Part shown: positions 1 to 44,453 of the stretch, piece after piece | Numbering within the stretch: position 1 is the first letter of the stretch | Layout of the letters: every line of letters starts with the position of its first letter | NCBI GenBank assembly: GCA_021787665.1 | Contig: JAJYLN010000021.1 | Location: forward strand, 1-44,453 | Length of the DNA: 44,453 nucleotides | Direction of reading: 5' to 3' | Origin: a bacterium | Lineage (GTDB): Bacteria > JAMCPX01 | Position numbers and translations under genes: made by a program | Notes under the pieces: generated by a model | Database searches by the model: none | What the model saw: only the letters and a program-made list of their open reading frames with translations | What the model was told of the DNA's origin: nothing

Positions 1-32
1 ACGCATCGGCCTGTGACCTCCTTCTTTATCTG

Positions 33-59
33 GTGATAAAATTAAAGGAGCTTTATCAC
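33..59 (+). promoter_or_regulatory. Hairpin enclosing a ribosome binding site
   Basis: GTGATAAA (33-40) and TTTATCAC (52-59) form a perfect 8-bp inverted repeat. The only good Shine-Dalgarno sequence for the following gene, AAAGGAG (44-50), lies in the loop. The gap from it to the ATG at 68 is unusually long (17 nt). The arrangement could expose or gate the ribosome binding site, or it could be chance in AT-rich DNA. Confidence 0.35.
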
Positions 60-67
60 AGTAACCG

Positions 68-1009
68 ATGCTTTTCTTTGCTTTTTTATCCCCTATATGG
101 CATGATCACTTTTGGGAGAAGAGCCCACAAACAAAAGATGGTGGGATATATACATGCGATCAAGGATTTTCAGTAACTACATGGGTAAATCCAAATTGTA
201 GGCCTCTCATGACTTATTATCAATGTTCCGTCAATGTAGACAATTCATGTTTTTGGTCATCAGGTTTTGGAGGTGGATATTTATGTGATGCATCAAATCC
301 GGATGTTGTTCAGACACAACGTACTTACGACAAAAACTGCCAGCTTTGGTATAGTAGTGGATACATCCCATTTACAAAACTTCAAGATGTAGCATATAAG
401 ACCATTCCCGCTATTGGCGATTCTAACAAAGCCTATGCAGATCCCACTGGTACTTTTAAAGCTGCAGCCCAAGTAAACGGAAAAGTGCAGGCAGACTATG
501 CTCATATTACTACACACGATAACGGAAGCATAACAATATCCTTACAAGCAAAAGAAATAGACGCTACCCTGAATGTCAATATATGGTGGAATAATTTTTT
601 TTGTTATTCCATTGATTGGAGTAACTTTTTACCTATCTGTAAGTCTGGATGGTCAAAGATATGGAGCGGCGATATTGTTAACTCTATCATCAATACACCA
701 TGGCTGACATTTAAATTAGAGCCGTATATTACATCAAACAATACATTAGATTTTTCTACAGATTCTGTAGATGCTAGTGTTTCATCTGTTAATATATCTC
801 TAACTTCAATAAATCTTATATGTACGGCGGCCCAAACGGTAGCCGCAACAGCCGTATGGGCAGCTACTAATGTAGGTATTCTTATAGACCCTTCAATTAT
901 ATTTGAATGGCTTGAGCGTCGTGAGTATCTTGAGAGGATCATTCAGGAGTTTCCGCTTGAAAACCCTTTCTCCTTTCTCGTTGATAATTGCCAGATAGCT
1001 GTTGGTTGA
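68..1009 (+). CDS. Hypothetical protein, AT-rich orphan gene
   Basis: I do not recognise this 313-residue protein. It is rich in Ser, Thr, Asn, Trp and Cys and reads like a beta-rich extracytoplasmic protein, but there is no convincing signal peptide, only a short hydrophobic start. A more hydrophobic Ala/Val/Ile stretch lies at about residues 245-275 and could be one membrane segment. An in-frame TAA at 62-64 means the frame cannot extend upstream, so ATG 68 is the first possible start. The base composition is clearly more AT-rich than the acyl-CoA genes next door, which suggests recent transfer. Both strands carry fairly long open frames here, so coding on the plus strand is likely but not certain. 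Confidence 0.5.
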   Translation: MLFFAFLSPIWHDHFWEKSPQTKDGGIYTCDQGFSVTTWVNPNCRPLMTYYQCSVNVDNSCFWSSGFGGGYLCDASNPDVVQTQRTYDKNCQLWYSSGYIPFTKLQDVAYKTIPAIGDSNKAYADPTGTFKAAAQVNGKVQADYAHITTHDNGSITISLQAKEIDATLNVNIWWNNFFCYSIDWSNFLPICKSGWSKIWSGDIVNSIINTPWLTFKLEPYITSNNTLDFSTDSVDASVSSVNISLTSINLICTAAQTVAATAVWAATNVGILIDPSIIFEWLERREYLERIIQEFPLENPFSFLVDNCQIAVG

Positions 1010-1062
1010 ATGCAAATCAAAAGCAGTGTATAGTCTCATACAAGGCACCTCCGATGGTTATT

Positions 1063-1100
1063 AAGACACCTCCTGTGGTCAGTGAGTCTGTGTCTTTTTA
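1063..1100 (+). terminator. Possible Rho-independent terminator after the orphan gene
   Basis: AAGACAC (1063-1069) pairs with GTGTCTT (1090-1096), a 7-bp stem, and is followed at once by a short T tract (1096-1099). The 20-nt loop is larger than usual. It lies 54 nt after the stop codon of the orphan gene. Confidence 0.35.
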
Positions 1101-1104
1101 TCTA

Positions 1105-1213
1105 TGAGCATATCAGAAAGATGATGACCCTGGTATGCTCAGGAGGTGCACTTTATATGATTATCAGCCCTATGCTCCACAAGGAGAGGCTCAAGCGGAT
1201 GGGGCCGTCATAA
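1105..1213 (+). other. Hairpin-rich spacer with an 18-codon ORF
   Basis: TGAGCATA (1105-1112) and TATGCTCA (1134-1141) form one perfect inverted repeat. CACCTCCTG (1067-1075) and CAGGAGGTG (1140-1148) form another. The right arm of the second contains AGGAGG (1141-1146), which sits 10 nt before an ATG at 1157. That ATG opens an 18-residue ORF ending at 1213 (it starts MIISPMLHKERLKR). Its ribosome binding site would be hidden when the long repeat folds. It may be the 5' stub of a lost mobile gene or chance; I do not recognise the peptide. Confidence 0.3.
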
Positions 1214-1229
1214 TCCAGTATACAACGGA

Positions 1230-1904
1230 TTACTTCTGGGCAGTACCCTGCTTGTTGTTTTTGTCCACCCACTTCTCCATGGCCTTTGCGTAGACCAGAG
1301 CGGACGACGTCGCTATTGCCGTGTTCAGTAGGGGCTGTTTCTCCAACATGTACCTGACCAGGAACCCGAGCGAGCTTATATCGGTATACACGCGGTAAAA
1401 CCCGATCGTCTCCTTCCCGTTGTCTATCGAGATCAGTTTCCAGGAGCCCTCAACCCTGTCGAGGTTCCCGGACACTCTTGTCCAGGTAACGCTCCCGGGC
1501 GGATCGAGGATCTGCTTCAGGACATAGTTCGCGTGCTCGGCTATGATCGAGAACTTGAATTCGATCCGGTATTTGACGAACCACGTGTTCCCCTGCTTCT
1601 TCGTTATCTTGACCTCTGTCGTCTGCGGTATGTTCCCGACATAGTGGTCGTAGTCCACGATCGTGGAGAACACCTTTTCGATCGGGGCATTGAACAGCGT
1701 TATGACGGTGACGAACTGCGGCTTGCCCGGTTTTTCGTTGTCGATGAAGATGAGCTGCCCTTTCTGGAGCAGGCTCTGCAGTACGGCAGGCGATGTGACT
1801 GCGAACTGCTCGACAATCGATGAGTTGTCCTGCGCACGTGCCGTCGCGGCAACCGAGAACAGCAGCGCAGCGGCCATAAGTCCGATTTTCTTTCCCTTGT
1901 TCAT
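1230..1904 (-). CDS. Secreted START/SRPBCC-type ligand-binding protein
   Basis: This 224-residue protein has a clear Sec signal peptide (residues 1-24: KKIG start, hydrophobic core, cleavage after ATARA). A START/polyketide-cyclase-like fold follows from about residue 60 to 215, recognised from the NAPIEKVFSTIVDYDHYVGN segment and the later VEGSWKLI strand. Such domains bind hydrophobic ligands in a cavity. No catalytic residues are evident, and export to the periplasm argues for binding or transfer rather than catalysis. It is the last gene of the minus-strand acyl-CoA operon, about 70 nt after the DUF35 gene, so it may handle the same hydrophobic substrate before uptake. That link is inference. 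Confidence 0.75.
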   Translation of the reverse strand: MNKGKKIGLMAAALLFSVAATARAQDNSSIVEQFAVTSPAVLQSLLQKGQLIFIDNEKPGKPQFVTVITLFNAPIEKVFSTIVDYDHYVGNIPQTTEVKITKKQGNTWFVKYRIEFKFSIIAEHANYVLKQILDPPGSVTWTRVSGNLDRVEGSWKLISIDNGKETIGFYRVYTDISSLGFLVRYMLEKQPLLNTAIATSSALVYAKAMEKWVDKNNKQGTAQK

Positions 1905-1973
1905 AAACCCTCCTTTACCTGTTATGCGGCACGACCGCTCACCCGTGGCAGGTTACAGCCGCGGGTGCAGGCC

Positions 1974-2423
1974 CTATATCAACTGGAAGTATGCTAAGTC
2001 TGCGAGCGCCCCGGTGGTGACGTCCTTGAACACGACCTTTATCCGCATGCCTTCCCTGACGTCGTGCCAGTCCTGCCAGCCTTCGAGTGTGCCCATGACG
2101 AGAGACTCGGAGCCATCGAACTTTACCGTACAGGTTATGAACGGATGCTCCACCGGATTGCCGCGAATGTCCGAGACGTTGACGGTAAAGGCATCCAGGG
2201 TGCCTTCCGGGCGCACCTCGACTACCTGGTCGATATCGATGAGACACTTCCTACAGTAGGATGTCCCCGGTACGTACACCGTACCGCATTTGGTACATTT
2301 CCTGCCGAGTATCTTTTTGTCCTTCAGTCCCTTCACAAACAGGTTGAGCGCGTCGGCCTCAACTTTCCAGCTGTACGTGGTCAAGTCCCAGGGGGACTCC
2401 ATGATTCTTGTTTCATTCGCCAT
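1974..2423 (-). CDS. DUF35 Zn-ribbon/OB-fold acyl-CoA-binding protein (copy 1)
   Basis: This 149-residue protein has the DUF35 layout: an N-terminal helix (ALNLFVKGLKDKKILG), a rubredoxin-like zinc ribbon with two CxxC pairs (KCTKCG and YCRKC, residues about 43-60), and an OB fold (about 65-149). DUF35 proteins are obligate partners of SCP2-type thiolases and thiolase-like aldolases. They bridge to the CoA ester and are sometimes fused to the partner, as in the steroid-degrading ChsH2/Ltp2 system, the benzoylsuccinyl-CoA thiolase BbsAB, and the archaeal thiolase/HMG-CoA synthase complex. It starts 9 nt after the thiolase-like gene at 2433-3683, its likely partner. The zinc ligands look intact. 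Confidence 0.88.
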   Translation of the reverse strand: MANETRIMESPWDLTTYSWKVEADALNLFVKGLKDKKILGRKCTKCGTVYVPGTSYCRKCLIDIDQVVEVRPEGTLDAFTVNVSDIRGNPVEHPFITCTVKFDGSESLVMGTLEGWQDWHDVREGMRIKVVFKDVTTGALADLAYFQLI

Positions 2424-2432
2424 ACTCCCTCC

Positions 2433-3683
2433 TTATGATTTTACCGGCGTTCTGCCGACCAGCGTTACCGTGACGAACTGGAAGAGTCCGCCCCAGCCGT
2501 GTGCTACTGCGTTCTCCACCTTCATCGGTATCTGGTGCCCGCCCTCGGCAAGCCCCATGACCTGCAAGGCAGCCTCGGAAACACGTACCATCGCTGATGC
2601 GCCTATGGCGTTCGTGCTGGTCACGCCTCCGGACGGATTGATGGGCATCTCTCCCCCTATCGCGAACGCGCCCTTGTCGAGCATCTCCGGCGACTTGCCC
2701 TCCTTTACCAGGCCGAGCCTCTCCGGCCACATGAGATCCTGGTGTGAAAAGCCGGAATATACCTCGGCTACCTGGATCTCCTTCGTGGGGTCCTTGATAC
2801 CGGCCATGGTGTACACCTTCTTTGCCACGACCTTGCACATGTGCTGCTCTGCCGGGTCTGTTATCTGCCCTTCCACGAAGTTCCCGGTCGTCGGATCGGA
2901 CGTGCCGGAGCCGAGCCCCTTGACCCAGGCGACCCGGTCCGTGAGCCCGAACTTCTTGGCCTTGCTCTCCGAGACGAGGATCATCGCTACGGCGCCGCAC
3001 GAGGTGGGGCAGGTGTGCCCGAACCGCAGCGGGTAGGTTATGATGGGGGTCTTCGCGATATCAGCCTCTGTACAGCCCGGCTGCTGGAGGTGCGCGTAGG
3101 GGTTCTTCGCGGCATTCGATCGCATCAGCGCCGCTATTCTGTCGATGTGCTCGATGCCAGCGTGCGCCCGTGAGAGGTAGGACATCGCCTGATAGGATGC
3201 TCCTCCGGTGGAGCCGCCGCCGCCGAGTCCTCCCACGCCGCCCCGCTCGGTATTCATTTCCGGTCCGAACTGGAACAGCGTGAATGCCTCGGGGAGTACG
3301 ATACCCACGAGTCCAACCTGAGAGTCGCCCTCGTCCTGTTTCTCCCATCCGATCGCCATGACGACATCGTACATCCCGGAGGCCACGTGGTAGTACGCTG
3401 CCTGGAATACGGAGGCGCCGGTCGTTCCGCCGGTCGCGACCCGCATGACTGGTTTTCCGGAGCCGTTGAAGTGGTCACTCGCCCACAGGTGCGGACCGTT
3501 TACACCTTCAAAGGTGTGCATGTTACCCACGACGTACGCCTGAATATCATCGGGCTTGAGCTTCGTCTTGCCCAGCGCATTGGTGACCGCCGGCTCTATC
3601 AACTCCGGTATGTTGACGTCCGGTCTCTTGCTGACAAACCTGCCGTTGTAGCCAACGCTTATGATTGCGACGTTCCTTTTCAT
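2433..3683 (-). CDS. SCP2/thiolase-like protein lacking the nucleophilic Cys (copy 1)
   Basis: This 416-residue thiolase-superfamily protein is of the lipid-transfer (SCP2) type. The nucleophile position, normally CATG or CSSG, reads GTTG (Gly86 in ATGGTTGASVF). The HDxF motif of SCP2 thiolases is replaced by YSGF, the second GHP motif by TNAIG, and the C-terminal Cys loop reads HGWGG. Classical thiolysis is therefore unlikely. A Cys-less thiolase fold with a DUF35 partner and a tyrosine near the active site recalls the steroid aldolase Ltp2, so aldol or retro-aldol cleavage of a CoA ester is a reasonable guess. The start codon overlaps the stop of the upstream thiolase-like gene (ATGA, 3680-3683), so translation is coupled. 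Confidence 0.85.
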   Translation of the reverse strand: MKRNVAIISVGYNGRFVSKRPDVNIPELIEPAVTNALGKTKLKPDDIQAYVVGNMHTFEGVNGPHLWASDHFNGSGKPVMRVATGGTTGASVFQAAYYHVASGMYDVVMAIGWEKQDEGDSQVGLVGIVLPEAFTLFQFGPEMNTERGGVGGLGGGGSTGGASYQAMSYLSRAHAGIEHIDRIAALMRSNAAKNPYAHLQQPGCTEADIAKTPIITYPLRFGHTCPTSCGAVAMILVSESKAKKFGLTDRVAWVKGLGSGTSDPTTGNFVEGQITDPAEQHMCKVVAKKVYTMAGIKDPTKEIQVAEVYSGFSHQDLMWPERLGLVKEGKSPEMLDKGAFAIGGEMPINPSGGVTSTNAIGASAMVRVSEAALQVMGLAEGGHQIPMKVENAVAHGWGGLFQFVTVTLVGRTPVKS

Positions 3684-4834
3684 TTTTCCCTCCTTACGAT
3701 AAAAACGACGTTCTGTTGCGCGCCCGGTCCATCCTGACCGTGTGCCAGCCCGGTCTTTGCGCCCTTTACCTGGTTCTTCCCTGCTTCCCCGTTGAGCTGG
3801 GCGCAGACGTCGACCAGTCGTATAAGGCCCGCCGCGTTGATCGGGTTTGCCCCGAGCGGCCCGCCTGACGGGTTGACCGGCATCTTGCCGTCCACGTTGC
3901 TGTCCCCGTTCGCGACGACTTCCTTGCCGCTGCCCTCCTTGAATAGCCCGAGCGCTTCAGCGAACACCGGCTCTTCCGATGCAAAGTTCGTATGGAGCTC
4001 GGCAAGGTCGATTTCCCGCTTCGGACTCTTGATACCAGCCATCCGGTACGCCTGCTCGCCGGCCGACCTGAGGCTGTCCATCCTGAGAAGGTCCCGGTCG
4101 CCGAGATAGTAGGTGTCCATAGAGTGTCCAACCCCGGTGATCCAGAGAGGCTTGTCCGTTATCCTTTTTGCTGCTTCCTCCGATGCAAGGACGACCGCTG
4201 CTGCGCCGTCAGCGTACGCGGAGACGTGGGCCTCGTGCAGGGGAGCATAGAGCGGCCTCGATCCGAGCACGCTGTCAACGGTCGGCTTCTGCTCCCGCCG
4301 TGCTGCGTAGGGGTTGTTGTTCGCATTCTTAAGGTCCTTTACCGTGAGCTTCGCGAGATCCCGTTCCTTGAAGCCGTACTTCTCCATGTATACCCGTGCC
4401 TGAAGTGCAGCGATCGAATGGAAGTTGATCAGTCCCCGGGGCCTCTCGTACGCCGGATCCATGACATAGGAATTGATCATGGGTGCCCTGAACTCCGAGC
4501 CGGACATGCTGAAGCCTATCGCGAGCGCGGTATCGTAGAGACCTGACTGTATCCTCATGTACGCATAGAGCGCGGCGTTCAGTCCGTCGGACTCCACCTT
4601 CGACTCGTCCTTCATGTAGGCCCCTATCCTCGGAACGATGTACACCTCGGAGATCGTCCTGCCGTCCGTGAAGTCGTTGCTTGCCAGGATGAAGGTGTCT
4701 ATAGCGTCCTTGGTAATGCCTATGTCGCTGTACAGTGACTTCACGAGCTCATAGACCATCCTCTCCCTGCTCACCAGGTTATCGAAGCTGTGCTTCGTTT
4801 GCTTGTAGCCGACTATTGCAACCCTTTTACCCAT
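3680..4834 (-). CDS. SCP2/thiolase-like protein lacking the nucleophilic Cys (copy 2)
   Basis: This 384-residue thiolase-superfamily protein begins MGKRVAIVGYKQTKH. The segment that normally holds the nucleophilic Cys reads VESDGLNAALYAY (Ser82/Asp83), so the nucleophile is missing. The ELHxxF region is partly kept (ELHTNF), the GHP motif is ANP, and the C-terminal loop is AHGQDGPGA. It is only distantly similar to the next thiolase-like gene, so the two are unlikely to be a recent duplication and may form a heteromeric pair. It lies between a DUF35 gene (39 nt upstream) and the second thiolase-like gene (4-nt overlap). The operon order is DUF35, thiolase, thiolase, DUF35. Substrate unknown. 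Confidence 0.85.
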   Translation of the reverse strand: MGKRVAIVGYKQTKHSFDNLVSRERMVYELVKSLYSDIGITKDAIDTFILASNDFTDGRTISEVYIVPRIGAYMKDESKVESDGLNAALYAYMRIQSGLYDTALAIGFSMSGSEFRAPMINSYVMDPAYERPRGLINFHSIAALQARVYMEKYGFKERDLAKLTVKDLKNANNNPYAARREQKPTVDSVLGSRPLYAPLHEAHVSAYADGAAAVVLASEEAAKRITDKPLWITGVGHSMDTYYLGDRDLLRMDSLRSAGEQAYRMAGIKSPKREIDLAELHTNFASEEPVFAEALGLFKEGSGKEVVANGDSNVDGKMPVNPSGGPLGANPINAAGLIRLVDVCAQLNGEAGKNQVKGAKTGLAHGQDGPGAQQNVVFIVRREK

Positions 4835-4873
4835 ATATGCCTCCTTTTCGATGATTCGGCCTTCCGGACCCTG

Positions 4874-5320
4874 CTATGCCGGTTCGAAGTACGCAAGGTC
4901 GCTGTAGCTCCCCTGGGTCTCTTCTTTCCAGACGGCCTTAACCCTGATACCCGTCTTTACCTTGTCGACTGCCACGCCCTTTACGACGGCGGAGAGCAGG
5001 CTGTCGGCCCCCTTGAGCTTGATCATGCCTATCACGTAAGGCTCCGCGTCCTTTATCTCGCCGCCCTCTATGGTCACGTGGGCGACCGTGAAGTTCTCGA
5101 GCGTCCCCTGTTGCTCCACCTCCACGTAGGTATCGAGCTTCTTATGGCAGCAACCGCAAACGGTCCGCGGCGGCACATATACCTTGTCACACGCCGGACA
5201 CTTGATTCCAAGGATCTTCTTGTCCTTCAGGCCATCGATGTACGTCTCCAGAGCCTGCCCCACCCTGTTCCTGTAAAGGAACGTTATCGGGACCATGGAT
5301 TTTATTGTTTCTCCTGGCAT
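4874..5320 (-). CDS. DUF35 Zn-ribbon/OB-fold acyl-CoA-binding protein (copy 2)
   Basis: This 148-residue DUF35 protein has the helix TYIDGLKDKKILG, a zinc ribbon with two CxxC pairs (KCPACD and VCGCC) and a C-terminal OB fold ending in DLAYFEPA. I start it at the ATG at 5320 because AGGAGG sits 5 nt upstream on the minus strand. A frame extending to 5371 exists, but its extra residues overlap the promoter and look non-coding. It is the first gene of the acyl-CoA operon. The ending resembles copy 1 (DLAYFQLI), so both belong to the same subfamily, while the third copy at 22041 is longer at the N terminus. Confidence 0.87.
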   Translation of the reverse strand: MPGETIKSMVPITFLYRNRVGQALETYIDGLKDKKILGIKCPACDKVYVPPRTVCGCCHKKLDTYVEVEQQGTLENFTVAHVTIEGGEIKDAEPYVIGMIKLKGADSLLSAVVKGVAVDKVKTGIRVKAVWKEETQGSYSDLAYFEPA

Positions 5321-5342
5321 AAAACCCTCCTTTTTCCAAAGA

Positions 5343-5371
5343 TCTATATACAATAAAAAAGGGGAATGCAA
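5343..5371 (-). promoter_or_regulatory. Sigma-70-like promoter of the minus-strand acyl-CoA operon
   Basis: On the minus strand, TTGCAT (-35, plus 5366-5371) and TATAGA (-10, plus 5343-5348) are 17 bp apart. Transcription would start near 5336, about 16 nt before the start codon at 5320, leaving room for the AGGAGG. The -35 is a weak match, which fits a regulated promoter. Confidence 0.5.
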
Positions 5372-5378
5372 GCATTAT

Positions 5379-5394
5379 TTGATTATATAATCAA
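5379..5394. promoter_or_regulatory. 16-bp palindromic operator candidate (TTGAT-N6-ATCAA)
   Basis: TTGATTATATAATCAA is a perfect palindrome just upstream of the -35 of the minus-strand acyl-CoA operon. It contains a TATAAT on each strand. The same half-sites with the same 6-bp spacing occur at 19646-19661, in front of the second thiolase/DUF35 operon. No regulator gene is adjacent here. Confidence 0.5.
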
Positions 5395-5467
5395 TTTGCC
5401 TTCGCCGGCCCCGGCGACCCTCGCAAAAAACCTTGCAAACGTTCAGGGATATGCTTTTATTCATACT

Positions 5468-6355
5468 ATGAAATCCGGTTTGATCGCCGTTATCGGCAGG
5501 CCCAACGTCGGCAAGTCTACCTTACTCAACAGGCTTATCAGCGAGAAGCTCGCGATCGTTTCTCCGAAGCCCCAGACGACGTGGCAGAGACTCCACGGCA
5601 TTCTCACCACCGGAGACGCCCAGTTCGTCTTCATCGATACGCCCGGCATAGAGACGGAGAGGACTTCGGGGTTCATAGCTGCCCTGAAAAAGGTGGCCCT
5701 GTCGGCGATGGACGACGCGGACGTGGTCCTCCACATCGTCGAGCCAGACCTGACGTCTAAGGAAACGGCACTCATCGGCGATCTGCGGAAGCTGGGAGAC
5801 AAGCCGAAGGTGCTGCTCATCAACAAGATCGACACCAAGAAGGACAAGGGGCAGCTGCTCCCGGTGGTGAAGTGGTACGCGGACCTTGCCCTGTACAGTG
5901 CCCTGCTGCCGGCCTCGGCGAAGACCGGCGACGGCATGGACCTCCTTCTTGCAGAGCTGGAAAAGCACCTGCCCACCGAGGGGATGCTCTACCATGCCGA
6001 TATGATAACGGACCGTTACGAGAAGGAGCTCGTAGCGGATCTCATCAGGGAGAAGCTGTTCTCCTTTACCAGAGAGGAGGTGCCGTATGCATCGGTCTGC
6101 ACGATCGATAAGTTCGACGAGTCCGAGCGGGACAGAATCATACGGATATACGCCACGATCTTCGTGGAGAAGCAGTCCCAGAAAGGCATCGTGATCGGCG
6201 CTCATGGCTCCATGATAAAACGGATAGGCGCTGCCGCGAGACTGGATATCGAGCGGCTGCTGGGGACGAAGGTATACCTCGAGCTCTACGTGAAAGTCAG
6301 ACAGGACTGGAAAAAGGATCGCGGGTTCCTGAGGGAGATAGGGCTGGAACGATGA
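5468..6355 (+). CDS. era: GTPase Era
   Basis: Era is a 16S rRNA-binding GTPase for 30S ribosome assembly. The 295-residue protein has G1 GRPNVGKS (10-17), G3 DTPG, G4 NKID, and a C-terminal KH domain with the GAHGSMIKRIG segment. I choose ATG 5468 because family members start within a few residues of this GRPNVGKS context; the frame is open back to 5366 but the extra residues look like spacer. The ribosome binding site is weak. The stop overlaps the start of der (ATGA), so the two assembly GTPases are coupled. The region upstream is shared with the divergent acyl-CoA operon. Confidence 0.95.
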   Translation: MKSGLIAVIGRPNVGKSTLLNRLISEKLAIVSPKPQTTWQRLHGILTTGDAQFVFIDTPGIETERTSGFIAALKKVALSAMDDADVVLHIVEPDLTSKETALIGDLRKLGDKPKVLLINKIDTKKDKGQLLPVVKWYADLALYSALLPASAKTGDGMDLLLAELEKHLPTEGMLYHADMITDRYEKELVADLIREKLFSFTREEVPYASVCTIDKFDESERDRIIRIYATIFVEKQSQKGIVIGAHGSMIKRIGAAARLDIERLLGTKVYLELYVKVRQDWKKDRGFLREIGLER

Positions 6356-7665
6356 ACCCGCTCGTGGTGATCGTGGGCAGGCCGAACGTGGGCAAGTCCA
6401 GGCTGTTCAACAGGATGGCATCGAAGAGGAGGTCCCTCGTCCTCGACCTCAGGGGCACGACGCGGGACGTCATCACGGAGACCGTGGCATGGGGCCGTTC
6501 GACGTTCGATATCATGGATACCGGGGGACTGACGGACGAGAGTGGCAATCTCCATGAGCGGATAAACCGAAGGGTGGAGGATGTCGTGGGCCGGGCAGCG
6601 GCCGTTATCATGGTGTGCGACTACAAGGCGGGGGTAACGCCCTACGACCGCGACATCGGGAGATGGCTCAGGAAGCTCGACCGTCACGTCGTGCTCGCCG
6701 TGAACAAGATCGACAGCCCGGCCGGGCTGGACGACCTCGGCGAGTTCCACCAGCTCGGGTTCCCGGAGACCTTCGGTACCTCGGCCGAGCACGGGTACGG
6801 GGTCGACCAGATCATGGACGCGGTGGTGGACCATCTCAAGGCACGGCACCTCTTCCCCATGACGGCAGACGCTGCGGTGCCGCCTCCCTTGAGGCTGGTC
6901 TTCGCCGGCAAGCCCAACGCAGGAAAATCGAGCATGGTGAACCGTGTCGTGGGCAGGGAGTCCGTGATAGTCGACGATAAGCCCGGCACGACAAGGGATC
7001 CGGTAGAGTTCAGCATAAAGGCCGGCGGCAGGCACCTGCTCCTGATCGACACCGCCGGGCTCAAGAAGAGCGCGGCGGGCACGCGGGTCGAGGCGATGGC
7101 GAGCACGAGGTCCGAGGACATGATAGCGAGAGCGGACATCGTCGTGCTCATGGTCGATGCGGCGGTCGGGGTGACCGGCCACGACAAGAAGATCGTAGAC
7201 CTGATCCTATCCAGCGGCAAGGCGTGCGCGTTAGCGATGAACAAATGGGACCTCGTTGCCGAACGGGACAAGGAGCGCCTGCTGCGGGAGACGTCGAGCA
7301 TGCTCGGCTTCGCCTCCTTTATCCCGATCCTGCCGACCTCGGCGGTCACCGGGCAGGGGGTCCGGACGCTGATGCACGAGGTCATCCGCATAGCCGACGC
7401 GTACGCCCACAGGGTCCCGACCCCGGCGCTCAACCGGTTTTTCGGAAAGGTACTCGGCGAGCACCAGCCCGTGTCCAGCGGCGGGAAGCTGATACGGCTC
7501 TACTACCTGGTTCAGGTGGCCGTTCGGCCGCCGGTGTTCGTCATCTTTACGAACAGCGCAAAAGGTATTAAGGAGAACTACAGCAGGTTCGTCGTCAGCA
7601 GGATCCGGGACATATTCGGGTTCCCCGGCGTACCGATCAGGGTCATATTCAGGGACAAGAGGTAG
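6352..7665 (+). CDS. der: GTPase Der (EngA)
   Basis: Der is the double-GTPase factor of 50S ribosome assembly. The 437 residues carry two G domains: the first with GRPNVGKS (8-15), DTGG and NKID, the second with GKPNAGKSS, DTAG and NKWD, followed by the KH-like C-terminal domain. The residue after the first P-loop is Arg (GKSRLFN) rather than the usual Thr, Ser or Ala, a small oddity. Length is normal for the family. It overlaps era by 4 nt, and the YihY gene follows after one base. Confidence 0.95.
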   Translation: MNPLVVIVGRPNVGKSRLFNRMASKRRSLVLDLRGTTRDVITETVAWGRSTFDIMDTGGLTDESGNLHERINRRVEDVVGRAAAVIMVCDYKAGVTPYDRDIGRWLRKLDRHVVLAVNKIDSPAGLDDLGEFHQLGFPETFGTSAEHGYGVDQIMDAVVDHLKARHLFPMTADAAVPPPLRLVFAGKPNAGKSSMVNRVVGRESVIVDDKPGTTRDPVEFSIKAGGRHLLLIDTAGLKKSAAGTRVEAMASTRSEDMIARADIVVLMVDAAVGVTGHDKKIVDLILSSGKACALAMNKWDLVAERDKERLLRETSSMLGFASFIPILPTSAVTGQGVRTLMHEVIRIADAYAHRVPTPALNRFFGKVLGEHQPVSSGGKLIRLYYLVQVAVRPPVFVIFTNSAKGIKENYSRFVVSRIRDIFGFPGVPIRVIFRDKR

Positions 7666-7666
7666 C

Positions 7667-8497
7667 ATGAAGCAGGACAGGAAGGGATCGATTCTTTCCG
7701 TAGCGATAGACAGATTCATGGCGGATACATGCATGTCTCACGCGGCGGCGCTGTCGTTCTACGTCGTGCTGTCGATCATCCCCCTCATGTTCGTCGTCGT
7801 GTCCGTGGGGAGCTATATCGTGGGCTCGACCGGCCGTTTCTTCGCGTACGCCGTGTCCATCATGAGGCAGTTCATCCCGGATGTCTCGCCGGCCATCATC
7901 AACGATATGCACAACATCATCGAGAGGCGCAGTACCATCGGGATCATCGGCTTCGTGTTCCTGCTGTTCGCGTCCGACCTTGCGGTCCTCGAGGCGAAGC
8001 GATCGCTGGACGTGATCTTTAGGCTCGAGAAGAGGCGCAACCCCCTGTTCATCAAGGGAAAGTCCATGGTAGCCATACTGCTCAGCGGTCTTGTCGTATC
8101 GCTCCTGTTCATTATCACGCCGGTATTCAGGGTCCTGATAAAGCTCGATCTTCCGGTGCTCAGCAGGACGCTCTACGTCATGGCGTTTATCGTATCGAGC
8201 CACGCGTTTGCGTTTCTGATGGTGTTCCTGCTGTTCACGGCGGCGTACTCGTTCCTGCCGTCGAAGCGGATTGCCCGCGAGTACAGCCTGATGGCCGGCG
8301 CGCTGACGACGGTCCTCTGGACCATCGTACGGGTTCTGTTCTCCTGGTACATCATGCACCACTCGAACATAAACATCGTGTATGGGTCCCTTGCAGCCAT
8401 TATCATCACTATCCTGTGGGTGTACTACACCTCCCTCATATTCCTGTTCTCCGCGGAGCTCGTGTCGAGCGTACGGGAGAGGAAGGAGCAGCGGTGA
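7667..8497 (+). CDS. YihY/BrkB family inner-membrane protein
   Basis: This 276-residue protein has about six membrane segments and the family hallmarks: an N-terminal AAALSFYVVLSIIPLMF segment and a C-terminal VYGSLAAIIITILWVYYTS segment. YihY/BrkB (UPF0761) proteins were once called RNase BN in error; their true function is not settled. The gene begins one base after der and overlaps the histidine kinase start by 4 nt (GTGA at 8494-8497), so it belongs to the same transcription unit. Confidence 0.88.
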   Translation: MKQDRKGSILSVAIDRFMADTCMSHAAALSFYVVLSIIPLMFVVVSVGSYIVGSTGRFFAYAVSIMRQFIPDVSPAIINDMHNIIERRSTIGIIGFVFLLFASDLAVLEAKRSLDVIFRLEKRRNPLFIKGKSMVAILLSGLVVSLLFIITPVFRVLIKLDLPVLSRTLYVMAFIVSSHAFAFLMVFLLFTAAYSFLPSKRIAREYSLMAGALTTVLWTIVRVLFSWYIMHHSNINIVYGSLAAIIITILWVYYTSLIFLFSAELVSSVRERKEQR

Positions 8498-9957
8498 AGA
8501 CAAAATCGCGGATGCCGATCAACATCAAGTACATGCTCCCCATCGTGATGCTTACCATCGTCACGATATCTATCTATACCCTTTTTATCCGGATCAGCAC
8601 GTCGGACGTGTTCCGGCAGTACCTGCGGGACGAGATACGGCTCATCATCAACGACATCAACAAGACGATAACGATCCACATGCTCACGGGCAGGGGCCAG
8701 GTGCTCAATACCTACCTGGGCAGCCTGTACAACTACGAGATAAAGGACGTCACCGCCCTCGGCATCCTGGACCGGTCGGGCAAGCCGATCTACCTCTACT
8801 CGAGGAGCAAGAACCGGCGGTTGACCCTGCCGCCGATGCACAGCTACCTGAACATGGTCACCACGGAGCACAAGAACAACATCGAGGTTTTCTATCCCAT
8901 CAACAACGAGAGCACGTGCTACCGGTGTCACAGCGCCGCTTCGCCGCTCCTCGGCCTGCTGTACGTGAAGATATCGACCAGCAGGTACAACACGGCGTTC
9001 AGGGGCCTGCTCTCGAACTGGTTCACGATGAGTGTCGTCGTGGTCTCTATCCTGATATTCTCCATCTGGCTCATCACGACCATCGTCATCGAGAAGCCGG
9101 TCGAGGACCTCGTCGGTACATTGAAGAAAGCCTCGGAGGGCAACCTGTCCGTACGGATGTCCACGCACGAGAACGACGAGCTGGGCTACCTGGGAGAGCA
9201 GGTGAACGTGATGCTCGACCGGCTCGCGTACAAGGAGGCCGAGGCGAAGAAGGCGACCGCTCTCCAGATACAGCGGATGGACAAGCTCGCGTCGCTCGGG
9301 GAGATCTCCCTGTCCCTCGCGCACGAGATACGAAACCCGCTCGCCGGCATCAGCGGCGTGCTGCAGGTGTTCAAGGACGACCTTGTTACCGATCAGGAAA
9401 AATCTGCTATGTTCACCCAGATCATGCAGCAGATAGGGAAGATAGACAAGCTCGTCGGAGATATGCTTACCTTTTCGAAGCTGCCGGTGCACGACATAAC
9501 GGTGTTCAACATCAACGACAGCATAAAGGCGATGAGGCTCCTCCTCGATCCGCAGTCCACAGCTGGACACGTCAGTGTTACGATGCCGCTGGACAGCGGC
9601 GTACCGTCCATCAAGGCCGACCGGGACAGCCTCGAACAGGTGATCATCAACCTCATGCTCAACGCCATCCAGGCGATGCCGGACGGAGGGACGCTGGAGG
9701 TGTCCACGGAGTTCATCGATACCTTCGGCGAGCCGTACATCCTGATCAAGATCAGAGATACCGGCACCGGCATCCCGGCGGACATACGGGACCGGGTCTT
9801 CGATCCGTTCTTTACGACGAAGCACCACGGTACCGGACTCGGCCTCGCGATAAGCCTGAGCGTCGTGCGGGCCATGAACGGGAACATAACCTTTGAGACA
9901 GAAGAAGGAAAGGGTACGACGTTCTTTGTGCGGATACCCTATGTGGAGGTCACATGA
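8494..9957 (+). CDS. Membrane sensor histidine kinase with a periplasmic CxxCH heme site
   Basis: The 487-residue kinase starts at GTG 8494, with AAGGAG 5 nt upstream and a 4-nt overlap with YihY. Order: TM1 (about 14-32), periplasmic sensor (33-177), TM2 (178-199), HAMP (about 200-250), HisKA with phospho-acceptor His277 (SLAHEIRNPLAG), and a HATPase domain with DTGTGIP and GTGLGLAIS boxes. The sensor contains C142-Y-R-C145-H146, a c-type heme attachment motif, so the protein probably senses redox state, O2 or NO through a covalently bound periplasmic heme. It would need the cytochrome c maturation system, which the cytochrome genes in this window imply. The response regulator overlaps its stop by 4 nt. 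Confidence 0.9.
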   Translation: MKTKSRMPINIKYMLPIVMLTIVTISIYTLFIRISTSDVFRQYLRDEIRLIINDINKTITIHMLTGRGQVLNTYLGSLYNYEIKDVTALGILDRSGKPIYLYSRSKNRRLTLPPMHSYLNMVTTEHKNNIEVFYPINNESTCYRCHSAASPLLGLLYVKISTSRYNTAFRGLLSNWFTMSVVVVSILIFSIWLITTIVIEKPVEDLVGTLKKASEGNLSVRMSTHENDELGYLGEQVNVMLDRLAYKEAEAKKATALQIQRMDKLASLGEISLSLAHEIRNPLAGISGVLQVFKDDLVTDQEKSAMFTQIMQQIGKIDKLVGDMLTFSKLPVHDITVFNINDSIKAMRLLLDPQSTAGHVSVTMPLDSGVPSIKADRDSLEQVIINLMLNAIQAMPDGGTLEVSTEFIDTFGEPYILIKIRDTGTGIPADIRDRVFDPFFTTKHHGTGLGLAISLSVVRAMNGNITFETEEGKGTTFFVRIPYVEVT

Positions 9958-11297
9958 GTATGGTACTTGTCATCGACGACGAGCAGCTCGTCCGGTGGTC
10001 GATCGAGAAGCTGCTCGCTAAAGAGGGCCACGAGGTTGTGGCCGTGGGTACCGGTGCGGAAGGCATCCTGAAGATCAAGGAAAGCGTGCCGGACATCGTG
10101 CTGCTCGACATGAAGCTGCCGGACATCAACGGCTTAGAGGTCCTCAGGACGATAAAGAAGGAGATGAGCGAGCTGCCGGTCGTCATGATTACGGCGTACG
10201 GGAGCATAGACTCCGCGATCGACGCCATCAAGGCCGGTGCGTTCGACTACATCGTAAAGCCGTTCGATGCGGAGAAGCTGAAGCTGACGGTCGGCAGGGC
10301 TATCGAGCTCTTCAAGCTGAAGGACGAGCTGGCGCTTTTCAAGGACAAGGCGCACAGCAAGTATGGGTTCCACACCATCGTGGCGGAGTCCGAGGAAATG
10401 AAGAAGGCCATCGATATCGCTCGGAGGCTCGCGTCGAGTGATACCACCGTCCTTATCCAGGGCGAGAGCGGGGTCGGGAAGGAGTTGTTCGCACGGGCGA
10501 TTCATGGCGCGAGTGAACGGCAGGACAAGCCCTTCATAGACCTCAACTGCTCGGCATTGCCGGTGCACCTCATCGAGAGCGAGCTGTTCGGCTACGAGAA
10601 GGGCGCTTTCACGGACGCCAAGACATCGAAAAAAGGGATATTCGAGCTCGCCGACCGGGGCACCCTGTTCCTCGACGAGATCGGCGACATGGACCTGTCG
10701 ACGCAGGCGAAGCTGCTGCGGGTCATAGAGACCCAGAGTTTCAAGAGACTCGGCGGTACGAAGGAGATGAGCGTCGACGTACGGATCATATCTGCGACCA
10801 ACAAGAACCTCAAGAAATCGATCGAGAAGGGCCTGTTTCGGGAAGACCTCTACTACAGGATCAACGTGGTTCCGCTCGTCATACCGCCGCTGCGCGATCG
10901 ATCCCGGGACATCCCGCTGCTGGTCGAGTACTTCGTGAAGGCGATATCCGCGGAGCTCAAGAAGGACATCGAGGGCGTGGACAGCGATGTCCTGGGCTAT
11001 TTCATACGGTACCGGTGGCCGGGTAACATCAGGGAACTGAAGAACGTCATAGAGAGGATGGCGCTGTTGTCGAACGAGAGTGTCCTGAAGAAAGCGTACC
11101 TGCCGATCGAGCTCATAGAGGTCCCGGAGAGCGCCGGCGAGGAGCAGTACAGCTCCCTGGAGCTCGAGAAGGTCGAGAAGGAACTGATCATCAAGGCGGT
11201 GGCGCTCGCGGAGGGCAACCAGACGAAGGCAGCGCAGGCCCTCTCCATCTCGCGGGACGCTCTGCGGTACAGGATGAAAAAGTACAACATCAAGTGA
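9954..11297 (+). CDS. NtrC-family response regulator with a GAFTDA variant
   Basis: The 447-residue protein has a receiver (phospho-Asp52 in VLLDMKLPD, Lys102), an AAA+ domain (Walker A GESGVGKE at 170-177, Walker B LFLDEIGD) and a Fis-type HTH (NQTKAAQALSISRDALRYRM). The sigma-54 contact loop reads GAFTDA (217-222) instead of GAFTGA. That loop is needed to remodel sigma-54, and changes often reduce activity, though variants occur in natural subfamilies. It should still oligomerise and bind DNA. It overlaps the heme-kinase gene by 4 nt and is its cognate regulator. Confidence 0.92.
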   Translation: MSMVLVIDDEQLVRWSIEKLLAKEGHEVVAVGTGAEGILKIKESVPDIVLLDMKLPDINGLEVLRTIKKEMSELPVVMITAYGSIDSAIDAIKAGAFDYIVKPFDAEKLKLTVGRAIELFKLKDELALFKDKAHSKYGFHTIVAESEEMKKAIDIARRLASSDTTVLIQGESGVGKELFARAIHGASERQDKPFIDLNCSALPVHLIESELFGYEKGAFTDAKTSKKGIFELADRGTLFLDEIGDMDLSTQAKLLRVIETQSFKRLGGTKEMSVDVRIISATNKNLKKSIEKGLFREDLYYRINVVPLVIPPLRDRSRDIPLLVEYFVKAISAELKKDIEGVDSDVLGYFIRYRWPGNIRELKNVIERMALLSNESVLKKAYLPIELIEVPESAGEEQYSSLELEKVEKELIIKAVALAEGNQTKAAQALSISRDALRYRMKKYNIK

Positions 11298-11388
11298 ACG
11301 GTGCTCAGGTAGGGTGCTCCTGCCGTCCCGGTCCGGCAAGCCGCAGCAAGGCCCTGTGGCGAAAAGGGGCCGGACCGGCAGGAGAGAC

Positions 11389-12453
11389 ATGAAGGTAGGC
11401 ATAACCGGCATAGCAGGCTATCTCGGGACGCTGTTGTCACGGCAGCTCGTCCGGGAACGCACGATTGAATCCGTGACCGGCATCGATTTGCGGGAGCCTT
11501 CGTTCCGGCATGAGAAGATACGGTTCGTGAAGTGCGACATCCGGGACCACGCGCTCGCCCCTGCCCTGGCAGGCTGCGACACGATCGTACACCTGACCTT
11601 CGTGGTACAGGAGATCAGGGACAAGAAGCTCATCTACGACATAAGCCTCAACGGCACAAAAAACCTCCTCGGCGCGTGCGGCGCGATCATGCCGCGGAAG
11701 CTCGTCGTGGCGAGCAGCGTCGCTGCGTACGGCTGTGTGCAGCGCAGCGGGGCCATCACAGAAGACACCGAGCTCCGGGGCAACAAAGGCTCGTACTATG
11801 CGGATACGAAGCGGCGTGTCGAGGGCATGCTCGACGACTTCGAGAAGAGCAACCCCGGCATTATCGTTACCAGGATGAGGCCGTCCATATTCTGTGGAAG
11901 GAATATCAATAACTTCTTCAAAGACACCGTCAGGCTCCCGGTCATTACCTATGTCCGCGGCAATACGTACGGCCTGCCGCTGGTGTACGAGGGCGATGTC
12001 GCCGGGGCCTTCTGCACGGTGATCCTGGAGGACCACCCCGGGGCATTCAATATCCATGCAGGATCCCTGACGGTACAGAGGATGTCCAAGATACTCGGGA
12101 AGAGGACCATCGGCCTGCCCTACCGGCTCGCGAGGACCATCGCGGATCTCGGCTTCGGTCTCGGTATCATGAGGTTCTCGAGCCATTGGGTCGAGCTTGC
12201 ACGGTACCCGATGGACATACGCGCCGAGAAGGCGGAACGGGAGTTGCACTGGAGGCCGACGAAGACGCCGGAGCAGGCGTTTGTCGAGATGCTCGACAGC
12301 CTGAAAGGGCGGCGGGAAGGGGGGACGCATGAAGGCCGACGAGCTGCGCCTGTTTCTGGATTCTGCAGACAGGTTCATGAAGGCGGAGATGACGTCCCAC
12401 CTGGGCGCACTGGATCTCTATCCGCAGAAAGACCGGCCCTTTTCTGTCCATGA
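11389..12453 (+). CDS. NAD-dependent epimerase/dehydratase, extended by a probable 3' frameshift
   Basis: This extended-SDR protein has an N-terminal GITGIAGYLG nucleotide-binding loop and the SSVAAYG and YADTKR active-site segments (Ser, Tyr, Lys). Such enzymes act on nucleotide sugars or hydroxysteroid-like substrates; the specificity is not readable. I start at ATG 11389 with GGAGA upstream. As written it runs to 354 residues, but the last ~40 read through the start of the next gene and look meaningless (GRREGGTHEGRRAAP...). One more G in the run at 12319-12324 would bring a TGA into frame that overlaps the next ATG as ATGA, the usual junction in this window. The natural protein probably ends near residue 314. 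Confidence 0.85.
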   Translation: MKVGITGIAGYLGTLLSRQLVRERTIESVTGIDLREPSFRHEKIRFVKCDIRDHALAPALAGCDTIVHLTFVVQEIRDKKLIYDISLNGTKNLLGACGAIMPRKLVVASSVAAYGCVQRSGAITEDTELRGNKGSYYADTKRRVEGMLDDFEKSNPGIIVTRMRPSIFCGRNINNFFKDTVRLPVITYVRGNTYGLPLVYEGDVAGAFCTVILEDHPGAFNIHAGSLTVQRMSKILGKRTIGLPYRLARTIADLGFGLGIMRFSSHWVELARYPMDIRAEKAERELHWRPTKTPEQAFVEMLDSLKGRREGGTHEGRRAAPVSGFCRQVHEGGDDVPPGRTGSLSAERPALFCP

Positions 12454-13399
12454 CCGGCTCGTGGAGTCCGGTATCCTGAACCTGGAGGAGCTGGATGATG
12501 CGGGCCTTACCCCGGGCGACGTGGTCAGACTCCTGTTCACCCTGTCACGCCACTGCGCAGGCATCGGTGCATTCGTAAGGTACACCCTTGCCGGAGAGAT
12601 GCTGAAGAAAAGGTATGCGTCCGGACAGGTGCCGAAGGGGCCTGTCGGCATCGGTATCGGTGAGGAGGCCGATATCGACATCGAGCATGGCAGCCCGGAC
12701 TTCCAGACGAGACTTGCCGGGGGCACGGTCCGCGGCACGAAGAAGTCTGTCCTCATGGCAGGCGACGCTGCTCTCTATGCCGTGTTCGCAAAGGGGGACG
12801 ATGGCGATTATCTGGTATGGGTGGACGCCGGTGCAGACGCCGTCGAGACAGCACAGCCGGTCGGGCTGCTCGGTATACGGGCCGTCCGGTGCGCGGACGT
12901 TGCATTCGAGGCAGCGCCGGCGCTTGCCGCGGTAAAAGTCGGGCCAGGAGAGGGGGCTGGCGCGCTGTCCTGCATCGTGGCACTGCTCGGACTCTTCAAT
13001 GCCGCTTGTGCCTCCGGGACCGCAAACGCCGGGCTCGGGAAGGCGTGGGAGTACGCGGGGCAACGGTATCAAGGCGGCAGGCTGATAGAGGGCTACGATG
13101 CCATACGGCTTATGTATACCAGGAACGCTGCCCTGACAGGGGCTTCGTAGGAGGCGATCCTCGCTGCTGCGGACCGCTTCGAAGACAGTACGCCGGAGCC
13201 GCTGCGGGCATGCATCCGGGCAAAGGTTAGCGGCACCGCGAGCGCGGTGAACGCCCTGCTCGATGCGATACAGATACACGGCGGCTACGGATACATGAGG
13301 GATTACGGAATCGAAAAGCGGTTCAGGGACGCCGTCACCCTCTCGCTCCTGCCGTTCGACAATACCAGGCTCGCACTCATGCTTGCCGGCAGGGGCTGA
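12329..13399 (+). pseudogene. Acyl-CoA dehydrogenase interrupted by an in-frame amber codon
   Basis: The frame opens at ATG 12329 and encodes a divergent acyl-CoA dehydrogenase. A TAG at 13148-13150 stops it after 273 residues, yet the same frame continues without another stop to TGA 13397-13399. The downstream 82 residues hold the family's C-terminal FAD-domain signature (IHGGYGYMRDYGIEKRFRD), so the break is recent, an assembly error, or read through. The catalytic Glu of the usual YEGT motif is not present (LPFDN there). TAG is an ordinary stop elsewhere in the window (7663, 15663, 35136), which argues against recoding. The start lies inside the end of the epimerase frame. Confidence 0.8.
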
Positions 13400-13511
13400 G
13401 CGCGTCCCTGCTTATGGTAATGACCGGCGAACGCGTACCCCATGCAGCAGGTATATGATCCGTATCATACCATGCTCCAGCAATACGGGTAGGATACAGC
13501 CGGAGGAACTT

Positions 13512-13745
13512 ATGGGAGAACAACGTATCGAACTGGACGTAAGGCAGCTTCCGCCTGCCTTACGTCATAAAAAGATATTCGAGCTCTGGGAGCAGCTTGC
13601 ATCGGGGCAGTCCATCCGGCTGATAAACGACCACGACCCAAAACCGCTCCAGTATCAGTTTCAAGCCGAATTCAACGGCAAGTTCGATTGGCACGGCGAG
13701 CAGGAAGGGCCCGACGACTGGGTCGTTACGATAAGAAAGAAATAG
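13512..13745 (+). CDS. DUF2249-type small protein
   Basis: This 77-residue protein is built like DUF2249: ELDVRQLPPALRHKKIFELWEQL, then LINDHDPKPLQYQFQAEF, then GPDDWVVTIRKK. The family is found near nitrogen-oxide and redox genes in anaerobes; its biochemical role is not established. I start at ATG 13512, with GGAGGA 4 nt upstream. The conserved Asp-His-Asp-Pro is present. It follows the broken acyl-CoA dehydrogenase by about 110 nt and precedes a small membrane protein. Confidence 0.82.
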   Translation: MGEQRIELDVRQLPPALRHKKIFELWEQLASGQSIRLINDHDPKPLQYQFQAEFNGKFDWHGEQEGPDDWVVTIRKK

Positions 13746-13807
13746 ACAGCGGATCACGGCCCGTTCCCGAAAGCGTAAAGGACGAGAAGGCATACAGGCG
13801 TACGAAC

Positions 13808-14131
13808 ATGGATTGGTTTAGCCCGGAAGGTTTGGCTGTCATGGTCATCTTGATACTCAGTGCGGTCGCAAATATTCTATTCAGTATCCTTTTATATAAA
13901 GACCTCATCAAACTCTTCAGTATCACCCATGCCGGTATGAAGGCCCTCGTCCTGATCCTCTCCCTGGGATTATGCATCCCCTTTATTGTAGCCCTGCACA
14001 AGTTAACCTTATTTTTTTTAATCCATCACCTTGCATATCTGTGGTTGCTCATCATGATCCTGTTGTGCATAGTCCTTACGGTAGGATTGTTTAAGGGGAA
14101 GCCCGCAGGTAAACACGCGGCAATAAAGTAA
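13808..14131 (+). CDS. Small hydrophobic membrane protein
   Basis: This 107-residue protein has three or four membrane segments (about 7-30, 42-62, 66-95) and a basic C terminus (FKGKPAGKHAAIK). I do not recognise a family. The start at ATG 13808 gives a short polar N terminus (MDWFSPEG); the ribosome binding site is weak. It follows the DUF2249 gene by 62 nt. Confidence 0.6.
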   Translation: MDWFSPEGLAVMVILILSAVANILFSILLYKDLIKLFSITHAGMKALVLILSLGLCIPFIVALHKLTLFFLIHHLAYLWLLIMILLCIVLTVGLFKGKPAGKHAAIK

Positions 14132-14141
14132 CTGAGCCGTC

Positions 14142-14221
14142 GGCTGGCTACCACAGACTGGTCTCGCTGAACCGGGTAAAATAATCACGATATCCTGCCC
14201 CGCGGTTGAACGTAGCCAGCC
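14142..14221. repeat. 80-bp element bounded by a perfect 10-bp inverted repeat
   Basis: GGCTGGCTAC (14142-14151) and GTAGCCAGCC (14212-14221) are perfect inverted repeats. Inside them AACCG (14170-14174) pairs with CGGTT (14203-14207), so the transcript can form nested stems. There is no T tract and no ORF, so it is neither an obvious terminator nor a gene. It could be a structured RNA, a palindromic repeat element or a small mobile-element relic. Confidence 0.4.
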
Positions 14222-14318
14222 CCGGCGCTTCAGTCCGGTTCCCTTTCCGCTTGTTTCCATACCCTTTTCATAGGACCATCCCCTGTTTTTCTGCCTTATG
14301 CTTTTGCCTTTTGATGTA

Positions 14319-14329
14319 TATACTATACT
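14319..14329 (+). promoter_or_regulatory. Tandem -10 elements before the aldo/keto reductase
   Basis: Two overlapping TATACT hexamers (14319-14324 and 14324-14329) lie 30-40 nt before the start codon. The nearest -35-like sequence, TTGCCT (14304-14309), is only 14 bp from the second hexamer, so promoter strength is uncertain. The AAGGAG ribosome binding site follows at 14346-14351. Confidence 0.35.
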
Positions 14330-14331
14330 GA

Positions 14332-15348
<1,017 letters not shown>

Positions 15349-15375
15349 GCATACGATGAAAAGGAGACAGCTCGT

Positions 15376-15489
15376 ATGAAAGCAACGTTACTGTACGGCG
15401 CCTGCGCTGTACGGTGCGGGAAGGCCCCGGCGAATGCTATGCAACCCCTGCCTTCCATGATAAACCTGCAAGGGATAAGGAGGAGCTGA
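15376..15489 (+). CDS. 37-codon ORF, possible stub of a zinc alcohol dehydrogenase
   Basis: AAGGAG (15361-15366) precedes an ATG at 15376. The ORF starts MKATLLYGACAVRCGKAP, which resembles the N terminus of medium-chain zinc dehydrogenases (MKATVLYGAGDVRVE type), then loses similarity. It ends in TGATG, overlapping the next start codon by one base. It may be a leftover 5' end now acting as a translated leader for the small membrane protein. The similarity is short and judged by eye. Confidence 0.35.
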   Translation: MKATLLYGACAVRCGKAPANAMQPLPSMINLQGIRRS

Positions 15490-15665
15490 TGCAGAAAAAA
15501 TGCAACGGTATGCTGGGAGGTATCTACGGCATGGCTTTCATCGGGGCAGCGATCTATTATCTCCAGCATGCCCCGAACTTCTGGGCCGCGGCACTCGGCA
15601 TCGTCAAGGCGCTGTTCTGGCCTGCGATACTGATGTATAGGCTGTTTGGTTTTCTCAAGATGTAG
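15489..15665 (+). CDS. Small hydrophobic protein, 58 residues
   Basis: The protein reads MQKKCNGMLGG followed by two hydrophobic segments (about 8-28 and 33-56), the second rich in Trp, Ala and Leu and ending in LFGFLKM. Similar 55-60-residue inner-membrane proteins are common hypothetical genes in anaerobic proteobacteria; no function is known to me. ATG 15489 is preceded by AAGGAGGAG (15477-15485), and its start overlaps the upstream 37-codon ORF. Confidence 0.65.
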   Translation: MQKKCNGMLGGIYGMAFIGAAIYYLQHAPNFWAAALGIVKALFWPAILMYRLFGFLKM

Positions 15666-15850
15666 ACCCGTGTTCTTCGTCCGCGCAGGGCCCGCAGGGA
15701 CAGGGTACGCGCCCGTTTTGCACACCCTGTTCCTCTTCTTGCGCTCGCATGTTCGATTGTTTTGTGGTATAGAATAGATGCGCTTGACGACGATAAGGCA
15801 GGATAAAGCGGGGAAGTATTCTGAGACAAAAAGGTACTTCGAGGGTGTAT

Positions 15851-16330
15851 ATGGGAAATGCCAACTATAATAAGATAGGCGGGGGATTGATCGTCCTGGC
15901 GATAGTGTTGCTATACTTGCTCGTTTCTTCGGTCATAAGCAACGGGATTTTTGTGACCATGATGTTCGCGAACAAAAGCACGGTCTTGTCCATCTTGGAG
16001 CCCATGGGCATACAGCTTTACTATACCCTGCTGAAGCCGTACTTGATTTATGCATTCGTCAGAAATACCGTACTGAGCATCTTTCTCATTGTTGTTCTGG
16101 TGTACTTCTTCCGCAAGAAGAGGGCGTTCATAAAACTAATGACGGCACTTATCATCGTGCTCGTACTCTTGATACCGGTCGATTACTACGCCGCCAATTT
16201 TATCTTTACCAAGGCACATCAGGCAATCATGCAGGGTTTTATCGTGTTAGCCGTTTATGCGGGCATCTACATCCTCGCCCTCGTTTATCTGTTACTGTCA
16301 AAGCGCGTGCGGGCTACGTTCGTTCATTAA
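15851..16330 (+). CDS. Membrane protein, DUF2569-like
   Basis: This 159-residue protein has four predicted membrane segments (about 8-30, 55-90, 98-118, 128-152). The opening KIGGGLIVLAIVLLYLLVSSV resembles DUF2569 proteins, which start with a similar Gly-Gly-Leu-Ile helix. The match is by eye only. I start at ATG 15851, 5 nt after GAGGG; GTG 15845 is possible. The 178 bases upstream hold no other ORF; a TATAGAAT at about 15769-15776 may be a -10. Confidence 0.55.
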   Translation: MGNANYNKIGGGLIVLAIVLLYLLVSSVISNGIFVTMMFANKSTVLSILEPMGIQLYYTLLKPYLIYAFVRNTVLSIFLIVVLVYFFRKKRAFIKLMTALIIVLVLLIPVDYYAANFIFTKAHQAIMQGFIVLAVYAGIYILALVYLLLSKRVRATFVH

Positions 16331-16555
16331 AGAACAACGTGTCCCTTCCCATCGGTATCTGCCGGCGTCCACACCCTTATGATACGGGGACGGAGCGTGT
16401 TATGATGCTTATGTTTTTTCCCCCTCTCTTCTGACTGAGGCAACGGCAGGCGTGAGGTCTCGGGCTGCATCCTTAAAAAATATCATAGTATAACACAATT
16501 TACGAATACGATCCGCAGAGATATGGAATTGGTAGGGTCAAAGACCGGAGGTATC
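16331..16555. other. AT-rich non-coding stretch before the ORF6N gene
   Basis: No ORF is supported here. The last 80 bases are AT-rich, with TATAAC (16489-16494) as a possible -10 for the following gene but no convincing -35. GGAGGT at 16547-16552 serves the next start codon. Confidence 0.3.
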
Positions 16556-16867
16556 ATGAAAAATAAGGCGCTCGTGCCGATGGAATCGATAGAACAGAGG
16601 ATTTTGCTCATCCGCGGACATAAGGTCATGCTGGATCGGGACCTGGCAGAACTATACGGTGTTAAAACCAACTTATTAAATCAAGTAGTAAAAAGAAACC
16701 TAAAAAGATTGCCGGCGGATTTCATGTTTCAGCTTAATAATCAGGAATTTATGCGGTTGAGGTCACAATTTGTGACCTTGAAAAAAGGTAATAATATCAA
16801 ATACCGCGCTATTCACCAGCTCATATCTCCATCTGAAAAACCCAAGCGAAGGATCGGATTCCTCTGA
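16556..16867 (+). CDS. ORF6N-domain protein with an internal deletion
   Basis: This 103-residue protein keeps the ORF6N core (IEQRILLIRGHKVMLDRDLA ... LYGVKTNLLNQVVKRN ... LPADFMFQLNNQEF), a DNA-binding domain of phage anti-repressor and mobile-element genes. Full-length relatives continue with a YAFTEQGVAML helix and a coiled coil before a PPEKPKRxIGF tail. Here KKGNNIKYR is joined directly to AIHQLISPSEKPKRRIGF, so the middle has been lost in frame. It is AT-rich compared with neighbours. ATG 16556 follows GGAGGT by 3 nt. It is probably a relic of a mobile element and may no longer be functional. Confidence 0.8.
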   Translation: MKNKALVPMESIEQRILLIRGHKVMLDRDLAELYGVKTNLLNQVVKRNLKRLPADFMFQLNNQEFMRLRSQFVTLKKGNNIKYRAIHQLISPSEKPKRRIGFL

Positions 16868-17155
16868 TGCTGATGGATAAAGGGTTTGCACGGAATTAAC
16901 CCTATCTTTCAACACCTTGTGTTTTTTGCCTTTTAGTCTATTAAGTCCCTTGCGTCAACCAGTTCCGCCACCCAGGCATACCTGTACACCAGACCGTGAG
17001 TCGTTGCCATGGTTTTTGTCAACCACACAGGAATCAAGGCCCCGGTATCTCAGAATAAGAATAATTGACAAAAGACGAATTTAGTTCCCAATATATGTAG
17101 GGATACATGGAAATGGACCGGGATCATAAGAAAAGAATTTGAGCGTGGTGGCATA
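16868..17155. other. Spacer containing a tRNA fragment and a weak promoter
   Basis: No ORF is supported. It holds the 5' half of a tRNA-Leu on the minus strand (16941-16977). It also contains TTGACA at 17065-17070, with AATATA (17090-17095) 19 bp downstream, a possible weak promoter for the sigma-54 activator at 17156. Confidence 0.4.
16941..16977 (-). pseudogene. 5' half of tRNA-Leu(UAA), ending at the anticodon
   Basis: Read on the minus strand from 16977, the sequence gives a canonical tRNA-Leu 5' half: acceptor strand GCCTGGG, TG at 8-9, D arm GCG-GAACTGGTTGA-CGC, A26, anticodon strand AGGGA and loop CTTAA with anticodon TAA. The next bases (TAGACTAAAAGG) are not the expected AATCCCT, and no complement of the acceptor stem (CCCAGGC) follows nearby. 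It is therefore a fragment that breaks exactly at the anticodon, as expected from recombination in the anticodon loop. I looked for an intron 3' exon nearby and found none. Confidence 0.6.
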
Positions 17156-18490
17156 ATGGACTTCCACAGATACCTCCCGGCCATCCTCAATAATCTCTCG
17201 AAAAGCATCAAGATTATCGATACGAGCAGGAACATCGTTTTTGCGAATACCGTGGCGATAGAAGGGGCTGAAGCAGCAGGTCCGGGCCCGATCGAAGGGA
17301 AAAAATGCTACAGGGTGTTCTGGGGGAAGGAAGGTCCCTGTGCCTGGTGCGGTACGGAAAAGGCCTTATCCACAGGCGAGACTCAGGTCACCAGGGTCAG
17401 ACACGATGGCGGTAATGCATTCAGATTCCTCGAGATATCGTCCTATCCCCTGATGGACGATGACGGCCATGTCGAATTGGTCATGGAAGTCGTCAAGGAC
17501 ATTCTGGGCTATCAACCGGAGCTCAGGGATATGTCGCCCTTGAAGGACATAATCAGCAGGTCTGACGCCATGCTTCCGGTGTTTGACGCAATCCTCAGGG
17601 TAGGCCAGACCGATGCGCCGGTGCTGATCCGGGGAGAGACCGGTACCGGAAAAGAGCGCGTCGCACATGCGATACACCAGATAGGACGTCGTAAGAGCCG
17701 GCCGTTCATAATCGTAGACTGCGGGGCTATCGTCGAGACACTGTTCGAATCCGAGCTCTTCGGGCACGAAAGAGGGGCGTTTACCGGGGCAAATGCGCAG
17801 TTGATTGGAAGGATCGAGCAGGCCGATGGGGGCACTCTCTTCCTCGACGAGATAGGGAACATCTCGACCACCGTACAGGCGAAGCTCCTGAGGGCCCTCC
17901 AGGAAGGCGAGTTCGAAAGGGTCGGGGGGAGAAAAATACTGAAGGCAAACGTGCGGGTCATAGCTGCGACGAACGTCAACATAGAGAATGCCATCATTGA
18001 GAAAAAATTCAGGGAAGACCTCTTTTTCAGACTCAATGTCGTGCCGATTGTTATACCGCCGCTCAGAGAAAGGCTGGAAGATATACCCCTGCTCGCCAAG
18101 CATTTTCTCGATTTGTTCAGCGTAAGGCACAGAAAGGGAGTGAAAGGGATAACGCAGGGGGCCTTGAGATTGCTCATGGGCTACCGGTGGCCCGGCAATA
18201 TCAGGGAACTCGAGAACGTCATCGAGAGGGCCGTCATTATGGCAAAGAAGAGCACCCTCTGGACTTCCGATCTGCCGGACTCGATTACCCATACTGTTCC
18301 GTCGTCGCTCATGGTCGACAGGCCGCTGAGCGAAAACCTGAGAGAGGCGGAGATAAAATACCTCAGGGAAGTCCTGACCAAGTACATGGGACACAGCGGT
18401 ATGGCAGCCCGGCGCGCAGGGATCGGAGAGAGGACGCTGCGGCGGAAGATGAGGGAGTATTCCCTGGAGCTCAAGGACTTCCGGAAATGA
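17156..18490 (+). CDS. PAS-domain sigma-54-dependent transcriptional activator
   Basis: The 444-residue protein has an N-terminal PAS domain (1-118), AAA+ domain (130-370) and Fis-type HTH (about 405-440, MAARRAGIGERTLRRKMREY). Walker A is GETGTGKE (160-167), GAFTGA is intact (207-212), and Walker B is LFLDEIGN. The PAS domain holds Cys51, Cys62 and Cys65 in a CYRVFxGxxxPCxxC pattern that recurs in PAS sensors of anaerobes and may bind a metal or sense redox. There is no receiver domain, so it senses its signal directly. The start codon has only a weak ribosome binding site. Its target is unknown; the next gene downstream is debris. Confidence 0.9.
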   Translation: MDFHRYLPAILNNLSKSIKIIDTSRNIVFANTVAIEGAEAAGPGPIEGKKCYRVFWGKEGPCAWCGTEKALSTGETQVTRVRHDGGNAFRFLEISSYPLMDDDGHVELVMEVVKDILGYQPELRDMSPLKDIISRSDAMLPVFDAILRVGQTDAPVLIRGETGTGKERVAHAIHQIGRRKSRPFIIVDCGAIVETLFESELFGHERGAFTGANAQLIGRIEQADGGTLFLDEIGNISTTVQAKLLRALQEGEFERVGGRKILKANVRVIAATNVNIENAIIEKKFREDLFFRLNVVPIVIPPLRERLEDIPLLAKHFLDLFSVRHRKGVKGITQGALRLLMGYRWPGNIRELENVIERAVIMAKKSTLWTSDLPDSITHTVPSSLMVDRPLSENLREAEIKYLREVLTKYMGHSGMAARRAGIGERTLRRKMREYSLELKDFRK

Positions 18491-18601
18491 AGGCCACCTC
18501 AATCGACATTGCCTTCATTCGGCTGATCAGGTAGTGATGAAAAAACGTAGGAAGGCCGGCATTCCGGAAGGCAAGCTTCAGAAGGGGCCCGAATACTATG
18601 T

Positions 18602-18957
18602 GAAAAAGCCCGGGAAGACGGCCGGGGAGCGGTGACCATATCGATGGACATGACGGAGATGCACAGGGCACGGGAAGCGCTCAGGAAAAAGGAAGAGGAA
18701 ACGAGGCGCCTGAACCAGGAGCTCGAGCAACGGGTAAAGGAGCGCACCGCGGACGTGAGAAAGACTATCTGACCCGGGTACGCAAGGCGACACAGCGCAT
18801 GGGGGGGCTCATCGACGACCTCGAGGTCCTCAAGAGGATCAAATCGAGCGAAAGTACAAAGAGTATACCGGTCGTGGTCCTGAAAGAGGTCGCGGACAAC
18901 GCGGCGTTCGGGATACGGTATATCCGCACGAAGAGAGAGACGGATAAACCTAAGTGA
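18602..18957 (+). pseudogene. Debris of a PAS/hybrid histidine kinase
   Basis: Three kinase pieces lie in a row with the parts between them missing. First, the end of a PAS domain and a linker coiled coil (DGRGAVTISMDMTEMHRARE ... ELEQRVKERTADV), readable from 18602 to 18772. Second, after a frame change at about 18760, part of a HisKA second helix (KDYLTRVRKATQRMGGLIDD). Third, fused directly, a receiver fragment (LEVLKRIKSSESTKSIPVVV), ending at TGA 18957. The H-box, ATPase domain and phospho-Asp are gone. A 32-codon frame at 18537-18635 overlaps its start and is probably chance. This is a once complete hybrid kinase reduced by nested deletions. Confidence 0.7.
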
Positions 18958-19174
18958 CCATGATACCCCCCGTGGCGGACGGTATGACGTTCGTCCGCGA
19001 AAGGCCCGGGGCGCGTGTAAGATTTGTCTTGTATTATTCTCAAAATGTGCTTTACAATCAGACCGACCCATAGTATGAGGTTACCTGAGAGGTGTCATCG
19101 GGGTGTCCTGGACGTCACGGTGAAACGAAGAATAATAGATGCAGAAGCATCGTAAAATAAAAAGGAGGAGAAAG
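18958..19174. other. Non-coding leader region of the SWIB gene
   Basis: No ORF is supported. It contains the promoter at 19029-19058 and implies a transcript leader of about 110 nt before the SWIB start. I see no recognisable riboswitch in it. Confidence 0.4.
19029..19058 (+). promoter_or_regulatory. Sigma-70-like promoter of the SWIB gene
   Basis: TTGTAT (19029-19034) and TACAAT (19053-19058) are separated by 18 bp in a locally AT-rich stretch. Confidence 0.5.
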
Positions 19175-19453
19175 ATGGTAGCGAAGAAAAAAGTTTCAAA
19201 GAGAAAGCCGAACCCAGAATTCATGAAGCCGTTGAACATCAGCGAGGAGCTGGCGGTAGTTGTGGGTAGCAGGCCAATCCCGAGGACCGAGGTAGTGAAG
19301 AAGCTGTGGGCGTACATCAAGAAGAACAGGCTCCAGGACACGAAGAACAAGAGAAACATCAACGCTGACGAAAACCTCAGGGCCGTGTTCGGAGGAAAGA
19401 GAACGGTTTCGATGTTCGAGATGACGAAGCTCGTGAGCAAGCACCTCAGTTAA
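19175..19453 (+). CDS. SWIB/MDM2-domain DNA-associated protein
   Basis: The 92-residue protein has a basic N-terminal tail (MVAKKKVSKRKPNPEF) and a SWIB domain (PLNISEELAVVVG ... RTEVVKKLWAYIKKNRLQD ... DENLRAVFGGKRTVSMFEMT). SWIB domains are best known from eukaryotic chromatin remodellers. Bacterial versions, alone or fused to topoisomerase I in chlamydiae, are thought to bind DNA or condense chromatin. ATG 19175 follows AAGGAGGAG (19162-19170). The gene has its own promoter and a strong terminator, typical of an abundant small nucleoid protein. Confidence 0.92.
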   Translation: MVAKKKVSKRKPNPEFMKPLNISEELAVVVGSRPIPRTEVVKKLWAYIKKNRLQDTKNKRNINADENLRAVFGGKRTVSMFEMTKLVSKHLS

Positions 19454-19489
19454 TCGAATCCATCAGCGTTTTATTATCACGCTACTGCA

Positions 19490-19520
19490 GCAACAGCCCC
19501 GCCGATGGCGGGGCTGTTGC
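19490..19520 (+). terminator. Strong hairpin terminator after the SWIB gene
   Basis: GCAACAGCCCCGCC (19490-19503) pairs perfectly with GGCGGGGCTGTTGC (19507-19520) across a GAT loop. The following sequence (ATACTTGTCCTT) is only moderately T-rich, but a 14-bp GC stem 37 nt after the stop codon is convincing. Confidence 0.75.
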
Positions 19521-19620
19521 ATACTTGTCCTTATCGGCCCCTCTTCGATCGCTGAGATTGCAGGGGAAGAAGTTTGTGAAGAAAACCTGCTTCCTTCCTC
19601 TGTAGCTGAATAATCCCCTC

Positions 19621-19661
19621 TTGCATTGTCTGCACGGTTCTGATATTGATAAAAGAATCAA
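19621..19661 (+). promoter_or_regulatory. Promoter and operator candidate of the second acyl-CoA operon
   Basis: TTGCAT (19621-19626) is 17 bp from TATTGA (19644-19649), a weak promoter. Overlapping the -10 is TTGATAAAAGAATCAA (19646-19661), with the same half-sites and spacing (TTGAT-N6-ATCAA) as the palindrome at 5379-5394. The -35 is also the same hexamer as in the minus-strand operon. A repressor bound here would block the -10. Confidence 0.5.
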
Positions 19662-19668
19662 AAAATCT

Positions 19669-19688
19669 CTGTCCATACATACGGACAG
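19669..19688 (+). repeat. Short hairpin just before the ribosome binding site
   Basis: CTGTCC (19669-19674) and GGACAG (19683-19688) form a perfect stem with an 8-nt loop, 5 nt upstream of the AAGGAGG (19694-19700) of the acyl-CoA dehydrogenase gene. It could stabilise the mRNA end or serve as a second operator. Confidence 0.35.
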
Positions 19689-19705
19689 GGAGCAAGGAGG
19701 AGTCC

Positions 19706-20842
19706 ATGACCGATGTTTTTTTGAGCGAGGCACAGGAGAAGCTCCGTGAGCAGGCGAAGGAGTACATGGCGAAAGAGGTGATACCTGCCGCCGAGAAGAT
19801 CGACAACGACGACGTTATCCCGGAAGCGCTCGTCAAGAAGCTTCTCGGCCCTCCCCTGCGGCTGACCGGGATCTCCGTGCCGAAGGAGTACAACGGCATG
19901 GGCGCGAGTACGATCGATGCGTGCGTCGTTGCAGAGCAGGTCGGTTACGCCTGTCCCGCGCTGATTCCCCTCATGGAGATCGCACAGCTCTTCGTACACG
20001 GTCTCCTGTACGGGGGCACCGAGCAGCAGAAGAAGCGGTACCTCCCGAGGCTCGCGGAAGGGATGGTCGGTTGCTACGCGCTGACCGACGAGGGCCCGGG
20101 CTCCGACCCTGCCGGCATGAAGTCCACGGCCACGAAGAAGGAGGACGGCTACGTGCTGAACGGCAGGAAGCGGCTCGTGACCTTCGCGGACATCTCGGAG
20201 TTCTACATCGTCTTTGCAAAGACCTCCCCGGAGAAGGGGGGCAAGGGCATCAGCGGCTTTGTCCTCGAGGGCAAGCCCGAGGGGTTCGTCTTCGAGAGCC
20301 ACGCACGGACGATGGGACTCAGGGGGCACCGGGCGTTCAACGTACTGCTGGACGACTTGTTTGTCCCGGCGCAGAACCTCCTGGGCAAGGCCGATGAGGG
20401 CCTTCGGCTCGCGCTGGAGATTCTCAATACGACCCGGATAAGCCTCGCTGCCGGCTTTGTCGGTCTCGCGTCCGCTGCCTTCGATGCGGCCGTGAAGTTT
20501 GCAAAGCAGCGGGTGATAGGCGGAAGGCCGGTGATCGAAAACCAGGCCGTGGCCTTCCCCCTGGCCGAGCTTGCGGCGCGGATAGACGCAGCGCGGCTCC
20601 TTACCTACCGCGCCGCTGCCATGCACGACAAGGGCCTGAAGCACAAGAAAGAGACTTCGCTGGCGAAGTTCTACGCCGGGGAGACCCTCATCCAGTCGGT
20701 GGAAGTCGCGAGCAGGACGCTCGGTGCCTACGGCGCCTCGCCGGATTACCCGGTCGAGCGGTATCTGAGAGACGCCTTCTCCTGGATCGCCGCACAGGGC
20801 ACGGTCGAGGTCCAGAAGCTCGTCGTCTCGAGAGAGCTGTGA
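19706..20842 (+). CDS. Acyl-CoA dehydrogenase family protein lacking the canonical catalytic Glu
   Basis: The 378-residue protein has the normal acyl-CoA dehydrogenase order: helical N domain, beta domain with the FAD-contact segment CYALTDEGPGSDPAG, and C-terminal helices with YPVERYLRDAFSW. The usual catalytic base in YEGT is replaced (IAAQGT, Gln). The alternative position used by isovaleryl-CoA dehydrogenase also lacks Glu (LNTTRISLAAG). The enzyme may therefore use another base or not act as a dehydrogenase. ATG 19706 has AAGGAGG 5 nt upstream; the frame is open further back but crosses the operator. Its stop overlaps the thiolase-like start (TGATG). Confidence 0.88.
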   Translation: MTDVFLSEAQEKLREQAKEYMAKEVIPAAEKIDNDDVIPEALVKKLLGPPLRLTGISVPKEYNGMGASTIDACVVAEQVGYACPALIPLMEIAQLFVHGLLYGGTEQQKKRYLPRLAEGMVGCYALTDEGPGSDPAGMKSTATKKEDGYVLNGRKRLVTFADISEFYIVFAKTSPEKGGKGISGFVLEGKPEGFVFESHARTMGLRGHRAFNVLLDDLFVPAQNLLGKADEGLRLALEILNTTRISLAAGFVGLASAAFDAAVKFAKQRVIGGRPVIENQAVAFPLAELAARIDAARLLTYRAAAMHDKGLKHKKETSLAKFYAGETLIQSVEVASRTLGAYGASPDYPVERYLRDAFSWIAAQGTVEVQKLVVSREL

Positions 20843-22035
20843 TGAAGCGGGTGGGAATTGTCGGTGTGGGCACCACGCAGTTCAGGTCCAGGTGGACGGA
20901 GAAGACCTACTTCGAACTGGCGTTCGATGCGGTGAAAATGGCGCTGGAGGATGCCGGCGCTGCGAAGGAGCAGATAGACTGCGTGGTGTACGGCATCTAC
21001 AACGACTTCTTCGAGAGACAGTTTCAGCCGGACCTGTTTGTCCACGACTACCTCGGCATGGCACCGAAGCCCGGGATACGGGTGTCGACCGGAGGAGCTA
21101 CCGGCGGGAGCGCGCTGAGCGCCGGGTTCGCACAGGTGGCATCCGGGCTCTACGACGTGTGCCTCGTCGTCGGGGTGGAGAAGTCCGCAGACTGCCTCGA
21201 TTACGAGAGCGGTAAATCGAGTCCGGAGGTGCTGAAGGCGATATCCTATACCGCGGACATGACGTACGAGCAGCCTACCGGCCGGACAGCGGCCGGATCG
21301 TTCGCCCTGACCACCATCGCGCACCTCGAGAAGTATGGGAACCCCACGGAGCTCCAGATGGCGAAAGTCTCCGTGAAGAATCATACGAACGCGTTACTCA
21401 ACCCGGTATCCCAAAGTCCCATCGCACTGACCGTGGACGACGTCATGAAGTCGCCCATGATAGCGTACCCGTTCAAGCGGTATGACAACTGTCTGTACTC
21501 GGAGGGCTCCGCGGTGCTCATACTCGCGTCCGAGGATGCCGCGAAGAGGTTCAGGAAGCAGCCCGTATGGATACAGGGGATTGGTGCTGCGCTGGACTGG
21601 GCGATCATCGGCAACAGGAAGGATCTGTACAGCTTCGAGTCGAGCAGGATAGCCGCAAAGAAGGCGTACACGATGGCAGGCATACAGCATCCTTTGGAAG
21701 AGATAGACCTGGCCGAGCTGCACGATGCGTTCACCGGCACGGAACTGATCGCCTACGAGGACTGCTTCTTCTGCGAGGAGGGGCAGGGCGGCAGGTTGAT
21801 CGACGACGGCATTGTCGAGGCGAGCGGCAAGCTGCCCGTGAACGTGAGCGGAGGACTGATAGGGTGCGGTCATGCCGTTGGTGCGACCGGCATCATGCAG
21901 ACGAACGAAATCGTTCTTCACCTGAGGGGTGAGGCCGGCAAGCGGCAGGTCGCGGGCGCTCGGACCGGGCTCGTTCAGAGCATCGGGGGCCCCGGCGCGG
22001 CATGGACGGTGTGCCTGGTGCTGGAAAGGGAGTAA
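20842..22035 (+). CDS. SCP2/thiolase-like protein lacking the nucleophilic Cys (copy 3)
   Basis: This 397-residue SCP2-type thiolase-superfamily protein has Gly85 in STGGATGGSALSAGF where the nucleophilic Cys should be. Unlike the two minus-strand copies it keeps the HDAF motif (ELHDAFTGTEL) and a GHAVGATG version of the GHP motif. The C-terminal Cys is Ser/Ile (QSIGGPGA). It could bind and polarise an acyl-CoA but not form the usual acyl-enzyme. The STGGATGG loop is nearly the same as ATGGTTGA in copy 1, so those two are related. ATG 20842 overlaps the upstream stop by one base; GTG 20839 is possible. The DUF35 partner follows 5 nt after its stop. Confidence 0.86.
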   Translation: MKRVGIVGVGTTQFRSRWTEKTYFELAFDAVKMALEDAGAAKEQIDCVVYGIYNDFFERQFQPDLFVHDYLGMAPKPGIRVSTGGATGGSALSAGFAQVASGLYDVCLVVGVEKSADCLDYESGKSSPEVLKAISYTADMTYEQPTGRTAAGSFALTTIAHLEKYGNPTELQMAKVSVKNHTNALLNPVSQSPIALTVDDVMKSPMIAYPFKRYDNCLYSEGSAVLILASEDAAKRFRKQPVWIQGIGAALDWAIIGNRKDLYSFESSRIAAKKAYTMAGIQHPLEEIDLAELHDAFTGTELIAYEDCFFCEEGQGGRLIDDGIVEASGKLPVNVSGGLIGCGHAVGATGIMQTNEIVLHLRGEAGKRQVAGARTGLVQSIGGPGAAWTVCLVLERE

Positions 22036-22040
22036 TAAGC

Positions 22041-22586
22041 ATGGACAAACAGACTTTCCTAACATGGGCGGGCAGGAACGCACGGCGCATCGGCGTGAAG
22101 AAGGATCTTGTCGTTCAGGCGTTCGAGAAGGCAATGACCTCGCAGGCTGGCCCGGACGCCCCGTTCGAGGTGCCGGACACGATGCATATCAATATGAGGT
22201 ACTCGTACGGGGGGCAGTCGAGGTTCTTCAGGGAGATATTCGAGAACAAGAGGCTCATGGGTACCCGGTGCAGCGCGTGCAGCAAAGTGTTCTGTCCGCC
22301 GCGCACGAACTGTCCCCACTGCTACGGCCGGACGGAGTGGGTCGAGCTCCGGGGAACGGGCAAGATCCTGAGCTATACGACCGTATACTTCGCCACGTCG
22401 TCCTATATCAAGCAGGTGCCGTACATCGTCGCGTACATAAAGCTCGACGGGGCGGACACCGCAATCCTCTCCAATGTGGAGATGAAGGACATCGGGAAGG
22501 CGAGGGTTGGTATGGAGGTAAAGGTCGTATTCCGCAACCAGAGGGACGGCAGGATCACGGACATCTATTTCAGGGAGAACGGGTGA
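22041..22586 (+). CDS. DUF35 Zn-ribbon/OB-fold acyl-CoA-binding protein (copy 3)
   Basis: The 181-residue protein has a longer N terminus (about 60 residues including TFLTWAGRNARRIG) than the other DUF35 copies. A helix (QSRFFREIFENKRLMG), a zinc ribbon (RCSACS and NCPHC) and an OB fold ending near DIYFRENG follow. I start at ATG 22041, which follows GGGAG and the TAA of the thiolase-like gene; a frame to 22002 exists but lies inside the upstream gene. Expected to form a complex with thiolase-like copy 3. Confidence 0.88.
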   Translation: MDKQTFLTWAGRNARRIGVKKDLVVQAFEKAMTSQAGPDAPFEVPDTMHINMRYSYGGQSRFFREIFENKRLMGTRCSACSKVFCPPRTNCPHCYGRTEWVELRGTGKILSYTTVYFATSSYIKQVPYIVAYIKLDGADTAILSNVEMKDIGKARVGMEVKVVFRNQRDGRITDIYFRENG

Positions 22587-22611
22587 GCCCGGGACCGGGG
22601 AGCATCGCGCA

Positions 22612-23196
22612 TTGAGCAGGAGCCTGTTCGACAGAATAGCCCCTGTGTACAACTTGTTCTTCGGCTATCAGGTGCGCTCGTTCAGGACGATCCTCTCCAG
22701 AGCGGGAAGGCACATTATCATACCCCCGAATGCACGCGTACTCGATATAGGCTGCGGCACCGGGGCACTCGCCTTCTGCCTCCACGAGAGGGGCTACCGG
22801 GTCACGGGCGTAGATGTCTCGTCGGGGATGATAGACAGGGCAAGAAAGAAGCACAGGAATACCGGCGTACGGCTCGTGGTGGGCAATGCACTGGAAGGAC
22901 TGCCGTTCCACGACAAGGACTTCGACCTGGTTATGGCGTCCTATGTGGCGCACGGGATGGGGCCGGCAGCGCGGCAGGCGTTCTACCGGGAGGCGCGTCG
23001 CCTCGCGACGAAGCAGGTGATTTTCCAGGACTACAACGAGAGGAGGAAGCTGCTCTCGGACGCCGTGGAGTGGCTCGAGGGCGGGAACTATTTCCATTTT
23101 GTCCTGCATGCAGAGGAAGGGATGCGGGGCGTGTTCAGCAGCGTTGAGGTCCGCTCCTTTGCGTCACAGGTAGCTTGGTACATCTGCACCCCCTGA
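22612..23196 (+). CDS. Class I SAM-dependent methyltransferase
   Basis: The 194-residue protein has motif I VLDIGCGTGALAF (about 44-56), the acidic end of strand 2 in VTGVDVSSGM, and an LPFHDKDFDLVMASYVAH motif. This is the Methyltransf_11 fold; the substrate is unknown. The start is TTG 22612, with GGGGAG (22597-22602) 9 nt upstream, and it gives the usual SRSLFDRIAPVYN start of this group. It lies 25 nt after the DUF35 gene in the second acyl-CoA operon, so a lipid or CoA-linked substrate is possible. Confidence 0.82.
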   Translation: MSRSLFDRIAPVYNLFFGYQVRSFRTILSRAGRHIIIPPNARVLDIGCGTGALAFCLHERGYRVTGVDVSSGMIDRARKKHRNTGVRLVVGNALEGLPFHDKDFDLVMASYVAHGMGPAARQAFYREARRLATKQVIFQDYNERRKLLSDAVEWLEGGNYFHFVLHAEEGMRGVFSSVEVRSFASQVAWYICTP

Positions 23197-23203
23197 GTCG
23201 TAC

Positions 23204-23813
23204 ATGTCCTTTACGATCGAAAAGTTCGAAGACATCGAGGTCATCAAGGCCTCGGTGACCCATTTTCATAGGCCCGTGTTCTTCGTCTACGCCTTTTCCT
23301 TCGGCAGCGTGCTCATCGATACGGGATTTGACCGCTCGAAGGCACAGGTGCTGCCCGGTAGCATACCTTCCCGGCAGGGTGATATCGAAGTGATCCACGC
23401 GCCGGGGCACAGCCACGACCATAAGGTGTTCTACGTCAAGGACAGGGGCTGGCTGTTCTCAGGAGACGTGTTCTTGTCGGAGCACCTGAAGTACGTGCGG
23501 GACGATGAAGACATGCCTATTACCATTGCTACCCTGCAGGACCTGCTGAAGCTCGATTTTGAAGTCATGTTCGATGCGCTCGTCGGGCCCGTTGTGCACG
23601 GCAGGATGGCCATAAGGAACAAGCTGGATTTCCTGATGGAGAAGATGGCTGTCAGAAAAGTCCCTCCGCGACAGGGGGCTGGGCATACGGGGTATAACGA
23701 GGCAGGTGTTCGGCAGGGAAGGCTTCCTCACGGCGGTCAGCAGCGGCCATTTCTCAAAGCTCAACTTCACGAAATCGCTGCTCGGCATGACGAAATATCC
23801 CGCATCGACCTGA
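23204..23813 (+). pseudogene. Metallo-beta-lactamase-fold hydrolase with internal deletion and frameshift
   Basis: The N-terminal strand (VLIDTGFDRSKAQV) is followed directly by IEVIHAPGHSHDH and GWLFSGDVFLSEH. The 60-70 residues that should lie between them, including the HxHxDH metal motif, are missing (junction about 23340-23385). Later, at the CCC of 23662-23664, the frame slips. In the plus-one frame the expected C terminus appears (LRDRGLGIRGITRQVFGREG, then GHFSKLNFTKSLLG) and ends at TGA 23811. In the uninterrupted frame the last 60 residues are nonsense. With no metal site this cannot be a working hydrolase. Confidence 0.82.
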
Positions 23814-23850
23814 CCGGCCATAGCGCATGGTCGATACCAGTAGGGACTGA

Positions 23851-24510
23851 TTAATACGTCCCGGGATGGCAGAGCCTGATATAGGAGACCTGTCTTCCGG
23901 TGCTGCCGGCCCTGTAGGAGTGGAAGCCGCCGGAACAGTGCGTGCATAGCCCCACAGCAGACAGGTGACTCGCCGGAATCCCGGCGGCCTCCATCTGTCG
24001 CAGGGCTATCGCTGTCGTGTCGAGCAGACCCTTTCCCGCGGATGTCTGCCGAAATACGCCCCTGAGGTCCGTTACCCGGGCGATACTATCGGTCACCTCT
24101 GCCCCGACCTCGTAGCAGTTCCTGCAGATCGCCGGGCCTATCGCGGCATACAGATGCCCGGGGGCGGCCGCATAGGCTGTGCACAGCCTCTCGATAGCAC
24201 CGGAGATCACCCTGTTTGCGAGTCCCCGCCACCCCGCGTGTATCGCTCCGATCGCGCTGACGTCCGGGTCGTAAAAGAGAATCGGCAGACAGTCAGCGGT
24301 CTTTATGCCGATCGCTATTTCCGGGATGTTGGTCAGCATCGCATCGGCTGTTTGCTGACGGTCCAGGGTCGTGTCATCGATGACCATGACGATGTTCGTG
24401 TGCCGCTGCTGGAGGAGCACGACGTCCGGCGGCGTTGCAGTCTGTGCGCTGCCGAAGCCGTGGTCTATGCCGGTAAAGCTGCCGAGGAGCCTATCCCTGA
24501 TGGATCTCAT
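23851..24510 (-). CDS. pgeF: Peptidoglycan editing factor PgeF (laccase-domain, YfiH family)
   Basis: The 219-residue protein carries the family's metal and active-site motifs: QQRHTNIV, IKTADCLPILF, IGAIHAGWRGL and GPAICRNCYEV. PgeF hydrolyses misincorporated amino acids from UDP-MurNAc precursors; the family was earlier annotated as polyphenol oxidase. The start at ATG 24510 lies inside the end of the pseudouridine synthase gene (20-nt overlap), so the two are co-transcribed and probably coupled. It is the last gene of the minus-strand GntR-led cluster and converges on the metallo-hydrolase pseudogene. Confidence 0.92.
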   Translation of the reverse strand: MRSIRDRLLGSFTGIDHGFGSAQTATPPDVVLLQQRHTNIVMVIDDTTLDRQQTADAMLTNIPEIAIGIKTADCLPILFYDPDVSAIGAIHAGWRGLANRVISGAIERLCTAYAAAPGHLYAAIGPAICRNCYEVGAEVTDSIARVTDLRGVFRQTSAGKGLLDTTAIALRQMEAAGIPASHLSAVGLCTHCSGGFHSYRAGSTGRQVSYIRLCHPGTY

Positions 24511-25453
24511 GCTCGCTCACTACGGCCTTTAGCCACGCCGGGAAGGGCGCCGAGAAGGTCACCGGGACATCGTAGACCGGGTGCGTGAAGCTGATGGCGT
24601 ATGCGAACAGGGCGATGCCGCCGGATGACGAGAGTATGGCAAGGACCTGTTGCCGTGCCGGCACAGGCCTCTTTCTGGAATACAGGTCGTCGTTTAGGAT
24701 GGGGTGGCCCCTGTCGCTGAGCTGTGTGCGCAGTTGGTGTGTCCGGCCAGTCTCCGGCCACAGTATGACCACGGTTATACCGTCCAGCCGCTTGATCACG
24801 CGGAACCGCGTCACAGCCTCCTTTCCCCGTGTCGTCTTCGTCGTCATTCGTTTTCTGTCGAACGGATGACGACTGATAAGGCCGCTGATCGTGCCGGCAT
24901 CCGTCTTCATCGTGCCGTACACTACGGCGATGTAGGTCTTGTGGATGGTACGGTGCTTGAACATCGTCAAAAGTTTCAGGTGTGCCTCGTTGCTCTTGGC
25001 AATGATCAATACCCCAGCTGTCTGCTTGTCGAGCCGGTGGACGATGCCGCGCCGCAGGGGATCTCCCATATCAGAGAGCCGCCTGTTCATGGAGAGCAGC
25101 GCGTTTACGACGGTGTGGTGCAGGGCGGTCGGTGTAGGATGTGTGGAAATGCCGGCTGGCTTGTCGACCACGATGATATGCTCGTCCTCGTAGAGGACCG
25201 GCAGGGGGATGGGTTCCGGTGATGGCAGCGCGGATATCTCTGCCGGTGGCAGGTGTACCTCAATGGACTCATTGCCCTTTATCTTATAGTCAGGCTTGAC
25301 GACGACGGATCCGTTGACGACCGTACTGCCCTGCTTGATGAGCGACTTGATCCTTTCCCTTGATACGACAGGGAGACTACGGGATAAAAATGCGTCGAGC
25401 CTTTCCCCTCTGTCTCCCGGAGATGAGAGGACCTTCTCGGTGGAGGGGGCCAT
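24491..25453 (-). CDS. RluA-family 23S rRNA pseudouridine synthase (RluD type)
   Basis: The 320-residue protein has an N-terminal S4 RNA-binding domain (RLDAFLSRSLPVVSRERIKS, about 18-75) and a catalytic domain with the GIVHRLDKQTAG motif, whose Asp is the nucleophile. The RTHQLR motif is also intact. With an S4 domain and neighbouring PgeF it resembles RluD, which modifies helix 69 of 23S rRNA; the pairing rluD-pgeF is common in bacteria. It starts one base after the 92-residue gene. Confidence 0.92.
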   Translation of the reverse strand: MAPSTEKVLSSPGDRGERLDAFLSRSLPVVSRERIKSLIKQGSTVVNGSVVVKPDYKIKGNESIEVHLPPAEISALPSPEPIPLPVLYEDEHIIVVDKPAGISTHPTPTALHHTVVNALLSMNRRLSDMGDPLRRGIVHRLDKQTAGVLIIAKSNEAHLKLLTMFKHRTIHKTYIAVVYGTMKTDAGTISGLISRHPFDRKRMTTKTTRGKEAVTRFRVIKRLDGITVVILWPETGRTHQLRTQLSDRGHPILNDDLYSRKRPVPARQQVLAILSSSGGIALFAYAISFTHPVYDVPVTFSAPFPAWLKAVVSEHEIHQG

Positions 25454-25454
25454 G

Positions 25455-25733
25455 CTACCAGATCTTCGATTTTATCCTCTGCCCGGTAAGTTTTATGATC
25501 ACGTCCGCTATAGCCCTGTCATAGAGCTGCAGTGCGGACGACTTTTGTTTAAAGTCGATTGACAGCCTGCTCAGGAACAGCTCCCTTCCTTCGTCTATAT
25601 CGTCCTTCATAATTTCGTAAAAATTATCGTTTTCTATGCCCTGCCGTACCTTTTCCTGATTGTACAGCGCCAGATCCGAGGCGATAGCCCGCGCGAGTCT
25701 TCTCGCTTCGGACTCAGTGTCTATCAGCGGCAT
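25455..25733 (-). CDS. Conserved hypothetical small acidic/helical protein
   Basis: The 92-residue protein is predicted mostly helical, begins MPLIDTESEARRLARAIASD, and has no membrane segment. I recall similar short proteins in anaerobic proteobacteria without an assigned role. It overlaps the patatin gene by 20 nt and precedes the pseudouridine synthase by one base, which supports real translation. Confidence 0.75.
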   Translation of the reverse strand: MPLIDTESEARRLARAIASDLALYNQEKVRQGIENDNFYEIMKDDIDEGRELFLSRLSIDFKQKSSALQLYDRAIADVIIKLTGQRIKSKIW

Positions 25734-26613
25734 AAAGACCTCCTTGCTCCTTTGACTTCATTAAATCACTCAACCTGTCCATTTGCAACTCTGCTTCCCG
25801 TACACCCAGATCTATCAGCTCCCTGTACTTGCTGAAGTCGGTCCACTCCAGGTCGTTGAGGGCAGGCCTTATAATGATGTCCGCACTCGTGAGCTGTTCC
25901 TCTTTCACGATGTGCCGCAGAATGCCATTCGCCCGCCAGATGAGGTCCAGGCCGCGCGTCGGTCTGTCTATGACATCGAGTTGTGATGCCACGTCTACGG
26001 CTATCACCAGGTCCGCCCCGAGCTGCCGCGCGTAGCGTACCGGTACCGTATCGATCAGACTGCCGTCCACGAGCATCATACCATCCTTCTGTACGGCAGG
26101 CAAGACGCCCGGTATCGCCGAGCTAGCCATGATGGCCTCCCGCAGGCTGCCCCTGTCTATGCTTACGACCCTGCCCCTGAGTATGTCGACGGCGATCGCG
26201 GAAAATTTCATCGGCAGCGACTCTATGAGTACGTCGTCTATCAGCATATCGATCAGTCTGCGATAGGTCTGCTCCTTCACGAACGAAAGCCTGGTGAGCG
26301 ACGAAGCGTAGAACATGCCGGTAAAGAAGTGTCTGCGTACCGATTCCAGGAAGCTGCCCTTCTCCGCCCTTCTCCCCCTGATATAGTCGAGCTTTATGCT
26401 CCTGAACTCCCTGCTGCCGATCATTGCGAGCAGCTTTCCCTCGATCACCGCGGGGTCCTGGTAGTGCGTGTAGATTGCCCCGATAATGGCGCCGGCGCTC
26501 GTGCCGGCGATGCAGTGGAACCGCATACCCGCTCTGTGGAGCTGTTTTATGACCCCGATATGGGCGATGCCACGTGCGCCGCCGCCGCCGAGTGCGAGTC
26601 CGACCTTCAGCAT
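25714..26613 (-). CDS. Patatin-like phospholipase
   Basis: The 299-residue protein has the patatin oxyanion loop GGGGARG (9-15), the nucleophile in GTSAG (Ser39) and the catalytic Asp in DGSLID (Asp183). These enzymes use a Ser-Asp dyad to hydrolyse acyl chains of phospholipids or other lipids. There is no signal peptide, so it probably acts on the inner face of the inner membrane. The Lys/Gln-rich end (LMKSKEQGG) overlaps the next gene by 20 nt. Confidence 0.92.
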   Translation of the reverse strand: MLKVGLALGGGGARGIAHIGVIKQLHRAGMRFHCIAGTSAGAIIGAIYTHYQDPAVIEGKLLAMIGSREFRSIKLDYIRGRRAEKGSFLESVRRHFFTGMFYASSLTRLSFVKEQTYRRLIDMLIDDVLIESLPMKFSAIAVDILRGRVVSIDRGSLREAIMASSAIPGVLPAVQKDGMMLVDGSLIDTVPVRYARQLGADLVIAVDVASQLDVIDRPTRGLDLIWRANGILRHIVKEEQLTSADIIIRPALNDLEWTDFSKYRELIDLGVREAELQMDRLSDLMKSKEQGGLYAADRH

Positions 26614-26622
26614 GGCGATGGC

Positions 26623-27225
26623 TTATTTTTCAAGCTCGACGTTCCAGTAGGACGCATCGACGATATTAAGGAAGGGTGCCCATTCCTTGTAGACGGGGTG
26701 CTTGAAGTTGAAGGTTGCGTACGGTGTCCACTCGGGCTTTCGTGGCCTCCTGATCAACTTCATGCCTGCCTGCTCTGGTGACATACCTCCCTTTCTCTTG
26801 TTGCACTCGAAGCAACTGCATACCACATTGTCCCAGGTGCTCAGGCCGCCGAGTGAACGCGGCACGACGTGGTCTATGTTGAGTTCCGTTTTTGAGAACC
26901 GCTTGCCACAGTACTGACACGTGTTCCTGTCCCGGCCGAAAATATTCAGCCGGGAGAATCGTACATGTTTCTTCGGGATGCGGTCGTAGGCGACCAGCAC
27001 GATGACCCGCGGAACCCGTATCATCCTGTGGACGATGCCGACGACGTCGTCTCCGTACTCCGCCTTGAGCTGCGACCAGTCATGAAAATCATAGATCGAG
27101 AACTGCTTATCCACGACCCTCGCGATACCTTCGTAGAGCAGGGTGAAAGCCCTCCTCACCGTGGTGACGTGGACGGGGAGGTACGACTTGTTGAGGACCA
27201 GAACCTCTGTGGACAGGACACCCAT
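26623..27225 (-). CDS. HNH endonuclease family protein
   Basis: The 200-residue protein has an N-terminal domain (VLVLNKSYLPVHVTTVRRAF) and an HNH domain with a zinc knuckle (CQYCG ... CFECN) and the motif LNIDHVVPRSLGG ... WDNVV. This stand-alone HNH family is widespread and conserved in chromosomes; its role is unknown, and it is not obviously part of a mobile element. Its start codon is one base after the GntR stop, so it is co-expressed with the regulator. Confidence 0.88.
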   Translation of the reverse strand: MGVLSTEVLVLNKSYLPVHVTTVRRAFTLLYEGIARVVDKQFSIYDFHDWSQLKAEYGDDVVGIVHRMIRVPRVIVLVAYDRIPKKHVRFSRLNIFGRDRNTCQYCGKRFSKTELNIDHVVPRSLGGLSTWDNVVCSCFECNKRKGGMSPEQAGMKLIRRPRKPEWTPYATFNFKHPVYKEWAPFLNIVDASYWNVELEK

Positions 27226-27226
27226 G

Positions 27227-27901
27227 CTATGCCTGATCCCGCTTCAGTATTTCGGATATGAGGGTCTCGCTGCCGTACGTGGCGTTCTCTTGTACCAGCT
27301 TTTCAATCCCCTCGGCATTTCGCTTTCGGAACGCGTTCACGATCTCCTTGTGCTGGGCAATAGAACCTTCTATCTTCCCGCTCATGGTCAGGGCTATCCT
27401 GAACCTCTGGAACTGTTGCGTCAGCGCGTGCAGTATCTGGTAGAGCTTCTCGTTGCCACAGTTGCGGAGGAACTTGTCGTGGAATTCGTTGTGCAGCTTG
27501 AAGGCGAGCCTCCACTCGTTCTTCTTGTGCGCTTCTTCGAGCTTGTTGTTGATCTCTTCGAGTTTCTTGATGTCTTCCTCACCCATCCGCGAGCACGCGA
27601 GACGTGCCGCATACCCTTCCAGCAGGCTCTTTATTTCATAGAATTCCCTGATGTCTTTTTCGGTGATGGGTGCCACATAGGCTCCCCGGTGGGCCTGGAC
27701 TTTTATGAAGCCCTCTGTCTCGAGCTGCCGTATGGCCTCACGGATCGGTGTCCTGCTTATATTGAATTTGTTGGCCATCTCGGCTTCTGCGACCCTCTCC
27801 TCGGGACGAAGGATGCCCTTTATAATAGCATCCCTGATTGCATCTGCTATCTGTTCTCTAAGGGTCTGTTTTTTCTGTAAATCGATCTGCCTTAGTCCCA
27901 T
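27227..27901 (-). CDS. GntR-family regulator with FCD domain
   Basis: The 224-residue protein has a winged HTH (about 10-75, EAEMANKFNISRTPIREAIR) and a C-terminal FCD ligand-binding helix bundle (about 85-215) with the metal-binding pattern Asp/His (HNEFHDKFLRN ... SIAQHKEIV). FCD members sense carboxylic acids or acyl-CoAs and usually repress. A near-perfect operator overlaps its own -10, so autoregulation is likely. It heads the cluster HNH, patatin, small protein, pseudouridine synthase, PgeF. It could also control the acyl-CoA operons, but their TTGAT-N6-ATCAA site is different. Confidence 0.92.
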   Translation of the reverse strand: MGLRQIDLQKKQTLREQIADAIRDAIIKGILRPEERVAEAEMANKFNISRTPIREAIRQLETEGFIKVQAHRGAYVAPITEKDIREFYEIKSLLEGYAARLACSRMGEEDIKKLEEINNKLEEAHKKNEWRLAFKLHNEFHDKFLRNCGNEKLYQILHALTQQFQRFRIALTMSGKIEGSIAQHKEIVNAFRKRNAEGIEKLVQENATYGSETLISEILKRDQA

Positions 27902-27910
27902 AATGTTTCA

Positions 27911-27938
27911 TGTATACAATATACACACGTGAAGTCAA
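27911..27938 (-). promoter_or_regulatory. Promoter and palindromic operator of the GntR gene
   Basis: On the minus strand TTGACT (plus 27933-27938) and TATACA (plus 27911-27916) are 16 bp apart. TGTATA-CAA-TATACA (27911-27925) is a perfect palindrome typical of FCD-type GntR sites, and it covers the -10. The predicted transcription start is only a few bases before the ATG at 27901, and no Shine-Dalgarno is visible, so the mRNA may be leaderless. Confidence 0.6.
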
Positions 27939-27962
27939 CAGTTATTTAGCCTGCCGGACGCA

Positions 27963-28955
27963 TTACTGTATAGCAACGCCGGTGAACGGCACAACGACGA
28001 CGGGCATCGACTTCAAGGTCGTGTACACCGTTATCTCGCCGATGAGCTTGCCTGTTTTCCCGACCCCGGTAGGCCTGAGCTCGAGCCGGTAGCTGCCCGT
28101 GCCCTGTCTGAAGGCCTTTACCCTCAACACGTCCGGTTTTGTCGTTATCCTTGTGATGGCGAACGCCTTATTGGGCTGCGTGTACAGGAAGACCTCCATT
28201 GCCGGGTGTCGAACGCCCCTCTTTACAATGCCAAGCTTGACTTCGCTCGGATTGATCAGGATATCACCCGCGACCGTGCCAATTACGGGCACGATTTTGG
28301 TTTCCTGTCCGGCCCCGGTGCCCTTATAACTTATTTGGACATAGGAGTTTATGGGTCCGACGGGTGCAGACGGGGCAAGGGTCACCAGATAGGTGTCCCG
28401 TGTTATTGATTGGGTCCCCGGCGTAAGCTTTAGGTAAGGCTTTGAGGCCGTAACGGATAAAACCTTGACAGGGGGGCTGGACAGCGAGAGCGTGAGCCTC
28501 CGCTCCTCGGTGCTGCCTCTTTTTACGGTCCCCAGAAGCACGATGGGCGGCGTTGCGACGAGATCAGACACTACCCTGCCCGTAAGGGTTAGCACGACCA
28601 TGGACTTGAGGGGGTCGTTTGTCGAGACGGATATCGTCTTGGTCACGGGTCCGAGATAGTTCGAGGAATCGAAGCGTGCTGCGATCGCGCCACGCCCGGC
28701 CGGCATTACCTCCCCCGAAAAAGCGCTTGCCGCGGTACATCCGCATGAGGTGAACACGTCCTTGATGGTGAGGTCGTCCGTGCCGGTGTTTACGAAGTCG
28801 TACCGATGGGAAACCATCGTGCCCTGCTGGACCCTGCCGAAGTCGTAGCTGAGCGCGGAGAAATGGATCGAAGGGCCCTGCACCGGCATTTTCTGAGTAC
28901 AGCCGTACAGCGCCGTCAAGCAGACAGCGCACAGTAAAAGATATCTTGTTCTCAT
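27963..28955 (-). CDS. DUF1573-domain lipoprotein
   Basis: The 330-residue protein begins with a lipoprotein signal (MRTRYLLLCAVCLTALYGC, lipobox LYGC, Cys19). A DUF1573 (HYDIN/ASH-like) Ig-fold domain follows, with DFGRVQQGTMVSHRYDFVNT and the FTSCGCTAA motif, then two more Ig-like repeats each with a VKRG turn. Such proteins are anchored in the outer or inner membrane and are common in anaerobes; their role is unknown. I start at ATG 28955 because GGAGG lies 4 nt upstream; an extension to 28988 exists. Confidence 0.85.
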   Translation of the reverse strand: MRTRYLLLCAVCLTALYGCTQKMPVQGPSIHFSALSYDFGRVQQGTMVSHRYDFVNTGTDDLTIKDVFTSCGCTAASAFSGEVMPAGRGAIAARFDSSNYLGPVTKTISVSTNDPLKSMVVLTLTGRVVSDLVATPPIVLLGTVKRGSTEERRLTLSLSSPPVKVLSVTASKPYLKLTPGTQSITRDTYLVTLAPSAPVGPINSYVQISYKGTGAGQETKIVPVIGTVAGDILINPSEVKLGIVKRGVRHPAMEVFLYTQPNKAFAITRITTKPDVLRVKAFRQGTGSYRLELRPTGVGKTGKLIGEITVYTTLKSMPVVVVPFTGVAIQ

Positions 28956-28988
28956 AGGACCTCCGACTCTTATAGAGATTGTTGGCAT

Positions 28989-29256
28989 ATATAAATGAAA
29001 TCTGAAGAAACCGCAAGTACTGTTTGCATCGTGCCCCTACCCGATATAGTGACAGGGCACGGGCAAAGGAATGGCTTGCGAGCGCAGACATAACTAAGCA
29101 TTTCGGGGATACGGTGCAGTTACTACACCTTAAACGGGTAGTATCCCTATAACCATTACGATGAATGATAGGGGCATAGGAATAGCAGGTTCTGCTCTGC
29201 CACCACCTTTTCTAAATACCATCGAAGTGGCAGAGACATCATGAACCAATTTTTGG
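28989..29256. other. Non-coding spacer with two inverted repeats
   Basis: No ORF is supported. CGTGCCC (29030-29036) pairs with GGGCACG (29055-29061). CTCTGCCAC (29195-29203) pairs with GTGGCAGAG (29227-29235), just beyond the stop of the minus-strand DUF4442 gene, where it could end transcription although no T tract follows. Confidence 0.35.
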
Positions 29257-29730
29257 CTATGAAGGATTTTTTCTTCTTATGTAAAGAGTTTTTTCGACAT
29301 GCGCTATGACATTGCTGTCGTCGTCCTTCAGGTCTATCGGAAGGACAGGCTCCACTTTTCCCTTCTCGTCTGCGAGCTGCTTCAACTCCCGGATCTTTTC
29401 CAGCGGTATGTGGACATGCGCGTGTACCGTGCCTCGTCCGGGCTTCATGAACTGTATCAGAGACTGCTTATCCCACACTATGTAGCCACGTCCGAGATTT
29501 TGCACGAGTATGAAAACGAAAAAAGGGTCGCACATGGAGTACAGCGATCCACCGAACTGTGTGCCGAAGTAGTTTTTGTTATAAAAGCTGAGCTTCATGC
29601 TGATGTCGAAGGTCGTGAAATCCGGGGCAATGTGATGTACCCGAATACCTGCGCCGGCATACGGCGGATAGATATTGATCCTCAACCTGAACAGAAAAAG
29701 CCTCCACGTTTTGAAGATATTCTCAAACAT
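29257..29730 (-). CDS. DUF4442 hotdog-fold thioesterase-like protein
   Basis: The 157-residue protein has the DUF4442/PaaI-like hotdog signature: INIYPPYAGAGIRV near the start and NYFGTQFGGSLYSMCDPFF in the centre, the helix that carries the active site in this fold. Hotdog proteins hydrolyse or bind acyl-CoA thioesters, which fits the acyl-CoA genes in this window, though it is far from those operons. Its start overlaps a 17-codon leader ORF that has the better ribosome binding site, so it may be translated by re-initiation. Confidence 0.82.
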   Translation of the reverse strand: MFENIFKTWRLFLFRLRINIYPPYAGAGIRVHHIAPDFTTFDISMKLSFYNKNYFGTQFGGSLYSMCDPFFVFILVQNLGRGYIVWDKQSLIQFMKPGRGTVHAHVHIPLEKIRELKQLADEKGKVEPVLPIDLKDDDSNVIAHVEKTLYIRRKNPS

Positions 29731-29776
29731 ACGATGTCCGTCCCAAGAATTTCCGCATTACTTCGCTTATTTTCAT
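29723..29776 (-). CDS. 17-codon leader ORF overlapping the DUF4442 start
   Basis: On the minus strand GAGAGGAGG precedes an ATG at 29776 (plus 29774-29776) by 7 nt. The ORF reads MKISEVMRKFLGRTSYV and stops at 29723, 8 nt inside the DUF4442 gene. A single-base change would fuse it to the N terminus of DUF4442, so it is either a real coupled leader or the sign of an indel. Confidence 0.4.
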   Translation of the reverse strand: MKISEVMRKFLGRTSYV

Positions 29777-29801
29777 AATATTGCCTCCTCTCTTTTATTC
29801 T

Positions 29802-29817
29802 ATAGCGCATGCGCTAT
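29802..29817. promoter_or_regulatory. 16-bp perfect palindrome upstream of the DUF4442 gene
   Basis: ATAGCGCATGCGCTAT is its own reverse complement. On the minus strand TAGAAT, a good -10 match, overlaps its end (plus 29799-29804), placing the palindrome in the spacer region of a promoter, as for repressors or MerR-like activators. No -35 is evident. Confidence 0.45.
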
Positions 29818-30184
29818 GGTTATAGCAGGACTGACGGTACAGAACAATGGCTTCCCTTCCCGGGCTTGAGAAGGAAAGGGGTGACCCTCATGTACAATGA
29901 GGGGAAAGAAGGAAGATACAAGGATGGGTTCTCCCGACAAGGGGAATCCCATAAGAATTGTCCTATACCTTCCCAGGTTTGAATTTATTAAGGCCGAAAG
30001 GTTCGGCGACGTAGATCTTATCAAGGCCTCGAAGTTTTCATACTGGACTTGCTTACGAACTATCACTATGTTACTCATGAGACTATGAAGCGGAAGCAGC
30101 TAAAGAGATATAAAGCAATACCCGTTCTGTGGCAGGATGCGGGCGAGTTTGCAGCTGGGATCGTCATAAAGAACGCGTCGTAGA
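29818..30184. other. Stretch without a supported gene before larE
   Basis: Short frames exist (29897-30088 plus; 30089-30182 plus, starting MKRKQLKRYKAIPVLW; 29800-30078 minus) but none has a good ribosome binding site plus recognisable protein. The end of the stretch, with MKRKQLKRYKAIPVLWQDAG just before larE, may be a relic of another gene. I could not identify it. Confidence 0.3.
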
Positions 30185-31009
30185 TTGAAGATACATGGTG
30201 AGGAAAAGTACGACCGCTTGCGGGCCTCTCTGGGGCGGCTCGGCAGCGTTGCCGTCGCCTTTTCCGGGGGTGCGGACTCTGCGTTCTTGCTGAAGGTAGC
30301 ACACGACGTGCTCGGCGACCATGCGATCGCCGTGACCGCGGTGTCTCCCACCTATCCCGCGGAAGAGTTGCGGCAGGCAAGGAGGATCGCGAAGGACATC
30401 GGGATAAGACTTCTTCCTGTCCATACGGATGAATTGAGAGATGAAAACTTCTCATCGAACCGGCCGGACAGGTGCTTTTTCTGTAAGACCGGGCTATTTT
30501 CCCTGCTGAGGCAGCAGGCAAACAGACTAGGAATACGCCATATAGCGTACGGCGCCAATGCCGACGACACCGACGATTTCAGGCCTGGCATGAAGGCAGC
30601 GGCCCGGGCGCATGCGAAGGCACCCCTGCTCGATGCCGGACTAACCAAGGAAGAGATACGAGCGATCAGTAGAGGGCTCGGCCTTACCACGTGGGACAAG
30701 CCTTCCTCTGCTTGCCTCGCATCGAGAATACCGTACGGGACGAGGATTACGATCAAGGCATTGAGGATGATAGAATCCGGAGAGGCCCTGCTGCACACGC
30801 TGGGCTTCAGGCAGTGCAGGATCAGGTGCTATAACGACATCGCACGGATAGAAGTCTTGCCGGAAGACCTCCATCGCTTACTCGATAAGAGCGTACAGGA
30901 AAAGATCGTCCGGCAGCTCAAACGGTCCGGCTTCATGTATGTGACCGTAGACCTCGAGGGCTACCGCACCGGCAGCATGAACATGGTCATAAGATCGTCC
31001 AGTTGTTGA
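30185..31009 (+). CDS. larE: LarE-type ATP-dependent sulfur transferase
   Basis: LarE makes the nickel-pincer cofactor of lactate racemase and relatives by sulfur transfer to an adenylylated precursor. The 274-residue protein has the PP-loop SGGADS (27-32) and the sulfur-donor motif SSACLASRIPYG with Cys177, matching the sacrificial Cys of the family. It also has Cys97 and Cys100 (RCFFCK). With Cys177 these give three cysteines, the pattern of LarE forms that carry a [4Fe-4S] cluster and act catalytically. No larB or larC is seen here. The start is TTG 30185 because no in-frame ATG fits and a TAG closes the frame upstream; this is the least sure point. Confidence 0.87.
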   Translation: MKIHGEEKYDRLRASLGRLGSVAVAFSGGADSAFLLKVAHDVLGDHAIAVTAVSPTYPAEELRQARRIAKDIGIRLLPVHTDELRDENFSSNRPDRCFFCKTGLFSLLRQQANRLGIRHIAYGANADDTDDFRPGMKAAARAHAKAPLLDAGLTKEEIRAISRGLGLTTWDKPSSACLASRIPYGTRITIKALRMIESGEALLHTLGFRQCRIRCYNDIARIEVLPEDLHRLLDKSVQEKIVRQLKRSGFMYVTVDLEGYRTGSMNMVIRSSSC

Positions 31010-31042
31010 GGTCTTGGCGGAAAACTGTATAGGATAGAGCAG

Positions 31043-31909
31043 ATGGAAGACCGTACAAAAATAGAGAACATAACCATATACTGGGGCAGGCAGGAAAGCG
31101 CGCTCATCTTTTCGAATTCGATCGTCGTGGAGGGCGGCAGGGGAAAGGTCATCATTGACCCCAGCGCGGAGTCCGACGAGCTCAGGGAACTCTCACGGCA
31201 CAAGGTGAGCGTTGTCAACAGCCACTATCACGGGGACCACCGACGTCTGAACTATTTGTTCACGAAGGGGGAATTCTTCGCGCCGGAGCTCGATGCCCCG
31301 ATGCTCGAGAACAACAGGCTGTTCATAGACGCGGTAGGGATAGACGATGCTGAGATAAAGGAGCAGTGGCTCGAGATCGTAAAAGGCCTGTACAACATCG
31401 TCGAGCACAGGATCACGGGCACGTTCAGTGACGGCGAGTATGTCATAGACAGGTCATACGACATAAAGGCGATAGGCCTGCCGGGGCATACCCAGGGACA
31501 CAGCGGGTTCTTCATCGAGGGGGCCTCGCTCGCCATCATAACCGATATAGACCTCACGAAGTTCGGACCGTGGTATGGCAACGAGACCTCCGATATCGAC
31601 GATTTTCTGCGGTCGATAGAAAAGATAAAGCACCTTGATTCCAAGTACTTTCTGTCCTCGCACACGCACCAGATCTATACGAGGGAGCAGGTGGTGCCGA
31701 TGCTCGACCGTTTTGCTTCTTTCATAAGCCGGCGGGAGGAGCAGATCATGAGGCTGCTCGATGCGGACCCGTGCATGTCGCTCGATCGGATGTCGAGGTA
31801 TGGAATCATCTATCCCAAGAGCTCTCTGGACAACAACCCGGCACTGGTGCTTTTCGAGAAGAAGATGCTCGAGAAGCACCTGAAGAGGATGCACGTCTCC
31901 TGTCTGTGA
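31043..31909 (+). CDS. MBL-fold metallo-hydrolase
   Basis: The 288-residue protein carries a complete metal motif: NSHYHGDH (His61, His63, Asp65, His66), then GLPGHTQGHSGFF, an Asp in ITDIDLTKFG, and a late His in SSHTHQIY. It is a binuclear-metal hydrolase or related enzyme of unknown substrate. A C-terminal helical part (about 215-288) follows, as in glyoxalase II-like or lactonase-like members. The stop overlaps the metH start (TGATG). Confidence 0.87.
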   Translation: MEDRTKIENITIYWGRQESALIFSNSIVVEGGRGKVIIDPSAESDELRELSRHKVSVVNSHYHGDHRRLNYLFTKGEFFAPELDAPMLENNRLFIDAVGIDDAEIKEQWLEIVKGLYNIVEHRITGTFSDGEYVIDRSYDIKAIGLPGHTQGHSGFFIEGASLAIITDIDLTKFGPWYGNETSDIDDFLRSIEKIKHLDSKYFLSSHTHQIYTREQVVPMLDRFASFISRREEQIMRLLDADPCMSLDRMSRYGIIYPKSSLDNNPALVLFEKKMLEKHLKRMHVSCL

Positions 31910-34323
31910 TGGAAAACTTCAGGGACTACATAAAGGACCATATCCTCGTCATGGACGGCGCCATGGGCACCGTGCTCCAGCAGTCCGGCGTGCTCAAGCC
32001 GGGCACGGCACCGGAGTTGTTGAATACGTCCCATCCCTCGGTCATCCAGGGCATCCACGCGCAGTACATCGATGCGGGCGCGCAGATTGTAGAGACGAAC
32101 ACCTTCGGCGCAAACCGCGTAAAGCTCAGGGAGTTCGGTGCCGGACACCTCGTGCAGGAGATCAACCAAGCAGCCGTACGCAACGCACGGGCTGCGGCGA
32201 AGGAACGGGCCTACGTGGCAGGGGATATCGGGCCTACCGGCAGGTTCGTCGTGCCCATCGGCAATGTGGAGTTCGACGAGGCCGTCGATGTCTATACGGA
32301 GCAGGCACGGGCGCTGCTCGAGTCCGGGGTAGACCTCTTCTCCCTCGAGACGATGATGGACATAAAGGAGATCAGGGCCGCTATGGTCGCAATACGGCAG
32401 CTCTGCGACCTGCCGATCATGGCGATGATGACATTCAACGAGGACTTCAGGACGACGCTCGGTACGACGCCGGAAGTGGCGGCCGTCGTGCTCGATGCGC
32501 TCGGCGCGGACGTCATCGGCGCGAACTGTAGCCTCGGCCCGGAGGGGATCTACCACGTCATAAAGAGGATGTCCCGGGTGACGACGATCCCGCTCATATC
32601 CGAGGCGAACGCGGGCATGCCGATTCTTAAGCACGGTGTCACGACTTTTCCGGCAACGCCACACGAAATGGTGGAGCACATGGAGTCGTCCGTCGCCTTC
32701 GGCACGAGGGTGTACGGGGGGTGCTGCGGGACATCGCCGGAGCACATACGGCACATAGCCGAAACCAGCGTTGCGGTGTGTCGCAGAATTTCGTACGAGA
32801 CGAGGAGGGACGATGCCCTGCGCCTCGCGAGCAGAACAGAGATCGCCGAGCTCGTGCCAGCGAAGGGCACGCTGCTCATCGGCGAGCGCATCAACCCGAC
32901 CGGGAAAAAGGCGTACTCCGAGGAGCTCAGGTCAGGCAGGACGAAGTACATCCGCGAGCAGGCGCTGCTCCAGCAGCAGGCCGGCGCACACGTGCTCGAC
33001 GTGAACGTCGGAGTCCCGGGCATCGACGAGCCCGCCATGATGGCCAGGGCGGTCTTCGCGGTGAACGGGGCAGCCACGCTACCCGTGTCCATAGACTCGT
33101 CGGACCTGCGGGCCGTGGAGGCAGGGCTCAAGGCCGTTGACGGCAAGCCCCTTGTCAATTCGGTGACCGGGGAGATAAAGCGGCTCATACCGACCTTGGA
33201 GCTCGTGAAGAAGTACGGAGCGTCCGCCATCGTCCTGCCGGTCGACGAGAAGGGGCTACCGAAGTCCGTGACGGAGAGGATCGCGGTCGCGCGGAGGGTG
33301 GTGGAAACGGCCGAGAGCATGGGAATAAAGAGAAACAATCTCGTGGTGGACGCCCTGACACTCACCATCAGTGCGGAGCCGCTCGGCGGTACGGAAACGC
33401 TGAAGACCATTCGGGCCGTGTCCGGAGAGCTCGGTCTGCCCTGCGTGGCGGGACTCAGCAACGTCTCCTTCGGACTGCCGGCACGGGGTACGCTGAACGG
33501 GCACTTCCTCTCCATGGCAATGGCGCAGGGCATAGGACTCGCGATCGTGAACGTGCTCGACGAGGATATCAAGAGGGCGTACCTGTCCGCCTCGCTATTA
33601 CTCGGTAGGGACGAGAACGCGCGCAGGTTCATAAACGCCTTCTCTTCCAGGACGGCGGTGACTGCCACGGTGCAAGGGCCTGGGGAAGAAAGTGTTGATA
33701 TATTTAAACGGATCAGCAATGCTGTCATTCAGGGCGATGAGGAGAACATAACGGCCATGGTGGATCAGGCCCTGGCCCAGGGCAACGACCCGGTTACCGT
33801 GAGCAACAGAGGGCTCATGCCGGGTATGGACGTGGTGGGGCAAGACTTCAAGTCCGGCAGGGTATTCCTGCCCCAGGTCATGCTCTCCGCAGAGACCATG
33901 AAGCGTGCATTTACGAGACTGAAACAAGCCATGAAGAGACAGGAGAAAGGGACGAAGAAAGTGATCATGGCGACGGTAGAAGGGGACATACACGACATCG
34001 GCAAGAACATCGTGGTAACACTGCTCGAGAACAGTGGCTTCGAGGTCATCGATCTCGGCAAAAACGTTCCCATCAACGAGATAGTACGGCAGGCGAAAGA
34101 TAGCCATGCGGACATGGTAGGGCTCAGCGCTCTCATGACCACGACAATGACCGAGATGAGGAGCGTGATACGGGCCCTCAGGGAAAGCGGGCTGCAGGTC
34201 CCGGTTGCCGTGGGAGGTGCCGTGGTAACGGCCGAGTACGCGAGCGAAATCCAGGCTGATCTGTACGCTAAAGATGCCATGGCAGCGGTCGAGCGGATCA
34301 AGGAGTTTTTCGGGGTTCGCTGA
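31909..34323 (+). CDS. metH: Cobalamin-dependent methionine synthase without the reactivation domain
   Basis: MetH transfers a methyl group from methyl-tetrahydrofolate to homocysteine. The 804 residues hold the homocysteine domain with zinc ligands (GANCSLG, GGCCGTSP; 1-300), the pterin domain (about 330-590), the cobalamin cap (about 600-690) and the B12 domain with DIHDIG (His695). It ends after the B12 domain; the C-terminal AdoMet-dependent activation domain of E. coli MetH (about 330 residues) is absent. Anaerobes often have this short form and reactivate cobalamin with a separate protein. An extension to 31771 is possible but lies in the upstream gene; ATG 31909 overlaps that stop. Confidence 0.95.
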   Translation: MENFRDYIKDHILVMDGAMGTVLQQSGVLKPGTAPELLNTSHPSVIQGIHAQYIDAGAQIVETNTFGANRVKLREFGAGHLVQEINQAAVRNARAAAKERAYVAGDIGPTGRFVVPIGNVEFDEAVDVYTEQARALLESGVDLFSLETMMDIKEIRAAMVAIRQLCDLPIMAMMTFNEDFRTTLGTTPEVAAVVLDALGADVIGANCSLGPEGIYHVIKRMSRVTTIPLISEANAGMPILKHGVTTFPATPHEMVEHMESSVAFGTRVYGGCCGTSPEHIRHIAETSVAVCRRISYETRRDDALRLASRTEIAELVPAKGTLLIGERINPTGKKAYSEELRSGRTKYIREQALLQQQAGAHVLDVNVGVPGIDEPAMMARAVFAVNGAATLPVSIDSSDLRAVEAGLKAVDGKPLVNSVTGEIKRLIPTLELVKKYGASAIVLPVDEKGLPKSVTERIAVARRVVETAESMGIKRNNLVVDALTLTISAEPLGGTETLKTIRAVSGELGLPCVAGLSNVSFGLPARGTLNGHFLSMAMAQGIGLAIVNVLDEDIKRAYLSASLLLGRDENARRFINAFSSRTAVTATVQGPGEESVDIFKRISNAVIQGDEENITAMVDQALAQGNDPVTVSNRGLMPGMDVVGQDFKSGRVFLPQVMLSAETMKRAFTRLKQAMKRQEKGTKKVIMATVEGDIHDIGKNIVVTLLENSGFEVIDLGKNVPINEIVRQAKDSHADMVGLSALMTTTMTEMRSVIRALRESGLQVPVAVGGAVVTAEYASEIQADLYAKDAMAAVERIKEFFGVR

Positions 34324-35138
34324 TGCCGTCGAAAAAGATCTTATTGATAGACAACGATATAGAATACCAGGCGCTGGTCAGCGATGCTCTGGAGACCGCC
34401 AATTTCAGGATAAATACCGCTTTGGACGGCGAGAGCGGATTCCAGCTCGCCAGAAAGGACATGCCGGATCTCGTGATTATCTCGGTGGAGCTGCAGGACT
34501 CAAACGGCTACCTGCTCTCCAAGCGGTTCAGGGAGGACGAGGACCTGAAGAAGGTGCCGATTATACTCATCTCCCGGGATGCAAAGCCCAAGGACTTCGA
34601 GCAGCACCGGAAACTGAAGATACGGGCGGACGAGTATATCCTCAAACCGTTCAGCGGGGAGGTGTTGTTGTCGAAGGTGCAAAACCTGATCGGCTTCCAC
34701 ATTACCGAGAAAGAGTTCGAACTCATGCAGGACCACCTCAACTCCATGATCCAGGAAAAGATCCTCCTCGACGACAAGATAAGCACGCTGGAAAAGGAGA
34801 ACAGCGATCTCAGTACGCAGCAGAAGGAAAATCGGAGGGTACAGGAGAGGGAGGCACAACTGGTGAAGCAGCTGAACGAGAGCAAGGAGCACACCAAGGT
34901 CGTCGACAAATGGCTCACCGAGGCGAACGACAATGTGGAGAGGCTGCAGAAGGAGAACGAAAGACTCAGGAAAGAGAGTGCAGCAGCGAAGGCCGATCTC
35001 GAGGGCTTCCGCCGACAGATCGGAGAGCTCAACACGGCCCTCGTTGAGCTGCAGGGAAAGCTGAAAGGCGGCAGCGTTGACGTCGAAAGGATAAAGGGCC
35101 TGCTCGGCAGGGCCACCGGGGCCCTGTCCAGGGAGTAG
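34323..35138 (+). CDS. FrzS-like pseudo-receiver with C-terminal coiled coil
   Basis: The 271-residue protein has a receiver domain (1-125) in which the phospho-acceptor Asp is Ser54 (PDLVIISVE), so it cannot be phosphorylated normally. The late segment FEQHRKLKIRADEYILKPF closely resembles myxobacterial FrzS, also a pseudo-receiver. A long coiled coil follows (about 133-265, rich in Glu, Lys and Gln), as in FrzS. FrzS acts in twitching/social motility as a polar protein that does not need phosphorylation. No motility gene is adjacent, so the role here is open. It overlaps metH by one base and precedes purN by 5 nt. Confidence 0.8.
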   Translation: MPSKKILLIDNDIEYQALVSDALETANFRINTALDGESGFQLARKDMPDLVIISVELQDSNGYLLSKRFREDEDLKKVPIILISRDAKPKDFEQHRKLKIRADEYILKPFSGEVLLSKVQNLIGFHITEKEFELMQDHLNSMIQEKILLDDKISTLEKENSDLSTQQKENRRVQEREAQLVKQLNESKEHTKVVDKWLTEANDNVERLQKENERLRKESAAAKADLEGFRRQIGELNTALVELQGKLKGGSVDVERIKGLLGRATGALSRE

Positions 35139-35143
35139 GACGT

Positions 35144-35806
35144 ATGGGAAGATTGAAGCTCGGTGTCCTGGTGTCCGGCAACGGCAGTAACCTGCAGGCG
35201 ATACTGGACCATGTAAAGGAGGGCAGGCTGGACGCGGAGGTCAGGGTCGTCATATCCGACAACCGGACGGCCTTTGCAATCGAGCGTGCGAAGCGCAGCG
35301 GTATACCCGTCGCTGTCGTTGACTATGGCTCTTCTCCGAGGCGCGAGGACGTGGAAAACCGGATAATCGCCCGTCTCCGCGAGTACGGCGTGGAGCTTGT
35401 CGTGCTCGCGGGCTACATGAAGCTGCTCACCAGGCATTTCATGGCCGCCTTTCCCATGAGGATTATGAACATACACCCGGCCCTCTTGCCCTCGTTCCCG
35501 GGCGTGAATGTCGTGCAGAAGGCCATCGATTACGGGGTCAGGTTCACAGGCTGTACCGTCCATTTCATCGACGAGGGCACCGATACCGGGCCGATAGTCG
35601 TTCAGGCCGCCGTGCCGGTCATGGACGACGATACCGAGGAGACGCTCGCGCAGAGGATCCACGAGAAAGAGCACAGCATCTATCCAATGGCAATACAGCT
35701 TTTTGCGGAGGGAAGGCTGGACGTGAGGGGCAGGCGCGTCTTCATCAAGGGCCCCTGCAGTGCGGCCGGCGATCACTGCATAAATCCGTACAGCCCCCGG
35801 GGGTAG
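35144..35806 (+). CDS. purN: Phosphoribosylglycinamide formyltransferase PurN
   Basis: PurN transfers a formyl group from 10-formyl-tetrahydrofolate in purine synthesis. The 220-residue protein has the phosphate-binding loop VLVSGNGSNLQ (8-18), the catalytic Asn-His-Asp set in IMNIHPALLPSF and VHFIDEGTDTGPI. Length is slightly above the usual 210. It is the second folate-dependent enzyme in this operon after MetH. Confidence 0.95.
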   Translation: MGRLKLGVLVSGNGSNLQAILDHVKEGRLDAEVRVVISDNRTAFAIERAKRSGIPVAVVDYGSSPRREDVENRIIARLREYGVELVVLAGYMKLLTRHFMAAFPMRIMNIHPALLPSFPGVNVVQKAIDYGVRFTGCTVHFIDEGTDTGPIVVQAAVPVMDDDTEETLAQRIHEKEHSIYPMAIQLFAEGRLDVRGRRVFIKGPCSAAGDHCINPYSPRG

Positions 35807-35812
35807 CCGGTG

Positions 35813-37132
35813 ATGACGGACGGGGTTTTCGATGTCGCGGTCATTGCCGAGGGACTGAACGCCCTGCTTGCCGCGTATGAACTCGCTAAGAGCGGAGCCT
35901 CGGTCGCCCTGATCGACCGCTATAAGCCATCGTTGGAGCTCGATGGCTACGATTTCAACTATTACCCCCAGCATCTGTTTACGCCGCACGACCTGCCGGG
36001 CATCTTTCAGGAGTTACGCATCGCGTTCGAGGTATACACCGGCCCTGCGTATCAGGTGGTCCTGCCGGACAGGCGGATCGATATGCACCTCAACATCCAG
36101 CGGCTCATGAAGGCCGTTGGATGCCGCTTCGCCGACGGCACCGCCCAACTCGGAGAATTCCTCTCCAGAGAACAGAGGATCAGCGATCTGCAATCGCAGA
36201 TCCGGGGCATGGGCGGCGGCCGCAAGGGACGACCAGGAAAAAAGCTCCGGAGGTTGGTGCTCAAGGAGCGCCTGCTGAGAGAGAGCAGATATGCGTACCG
36301 GGCCCTCGGCGGCCTGAACGAGACCGGACCGGAGTCCGCCTTCATCGATGCGATCGGGAAATTCATGGCCCCGTGGCTGGACGGGCTTCGCTTGCCTGCG
36401 TACAGGGCCGCTGCGCCGCTTTTCCTGAGGAAGCGGGTTTACCCTGCAGGCGGCAGGGGCGGTCTGAAGGCCGCACTCCTGAGCGGGCTGGGGAAACGTA
36501 GGGTCAGCATAATCCAGGGTGAGGAGGTAAGCGGTATAGAGCACGGCAGGTATTTTACCACTCGGTGCACGCACGGGCAGGAGGTCCGTTCCAGGAGGCT
36601 CGTGCTCGATCCCATTCGCGAGAAGACCGTCTCTCTCCTGCCTTTCAGGGCGTACCGCGGTATGAGAAAACGCTTTTTCGTGGACAACATCTTCATCGGG
36701 CTGAGACGATCATGTCTGCCGGAGCCGTACAGTAGGGTGAACAGCGCCGTCATGGTGGGCGACTACGGCCGGCCTCTCGAGAACGACAACCTCATCTTCA
36801 TGGACACAAGCCCGCTCACCGATATAAAGAGGACCAGAGACGAGATGGTTGCCCTGACCGCGACCCTGCTTATCAGGGAGGACAGCGTAGCAGGGCTACC
36901 AGCGATACGGCAGGCGGCTATCGATAGGATACGCTGGTTCATGCCGTTCTTCGACGAGCACGTCGAGCGCATATACTACACGGATCCCTCCATTGTCTGG
37001 GAGCCGGGCACGGTGCCTGTCTCCAGGAAGGGACTTCTGTTGCTCAACGACGAGTTCATAAATCTCTATACCGGGAACGCAACATATGCCTATATAAAAA
37101 GGCAGGCGGAAAAGCTGGTGAGAACACTATGA
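35813..37132 (+). CDS. Flavoprotein-like NAD(P)/FAD-binding protein with degenerate nucleotide loop
   Basis: The 439-residue protein starts with a Rossmann beta-alpha-beta (VAVIAEGLNALLAAYELAKS). The GxGxxG loop is AEGLNA, so the first glycine is lost. An acidic end of strand 2 (ALID) and a phytoene-desaturase-like body (PAGGRGGLKAALLSGLG in the centre) follow. The C-terminal FAD signature is weak (LYTGNATYAYIKRQAEK). It is probably related to carotenoid/amine-oxidase type flavoproteins, but FAD binding may be altered. The function is unknown. ATG 35813 is preferred over GTG 35810. It lies between purN (6 nt) and the START-type gene (16 nt). Confidence 0.7.
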   Translation: MTDGVFDVAVIAEGLNALLAAYELAKSGASVALIDRYKPSLELDGYDFNYYPQHLFTPHDLPGIFQELRIAFEVYTGPAYQVVLPDRRIDMHLNIQRLMKAVGCRFADGTAQLGEFLSREQRISDLQSQIRGMGGGRKGRPGKKLRRLVLKERLLRESRYAYRALGGLNETGPESAFIDAIGKFMAPWLDGLRLPAYRAAAPLFLRKRVYPAGGRGGLKAALLSGLGKRRVSIIQGEEVSGIEHGRYFTTRCTHGQEVRSRRLVLDPIREKTVSLLPFRAYRGMRKRFFVDNIFIGLRRSCLPEPYSRVNSAVMVGDYGRPLENDNLIFMDTSPLTDIKRTRDEMVALTATLLIREDSVAGLPAIRQAAIDRIRWFMPFFDEHVERIYYTDPSIVWEPGTVPVSRKGLLLLNDEFINLYTGNATYAYIKRQAEKLVRTL

Positions 37133-37148
37133 CAGGAGGAACGGTTAT

Positions 37149-37592
37149 ATGTCTGGCAAAGAGGTGATGAGGACCATAGAGATAAACAGTACACCTGACA
37201 AATGCTACCGGAAGATATGCGATTTTGAGAGCTACCCGAAGTGGCAGTCTGCCGTAAAGGAGATCGCCGTACTCAAGAAAGAAAAGGACGGGAGGCCGAA
37301 GGTGGTGGAGTGTAGGATCTCCGTGCTCGGGAAAGACGTGAGATACGTCCTCGAGTACACGTACGAGGACAAAAAGCGCGCGCTGAGCTGGCGCTACGTG
37401 GAGGGCGATGTCAAAGACATCAGGGGCAGCTATCTCTTCGAGAAGATGGATAAGAACAGGACCCTGGCCACGTTTACCACGTTCGTGGACCCCGGGTTCT
37501 GGCTTCCCGGTCCGCTCATCGCCACGCTCAACAACGTCGCCATGAAGAAGTCCATGGAAGAGCTGAGGGATGCGGTCGAGGGCGGGAAATAA
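37149..37592 (+). CDS. Cytosolic START/SRPBCC-type protein
   Basis: The 147-residue protein matches the polyketide-cyclase/START fold: MRTIEINSTPDKCYRKICDF, YPKWQSAVKEI, and a C-terminal helix (MKKSMEELRDAVEGGK). No signal peptide is present, unlike the secreted START-type protein at 1230-1904. It binds a hydrophobic ligand or acts as an aromatase/cyclase-like protein. AGGAGG sits 9 nt upstream of ATG 37149. Its end overlaps cutA by 23 nt. Confidence 0.82.
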   Translation: MSGKEVMRTIEINSTPDKCYRKICDFESYPKWQSAVKEIAVLKKEKDGRPKVVECRISVLGKDVRYVLEYTYEDKKRALSWRYVEGDVKDIRGSYLFEKMDKNRTLATFTTFVDPGFWLPGPLIATLNNVAMKKSMEELRDAVEGGK

Positions 37593-37941
37593 GACGGGCC
37601 GGTTCGCGATCGCGTACACGACGGTAGAAAAGAAGTCGGACGCCTTACGCATCGCAGGTTCGGTCGTTGACGAGGGGCTCGCGGCGTGTGTCAACGTCGT
37701 GCCGGGTCTCAGCTCGGTATACAGGTGGAAGGGCAGGACAGTCAGGGCGCGGGAGTACCTCCTGATGATAAAGACGGGCAGGTCTATGCTTCCCCGGCTC
37801 GAGCGGAGGGTCAGGGCACTGAGCCCCTATGAGTTGCCGGAGTTTATCTGCGTGGACATCGATGCCGGGAGCAGGGACTACCTCGCATGGCTCGGTCGGA
37901 GCGTATCGTCTTCTTGGTTCTCCGAAGGGAGCTTGCCATGA
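37570..37941 (+). CDS. cutA: CutA-like divalent-cation tolerance protein
   Basis: The 123-residue protein has the CutA pattern: IAYTTVEKKSDALRIAGSVV, EGLAACVNVVPGLSSVYRWKG, and ELPEFICVDIDAGSRDYLAW. CutA forms trimers and is linked to copper tolerance in E. coli, though its exact role is unclear. The start is inside the upstream START-type gene. A 17-codon frame (37938-37991, MKKYRRHAGRKRGLRRA) overlaps its stop as ATGA; I regard that frame as doubtful. Confidence 0.88.
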   Translation: MRSRAGNKTGRFAIAYTTVEKKSDALRIAGSVVDEGLAACVNVVPGLSSVYRWKGRTVRAREYLLMIKTGRSMLPRLERRVRALSPYELPEFICVDIDAGSRDYLAWLGRSVSSSWFSEGSLP

Positions 37942-37987
37942 AGAAATATCGCAGGCATGCAGGGAGAAAGCGGGGACTGCGGCGTGC

Positions 37988-38083
37988 GTGAAGGACGTCG
38001 AAGATAAAATCGTCCTGATAATCGGCGCCGGCATGGGTATGGGCAGGCTGTTCGCCCTGAAGTTCGCCCGGGCACCGAACTAA
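37988..38083 (+). pseudogene. N-terminal stub of a short-chain dehydrogenase
   Basis: From GTG 37988 the frame reads KDVEDKIVLIIGAGMGMGRL, then ALKFARAPN and a stop. This is the first beta-alpha unit of an SDR, with the TGxxxGxG loop as IGAGMGMG. The rest of the enzyme (normally 220-230 more residues with Ser/Tyr/Lys) is absent, and no further SDR sequence follows in any frame before the cytochrome gene. Confidence 0.65.
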
Positions 38084-38137
38084 CAGCGTATCAAATAATG
38101 TGTACTATCTTGACCTGACCAGTTCCGAACAAATAGC

Positions 38138-38166
38138 TTGACAAGAAATTGCGACGAAATTAGTAA
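38138..38166 (+). promoter_or_regulatory. Promoter of the cytochrome cluster
   Basis: A consensus TTGACA (38138-38143) is 17 bp from TAGTAA (38161-38166). Transcription would start near 38172, about 80 nt before the cytochrome c start. AGATAAT (38206-38212) and ATTATCT (38225-38231) form a hairpin in the leader. Confidence 0.5.
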
Positions 38167-38253
38167 GGTAAGGTCTCAAGAAGACAGAAGGTCTACACGG
38201 GGAGTAGATAATGTTTTTTCGATGATTATCTTTGACAAAGAAAGGGGAAAAGA

Positions 38254-38613
38254 ATGAAAAAAATCATAGTGACGGTCTTCACTCTATCTCTCATGGCGTT
38301 TGCCGCGTATGCAGTGGCAAAGGGCAGCGGAGCATCTGCAAAGAAGGGGGCCCAGCTCTTTATGACGAAAGGCTGTACTGCGTGCCATACCATCGGCAAG
38401 GGTAAGCTCGTGGGCCCGGACCTTAAGGGTGTGACCAAGAAAAGGACAGTAGCGTGGCTCAAGAACTGGCTCAAGAATACGACGAAGATGCAGGCCACGG
38501 ACCCTACTGCAAAGAAATTATTGCAGGAATATAACGTCCCGATGCCGCAGCAAAGCCTGTCCGATCAGGATATCAATGACCTGATCGATTATTTCAAGTC
38601 GAACGACAAATAG
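38254..38613 (+). CDS. Monoheme class I cytochrome c, periplasmic
   Basis: The 119-residue protein has a Sec signal peptide (1-20, cleavage after AAYA), a heme site C41-T-A-C44-H45, and a likely Met axial ligand in VPMPQ. It is about 75-80% identical by eye to the C-terminal heme domain of the pentaheme protein at 42511-43707, and DNA identity in the heme region is very high. It probably carries electrons between the quinol-oxidising complex and its partner in the periplasm. AAAGGGG precedes the ATG. Confidence 0.9.
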   Translation: MKKIIVTVFTLSLMAFAAYAVAKGSGASAKKGAQLFMTKGCTACHTIGKGKLVGPDLKGVTKKRTVAWLKNWLKNTTKMQATDPTAKKLLQEYNVPMPQQSLSDQDINDLIDYFKSNDK

Positions 38614-38681
38614 GCCCAGAAAACCTGTAGTATGACTGTAGCCACGGTTGTATCCCCTATGAGTGGGGAGCGGACGGTGGC

Positions 38682-38695
38682 AAGCCTGTAGGCTT
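38682..38695 (+). promoter_or_regulatory. Hairpin in place of a ribosome binding site
   Basis: AAGCC-TGTA-GGCTT forms a small perfect hairpin ending 2 nt before the ATG at 38698. No Shine-Dalgarno is visible, so translation of the flavoprotein may be weak or controlled. Confidence 0.3.
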
Positions 38696-38697
38696 AT

Positions 38698-40647
38698 ATG
38701 AGCAACTTTAAAGTTCGTCTGAGAAACCTGCCGTCGTTCAGGGAAGAGGTCACCTGCATGATGGGATGCCCTATCCGCACCGACTGCGGCATGTATGTCC
38801 AGAGCGTTCCGAAGAAGGCATACGAAGAGGGCTACCTGATAGCGCGCCAGCCAAATGCCTTCGCATCCGTCTGCGGAAGGGTGTGCGCTGCACCGTGTGA
38901 GGACAACTGCAGGAGGGGCAGGGTGGACAGCGGCGAGCCGATACCTATCCGGTCGCTCAAGAAGTTTCTCTGCGAGAAATTCGGCGTGGAGTCCAGGCAG
39001 CCGGACACGCAGAACAAATTACTCGATGGCCACGTAACGCAGAGTCACGGTTGGGAGTGGGATGCATCGTCGCTCGTGGCCCACAAGCGGAAGGACACGA
39101 AGGTCGCGGTCATAGGCTCCGGCGTGGGCGGGCTGACCTGCGCGCACGACCTCGCGGTGCGGGGCTACCAGGTGACAGTCTTCGAATCATCGGACACGGC
39201 CGGCGGTATGGTGCGGTTCGGTATACCGCGCTACAGGCTGCCCAACTACGTGCTCGAGAAAGAGGTTCAGAAGATCGCGGACATGGGCGTGGAGATACGG
39301 TACAACACGCCGTTGACCGAGCAGTTCGGCATACGAGAGCTCAGGGAACAAGGATACAAGGCGATATTCATCGCCGTCGGCGCGCAAAAAGGAAGGAGCC
39401 TGGGCATTGAGGGCACCGATCTCAAGGGTGTTATCAAGGCCATCGAATATCTCGTTGCGGGCAACAAGGGGTTAAAATATCGGCTCGGCAAGAGGGTTGT
39501 CGTCGTCGGCGGAGGACTCGTGGCACTCGATGCCGCACGCGACGCGCTCAGGACATTGCTGGAGACGACGCAGAAGGAGGCAGTCAGGACCACCGCCGAA
39601 GAAGAGCTGGCGGAACAGCGGATCTTCGAGACCCTCGATGTTGCACGGGCGGCATTGAGGGAAGGCGCCATAGAGGTTGACGTCGTGAGCCTCGAGTCCA
39701 TGGAACAGATGCCTGCAGCGAGAAGCATACAGGGCAAGGCAGAACTCGTGGAGACCAGGGACGAGGGCATATCCTTTTTTCCCTCGTGGGGACCGAAGCG
39801 GATCATCGGGGAGAACGGTATCGTCAAGGCAGTAGAGTTCAAGAAAGTCCTGTCGGTGTTCGACGAGAAGAGGATGTTCAATCCCAGGTTCGACGAGTCC
39901 GTAACGAGGGTCTTCAGTGCCGATTCCGTTATCCTGGCGATAGGACAGGCGATAGATCTGTCGTTCATAAAAAAAGAGGACGGGATCGAGATCTCGCCCC
40001 GCGGGACCATAAAGATAGACATGACGACCCTTGCGACGACTGCTCCCGGGATCTTCGCCGGCGGTGACTCCGCGTTCGGGCCCCGTAATCTGATAGACGC
40101 CGAGAGCGATGGCAAGCGGGCAGCGGCCGCGATGGACGAGTATCTTTCGAAGGAAAAAATAAAGGTCGGGTACAGGGTGAGTGTGGACGTCCTGCCGACC
40201 GAGCAGTACAAGATGCCGGAGGACTACGATCTCTTTAGAAGAAAGACCCCACCGCTGCTGGAGCCCGAGAAGCGGATCGGCCTGCAGGAGGTGGAGCAGT
40301 CGTTCAGCGAGGAAGAGGCGATTATTCAAGGAACACGGTGTCTGCAGTGCCACACGAGCCCGGTCTACAACTCCGACCTATGCATCCTGTGCGGCAGGTG
40401 CTCCGACATCTGTCCGGAGGACTGCTTCTCCTTCGTCCCGCTCGAAGAGGTGGATCTGAGTGCCGAGGACAGGGAAACTATTTACCGCAACCTCGGCTAT
40501 AGGGGCGACGAACCGGTCACGGTCCTGCTGAAAGACGACGAGAAGTGCATACGGTGCGGTCTGTGCTCGATCATATGCCCTACCGGCGCGATGAAGATGG
40601 AAAGGATTATTGTCAAGGAGGAGCTTTCAAATGCCGGACAACGATAG
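38698..40647 (+). CDS. GltD-like FAD/NAD(P) oxidoreductase with fused ferredoxin domains
   Basis: The 649-residue protein has an N-terminal Fe-S helical domain like the glutamate synthase small subunit (CMMGCPIRTDC ... CGRVCAAPCEDNC, Cys20-71). The FAD Rossmann loop is VIGSGVGGL (138-146), the NAD(P) loop VVVGGGLVALDAARD, and the C-terminal FAD motif TAPGIFAGGD. It ends with two [4Fe-4S] ferredoxin motifs (CILCGRCSDICPEDC from 562, CIRCGLCSIICPTG from 617). There is no GltB, so it is not glutamate synthase. Directly upstream of Rieske and cytochrome b, it may connect NAD(P)H or ferredoxin to the quinone-level complex. Its stop overlaps the Rieske start by 17 nt. Confidence 0.9.
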   Translation: MSNFKVRLRNLPSFREEVTCMMGCPIRTDCGMYVQSVPKKAYEEGYLIARQPNAFASVCGRVCAAPCEDNCRRGRVDSGEPIPIRSLKKFLCEKFGVESRQPDTQNKLLDGHVTQSHGWEWDASSLVAHKRKDTKVAVIGSGVGGLTCAHDLAVRGYQVTVFESSDTAGGMVRFGIPRYRLPNYVLEKEVQKIADMGVEIRYNTPLTEQFGIRELREQGYKAIFIAVGAQKGRSLGIEGTDLKGVIKAIEYLVAGNKGLKYRLGKRVVVVGGGLVALDAARDALRTLLETTQKEAVRTTAEEELAEQRIFETLDVARAALREGAIEVDVVSLESMEQMPAARSIQGKAELVETRDEGISFFPSWGPKRIIGENGIVKAVEFKKVLSVFDEKRMFNPRFDESVTRVFSADSVILAIGQAIDLSFIKKEDGIEISPRGTIKIDMTTLATTAPGIFAGGDSAFGPRNLIDAESDGKRAAAAMDEYLSKEKIKVGYRVSVDVLPTEQYKMPEDYDLFRRKTPPLLEPEKRIGLQEVEQSFSEEEAIIQGTRCLQCHTSPVYNSDLCILCGRCSDICPEDCFSFVPLEEVDLSAEDRETIYRNLGYRGDEPVTVLLKDDEKCIRCGLCSIICPTGAMKMERIIVKEELSNAGQR

Positions 40648-41164
40648 AGAAGGAAACAACACGGAGACACGGATATCGAGGCGGCGGTTTTTGACCTACC
40701 TCAGCGGGTTCTTGATTGTGGGAGGGTTCCTGATGCAGGGGGTGGCGGCGTTGAGGTCTCTGTTTCCACGGGTATTGTACGAGCCGCCCACGAAGTTCAA
40801 GGTCGGCCTGCCATCCGATTTGCCCGAAGGAGTAAAGTTCATTCCCGAGCACAGGCTCTTCGTCATACGGAACGGGGACAGGTTCCACAGTATCTCGGCC
40901 ATATGTACGCACCTCGGTTGCACGGTCAACCTCGCGAAGTATTCGCCCCCGAAGGAATACAAGGCGCGCTCAGGTCAGGAGATTTCCGAAACCTACGAGT
41001 TCCACTGCCCCTGTCACGGTTCGAAGTACAGGGAGGACGGGGATGTTTATGCGGGACCGGCCCCGAAGCCGCTCCCGTGGTTCAAGATGTACCTCGCACC
41101 TGACGGCCAGATCGTCGTGGACACCGATGTTACCGTCGGCCATGAATTCAGATTGCAGGTATGA
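40631..41164 (+). CDS. Rieske [2Fe-2S] protein of a cytochrome bc-type complex
   Basis: The 177-residue protein has a twin-arginine start (SRRRFLTYLSG), one membrane anchor (about 22-42) and the Rieske boxes C92-T-H94-L-G-C97 and C126-P-C128-H129-G-S. The cluster ligands (Cys92, His94, Cys126, His129) and the disulfide pair (Cys97, Cys128) are all present. A 15-20-residue insertion separates the boxes (SPPKEYKARSGQEISE). AAGGAGG precedes ATG 40631; the frame continues upstream to 40610 without reason to use it. It accepts electrons from quinol at the outer face of the inner membrane. Confidence 0.94.
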   Translation: MPDNDREGNNTETRISRRRFLTYLSGFLIVGGFLMQGVAALRSLFPRVLYEPPTKFKVGLPSDLPEGVKFIPEHRLFVIRNGDRFHSISAICTHLGCTVNLAKYSPPKEYKARSGQEISETYEFHCPCHGSKYREDGDVYAGPAPKPLPWFKMYLAPDGQIVVDTDVTVGHEFRLQV

Positions 41165-41174
41165 GGGAGTGACC

Positions 41175-42491
41175 ATGAAAGAAAAACTCAAAACCATAAT
41201 ACGGAAGCTGACCTGGACGTACAACCCGGCAACCGAGCGGGAGGCGTCAGACTCCACGGCACGAAATTTCCTGCTGCATTGGTTCCCGGCAAAAGTAACG
41301 AAGAAAAGCATGTCGTTCAGCTACTCGATGCTCCTCGGTACCATTATACTCACCCTGTTCCTGATACTGACCATGACCGGGCTGATCCTGATGTTCCTGT
41401 ACGTGCCGTCCGTGGGGAAAGCCTATTGGAGCATAAAGGACCTCCAGTTCGTTGTGCCGTACGGATGGTTCATCAGGGACCTCCACAGGGTAGCCGCACA
41501 ACTCATGGTAGCCGTCGTCTTCATTCACCTTGTAAGGGTGTTCCTCACCGGCGCCTACAAGCACAGTGAAAAGATCGTGGGCAGCTACAGGCCCCTGAAT
41601 TGGTGGATAGGGCTCGCGCTGCTCCTCGTGACGATGCTGCTCTCGTATACCGGCTATCTGCTCCCCTGGGACCAGCTCGCCCTGTGGGCGATTACCATCG
41701 GCGATCATATAGCGCTCTCCGCTCCTGTTGTCGGCTCCGCAATAAGCAGGGTGCTGATCGGCGGCACGATCATCGACCAGAACACGTTAATACGGTGGTA
41801 CGTGGCGCATGTGTTCTTTTTGCCGGTCATCATATCGCTGCTGATCCTCTGGCACATGTGGAGGATCCGCAAGGACGGGGGACTTGCCGTGGTAGAGGCA
41901 CTCGGCATAGAGCGGATCAAGGAGGACAAGGTGGTCGCGAAGGCGAAGACCTACAGCCTCATGGGCATCGTTACCGGCATCACTCCGACGATAACCCAGT
42001 ACCGGGTACGGGGCGAGGCGGTGAGTTCGTCCCCGAACCTGACACGCAGGGTCCTCGTGGTCATGGTACTGGTGACCGCGGTATCGATGGGACTCGCCTT
42101 TTTCTACAAGGCGCCGCTCGAGCAGCCGGCGAGCCTGATGTGGACGCCGAACCCGGCCAAGGCACCGTGGTATTTCCTGTGGCTGCAGGAGCTGGTCGCG
42201 GACACGACGATCCGGCTCGGGGGTCTTACCATAAGTGGCGGATTTGTCGGCGGGATCGTTATCCCCACGGTCCTGCTGCTGTTTGCAGCGGCATGGCCGC
42301 TCATTGACAGGAGCCCGGAAGAGGCCATCGGGGTCTGGTTCCATAAAAGCAGGAACCTCCAGAACGCAGCGTTCATACTGGTCTGCACGGTCATCGTTGC
42401 TCTTATCTATGTCGGCGCGGTGATGCGGGGGCCGTACTGGCACCTCTACATGCCCTGGCAGCACTGGATAAAGATGCCCACGAGATTTTAA
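41175..42491 (+). CDS. Cytochrome b, b6-type with fused subunit-IV-like part
   Basis: The 438-residue protein has a soluble N terminus (1-45) and about seven to eight membrane segments. Heme ligands are His104 and His118 (13 apart) and His212 and His227 (14 apart), the b6-type spacing. The C-terminal half (about 300-438) resembles subunit IV but reads WTPNPAKAPWYFLWLQEL at the quinol-site region (PEWY in the bc1/b6f family appears as APWY). It is the quinol-oxidising core with the Rieske protein. ATG 41175 follows GAGGGAG; the gene lies 10 nt after the Rieske stop. Confidence 0.93.
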   Translation: MKEKLKTIIRKLTWTYNPATEREASDSTARNFLLHWFPAKVTKKSMSFSYSMLLGTIILTLFLILTMTGLILMFLYVPSVGKAYWSIKDLQFVVPYGWFIRDLHRVAAQLMVAVVFIHLVRVFLTGAYKHSEKIVGSYRPLNWWIGLALLLVTMLLSYTGYLLPWDQLALWAITIGDHIALSAPVVGSAISRVLIGGTIIDQNTLIRWYVAHVFFLPVIISLLILWHMWRIRKDGGLAVVEALGIERIKEDKVVAKAKTYSLMGIVTGITPTITQYRVRGEAVSSSPNLTRRVLVVMVLVTAVSMGLAFFYKAPLEQPASLMWTPNPAKAPWYFLWLQELVADTTIRLGGLTISGGFVGGIVIPTVLLLFAAAWPLIDRSPEEAIGVWFHKSRNLQNAAFILVCTVIVALIYVGAVMRGPYWHLYMPWQHWIKMPTRF

Positions 42492-42510
42492 TTTGAGGAG
42501 GGACCGATAG

Positions 42511-43707
42511 ATGTTCAAGAGGGACTCATGGATGTTGTTCATAAGTGGCGGGCTCTTATTCGTGCTGACGCTGGTGATGATCTACAAGGAGAACCATCCT
42601 GCATGGAAACAGTACCAGACACAGTTTGAAAAGTCGGCGGTCGCCACTATCGGTAAGGAAAAGGCCCTGACCGCAGATACCGGGATACTCCAGATCTATA
42701 TCCCCTCCCTGAAGAGGGTGGACCGTTGTATTACCTGCCACCAAGGCTACAACATACCCGGGATGGAGCATGCAAAAGAGCCATTTACTACCCATCCGGA
42801 CCTGCCTTTTATGAAGTACCACAAATTCACGCAATACGGCTGTACCCTGTGTCATGGAGGCCAGGGCTATGCGACGACCGTTAAAGCGGCGCACGGACTT
42901 GTCCAGCACTGGGACGAGCCGCTCCTCGACAGGACGCTCGGCAAACGGTACGGACTGAAGCACCCCGGGCACATCATGGAGATAAACTGCGACATCTGCC
43001 ACAGGAACAACCAGAACGTCGAATGGATGGACTACATAAATCAAGCCAAGGCCCTGGTGAAGCAAAAGGGTTGTGCGAGTTGTCACATGATAAATGGCCA
43101 GGGCGGGAACGTGGGCCCGGACCTCACGTTCGAGGGTGACAAGAACCCCGAGCTGTTCGTCTTTACGAATATAAAGCAGGGCCCGAAGACCGTGTTTAAC
43201 TGGCTCTATCAGCATTTCAAGGACCCGGCCGGCGTGACCAAGGGCAGCGTGATGCCCAACTTTGGCCTCACAAATGAGCAGGCACGGGCGCTTACCATGC
43301 TCATGCTGAGCTGGAGAGATGTCAGGCTGCCGTATGAGTACATTCCGAAGGTGGGAGTCGCTCAAACCGTTCAAATCACTCAGACGACGGTACATACTCC
43401 GCATGCCGAGATGGCGCAGGCGGGTGCGGAAAAAGGGAAAAGGCTCTTTACAATAAAGGGCTGTACCGCCTGCCATACCATCGGCAAGGGTAAGCTCGTG
43501 GGCCCGGACCTTAAGGGCGTGACCAAGACAAGAACAGTAGCGTGGCTCAAGGACTGGCTCATGAACACGGCCAAGATGCAGGCAACGGACCCGACAGCGA
43601 AGGAATTACTGAAGGAATACACGGTACCCATGCCGCAGCCCAATCTTACGAAACAGGAAACAGACGACGTCATCCTGTATCTTAAAAGGACCGCCGGCGC
43701 CCGATAG
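42511..43707 (+). CDS. Membrane-anchored pentaheme cytochrome c
   Basis: The 398-residue protein has an N-terminal anchor (about 8-25) and five CxxCH sites: CITCH (73), CTLCH (111), CDICH (160), CASCH (188) and CTACH (318). The first four lie in one domain. The last, after about residue 290, is a separate class I cytochrome c domain nearly the same as the free cytochrome at 38254-38613. It would take the place of cytochrome c1 or f as electron acceptor from the Rieske protein. GGAGGG precedes ATG 42511. Confidence 0.92.
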   Translation: MFKRDSWMLFISGGLLFVLTLVMIYKENHPAWKQYQTQFEKSAVATIGKEKALTADTGILQIYIPSLKRVDRCITCHQGYNIPGMEHAKEPFTTHPDLPFMKYHKFTQYGCTLCHGGQGYATTVKAAHGLVQHWDEPLLDRTLGKRYGLKHPGHIMEINCDICHRNNQNVEWMDYINQAKALVKQKGCASCHMINGQGGNVGPDLTFEGDKNPELFVFTNIKQGPKTVFNWLYQHFKDPAGVTKGSVMPNFGLTNEQARALTMLMLSWRDVRLPYEYIPKVGVAQTVQITQTTVHTPHAEMAQAGAEKGKRLFTIKGCTACHTIGKGKLVGPDLKGVTKTRTVAWLKDWLMNTAKMQATDPTAKELLKEYTVPMPQPNLTKQETDDVILYLKRTAGAR

Positions 43708-43736
43708 ACTGATCGGACCAAAAAAGGAGGTAGGAC

Positions 43737-44123
43737 ATGATACAACCGGAAAAGGGTTATTCCTCTTTCATATTGAGGATAGGCCTCGCGTGTGCGTTTC
43801 TTTCGAATTCTCTTGGTGCTTTTTTTTCGCCGGGAGACTTCATCAAGCTGCTGGACGGATCGTTTATGGCGAGACTGTTACCGGTGAGTACGCCGATGTT
43901 CGTGCACTTTATCGCGTTTAGCGACGGTATGGTGTTTCTGCTCCTGCTCCTGGGTGTCTATACCGAGTACATTGCAGCGTATGCCGGGCTCTGGCTGATC
44001 GGCGTCATGATGACCCTGGGCATCCACCACTACGGGGGCATACTCGAGCACATAGCGTTCTTTTCGATAGCGGTCTACCTCGCGTTGAACGGAAGCAACG
44101 TTTGCTCGGTTACGAACAAATAA
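43737..44123 (+). CDS. DoxX-like membrane protein
   Basis: The 128-residue protein has four membrane segments and the DoxX-like pattern (RIGLACAFLSNSLGAFFSP, then LLLLLGVYTEYIAAYAGLWLIG, then HYGGILEHIAFFSIAVYLAL). DoxX-family proteins are small quinone- or thiosulfate-linked membrane subunits or have unknown roles. AAAAGGAGG precedes ATG 43737 by 9 nt. It lies 29 nt after the pentaheme gene and is probably part of the same operon. Confidence 0.8.
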   Translation: MIQPEKGYSSFILRIGLACAFLSNSLGAFFSPGDFIKLLDGSFMARLLPVSTPMFVHFIAFSDGMVFLLLLLGVYTEYIAAYAGLWLIGVMMTLGIHHYGGILEHIAFFSIAVYLALNGSNVCSVTNK

Positions 44124-44149
44124 AAACACATTTTTATAGGGAGGAGAAC

Positions 44150-44453
44150 ATGGGGGGAAAGACTTCGTTTGGAAGGGGAAACTCTGGCAACGGCATCCGT
44201 TCGGCTTCGGGGAGGGGAGGGAAGAACCGCTGGGCACAGGGCCTCGCTGCCCTGCTGGTCATGGCCTTCGTGGCACTGCCGCGGATCGCACGGGCGGTGC
44301 CGAGTTATGCACGGCAGACCGGGTTAGCGTGCGATGTATGCCATACGGTGTATCCGCACCTGACGCCGTTCGGCAGGGAATTCAAGATGCACGGGTATGT
44401 GATGGACACGGCGGAGTCCGTGGCGGTCAAGGGGAGCGGGACGATGTGCGGCG
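44150..44453 (+). CDS. Exported cytochrome c-like protein, 5' part only
   Basis: The gene starts at ATG 44150 after GGGAGGAG and runs off the window. After a long basic N terminus (MGGKTSFGRGNSGNGIRSAS) comes a signal peptide (LAALLVMAFVALP, cleavage near RARA). The heme site is in YARQTGLACDVCHTVYPHLT, then FGREFKMHGYVMD. Proteins that begin like this in anaerobes are usually outer-membrane or periplasmic cytochromes with a beta-barrel-like remainder. Only about 101 residues are visible. Confidence 0.75.
   Translation, partial: MGGKTSFGRGNSGNGIRSASGRGGKNRWAQGLAALLVMAFVALPRIARAVPSYARQTGLACDVCHTVYPHLTPFGREFKMHGYVMDTAESVAVKGSGTMCG

Follow-up and report, generated by a model that had tools for sequence, protein, structure and literature searches.

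The window (the whole stretch of DNA that was analysed, 44,453 nt) contains an operon of four genes, in which the genes for two thiolase-like proteins, here called A and B, are flanked by genes for two DUF35 proteins, and a gene for a START-type protein follows (Table 1). DUF35a and B are separated by 39 nt, B and A overlap by 4 nt (ATGA), and the spacers between A and DUF35b and between DUF35b and the SRPBCC gene are 9 and 69 nt, respectively. The coordinates and the Pfam matches confirmed the gene order and spacing given in the initial annotation.

Table 1. Genes of the operon and the adjoining downstream gene
Gene	Position	Strand	Remarks
DUF35a	5320-4874	(-)	First operon gene; 148 aa; zinc ligands CPAC...CGCC; zinc-ribbon/OB-fold
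Thiolase-like B	4834-3680	(-)	384 aa; PF22691; predicted non-catalytic or accessory subunit
Thiolase-like A	3683-2433	(-)	416 aa; PF22691; predicted catalytic aldolase subunit
DUF35b	2423-1974	(-)	149 aa; CTKC...CRKC; second zinc-ribbon/OB-fold protein
SRPBCC/START-like protein	1904-1230	(-)	224 aa; PF03364; signal-peptide-like N-terminus

Both A (E 3.5e-25) and B (E 2.7e-29) matched the Pfam family Thiolase_C_1. The AlphaFold2 single-chain models have the full thiolase fold for both proteins, with a mean pLDDT of 86 for A and 91 for B. The two proteins are dissimilar, as the initial annotation had described (approximately 26-30% identity), though they are clearly homologous. In DUF35a and DUF35b, zf-ChsH2 (PF12172) and OB_ChsH2_C (PF01796) were both detected above the gathering score, and the four zinc-binding Cys residues are present. 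The nearest solved structures to DUF35a are SSO2064 (3irb), an archaeal DUF35 protein (6esq), ShyDUF35 (9myr), PhlB and the DUF35 of ChsH2, and DUF35b matched SSO2064 in phmmer (E 1.1e-16). The fifth gene encodes a Polyketide_cyc protein that is predicted to be exported. A homologue of it adjoins the cassette in five other loci of the same family f1 (L033, L034, L035, L037 and L038), and none was found beside the cassette in the f1 loci L032 and L036. Thus, this downstream gene is not always present.

When A was aligned with zebrafish SCP2-thiolase, Gly86 was found at the position of the nucleophilic Cys. Furthermore, the thiolase H-D-x-F motif is occupied by Y309-S-G-F, and the His of GHP by Asn358. 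In B, the Cys-loop is shortened to E81-S82-D83-G84, which is followed by HTNF and ANP, and the protein carries a conserved motif of its own, DFTDGRTIS. The residue set of SCP2-type thiolases (nucleophilic Cys, HDCF and the His of GHP) is absent from both. The alignment therefore agrees with the initial annotation, in which both thiolases were described as Cys-less and A as having Tyr for the His of HDxF. A Cys nucleophile elsewhere in the active site would have spoken against that description. All Cys positions of both proteins were checked (204, 225, 229 and 283 in A; only 344 in B), and no substitute was found. From these positions, the possibility of a genuine thiolase whose Cys has moved was rejected. 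Neither A nor B can carry out Cys-dependent thiolysis via a covalent intermediate.

The signature of A is strictly kept. Among A-type proteins, Gly86 is present in 83/83, Tyr309 in 81/83 and Asn358 in 82/82; in seven A proteins from other lineages, the residue before Gly86 is a Cys (position 85). The same columns are variable in B, where no conserved catalytic residue was found at these positions, and many B proteins of other lineages retain Tyr or His at the HDxF position.

The retro-aldolases Ltp2 (Y294DHF) and Sal (Y302DCY) use the Tyr of these motifs as their catalytic base, and Sal carries Gly in place of the Cys (PMC12329534). A shares both marks of these enzymes, a Tyr at the HDxF position and the lack of the nucleophilic Cys. 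The catalytic Tyr of A was mapped via the SCP2-thiolase alignment and the published motifs. The Cys-less thiolase folds with DUF35 partners, the likeness to Ltp2 and the aldol-type chemistry proposed in the initial annotation thus gain support, with Tyr309 as the putative base. In contrast, the second catalytic residue of both aldolases is missing in A by sequence alignment through homologues (for Gln352 of Sal, 9myr aligned to a homologue): Gly311 is at the position of His296 in Ltp2 and Cys304 in Sal, and Asn358 at that of Tyr344 and Gln352. The Ltp2-ChsH2(DUF35) aldolase (6ok1) and the Sal-Shy(DUF35) bile acid aldolase (9myr) also resemble A in having a DUF35 partner, and Ltp2 in its thiolase fold. 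Unlike the present pair, both are homodimers, and the identity between Ltp2 and A is approximately 23%.

The cassette is not peculiar to this genome. It is present in each of the nine genomes of its family (9/9) and also at dozens of loci across many phyla of bacteria and archaea; the gene order is mostly the same. A related cassette is carried by the cultured Desulfatibacillum alkenivorans. The A/B/DUF35 architecture was seen in Asgard-type and Sulfolobales archaea, Desulfobacterota, Chloroflexota, Spirochaetes, deep Actinomycetota and uncultured lineages. A and B are adjacent in 71 of 82 cases. Among 48 well-flanked loci, the order DUF35-B-A-DUF35 was found in 29 and two DUF35 in 40. The dN/dS ratios of all four genes are 0.04-0.11 (NG86, this contig against its nearest relative), and pseudogene decay was rejected on these values. 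Because dN/dS is low and the gene order is kept across phyla, the four-gene pattern is more than chance.

In a tree of 185 proteins, all A proteins formed one clade and 76 of the 80 B proteins another (support 0.966). The A and B of this contig lie inside the respective clades together with those of L156, L158 and L160. The DUF35 genes of the cassette likewise form mostly two separate lineages. Mirror-tree correlation was r 0.93 between A and B and r 0.90-0.96 over all four genes; such signals are also expected from operon inheritance. A and B are two ancient, co-varying clades. The conserved cassette, the separate A and B clades, the A-B correlation and the two DUF35 lineages indirectly support the hetero-complex of two thiolases and two DUF35 proteins that had been proposed.

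In actinobacteria, Ltp3 and Ltp4 are reported to form a heteromeric aldol lyase that acts on C24-branched sterols (PMC6678751). Thus, the view of the initial annotation that such a hetero core would be new is not supported. In the tree, the Ltp3-like proteins of Tsukamurella and Nocardia lie in the A clade and the Ltp4-like ones in the B clade. As in the present cassette, their genes are adjacent, both proteins are Cys-less and there are two DUF35 domains per pair; Ltp3 also shares the Gly-Tyr-Asn signature of A (EIYVPFS and SSNPIGA in Tsukamurella). In Tsukamurella, however, a tandem DUF35 gene stands beside B-A, whereas the DUF35 proteins here are encoded by two separate genes. The best NCBIfam match of A is PRK08313 (NF006180, Ltp3-like) with 355.7 bits, below the cut-off of 514 (Tsukamurella protein, 734), and B scored 215.8 bits against PRK07937 (NF005924, Ltp4-like), below the cut-off of 419 (Tsukamurella protein, 593). 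Apart from falling far below these curated cut-offs, the present proteins differ in their host lineage and in having no sterol gene context, and A has a Gly-rich insertion of roughly 30 residues. We regard the cassette as distantly related to Ltp3 (A) and Ltp4 (B), the nearest described system. The open literature searched contained neither Ltp3/Ltp4 outside actinobacterial sterol degradation nor a description of the complete four-gene cassette.

Based on the sequences and the comparative analysis, we propose, with a probability of roughly 0.6, that the four genes encode one heteromeric CoA-ester aldolase in which A is catalytic and B shapes the substrate site. A and B would form a core on the dimer plan of SCP2-type thiolases, with the two DUF35 proteins flanking it. 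By analogy with Ltp2 and Sal, Tyr309 of A would deprotonate the hydroxyl group of a beta-hydroxyacyl-CoA, and retro-aldol cleavage would give an acyl-CoA enolate and an aldehyde or ketone; the enzyme could equally well catalyze the reverse, aldol addition. In the heterodimeric steroid hydratase ChsH1-ChsH2, one subunit is catalytic and the other accommodates the substrate (PMC11321319). B, whose active-site loop is lost, is predicted to play the part of ChsH2 by shaping or enlarging the substrate pocket, and possibly supplies the missing general acid. The DUF35 proteins would be placed next to the CoA site, and a hydratase may dock on them. Counted against the heteromeric aldolase are the missing second catalytic residue of A, the scores of A and B below the PRK08313 and PRK07937 cut-offs, the lack of sterol, hydratase and dehydrogenase genes next to the operon in its family, the fact that operon inheritance also gives mirror-tree signals, and four Jordarchaeia A genes without B.

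In one family, A shows stronger conservation than the GTPases Era and Der, which suggests a core role; the strong conservation of A suggests a core reaction. We consider it rather doubtful that the pair is a further, composite type of thiolase-fold aldolase that depends on the degenerate B (conserved segments D-x-x-DGRTIS and ESDG) to complete the active site of A across the interface, catalyzes a core, possibly biosynthetic C-C reaction in this lineage and has spread in bacteria and archaea far beyond steroid degradation.

The same architecture, two different thiolase-fold proteins with DUF35, is also known from enzymes whose C-C bond formation is a Claisen-type condensation or an acyl transfer (PMC2954200), namely the multicomponent acyltransferases PhlABC and MucABC and the archaeal thiolase/HMG-CoA synthase/DUF35 complex (5m3k, 9vbo and 6esq). 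In these, an active protein of the thiolase superfamily shares a DUF35 with a second one. In both fold and sequence, PhlC, MucABC and the archaeal complex stand close to A and B. However, their second protein belongs to the KASIII/HMGCS branch, and the Cys that they use is missing in A and B. Since A bears the Tyr of the aldolases and has Asn instead of the GHP His, and since an archaeal-type thiolase/HMGCS pair with intact Cys is encoded separately in this genome (L051), such chemistry is improbable for the cassette. It is quite improbable, too, that A and B are separate homodimeric enzymes, each with its own DUF35, that serve two steps or two substrates. Both Ltp2 and Sal occur as homodimers with two flanking DUF35 domains (PMC12329534), the DUF35 proteins fall into two lineages, one for each thiolase, and both the Jordarchaeia genes and the Tyr or His kept in many B proteins fit separate enzymes. 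Nevertheless, A and B are nearly always adjacent and co-varying, the B of this contig has no recognisable catalytic residue set, and Ltp3 and Ltp4 are reported as one heteromeric aldol lyase (PMC6678751). It is very unlikely that the cassette encodes a decarboxylase, or an acyl-CoA carrier or scaffold without catalytic activity: TbSLP, which is among the fold matches and has the Tyr in a YDCF motif, decarboxylates malonyl-CoA very slowly, but no such activity was found in Sal and TbSLP itself was proposed as an aldolase (PMC12329534), and the strictly kept Gly/Tyr/Asn signature of A argues for catalysis.

Benzoylsuccinyl-CoA thiolase BbsAB (7pxp) also combines an SCP2-type thiolase with a DUF35 subunit, but it is a true thiolase with one thiolase gene. 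Identity with BbsAB was rejected, since A and B scored 88-107 bits and the DUF35 proteins 20-21 bits against NCBIfam equivalog cut-offs of 750 (BbsB) and 250 (BbsA).

The Cys-less A/B/DUF35 architecture is now seen far outside actinobacteria, and pipeline annotation as 'thiolase' or 'lipid-transfer protein' is probably wrong for the whole class. Its wide spread and the conservation of A make it testable whether Cys-less pairs perform aldol chemistry on CoA esters and whether the dead-looking twin completes the active site.

As for the substrate, no clue was found in the neighbourhood, where the genes for Era, Der, a YihY-like protein and a two-component pair say nothing about it. In its own family, the operon has no sterol, hydratase or dehydrogenase gene next to it, and no pathway genes common to the closest outgroup loci were found. 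Acyl-CoA dehydrogenase genes lie near several cassette loci, and paired MaoC hydratase genes at some. The host genome is rich in genes for acyl-CoA dehydrogenases (19) and DUF35 proteins (7), in keeping with the proposed aldolase.

The cassette genes, which encode the Cys-less thiolase-like proteins A and B and the zinc-ribbon/OB-fold proteins DUF35a and DUF35b, are closely packed with a gene for a SRPBCC/START-like protein. In the order DUF35a, B, A, DUF35b and SRPBCC, the junctions are 39 nt, a 4-nt overlap, 9 nt and 69 nt. The SRPBCC/START-like protein is predicted to be exported, and its gene lies 3′ of the cassette in most relatives. A homologue (32% identity) was found about 1.8 kb downstream of an A/B/DUF35 cassette (L042) in the unrelated genome G022.

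Coordinates of the features discussed (window positions, except L053)
Feature	Position	Strand	Basis or content
DUF35a	5320-4874	-	Pfam
Thiolase-like B	4834-3680	-	Pfam thiolase C-terminal domain
Thiolase-like A	3683-2433	-	Pfam thiolase C-terminal domain
DUF35b	2423-1974	-	Pfam
SRPBCC/START-like protein, signal-peptide-like N-terminus	1904-1230	-	Pfam SRPBCC domain
Acyl-CoA dehydrogenase-like frame, 273 aa	12329-13150	+	weak PF02770
Gene group with third DUF35	19646-22586	+	next three rows
Acyl-CoA dehydrogenase	19646-20842	+	
Third Cys-less thiolase-like gene	20839-22035	+	
Third DUF35	22002-22586	+	
L053 (G000:C3)	2776-9740		AMP-binding-like gene, acyl-CoA dehydrogenase, Sal-like thiolase, DUF35, paired MaoC hydratases, aldehyde dehydrogenase

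Alignment with SCP2-thiolases confirmed the residues named in the initial annotation. A has Gly86 at the position of the nucleophilic Cys and Tyr309 at the His of HDxF, and the shortened Cys-loop of B contains Ser82-Asp83. Furthermore, Asn358 replaces the GHP His in A. None of the other Cys in A or B is suitably placed to replace the lost nucleophile. Gly86, Tyr309 and Asn358 were found in 83/83, 81/83 and 82/82 A-type proteins, respectively, and their columns are variable among B-type proteins. Tyr at the HDxF position acts as catalytic base in two steroid aldolases, Ltp2 (Y294DHF) and Sal (Y302DCY), and Gly occupies the Cys position in Sal (PMC12329534). Judged by alignment, A shares this retro-aldolase base but lacks either known second residue: position +2 from Tyr309 is Gly, and Asn is present at the Tyr344/Gln352 position, as mapped via the Sal-Shy(DUF35) structure 9myr. 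B possesses a motif, D-x-x-DGRTIS (about residues 54-62), detected in 62/80 B-type and 0/82 A-type proteins; within the dimer, this motif may be turned towards A.

AlphaFold2 predicted a full thiolase fold for both B (mean pLDDT 91) and A (mean pLDDT 86), with a poorly modelled Gly-rich insertion (about 139-155) in A. The top structural matches (Z about 42-52) were an archaeal thiolase/HMGCS/DUF35 complex, SCP2-type thiolases, BbsB, PhlC, Ltp2 and Sal; ordinary thiolases scored Z 37-38. PDB 4yzo (ST0096, Sulfolobus tokodaii), named "thiolase-like", ranks with the nearest relatives of known structure for both B and the Ltp3-like protein. It, too, seemingly lacks the nucleophilic Cys (GSGGSA) and keeps HD and GHP.

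From the genes, residues, conservation and pairing, which were shown, and from the predicted folds, we infer the complex, its chemistry and the roles of its parts. With a probability of roughly 60%, A and B would form a heteromeric core with the two DUF35 proteins, in which A would perform Tyr-based retro-aldol (or aldol) chemistry on a β-hydroxyacyl-CoA and B would shape the substrate pocket. The role of B is modelled on ChsH1-ChsH2, in which the subunit that has no catalytic residues accommodates the bulky substrate (PMC11321319). By analogy with Ltp2 and Sal, DUF35 may connect to a hydratase. The aldol-type chemistry guessed in the initial annotation agrees with this reading, given the putative Tyr base of A. 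The first alternative is Claisen or acyl-transfer chemistry like that of PhlABC, to which the structural match PhlC belongs.

Gene content elsewhere in the genome (G000) was also analyzed. With 19 matches to acyl-CoA dehydrogenase and 7 DUF35 domains in G000, CoA-ester metabolism is prominent. The Sal-like thiolase of L053 is Cys-less, with Tyr in YDVF, and matches 9myr with E 2e-44. L053 looks like a complete set for oxidation, hydration, retro-aldol cleavage and aldehyde oxidation, and thus supports aldol-type chemistry in this organism.

An alignment scan of named genomes for A-type proteins gave 72 loci, across which mapping of the thiolase-like and DUF35 genes showed the same cassette recurring. 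The closest named outgroup is deep Actinomycetota (54-55% identity). Other bacterial loci are in Blastocatellia, Planctomycetota, Chloroflexota, Desulfobacterota, Spirochaetes, Rokubacteria and Acetobacteraceae, and archaeal loci are of Asgard type or in Sulfolobales. The bacterium G022 has a copy (A about 73-75% identical) and several additional A/B/DUF35 modules, in one of which the DUF35 is a fused tandem. All loci are anchored on A; since the scan patterns, derived from A, include neither Tyr309 nor B, the Tyr309 counts and the pairing with B are not built in. B adjoins A in 71/82 A genes, and the exceptions are mostly at contig ends or beside a frameshifted or shortened B. Among 48 well-flanked cases, the order was DUF35-B-A-DUF35 in 29, B-A-DUF35-DUF35 in 8, B-A with one following DUF35 in 8, and DUF35-DUF35-B-A in 3. 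Four Jordarchaeia copies of A (L069, L071, L076, L104) are truly solitary, with no adjoining B or DUF35; these have Cys at 85 (TCGSTG/TCGTTG), immediately N-terminal to where the nucleophile normally lies. In Desulfobacterota, L100, L105 and L122 each contain a pair of differing A/B modules, accompanied by DUF35 proteins and a few kb apart. Acyl-CoA dehydrogenases lie downstream in L100 and L105, and a MaoC-like pair also follows in L100. These loci probably encode entire, so far uncharacterised pathways for the degradation of CoA esters.

A and B are ancient partners: across a tree of 185 proteins, one clade held all A-type and another 76/80 B-type proteins (support 0.966). The 5′ and 3′ DUF35 genes formed separate clades (30/42 cassettes each). 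Distances in A mirrored those in B (r 0.93; best of 999 permutations 0.24), and mirroring among all four genes gave r 0.90-0.96. Such mirroring is the trace expected of a four-part complex, to which shared operon history would also contribute. Against the heteromeric core stands a second alternative, that A and B are two separate homodimers.

The window comes from a 2.25 Mb draft genome, in which it forms a single contig. A was found in 8/8 other family genomes searched, and all of them have the full cassette, save where a contig ends. Those relatives that are named are bacteria assembled from metagenomes, one of them under the title Deltaproteobacteria; the isolate names suggest mining-site sediments. 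Within the family, A is 83-94% identical, compared with 65-78% for Era and 57-74% for Der, GTPases adjoining the operon. Conservation above Era and Der is unusual for a supposed catabolic enzyme. All four cassette genes showed dN/dS of 0.04-0.11, indicating strong purifying selection. Thus, the cassette seems to have a core role in the lineage. This selection also rules out B as a decaying pseudogene. A decarboxylase or non-catalytic role is the alternative that we favor least.

Reports on actinobacterial Ltp3/Ltp4 describe aldol lyases required for C24-branched sterol side chains, and also a heteromeric aldol lyase formed by the pair (PMC6678751; PMC6593523; PMC7807495). A Tsukamurella plasmid carries a tandem DUF35 gene together with proteins of the curated families PRK07937 (Ltp4-like) and PRK08313 (Ltp3-like), with a P450 and a steroid 3-ketoacyl-CoA thiolase close by. 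From this context and the mycobacterial gene names, we take the two proteins to be Ltp4 and Ltp3; in the tree, they group with the B-type and A-type proteins, respectively. PRK08313 was by a wide margin the best family of window A (355.7 bits; cut-off 514), and B scored 216 bits against PRK07937 (cut-off 419). By these profile scores, the cassette is a divergent relative of Ltp3/Ltp4, outside both families. The system is real and well conserved, but Ltp3/Ltp4 already represent the kind, so that the view in the initial annotation of a possible hetero-dimeric thiolase core with two zinc subunits as not known from described systems is not supported. Its interest lies in its broad distribution, in conservation at the level of core genes and in the question of which group serves as general acid.

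Two further features of the window were noted. The third Cys-less thiolase-like gene (STGGATGGS) retains HDAF and CGHA, and L050 carries a paralogue at 60% identity that has a DUF35 of its own. The acyl-CoA dehydrogenase-like frame is short and divergent, and its PF00441 match runs on beyond a TAG; the frame is perhaps disrupted or mis-assembled.
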